A program made the position numbers and the translations under genes. The notes under the pieces are model-generated. The model ran no database searches, was not told the DNA's origin, and saw only the letters and a list, made by a program, of their open reading frames with translations. This document shows, piece after piece, positions 1-12,299 of a stretch of DNA of 12,299 nucleotides. Where the stretch lies: assembly GCA_003523945.1 (NCBI GenBank), contig DOFS01000550.1, positions 1 through 12,299 of the forward strand, in the 5' to 3' direction. Every line of letters starts with the position of its first letter. The stretch's first letter is position 1. This DNA comes from Nitrospiraceae bacterium (lineage in GTDB: Bacteria; Nitrospirota; Nitrospiria; Nitrospirales; UBA8639).

Positions 1-53
1 AAGCACACTAAGAACCCAAAAGAATCCTAATTAGGAAAGGAAATTCAGAAATA

Positions 54-341
54 ATGGAGATACCGACCTATGGTGAATTATTAAAACTCGTCTGGTTTCT
101 GGTATGGCGACACGTGGTGATTCTGATGTTTGTGAGTATGACGATCGGATGGGCGGTTCCTGTGATCTTCAATAGCACGATCTCTGAAGACTCTCAGTAT
201 ATTTTAGAAATCTGCATTTATGGCGTGCTATTCTTCGGCATCACCCCGTTTATTTTGAAGACCCTGTTTCAAAAACAATTTCAAGGCTTTCAAGTCATCT
301 TCCAACGCGAAACCGACTCACCACCACTTTCCTCATCATAA
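54..341 (+). CDS. Small membrane protein of unknown function, two predicted helices
   Basis: This 95-residue protein is not one I recognise. It has two strongly hydrophobic stretches, at about residues 19-39 and 50-72, joined by a short polar loop containing SEDSQ. A basic, glutamine-rich tail follows. This predicts an inner-membrane protein with a helical hairpin. The ATG at 54 follows a purine-rich AGGAAAGGA at 33-41, a believable ribosome binding site slightly far from the start. Residues 7-20 carry aromatic and charged residues just before the first helix, and no catalytic motif is visible. Downstream there is only non-coding structured DNA, so it is not obviously in an operon within this window. 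Coding status is supported by the binding site and the coherent membrane pattern, not by recognised homology. Confidence 0.6.
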   Translation: MEIPTYGELLKLVWFLVWRHVVILMFVSMTIGWAVPVIFNSTISEDSQYILEICIYGVLFFGITPFILKTLFQKQFQGFQVIFQRETDSPPLSSS

Positions 342-353
342 TATTGGGTTCAT

Positions 354-515
354 TCAGCATATGATGATTTCGGTCTCCTTCCGGTGTGTCACTGCAATAT
401 TCGTCTCTCCTGGTCCGACGCCTGCCATCTGGCCTAAGGGAGGGACGCTCTCATCAACTGGCGGGCCTTGTTTGAGCCCAGCGAGTTGGCCCGCCTTCCT
501 CGGATTCGCGTCCAT
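354..515 (-). other. Possible 53-codon ORF inside a structured intergenic repeat
   Basis: A minus-strand reading frame starts with ATG at 515-513 and ends with TGA at 356-354. It would encode a 53-residue, glycine- and proline-rich peptide beginning MDANPRKAGQ and ending EIIIC. It lies almost wholly inside the interrupted hairpin at 417-543. No convincing ribosome binding site precedes it, and the sequence constraint may come from the fold rather than from translation. It is listed because such frames recur whenever the repeat recurs and are easily annotated as genes. I favour a non-coding explanation. Confidence 0.15.
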
Positions 516-543
516 CCGCTCTCATAAGGCCAGATGGGGCGTC
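417..543. repeat. Long interrupted inverted repeat (structured intergenic element)
   Basis: The two arms pair in three stacked blocks. The outer block is GACGCC (417-422) with GGCGTC (538-543), continuing after a two-base bulge (423-424) as CCATCTGGCCT (425-435) with AGGCCAGATGG (527-537). The middle block is 439-448 with 508-517, nine pairs and one G-A mismatch. The inner block is GGCGGGCC (460-467) with GGCCCGCC (488-495), which closes a 20-base loop. The sequence CGCTCTCAT also occurs as a direct repeat on both arms (446-454 and 517-525). About 34 base pairs over 127 bases is far more than chance would give. It may be a non-autonomous mobile repeat or a structured RNA, and a single copy cannot distinguish these. 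Confidence 0.7.
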
Positions 544-553
544 ACTGGTTTTG

Positions 554-620
554 GGTCCTTTTGCCGAAACAAAAGGGCCTCGGCTGCCGGGCCGAAACCC
601 GGCAATACGGGAAATACCGT
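554..620. repeat. Tandem small hairpins, two sharing the loop CCGAAA
   Basis: Hairpin one has stem GGTCCTTTTG (554-563) with CAAAAGGGCC (570-579) and loop CCGAAA (564-569). It pairs perfectly apart from one T-G wobble. Hairpin two has stem TGCCGGG (585-591) with CCCGGCA (598-604) and the identical loop CCGAAA (592-597). A weaker third has ACGG (607-610) with CCGT (617-620). They start 11 bases after the long inverted repeat ends and probably belong to the same element. No T-run follows, so they do not look like ordinary terminators. Confidence 0.65.
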
Positions 621-782
621 GGGGGCGAGATTTGGCAACACAAATAAAATCCCTTCACCTTCCAACAATTTTCTGCACCCCCCATAATGTATTCCTTTGA
701 ATTCAAACCATCATATGATAAGCCAAGAACCTTAAACGCTCTATGATCAAAATATTTGCTCAACACACATTCTGAAACTCAT

Positions 783-1553
783 ATGAAAATCGCCACCTGG
801 AACGTCAACTCGATTAAAGTCCGGATTCCCCACTTGATGGAATGGGTCAAACAGGCCAACCCGGACATTGTCCTGCTGCAAGAACTTAAAACCACAGAGG
901 ACCAGTTCCCCAGAATGGCCATTGAGGAGCTGGGCTATAATATGGCCATAGTCGGACAAAAAACCTACAACGGAGTCGCAATTCTCTCAAAAGCCCCGAT
1001 CCAGATCGAACACACCTTATTGCCTGGTGCCCCATCTGACGAACAAGCCCGCTACGTGGAAGCGGTGGTGGGAAACGTTCGAGTCGCTTCAATCTATTTA
1101 CCCAATGGGAATCCGGTGGAAACCGAGAAGTTTATATATAAACTTGCCTGGTTGGATCGACTGATCACGCATGCGCAATCGCTCTTAGCCCTGGAAGAAG
1201 CAGTGGTGTTAGGGGGAGACTTTAACGTGTGTCCCACAGACCATGACGTCTATGATCCAAAGGGATTTGCCGACGACGCCCTTTGCCGTCCAGAATCCCG
1301 TGCCCGCTTTCGCGCCCTTTGCCATCTCGGGTACACCGATGCCCTTCGAGCCCTGCACCCCGAATTGGGTCTCTACACCTATTGGGATTACCAGGCCGGC
1401 CGATGGAATCGGGACGAAGGGCTCCGCATCGACCATCTCCTGCTCTCGCCCCAGGCGGCGGACAGATTGGTTGCATCGGATGTGGATCGCGGGCCTCGCG
1501 GGATGGACAAACCTTCCGATCACACTCCCGTCTGGTGTGAACTTAAAAAGTGA
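783..1553 (+). CDS. xthA: Exodeoxyribonuclease III (AP endonuclease)
   Basis: This 256-residue cytoplasmic enzyme cuts DNA 5' to abasic sites and degrades one strand from 3' ends in base-excision repair. The endonuclease/exonuclease/phosphatase fold is clear from its motifs in order: MKIATWNVNS at residues 1-10 (active-site Asn7), LLQELK at 31-36 (metal-binding Glu34), YNGVAILSK at 62-70, GGDFNVCPTDHDVYDP at 144-159 (Asp146, Asn148), RIDHLL at 215-220 (Asp217), and the terminal SDHTPV at 245-250 (Asp246, His247). Length is normal for the XthA family. The frame stays open back to a TTG at 756, but the ATG at 783 matches the family's N-terminus exactly and is preferred, although its ribosome binding site is weak. 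It stands alone between two long intergenic regions. Confidence 0.96.
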   Translation: MKIATWNVNSIKVRIPHLMEWVKQANPDIVLLQELKTTEDQFPRMAIEELGYNMAIVGQKTYNGVAILSKAPIQIEHTLLPGAPSDEQARYVEAVVGNVRVASIYLPNGNPVETEKFIYKLAWLDRLITHAQSLLALEEAVVLGGDFNVCPTDHDVYDPKGFADDALCRPESRARFRALCHLGYTDALRALHPELGLYTYWDYQAGRWNRDEGLRIDHLLLSPQAADRLVASDVDRGPRGMDKPSDHTPVWCELKK

Positions 1554-1849
1554 GTCCTTCCGAACCTGTGCCCTTCTGATCACGTTTTCTCACGCACGCT
1601 TACTCTATTTCGGGACCGACCTACACACTGTTCCCCCAGACAGCTCATATACAACGGTGAACTCCCGTTCAACGATCTCCTATTAAAATAATATTCAGGC
1701 ATGTTGTTAAACAAACGAGGGCACGAACTTTTTGCATTTTTACTGAAAATTTTGCATGATTTCTGATCTTATTCACCAATGGTTACCCGGCAGCCGCAGC
1801 GCACTCCAAACTCAAGATTTCCATGAGTGAAAACAACCTAATTGAGGCA
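1554..1849. other. Intergenic stretch without a recognised gene
   Basis: Nothing coding is convincing between xthA and the DUF3326 gene. A small hairpin, TGAAC (1658-1662) with GTTCA (1667-1671) and a four-base loop, follows xthA but has no T-run. An exact direct repeat TTTTGCAT lies at 1730-1737 and 1750-1757, starts 20 bases apart, within an AT-rich patch. This would suit a protein binding one face of the helix. A 17-codon frame at 1823-1876 (MSENNLIEAL...) begins here but has no clear ribosome binding site. Confidence 0.4.
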
Positions 1850-1878
1850 TTGACCGGCACCTTGATGACGACTTAAAT
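1850..1878 (+). promoter_or_regulatory. Predicted sigma-70-type promoter for the DUF3326-NRPS genes
   Basis: TTGACC at 1850-1855 matches the -35 consensus at five of six positions. TTAAAT at 1873-1878 matches the -10 consensus at four of six, with a 17-base spacer. It lies about 98 bases upstream of the DUF3326 start, leaving a moderate 5' untranslated region. This is a prediction by eye. Confidence 0.4.
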
Positions 1879-1975
1879 ACTAAGGGTCGATGTTCTCCAA
1901 TCAACCACGCGGGACTTTGCAACACCCAACCAAGGGAATCGGAAACTCAATAATTTACTAATTTTGTAGGTGAAC

Positions 1976-3280
1976 ATGCTGATCAAAAATGAATCCTTCA
2001 GAGTTTTTCGCCAGGAAGAAGAAACGTGGTTGAATTGTATTTCCCTTAGCTTCACCAAGCATTTGAAATCGAATCACTATCCGTTACGCTTTGCCATCGT
2101 AGCCGTAGAAAAAAATGAAATCGTGCTTGAAACAACTATTTTGGAATATGACCCTCAGCAATCTTATTCTCAAGGATTCAAAAATATAGAAATTCTTCAT
2201 CCGAGAAGGAAATCGTTCCAGGATTCCTTCTTTGGCGTCGTCCAGATTATTCCTACAGGAATTCGTTGTGAATTTGGCGGATTTGCAGGCGATGCTTGTC
2301 CGTCAACCAATCTGTTGGCCGCCACAGCAGATTTTCTCGTCACACATCCCAATGCGGTCAATGCCTCAGAGATTAATGAAATGGCTCAAAATGTTCTGTA
2401 CGTGGAGGGAAAATCCTTAGACGATTTTATGCTCGGTCATTTGGGACTCCGGCAGGTTACCAGTAATAAAATCGGCACCTTTGTGGATTCCCTGGGTATT
2501 GATTACCTGAATGAGGTCATTAACACCCTCAATGCAGCCTGTGCGGTCAAAGGATTGGACTCAAGCATGTATATGCTTCTCCAGGAAGAACTGGGCGTCA
2601 AGATTGCCTGGACGGAAAGTGGTTGTGCGGTAGGCACGGTCTTAAACCCTGAAGCCATTGTAAAAGGAGTGGAAAAACTGATTGCCCACGGCGTAACCGC
2701 GGTGGGAGGGGTTTCGGTTATTCATGGTGTGACGAAGGACATGTTTGATCAGCATTTGCAGGGGAAAATGCCCAATCCTTCGGGTGGAATAGAGGCCATC
2801 ATTACCCACCTAATTTCTAAAATTTTCAGAATCCCGACCGCTCATGCCCCCCTGCCTTACTACCAAGACATTAAGGAAAAAGACATATATAACCCTCGAG
2901 CATCGGCAGAATTCATTTCTACCCCCCATTACTTTTGTGTTTTAAAAGGCCTGGCAAAGGCACCCCATCTCATTCCCCTTTTGGATCTCGATAATCCTCC
3001 TCCCCATCTCATCACCCTAAATCATATTGGTGCCGTCGTTGTTCCCGCCTCCTGTTTGGGAGGTATTCCAGCCTTAGTTGCCGAATTCAGCAATATTCCT
3101 TTAATTGCCGTACGGGACAATACCACTATCCTGAATGTGACAAATGAAAAGATGCACATGAAGAATGTTATTGAAGTGAATTCGTATCTGGAAGCAGCAG
3201 GAGTCGTAATGGCATTACGGGAAGGAATTTCCCTTAAAAGCCTTCGTCGCCCCATCGAATGTGTCAAAAGAGTACAGTAG
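1976..3280 (+). CDS. DUF3326 family protein
   Basis: This protein of about 434 residues matches what I recall of DUF3326, a family known mainly from cyanobacteria and plant plastids, with no established function. Conserved stretches, in numbering from the GTG at 1970, are IPTGIRCEFGGFAGDA (94-109), THPNAVNAS (125-133), YVEGKSLDDF (144-153), TESG (215-218), AHAPLPYY (291-298), PRASAEF (309-315), VVVPASCLGG (356-365) and VNSYLEAAG (403-411). No signal peptide or membrane helix is visible, so it is probably cytoplasmic. About 90 N-terminal residues precede the first core motif and look family-poor. The ATG at 1976 is preferred because AGG at 1968-1970 sits five bases ahead of it; the GTG at 1970 overlaps that site. 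The NRPS gene begins 134 bases downstream on the same strand, suggesting a shared pathway. The fold suggests a small-molecule enzyme, but no reaction can be assigned. Confidence 0.85.
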   Translation: MLIKNESFRVFRQEEETWLNCISLSFTKHLKSNHYPLRFAIVAVEKNEIVLETTILEYDPQQSYSQGFKNIEILHPRRKSFQDSFFGVVQIIPTGIRCEFGGFAGDACPSTNLLAATADFLVTHPNAVNASEINEMAQNVLYVEGKSLDDFMLGHLGLRQVTSNKIGTFVDSLGIDYLNEVINTLNAACAVKGLDSSMYMLLQEELGVKIAWTESGCAVGTVLNPEAIVKGVEKLIAHGVTAVGGVSVIHGVTKDMFDQHLQGKMPNPSGGIEAIITHLISKIFRIPTAHAPLPYYQDIKEKDIYNPRASAEFISTPHYFCVLKGLAKAPHLIPLLDLDNPPPHLITLNHIGAVVVPASCLGGIPALVAEFSNIPLIAVRDNTTILNVTNEKMHMKNVIEVNSYLEAAGVVMALREGISLKSLRRPIECVKRVQ

Positions 3281-3414
3281 GGTTAAAACGGGCGAAAGGG
3301 TTTTAGATCAACATCGAAAAACAGGGCATACCTAGCCGCGGTGTAACCACCGATTCAGATGACACATTCGAGATGATGTCCCATTAAACTACTGGAAAAT
3401 TCAGAATCAATAAG

Positions 3415-6400
3415 ATGTCACACCAACAAAAATCCCAATATTCAGTATCTGAAAACATTCCGCTATCAATAGCCCAGAAGAGAATTTGGGTGATGGAACA
3501 ACTTGAGCCCGATTCGCCATTTTCTAATCGTCCGTTGGCCATTCGATTGAACGGAATCTTAAACGAGGCCACACTCATACAAAGTCTAAGCGAAATTATT
3601 CGAAGACATGAAGCATTACGGACCGTTTTCCCCATACAAGATGGGCAACCGTTCCAAAAAATTTTACCCAGTTGGACTTTGACACCGGAAATCATTGATT
3701 TGGGTTCTCTCCCCGAGCCACACCGTGAAGCCGAGGCCGGGAAAATCCTAAAGAGAGAAACCCAAAAGAAGTTTGACCTGATAAACGGACCCTTAATAAG
3801 AGGCGTGCTGCTACGCCTATCGGACCAAAACCACATTCTTCTCTTGCTAATGCACCATTTAGTCTTTGATGGTTGGTCTGAAAGCATCTTTTTGAGTGAA
3901 TTACGGAACTTCTATGGTGCGTTCTCTCAGACAAAGAATAATAAGGCAATCTCAAACCAAAATATTCCCCTCCCAGAACTTCCCATTCAATATAAAGATT
4001 TTACTCTCTGGCAACACAAACGAGTGAACGAGGCCTTTTTATCCGACCATTTGAATTATTGGCAGGCAAAGTTAGGGAACGCCCTTTCCCCCCTGAGGGT
4101 ACCAACCGATTATCCAAGGCCATACACACGGACTTTTCAAGCTGGATCCGTATCCACGCTATTTCCTCAGGCCTTAGTTGAATCCCTGACAACCCTGAGT
4201 CACATGGAAAAAGTGACTCCCTTCATGACAGTGTTGGCCCTTTTGCAAACGCTGCTTTATCGATACACGGGGCAACAAACTATCAACGTGGGAGTACCGG
4301 TAGCCGGGCGAAATCATTCCGAGACTGAACCCCTTATTGGTCTGTTCATGAACACCCTAGTAATGTCCAGTGATTTCATCAATGACCCAACATTCAGACA
4401 GCTCCTGACTCATGTGAAACAGGTCACCTTACAAGCCTTTTCCCACCAGGAATTGCCATTTGAAAAAATTGTGGAGGTTTTACACCCAATCAGGGAAAGA
4501 AACACCTGGCCTCTTTTTCAAGTTTTGTTAAACTTTCGCAATCTACCCCAAACCGACTCACGGCCGACAGAGCATTTACACATTGAACCATTTAGCTTTG
4601 AGTGGGGAATGATCGGAGGGTTGGACTTGTCCCTTGATATAAAAAAATGCCCTGAGGGGATGCATTGTCAATTCAGTTATCCGGTCGATTTATTTCGAGA
4701 AAAGACCATCCAATCCTTCGCGAAACATTTCAGAAATTTACTGGAAAATGTTATAGCCACTCCGGATAAACCGGTCGGGACCCTCAATCTCCTGACACCT
4801 GAGGAACACCATCAAATCCTCATTGAATGGAATAACACCCACGAAGAATATCCCAATGCCTGTGTCCACGAGTTAGTGGAAAAGCAAGTAAATTTGACCC
4901 CGAACGCCGTTGCAGTGGTTTTTCAGGAACATCAATTAACCTATGAAGAACTTAATCAATCTGCCAACCAGTTGGCTCATTATCTCACTAAACAAGGCAT
5001 TCCTCCTGAGGCAACAATAGGAATCTGCGTAGACAGTTCGCTTGAGATGGTCATCGGACTGCTCGGTATTTTAAAAGCAGGATGCGCCTACGTTCCCTTA
5101 GACCCCAGGTATCCGCATGAACGGCTGGAGTATATGGCGGAGGACAGTAAGATCTCCTTCTTATTAACACAAGGTCATTTAAAGACCGTTCTGTCAAACC
5201 ACAAAGCAGGGATCATCTGTCTTGATAGCGATAGGGATCTGTGGAGTCGCGAAAGCATACAGAATCTCCAGATTGGATGCACAGAAGATAGCCTCGCATA
5301 TGTCATGTATACGTCGGGCACAACCGGCCAACCGAAAGGCGTCATGGTTACCCATAGAGGGGCCTGCAACCATCTTTACTGGAGACATGATTACTTCGGC
5401 CTGACACCATCCGACCTGGTACTTCAGAAAGCATCTTTAAGTTTTGACGATTCCGTTTGGGAGATATTTGAACCCTTAACAAGTGGCGCTCAATTAGTAA
5501 TCGCCCAGTCAGAACAAAATCAAAATGTTTGCTACCTCATTGAAACGGTTATTCAGCAGAAAATTACAGCCCTATGTTTGGTACCTTCCCTCCTTTGGCT
5601 ATTTCTCGAAGAACCGAATGTGCGTAGGTGCCATACCTTGAGACGAGTCACAACCGGCGGCGAAGAACTTTCCGTGGAACTGCAAGAAAAATTCTTTCAG
5701 CTTTTGAACGCCGATTTATACAATGGTTACGGGCCCACGGAAGCCACTATTGCGGTGAGCTACTGGAAATGTAAACCCGGCGGGAATTCCCCAATCGTGC
5801 CCATAGGAAAGCCGATTCGCAACACACAACTCTATGTACTCAACCCACAACTCCAACCGGCTCCCATCGGCGTTACCGGAGAAATTTTCATTGGCGGGAA
5901 TAGCTTGGCAAGAGGGTATCTCAATAATCCGGAATTAACAGGGGAAAAATTCATTAACAATCCTTTTGGGCAAGGGGTGCTCTATCAAACAGGAGATTTA
6001 GGACGTCATTCGCGTGATGGAAACCTCGAATTTATTGGAAGGATTGATGATCAAGTAAAAATTAGAGGCATTCGGGTTGAGTTAGGGGAGATAAAAAATT
6101 CATTAAATCAATACCCTCAAATCGAAAAGTCAGAGATTGTGACCACAGGCAATAGCAAAAAAGATCAAATGGTCATCGCGTATTATCTTTCAAAAAATCG
6201 CCAACAGATTTCCCCACAAATTTTAAGAGAATTTCTCAAACACAAATTGCCCGATTATATGATACCTGCAGCTTTTGTTTATCTGGCCAGTATTCCTATA
6301 ACCCCCAGCGGCAAAATTGACCGAAACGCCTTACCCAGTCCCCAAAGAGAGCACTATATTAATAAAGAAGTGGTACAACCAAAAACGGAAACGGAGAAAA

Positions 6401-6630
6401 ATCTAACCAGGATTTGGCAAGAAGCGTTAAATCTATCTGAAGAAATTAGCATTCATGATAACTTCTTTGAGCTAGGAGGACACTCTTTGTCCGCGTTTCG
6501 TGTGGTTTCGCGAATTCGTGACATCTTTAAAGTTGAACTACCCTTAAGATGCCTTTTTGAATCACCGACTCTGGCTGAACTAACAAAGGTGTTGGATGTG
6601 GCCCTGAGCCTGGAACAGGTTCATAAATGA
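3415..6630 (+). CDS. Single-module non-ribosomal peptide synthetase (C-A-T)
   Basis: This 1071-residue protein is one complete elongation module. The condensation domain (about 10-460) has the catalytic motif HHLVFDG at 147-153. The adenylation domain (about 485-975) has YTSGTTGQPKG at 632-642, NGYGPTEAT at 770-778, YQTGD at 857-861, GRIDDQVKIRG at 875-885 and PSGKIDRNALP at 964-974 with the invariant Lys967. The carrier domain (about 985-1060) has DNFFELGGHSL at 1015-1025, with Ser1024 as the phosphopantetheine site. There is no thioesterase, reductase or epimerase, and the protein stops soon after the carrier domain. Hand alignment to GrsA gives the pocket code D-D-W-C-V-T-G-I-A-K. Asp678 implies an alpha-amino acid, but I recognise no known specificity. 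The start has only a weak ribosome binding site. The gene looks more AT-rich than xthA and the mutase. It probably forms a unit with the DUF3326 gene upstream. No phosphopantetheinyl transferase lies in the window. Confidence 0.96.
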   Translation: MSHQQKSQYSVSENIPLSIAQKRIWVMEQLEPDSPFSNRPLAIRLNGILNEATLIQSLSEIIRRHEALRTVFPIQDGQPFQKILPSWTLTPEIIDLGSLPEPHREAEAGKILKRETQKKFDLINGPLIRGVLLRLSDQNHILLLLMHHLVFDGWSESIFLSELRNFYGAFSQTKNNKAISNQNIPLPELPIQYKDFTLWQHKRVNEAFLSDHLNYWQAKLGNALSPLRVPTDYPRPYTRTFQAGSVSTLFPQALVESLTTLSHMEKVTPFMTVLALLQTLLYRYTGQQTINVGVPVAGRNHSETEPLIGLFMNTLVMSSDFINDPTFRQLLTHVKQVTLQAFSHQELPFEKIVEVLHPIRERNTWPLFQVLLNFRNLPQTDSRPTEHLHIEPFSFEWGMIGGLDLSLDIKKCPEGMHCQFSYPVDLFREKTIQSFAKHFRNLLENVIATPDKPVGTLNLLTPEEHHQILIEWNNTHEEYPNACVHELVEKQVNLTPNAVAVVFQEHQLTYEELNQSANQLAHYLTKQGIPPEATIGICVDSSLEMVIGLLGILKAGCAYVPLDPRYPHERLEYMAEDSKISFLLTQGHLKTVLSNHKAGIICLDSDRDLWSRESIQNLQIGCTEDSLAYVMYTSGTTGQPKGVMVTHRGACNHLYWRHDYFGLTPSDLVLQKASLSFDDSVWEIFEPLTSGAQLVIAQSEQNQNVCYLIETVIQQKITALCLVPSLLWLFLEEPNVRRCHTLRRVTTGGEELSVELQEKFFQLLNADLYNGYGPTEATIAVSYWKCKPGGNSPIVPIGKPIRNTQLYVLNPQLQPAPIGVTGEIFIGGNSLARGYLNNPELTGEKFINNPFGQGVLYQTGDLGRHSRDGNLEFIGRIDDQVKIRGIRVELGEIKNSLNQYPQIEKSEIVTTGNSKKDQMVIAYYLSKNRQQISPQILREFLKHKLPDYMIPAAFVYLASIPITPSGKIDRNALPSPQREHYINKEVVQPKTETEKNLTRIWQEALNLSEEISIHDNFFELGGHSLSAFRVVSRIRDIFKVELPLRCLFESPTLAELTKVLDVALSLEQVHK

Positions 6631-6712
6631 TTTTACCTGTATGCGTTAGCCTCATCTCCTTAATCTAAAGCTCAAAAAATTGCATTTTGTACTCTTTCCC
6701 AAATTCTGAGTT

Positions 6713-6753
6713 TAGTCCTCTGGAAGATGGGGACTCTTTTCCTCCAGGGACTA
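6713..6753 (+). promoter_or_regulatory. Hairpin with an alternative pairing partner between NRPS and mutase genes
   Basis: TAGTCC plus CTGGA (6713-6724, one bulged T at 6719) pairs with TCCAG plus GGACTA (6743-6753), giving 11 base pairs around an 18-base loop. The loop contains a second GGACT (6731-6735) that could capture AGTCC (6714-6718) instead, so two exclusive folds are possible. No T-run follows, so a simple intrinsic terminator is unlikely. It lies about 95 bases ahead of the mutase start. Confidence 0.4.
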
Positions 6754-6847
6754 GCAAGAAAAGGGAAAATAATCTATCCTTATGAATCTCTTTGTATGCA
6801 CTCCCCTTTCTTGGAATTTCCGATAAACCTCATTTGTTCGCTTTCTT

Positions 6848-8275
6848 ATGGAATCTATTAAATTCGGGACTTCTGGGTGGCGGGCCATTGTGGCCGAAGA
6901 CTTTACCGTCCGGAACATCCGTATCGTGTGTCAGGGTATCGCTCAATTTCTTCGTCAACAGAAACTGGGGCAACAAGGCATTCTTATTGGCTACGACGCA
7001 CGTTTTTTAGGTGAGCATTTTGTCAAAGTTGCCGCAGAGGTCATGGCGTCTCATGGGATCCCTTGTCTGATTTGCGACCGGGACACCCCGACCCCGGCCA
7101 TCTCCTACCACGTGGTCAGCCGCAAATTATCAGGAGCCATGAATATCTCAGCCAGCCACAATTCTGCTGAATGGAATGGGATCAAATTTACACCGGCCTG
7201 GGGAGGACCGGCGCTGCCTGAAACAACCAAGGCCATTGAACTGCGCATTCTACCCCTGTTGCATGGAGAACACATCAAATGGCTCCCCTGGGAACGAGCC
7301 GTACATGATGGCATGGTGCGGCACTTCGATCCAAAACCGGACTATCTGAAAGCCCTGGAATCCATGGTGGATCGCGACCGCATCCGGAACGGCAGGATCA
7401 GGGTCATTTTTGATCCTTTGTATGGAACCTCCAGGCATTACCTTGACGAATTCCTACGCCAGGCCGGCGCAAAAATGGCCGTCCTACATCATTGGCGAGA
7501 TCCATACTTTGGAGGATTTCGACCAGAACCGACCGACGAAACCCTTGAGGACCTGAAAGAGACCGTACGCCGTGAAGGCGCACACCTCGGCCTGGCAACC
7601 GACGGAAATGGGGGCCGGTTTGGTATCGTGGATGCCGACGGCACCTACATTCAAGCCAATTATATTTTGGCCGTCTTGTTGGATTATCTTATTCGGAGCC
7701 GGCAATGGTCAGGCGGAGTCGCCCGCTCGGTGGCCACTACCCATCTCATTGATGCCGTGGCGGCACACCATGGACTCACCATTCACGAAACCCCGGTGGG
7801 ATTTAAATACATCGGAGAATTGCTCGCGAAAGGGGAAGTGGTCTTTGGGGGGGAAGAAAGTGCCGGGATGTCCATCAGGGGTCATGTGCCGGAAACAGAT
7901 GGGATATTGGTTGGGGCCTTAATCGCGGAGATGGTGGCCTTTACGGGACAGACCATTCAGGAGTTACTGAATGACCTCTTTGCACGAGTCGGAACCGTAT
8001 ACCCCACACGACAAGATCTGCCGATGAGCGAACAGCTCAAGACACAGGTCAAGCAGGTCCTTGAACATCCGCCATCGGAGCTTGCGGGAGCGGACGTCAT
8101 CCATGTCAATAAACTGGATGGCTGCAAACTCATTCTGCCGGATGACTCCTGGTATCTTATTCGAATGTCCGGAACTGAATCCATCGTCCGATGCTATGGC
8201 GAAGCCAAAACCCCTGAGCGACTCACCGAGATTATGAACGCCGGAAAAGAACTACTCCATCTTCCCGTCAGGTAA
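6848..8275 (+). CDS. Phosphoglucomutase/phosphomannomutase family protein
   Basis: This 475-residue cytoplasmic enzyme belongs to the alpha-D-phosphohexomutase family, which interconverts sugar 1- and 6-phosphates for glycogen, nucleotide-sugar and envelope synthesis. Features in order are the N-terminal FGTSGWRA (6-13), the phosphoserine loop SASHNS at 101-106 (catalytic Ser103), the metal-loop region ATDGNGGRFG at 250-259, the sugar-binding loop GGEESAGMS at 334-342, and the phosphate-binding loop RMSGTES at 439-445. Length is normal. Several loops depart from consensus. The serine loop ends in Ser rather than Pro. The metal loop, usually DGDADR or a near relative, keeps only Asp252 of the three acidic ligands. 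The last loop is GTES rather than GTEP. Activity is therefore likely but not certain. The ATG at 6848 puts the conserved FGTSG at the usual place. It reads in the same direction as the NRPS, 217 bases away, and is probably a separate housekeeping gene. Substrate preference cannot be read from the sequence. Confidence 0.9.
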   Translation: MESIKFGTSGWRAIVAEDFTVRNIRIVCQGIAQFLRQQKLGQQGILIGYDARFLGEHFVKVAAEVMASHGIPCLICDRDTPTPAISYHVVSRKLSGAMNISASHNSAEWNGIKFTPAWGGPALPETTKAIELRILPLLHGEHIKWLPWERAVHDGMVRHFDPKPDYLKALESMVDRDRIRNGRIRVIFDPLYGTSRHYLDEFLRQAGAKMAVLHHWRDPYFGGFRPEPTDETLEDLKETVRREGAHLGLATDGNGGRFGIVDADGTYIQANYILAVLLDYLIRSRQWSGGVARSVATTHLIDAVAAHHGLTIHETPVGFKYIGELLAKGEVVFGGEESAGMSIRGHVPETDGILVGALIAEMVAFTGQTIQELLNDLFARVGTVYPTRQDLPMSEQLKTQVKQVLEHPPSELAGADVIHVNKLDGCKLILPDDSWYLIRMSGTESIVRCYGEAKTPERLTEIMNAGKELLHLPVR

Positions 8276-8304
8276 TTCCTTAAAATCCCTTCTTTTTCCT
8301 ACTT

Positions 8305-8332
8305 ATCGATCTTCTCTCGATTTGTTTTTTTT
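8305..8332 (+). terminator. Weak intrinsic terminator candidate after the mutase gene
   Basis: A short stem, ATCGA (8305-8309) with TCGAT (8317-8321) and a 7-base loop, is followed directly by TTGTTTTTTTT (8322-8332). The T-run is strong but the stem is short and AT-rich. It starts 30 bases after the mutase stop codon. Confidence 0.4.
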
Positions 8333-8511
8333 CGCCTCCTATTTTCCTTGGTGAGACTTTCGCCTTAAGAAGAGCAAATTACTCCAAATACTAGACTGCC
8401 AGCCCATCACAGGGAGCAATGGACCAAGGTAAGCGGGTAACAGCAAGCTAGGTTTGTGGAGAACATGGTACGAATTTAAGGATTAAAGAAAGGCCGAGAA
8501 CAGAATGAGTG

Positions 8512-8558
8512 GAAAGTCATTGGGGGGTGGACAGACCGTTCTCCCCCCAATGACTTTC
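8512..8558. terminator. Perfect 16-bp inverted repeat at the 3' end of hpf
   Basis: GAAAGTCATTGGGGGG (8512-8527) and CCCCCCAATGACTTTC (8543-8558) are exact reverse complements around a 15-base loop. The repeat begins 14 bases beyond the hpf stop codon, between convergent mutase and hpf genes, so it could end or protect transcripts from either side. Neither strand has a T-run after the stem. A canonical intrinsic terminator is therefore doubtful; a 3' stabilising hairpin or protein-bound site is also possible. Confidence 0.55.
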
Positions 8559-8572
8559 ATTGGGACGTGACG

Positions 8573-8950
8573 TCAGACAGCAGTCAGTAGCATCGCTTTT
8601 TCAGTCTTTTTGGCGATGGCCTTAGCATTTCGGGCCAACCGCTTTTCTTCAATTTTTTCGAGTTCATGCTCGATCGCCTGAAAGGCTGAGCGAATGGCTT
8701 CTTCAAAGGTTTTCGATTCTTTTCTGGCGGTCACCGTTCGACGCCGGGGAAGCGTCACGACGACCAGTGCCTCCGCGTTATCGGCACCTTTTTTATGATG
8801 GGCATTTTTGGTGAGTGTAACACGGGCATGAATGATGCGAATGGTATCCGTCTGCAACGCCTCAGTCCGTCGCCCAATTTCGGCTTTCCACCGAGGGGTC
8901 ATGCCAACGTTTCGGCTCTCAATTTTTACATCCAGCGATTGTTCATCCAT
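8573..8950 (-). CDS. hpf: Ribosome hibernation-promoting factor, short form
   Basis: This 125-residue protein looks like the S30AE/HPF-YfiA family, which binds the ribosomal decoding region and silences or dimerises ribosomes in stationary phase. The expected strand-helix-strand-strand-strand-helix order is visible: LDVKIESRN (6-14), helix 18-32, the central strands IRIIHARVTLTK (37-48) and EALVVVTLPRR (60-70), then helix KTFEEAIRSAFQAIEHELEKI (80-100). The tail (101-125) is rich in Lys, Arg and Ala, without the extra C-terminal dimerisation domain of long HPFs. The frame opens at a GTG (8956), but that G is the last base of the AAGGAG ribosome binding site (8961-8956). The ATG at 8950, five bases on, is the better start. 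It is transcribed away from msrB and appears monocistronic. A role in sigma-54 regulation, as for some hpf genes elsewhere, cannot be seen here. Confidence 0.85.
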   Translation of the reverse strand: MDEQSLDVKIESRNVGMTPRWKAEIGRRTEALQTDTIRIIHARVTLTKNAHHKKGADNAEALVVVTLPRRRTVTARKESKTFEEAIRSAFQAIEHELEKIEEKRLARNAKAIAKKTEKAMLLTAV

Positions 8951-9120
8951 AGACACTCCTTCTTTGGCTGTTCGTTAAATCTGTGAAACATCCAACACCT
9001 TCCGGCCTGTTTTTCGGATGACGAAATCCTGAGTCAATCCTCCTTTTTTTTCGGTTTTCTACAGTGTAAAAATTTCCCTTCCTCCAGTCAAAGTCTTATC
9101 TCCGTAATTGTAATTTTTTT

Positions 9121-9148
9121 TTGCTTTGTAAGACTGGTACAGTATAAC
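9121..9148 (+). promoter_or_regulatory. Predicted sigma-70-type promoter of msrB
   Basis: TTGCTT (9121-9126) and TATAAC (9143-9148) are separated by 16 bases, with an AT-rich upstream patch (9105-9120) resembling an UP element. The direct repeat AGACTGG lies at 9131-9137 and 9149-9155, on either side of the -10 box with an 18-base pitch, which could be an operator for a repressor. Transcription would start near 9155. Confidence 0.5.
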
Positions 9149-9157
9149 AGACTGGAG

Positions 9158-9180
9158 AACGCTGGAGGATTTCCAGTGTT
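9158..9180 (+). promoter_or_regulatory. Hairpin near the predicted 5' end of the msrB transcript
   Basis: AACGCTGGA (9158-9166) pairs with TCCAGTGTT (9172-9180), nine pairs with one G-T wobble, around the loop GGATT. It begins almost at the predicted transcription start and ends 10 bases before the ribosome binding site GGAGGA (9191-9196). This suggests a 5' stabilising stem or a translational control element. Confidence 0.45.
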
Positions 9181-9203
9181 TGAGATCAGAGGAGGAATAC
9201 CAG

Positions 9204-9725
9204 ATGTCCAATAACCTGAGTGTAAATAGGAGAAATCTCATGAAAATCGGGGTAGCATTAGGTTTCGGAGCTCTCGCTAAGACTTTCGGCGTGGCATTGG
9301 CCGCCCCCAATCCTTCAATCGGGGAGTCAGGCATCACCAAAATAACGAAAACGGATGAGGAGTGGAAGGCGCTCTTGACCCCGATGCAATATCGTGTGTT
9401 ACGCCATGAAGACACCGAGCCGCCCTTTACCAATGAATATCATCAAAGTAAAGCCAAAGGCATCTACCAATGTGCGGGATGTGCGTTGCCACTTTTTTCT
9501 TCCGACACGAAATTCGACAGCGGAACCGGATGGCCCAGTTTCTGGCAACCGATTTCGGAAAAAGTAGTCGAAACCCGCACCGATTGGAAATTGATTTATC
9601 CACGAACCGAAGTCCATTGCGCCCGATGCGGTGGCCACCAGGGACACATATTTGACGACGGCCCACCGCCGACTGGATTACGCTATTGTATTAATTCTGC
9701 GGCGTTGAAATTTGTTCCGGCATAG
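9204..9725 (+). CDS. msrB: Peptide-methionine (R)-S-oxide reductase MsrB, Tat-exported
   Basis: This 173-residue enzyme reduces methionine-R-sulfoxide in proteins. Residues 8-35 form a twin-arginine signal, with NRRNLMK (8-14), a hydrophobic core, and ALAA before a likely cleavage near residue 34. It should therefore fold with zinc in the cytoplasm and act in the periplasm. The SelR domain (about 50-172) has zinc pairs CAGC (90-93) and CARC (139-142), GTGWPSFW (107-114), GHIFDDGP (147-154) and the catalytic RYCINSAAL (160-168, Cys162). The only five cysteines are the four zinc ligands and Cys162, so no internal resolving cysteine exists. An external reductant must regenerate it. The ATG at 9204 has GGAGGA (9191-9196) seven bases ahead and is preferred over the in-frame TTG at 9180. 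Its last 35 bases overlap the convergent regulator gene. Confidence 0.96.
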   Translation: MSNNLSVNRRNLMKIGVALGFGALAKTFGVALAAPNPSIGESGITKITKTDEEWKALLTPMQYRVLRHEDTEPPFTNEYHQSKAKGIYQCAGCALPLFSSDTKFDSGTGWPSFWQPISEKVVETRTDWKLIYPRTEVHCARCGGHQGHIFDDGPPPTGLRYCINSAALKFVPA

Positions 9726-12279
9726 CAAGGCGCTGATGCACTAATTGCTCGACTGCCGGAAAATGTCGTTCCGGAATATTGCGAAACCGTTTTCGACAGT
9801 CGGCAATTGCGGCTTCAACAGACGGATAGTGTCTAGAAGAAGGAAGAAGGTTTTTTGTATACTCGCGCAACCGTCCCGCGACCATGCGGATCAAGGTTTC
9901 ATCCCCGGCCAGCGACTGCGCCGCCGCTTCAATATTTCCGTGATTGTCGACTAGGGCTTGAAATCCGAGACCCTTCAAACGTTGAGTAACGGTGCTGCGA
10001 TCCCACCCTAGGGCCTTGGCTGTCGCCTGCATATCGAAACCATGACGTCGGAGGCATTCCAACACCATTTCATCCTCTAATCGTTCCAGCTCCACCCGGC
10101 CATGTCCTTCACCCTTCACGCGCGGGATAACCGGGCTACTGAGGTGCAAATCCGCTTCGGTAATAAGAGACCCGGTGGCCAGGGCGACCGCTTGAGCCAC
10201 GGTTTGTCGAAGCTCTCGAATATTGCCCGGCCATCGATAGGCCATGATCCCATCCAATGCCCCTTGCGTGAACCTCAAATCCATTCGATTCTGTTGCCGG
10301 GAAAAATACTGCAGGAAGAATTGAGCCAATAGCAGGCAATCTTGCTCCCCTCGTTCCCGCAGAGGAGGCAGAGTTAACACAATACTCCGTAATCGATAAA
10401 ATAAATCTTCCCGATATCGGCCTGCCTCCACATCTTGGTGAAGATTGCAATTTGTCGCCGCGATAATTCGCACATCCACCTGAGTAAGCCGGCTTTCTCC
10501 AACCCGGTGAAATGACCCGTCCTCCAGAAACCGCAGTAATTTTGCTTGCAAATCGGATGGAAGCTCGCCGACTTCATCCAAAAAGAGCGTTCCCCCATTT
10601 GCCGTTTCAATATAACCCTCACGACCAACCGCGCCGGTAAAAGCCCCCTTCACATGGCCGAATAATTCTCCTTCAAATAACTCCGATCGGATCGCGGCCA
10701 AATTTACCGACACAAATGGGCCACGATGCCGCGGACTCAACGCATGGGCCGCTCGAGCAAACACCTCTTTTCCCGTGCCCGTTTCTCCCAATAGAAGAAT
10801 GGGGCTCTGGGTCCCGGAGGCTTTTTTTAAATCCTGAAAAACGCGGAGGACCGAAGGAGCATGGGTCAGAATATGAAAGGACTCACATTCTTGAAGTAAT
10901 GCCTGATTCTCGCGGGATTCGGGACGCTGATGCCCAGCATGCTGCATGGCCGGCACCTGCCGCCGAAGATCCTGCAATTCAATCTGCAACCGGTCAATCT
11001 GTCGTCGGGTTTCTTCTACCTCGGCTTGGGAAAACTCTAATTGGCGAGACACCCCCCCTTGCTGAGATTCTAAACCTTCAATAACCGTCGCCGACCGGTG
11101 GGCATGATCTTGTGCCACATGTAAGCGAGTTTCGAGTTCCCGGACATGCTGCTGTTTCTCTGCCAGTTCTGTTTCCAATTGCTGTAGCTGCTGTCGCCCT
11201 TGAGTGATCCGCCGTCGAATAATCGACCGGGACCGGGACAACCGCCAAGCCAGCGATCCCCCTAAGGTCATTCCTAAAGCCAATCCTGTACTCAAGATCG
11301 GCCACACCCAACCACTGAGAAGTCCCCACAAAAGACCAAGCCCCCCAAGAAGAATACCGGCTAAGCCAATCATCCCCAGGCGGGTTGGCGGAGTTTCCCA
11401 AAGAAGGAAACAGGCAAAGAACAGGGCTACACTCGCTGTTGCAGGAAAAGCGACCCACAAAGGCGTCCGGGAGACCCATCCGTTAGTCAGCACCGCATTG
11501 GTCAATAAGGCATGAAGAAATTCAGCCGGCACCTCGGATTCCCACGGGGTTGAAAGAGTTGGTTGCTTCGACACAGGAGAAAAAAGGATCACTACTTTTC
11601 CGCGAAACAACTTTGTTAATCGATCGCGATCTTTACTCTGAACGATGTTCCACACATCCACAAAGGCATGCCTGGGAAGGGATGAAGTCGCCCAATGTCC
11701 AATAAACCGGAATTGAGGGGCGTTGGTCTTCGGTTTCATAGCTGTGTCCGTTTCCGATAACAACGAGGCCATTACGAGACCGATCGGAGGATGCGGCGAT
11801 GAACCTGCAGAAAAAGGATGGGACTTCACACCCCGAAACACCCCATCCGCATCCGGTATCAATTCCAGCGTTCCCAAGGCGGTTGCCGCATCCGCCAAGG
11901 CGGGAGGAACCGAATCCGGATAGACCACAGACCCGACTCGTTTGGTCACTTCAGCCAGTCGAACCAGTCCAGCCAACCCCCCACATTCCGAGGCTATCGG
12001 GAAGGACACATCAATTGAGGGTACGATGACAGCAGCGCCAGCCTCATGAAGGGCCAGCAGTGTGGACTCCAACACGGAAAGATCCCATAGTCCTTCCCCA
12101 CATAACGCGGGACTGGTGCTCTTCGTGACCGTCACCATGACCAGTGAAGGGTCGACAGGTCCAGGTGCCATGTGAGCCAGTTGCCAATCAGTCAACCATC
12201 GTTCCCCCTGTGGAAAAAGAGAGGAGACGCTAAAAGCCAACAATGTGCTCACCAGTGAAAAGGCGAGGGCCAATGCCAT
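9691..12279 (-). CDS. Membrane-bound sigma-54 activator with CHASE2-like sensor domain
   Basis: From ATG 12279 this protein has 862 residues. An N-terminal helix (about 2-22) leads into a CHASE2-like extracytoplasmic sensor (about 40-265). Three closely spaced helices (273-294, 301-321, 325-345), typical of CHASE2 proteins, and a long coiled coil (359-441) follow. The sigma-54 AAA+ domain (about 468-700) has Walker A GETGTGKE (498-505), the sigma-54-contacting GAFTGA (545-550), Walker B GTLFLDEVGE (563-572) and the arginine-finger region YREDLFYRL (622-630). A Fis-type helix-turn-helix lies at about 735-772, with an unusual C-terminal extension of about 90 residues. It should sense a periplasmic or membrane cue and activate sigma-54 promoters without a separate kinase. 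The frame is open upstream of 12279 to the window end, through a Lys-Thr repeat, and no ribosome binding site precedes that ATG, so the true start may lie outside. Its 3' end overlaps msrB by 35 bases. Confidence 0.9.
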   Translation of the reverse strand: MALALAFSLVSTLLAFSVSSLFPQGERWLTDWQLAHMAPGPVDPSLVMVTVTKSTSPALCGEGLWDLSVLESTLLALHEAGAAVIVPSIDVSFPIASECGGLAGLVRLAEVTKRVGSVVYPDSVPPALADAATALGTLELIPDADGVFRGVKSHPFSAGSSPHPPIGLVMASLLSETDTAMKPKTNAPQFRFIGHWATSSLPRHAFVDVWNIVQSKDRDRLTKLFRGKVVILFSPVSKQPTLSTPWESEVPAEFLHALLTNAVLTNGWVSRTPLWVAFPATASVALFFACFLLWETPPTRLGMIGLAGILLGGLGLLWGLLSGWVWPILSTGLALGMTLGGSLAWRLSRSRSIIRRRITQGRQQLQQLETELAEKQQHVRELETRLHVAQDHAHRSATVIEGLESQQGGVSRQLEFSQAEVEETRRQIDRLQIELQDLRRQVPAMQHAGHQRPESRENQALLQECESFHILTHAPSVLRVFQDLKKASGTQSPILLLGETGTGKEVFARAAHALSPRHRGPFVSVNLAAIRSELFEGELFGHVKGAFTGAVGREGYIETANGGTLFLDEVGELPSDLQAKLLRFLEDGSFHRVGESRLTQVDVRIIAATNCNLHQDVEAGRYREDLFYRLRSIVLTLPPLRERGEQDCLLLAQFFLQYFSRQQNRMDLRFTQGALDGIMAYRWPGNIRELRQTVAQAVALATGSLITEADLHLSSPVIPRVKGEGHGRVELERLEDEMVLECLRRHGFDMQATAKALGWDRSTVTQRLKGLGFQALVDNHGNIEAAAQSLAGDETLIRMVAGRLREYTKNLLPSSRHYPSVEAAIADCRKRFRNIPERHFPAVEQLVHQRLAMPEQISTPQN

Positions 12280-12299
12280 GGTCTTGGTCTTGGTCTTGG
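12280..12299. repeat. Tandem hexanucleotide repeat at the window edge
   Basis: GGTCTT is repeated three times and followed by GG at the end of the window, so the array may continue beyond it. On the minus strand it reads AAGACC repeats that would encode alternating Lys-Thr, in frame with the sigma-54 activator, immediately before its first membrane helix. Confidence 0.7.

Follow-up and report, generated by a model that had tools for sequence, protein, structure and literature searches.

One-module nonribosomal peptide synthetases (NRPSs) are already known, and the new element of the locus described here is their recurrent partner, DUF3326, a protein family without established function that is found in cyanobacteria and also in plants. 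Neither a published function for DUF3326, nor the term "PF11805", nor a description of a DUF3326-NRPS pairing was found in the open-access literature searched. In one study, a cyanobacterial duf3326 gene is listed beside the ferredoxin gene fed3 and DUF650 (PMC4284462). For the adenylation (A) domains of NRPSs, two reports state that Asp235 normally holds the alpha-amino group of the substrate (PMC11355689; PMC11253843). In VinN-type beta-amino-acid A domains, a bulky residue occupies position 236, and Asp235 binds the beta-amino group (PMC11253843). A shortened beta13-beta14 loop is a further mark of this class.

Architecture of the DUF3326-NRPS locus

We analysed a 12,299-nt stretch of a Nitrospiraceae genome (hereafter the window), in which a DUF3326 gene (1976-3280, + strand) is followed, after an intergenic gap of 134 bp on the same strand, by a one-module NRPS gene (3415-6630, + strand; 1071 aa). 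The matches to PF11805 and to the Condensation, AMP-binding and PP-binding domains confirmed the first-pass annotation, which had placed DUF3326 directly ahead of a stand-alone C-A-T NRPS. Its statement that no other biosynthetic gene lies nearby held among the eight window frames scanned, and the pair was indeed more AT-rich than its neighbours (GC content: DUF3326, 44.9%; NRPS, 44.3%; five other window genes, 49.8-53.6%). However, the single promoter predicted ahead of both genes was not recovered, as the only sigma-70-like match on the + strand within 1500-7000 lies at 3137, inside DUF3326. Promoter-like matches were rarer overall than in shuffled sequences (5 vs. a mean of 9.2), and terminator-like matches in the region were no more frequent than in the shuffles (3 vs. 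a mean of 6.0). The same scan placed no terminator-like site between DUF3326 and the NRPS gene, and a terminator-like hairpin, which is a consensus match only, 3' of the latter (6714-6735, + strand).

Outside the pair, the left flank is an endonuclease/exonuclease/phosphatase-family gene (exonuclease III-like; 756-1553, + strand) and the right flank is a phosphoglucomutase/phosphomannomutase-family gene (6848-8275, + strand). Other window genes encode S30AE/HPF-like, MsrB and CHASE2/sigma-54 activator proteins. The host genome also holds two further NRPS contigs. One (C273; L029, L030; 33.8 kb) consists largely of NRPS sequence, including a 4987-aa frame with four A domains and further NRPS frames next to it, and the other (C636; L031), the third NRPS contig of this genome, has a 1129-aa frame resembling acyl ligase, T and C domains.

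The DUF3326 protein (434 aa) consists of an N-terminal region of ~85 aa and the PF11805 core. The match covers model positions 2-337 of 337 and residues 90-426 of the frame read from GTG 1970, with a score of 283 bits against a Pfam gathering cut-off of 25. This in-frame GTG would make the protein 2 aa longer than ATG 1976, which is the likely start because the database copy has 434 aa. The N-terminal ~85 residues (window 1976-2230) lie outside the Pfam match and show a conserved YPLRF...E-EAT pattern in this group. Among the candidates scored, 569 DUF3326 homologues were found at E <= 0.001, and the best 120 of these 569 were 62-100% identical to the window protein. Eight DUF3326 proteins from three clades share the motifs PTG, GG.AGDA.P, N.S, Y.EG, NP.GG.EA, AH.P, R...E..S and Y..AAG. 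In a PF11805 search of 14 control genomes, the sole match came from Synechococcus elongatus. DUF3326 had no NCBIfam match at E <= 0.001, and a sequence search against solved chains returned none.

A confident AlphaFold model of DUF3326 (whole protein: pLDDT 84.7, pTM 0.89; core: pLDDT 86.3, pTM 0.88) was built of alternating alpha/beta elements, with several conserved loops at low confidence. The fold class set for comparison was that of the bilobal racemase/decarboxylase-like enzymes (e.g. arylmalonate decarboxylase), judged by a shared fold over most of the protein. In the structure search, all matches were partial and hit different Rossmann-like lobes, with no outstanding candidate, so that neither a family nor a function could be assigned to DUF3326. 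These matches lead us to predict an alpha/beta protein with two Rossmann-like lobes.

In the NRPS, the Condensation (residues 12-469), AMP-binding (489-836) and PP-binding (997-1059) domains all scored above the Pfam cut-off, and the motifs of a C-A-T elongation module were intact (C, HHLVFDG; A core, FDDSVWEIF/NGYGPTEATIAV; T, LGGHSL). No Pfam match followed the T domain, and the protein ends 12 residues past it, so that the window NRPS differs from a complete stand-alone NRPS, in which a release domain (thioesterase or reductase) follows T. The thioesterase family PF00975 was also absent from the precomputed domains of the 14 other listed one-module NRPSs.

Probable insertion at the exonuclease-phosphoglucomutase gap

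The pair has the look of a discrete insertion, which extends at most over 1544-6847 (no strand assigned), between the exonuclease III-like gene and the phosphoglucomutase gene, as delimited by the breaks in similarity to relatives. Eleven stretches were aligned with the window, from nine relatives and from the host's own contigs C127 and C538. Ten of the 11 include the left flank, and in these DNA similarity stops at window positions 1541-1544; ten include the right flank, where similarity returns at 6840-6848, or at 6737 in one case. In at least eight relatives (G018, G010, G002, G009, G007, G008, G019 and G013), the flanking-gene matches lie ~0.15-0.3 kb apart on one contig, and four of these eight near-empty sites were also aligned to window DNA. 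The short spacers at such sites showed no alignment to window DNA, which makes 1544-6847 an outer limit for the insertion. The flank-to-flank gap measures 1.2 to 10.3 kb in G003, G005, G006, G015, G014 and G017.

Leaving aside frames that overlap the named genes or lie antisense to them, the gap contains no frame of at least 80 aa besides the pair, and no terminal repeats were found. In the closest same-genus relatives, the exonuclease protein is 96-97% identical and the phosphoglucomutase protein 91-92% identical; judged from their sequences, the flanking genes are native. DUF3326 was absent from all 58 relatives searched and was present in 1 of 295 sampled genomes of the host phylum, namely the host itself. 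The near-empty site in relatives fits an arrival of the pair as a unit, and together with the rarity in the phylum it supports the earlier suggestion of transfer as a unit.

Within the genus, the exonuclease-phosphoglucomutase gap is a hotspot for insertions, and relatives (L042-L046) carry other cargo there, including resolvase-like, RadC-like, toxin-antitoxin-like, HNH-like and SIR2-like frames (translations read by eye). Second copies of both flanking genes, encoding proteins 96% and 93% identical (the latter partial), occur with other neighbours on C127 and C538 and suggest that the bin holds two strains with different islets (host MAG: 83.8% complete, 4.9% contamination).

Recurrence of the pairing and the adenylation pocket

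A check of DUF3326 neighbourhoods revealed recurrent linkage to NRPS genes, so that an absence of such linkage, one of the outcomes that the first-pass annotation had named as refuting its proposal, was not borne out. A scan of representative genomes returned two close DUF3326 relatives, both in MAGs of other phyla: L003 from an Anaerolineae MAG (67% identical) and L004 from a Bryobacteraceae MAG (64% identical). In L003, the gene after DUF3326 encodes a C-A-T-TE protein (gap 0 bp). In L004, the order is DUF3326, acyl-ligase-T protein and C-A-T-TE protein, with 3 bp between the first two. An NRPS-type gene also adjoins DUF3326 in the multimodular clusters of G565 (gap 36 bp) and G306 (gap -4 bp), all four gaps being measured from the first start codon. 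In L003, an Imm5-like immunity gene (11977-12513) lies 3' of the NRPS gene on the same strand. Searches with the window protein, which could miss very distant DUF3326 members, found carriers in 3 of 396 genomes of the L004 phylum and 4 of 400 of the L003 phylum, and at class level in 1 of 376 (L003 again) and 3 of 379 (L004 and two new carriers), respectively for the classes of L003 and L004.

The neighbourhoods of 10 distinct carriers, host included, fell into five linked to an NRPS (the window, L003, L004, G565 and G306), three linked to an NspC-like decarboxylase and two with neither. The five carriers without an NRPS were more distant (34-36% identical in the searches) than the NRPS-linked ones (at least 39%). 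The proposed tie between DUF3326 and NRPS genes thus stood for the window and for relatives at least 39% identical, but not for the five more distant carriers.

In G817, G604 and G068, the longest frame of an NspC-like PLP decarboxylase overlaps DUF3326; the overlap loci are L017 8146-14299, L018 7768-10357 and L011 7654-10180. These decarboxylases scored 214-286 bits, below the NCBIfam cut-off of 409 for true NspC. No carrier domain was found among eight scanned DUF3326 neighbours in these three genomes, a scan of frames of at least 110 aa in which a small carrier could be missed. Cys100 of DUF3326 is shared by all of 50 close relatives, but the three decarboxylase-linked proteins do not retain it. 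L017 also carries a PaaK/FlxY-like AMP ligase. In G1642 and G1455, neither an NRPS nor an NspC-like gene was seen near DUF3326 (L053 7676-9214; L054 795-2069) among frames of at least 110 aa read by eye. The neighbours recognised by eye included a DNA methyltransferase-like gene and a HisZ/HisG-like pair in L053, and a UvrA-like gene in L054.

We also compared contig sizes, an exact match of which points indirectly to two genes lying on one contig. The best 120 NRPS relatives, 115 of them with a contig size, were set against 119 listed DUF3326 proteins. Six of the 15 one-module NRPSs (<1150 aa; the window's included) were on contigs equal in size to a listed DUF3326 contig, compared with 0 of 100 longer NRPSs. 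This suggests five more linked contigs beyond the window. The other nine one-module NRPSs matched no listed DUF3326 contig and may have their DUF3326 gene on another contig or lack such a partner. In one equal-size pair (P0011, P0203), both proteins come from the filamentous cyanobacterium LEGE 11480, Romeriopsis navalis. Across eight pairs, five of which were paired by equal contig size, the DUF3326 and NRPS distance matrices were strongly correlated (Mantel r 0.87, permutation p = 6e-4), and r was 0.96 without L003. Joint inheritance is enough to explain this co-divergence, which does not imply physical contact.

By alignment, the A-domain pocket of the window NRPS reads DDWCTGGIA, followed by the usual Lys (GKIDR). 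Sixteen pocket rows were compared, namely the window, the second module of L004 and 14 other one-module database rows, several of them near-identical; DDWCTGG(I/V)A was kept in 15 of the 16, and the remaining row has Ser for Cys at position 278. As a check on the alignment, other modules within it gave pocket codes that we take to be the known Thr, Ala, Val and Asx codes. To our knowledge, DDWCTGG(I/V)A fits no described A-domain code, and the pocket strings were not found in the open-access literature searched. The window pocket has Asp at both 235 and 236, and Asp at 236 is unusual; this second Asp may indicate a substrate with a second positive group. The L003 pocket reads VDWDTGLIA, in which Asp235 is missing and which resembles a beta-alanine code, and the C domain of L003 has no intact HHxxxDG motif. 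The DDW pattern occurred in none of the seven pockets read from G565 and G306, whose codes were mostly ordinary-looking. Because the partner pockets differ, a single common loaded product for the DUF3326-linked NRPSs is unlikely.

Possible roles of DUF3326 and comparison with known systems

The recurrent linkage shows a functional tie between the two genes and is silent on the step performed by DUF3326, whose chemistry we infer. DUF3326 and the NRPS probably work together to make a small molecule. The explanation that we tentatively prefer is that the pair forms a near-minimal biosynthetic cassette gained by horizontal transfer. The A domain would charge its own T domain with one unusual amino acid, to which the C domain would attach an acyl or aminoacyl group. 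The donor of this group in the Bryobacteraceae version would be the acyl-ligase-T protein, whose gene lies between those for DUF3326 and the C-A-T-TE protein. DUF3326 would be an enzyme supplying or tailoring the amino acid or the acyl unit, and in the Anaerolineae and Bryobacteraceae versions the product would be released by the thioesterase.

Support for the cassette comes from the recurrent, tightly spaced and co-diverging pairing, from the contig-size matches confined to one-module NRPSs, from the conserved A-domain pocket and from the pair being alone in the variable gap. This role for DUF3326 is suggested by its tie to A and T domains, by the PLP decarboxylase tie in three loci and by its presence both with and without a thioesterase. 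The overlap with PLP decarboxylases fits a protein acting on an amine or amino-acid unit. The supply or tailoring role is weakened by the differing partner pockets, by the two distant carriers with neither neighbour and by the want of a clear fold relative, and the loss of Cys100 in the decarboxylase-linked proteins also counts against it, as do the broken C-domain motif of L003 and the nine one-module NRPSs on unmatched contigs. A further point against the cassette is that no PF01648 phosphopantetheinyl transferase was matched in the host genome (83.8% complete), compared with matches in 10 of 14 control genomes, which may be due to genome incompleteness.

DUF3326 might instead act after loading, modifying or releasing the T-bound (acyl-)aminoacyl thioester in place of the thioesterase that the window lacks. 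The absence of a thioesterase match from the window NRPS and of PF00975 from the 14 other one-module NRPSs speaks for such a role, as does the tight DUF3326-NRPS spacing in relatives. Yet L003 and L004 possess both DUF3326 and a thioesterase domain, which makes release less likely as the shared role of the family, and the scanned neighbours in G817, G604 and G068 (frames of at least 110 aa) included no carrier domain on which it could act. We consider a post-loading role possible but rather unlikely. Slightly more doubtful is the idea of an accessory function for DUF3326 (in self-protection, as a chaperone or in sensing the product) in place of a biosynthetic one, since the conserved polar motifs GDA, N.S, EG, NP.GG.EA and AH.P, shared by the eight proteins of three clades, look catalytic, and three loci associate DUF3326 with a decarboxylase and no NRPS.

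The insertion hotspot raises two further explanations. Its toxin-antitoxin-like, SIR2-like and resolvase-like frames in relatives (identified by eye) and the Imm5-like gene after the L003 NRPS are circumstantially in line with an anti-phage defence system that has a small-molecule product; PADLOC models, however, gave 0 matches for six proteins at E <= 0.001, and we regard a defence function as improbable. The different cargo found in this gap in relatives would also agree with genes that merely travel together as islet cargo and have no biochemical tie. Such a chance or selfish neighbourhood is largely refuted by the recurrence of the pairing outside the genus, with tight spacing and matched divergence, and is very improbable.

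The preferred cassette explanation has a more far-reaching form, which is conceivable but doubtful. DUF3326 would here be a new enzyme class, two-lobed, Rossmann-like and without a match among solved structures, that produces or modifies a non-standard amino acid. This could be a diamino acid, which would go well with the Asp pair at 235 and 236. Once loaded by the DDWCTGG(I/V)A domain, it would enter a two-gene mobile pathway, spread from cyanobacteria to Acidobacteria, to an undescribed N-acylated amino acid. If this were true, the cyanobacterial and plant DUF3326 proteins would carry out a related step in the metabolism of amino acids or amines that has so far escaped recognition. A near-invariant A-domain pocket in a compact transferred unit offers a handle on the uncharacterised chemistry of DUF3326, and the pair may be a lead to a small group of natural products that has been overlooked.

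Compared with cyanobacterial DUF3326, the window protein has the same PF11805 match over the whole core, but it carries ~85 residues ahead of this match and its partner is an NRPS; ferredoxin and DUF650, the neighbours of the cyanobacterial gene, had no match among the eight window frames scanned. The window likewise differs from loci of the NspC (carboxynorspermidine decarboxylase) family, as no NspC-like gene occurs among the frames scanned. The beta-amino-acid A domains (VinN, IdnL1 and HitB) and the window A domain are both unusual at 235/236. The window pocket has Asp235, but its residue 236 is Asp and not the bulky hydrophobic residue of VinN-type domains. The single-module N-acylating NRPSs (C-A-T or C-A-T-TE) share intact C, A and T domains with the window NRPS, whereas the latter has neither a loading module nor a TE and is set apart by its DDWCTGG(I/V)A pocket and its DUF3326 partner. 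The L004 version resembles these enzymes further in its additional acyl-ligase-T protein and TE.
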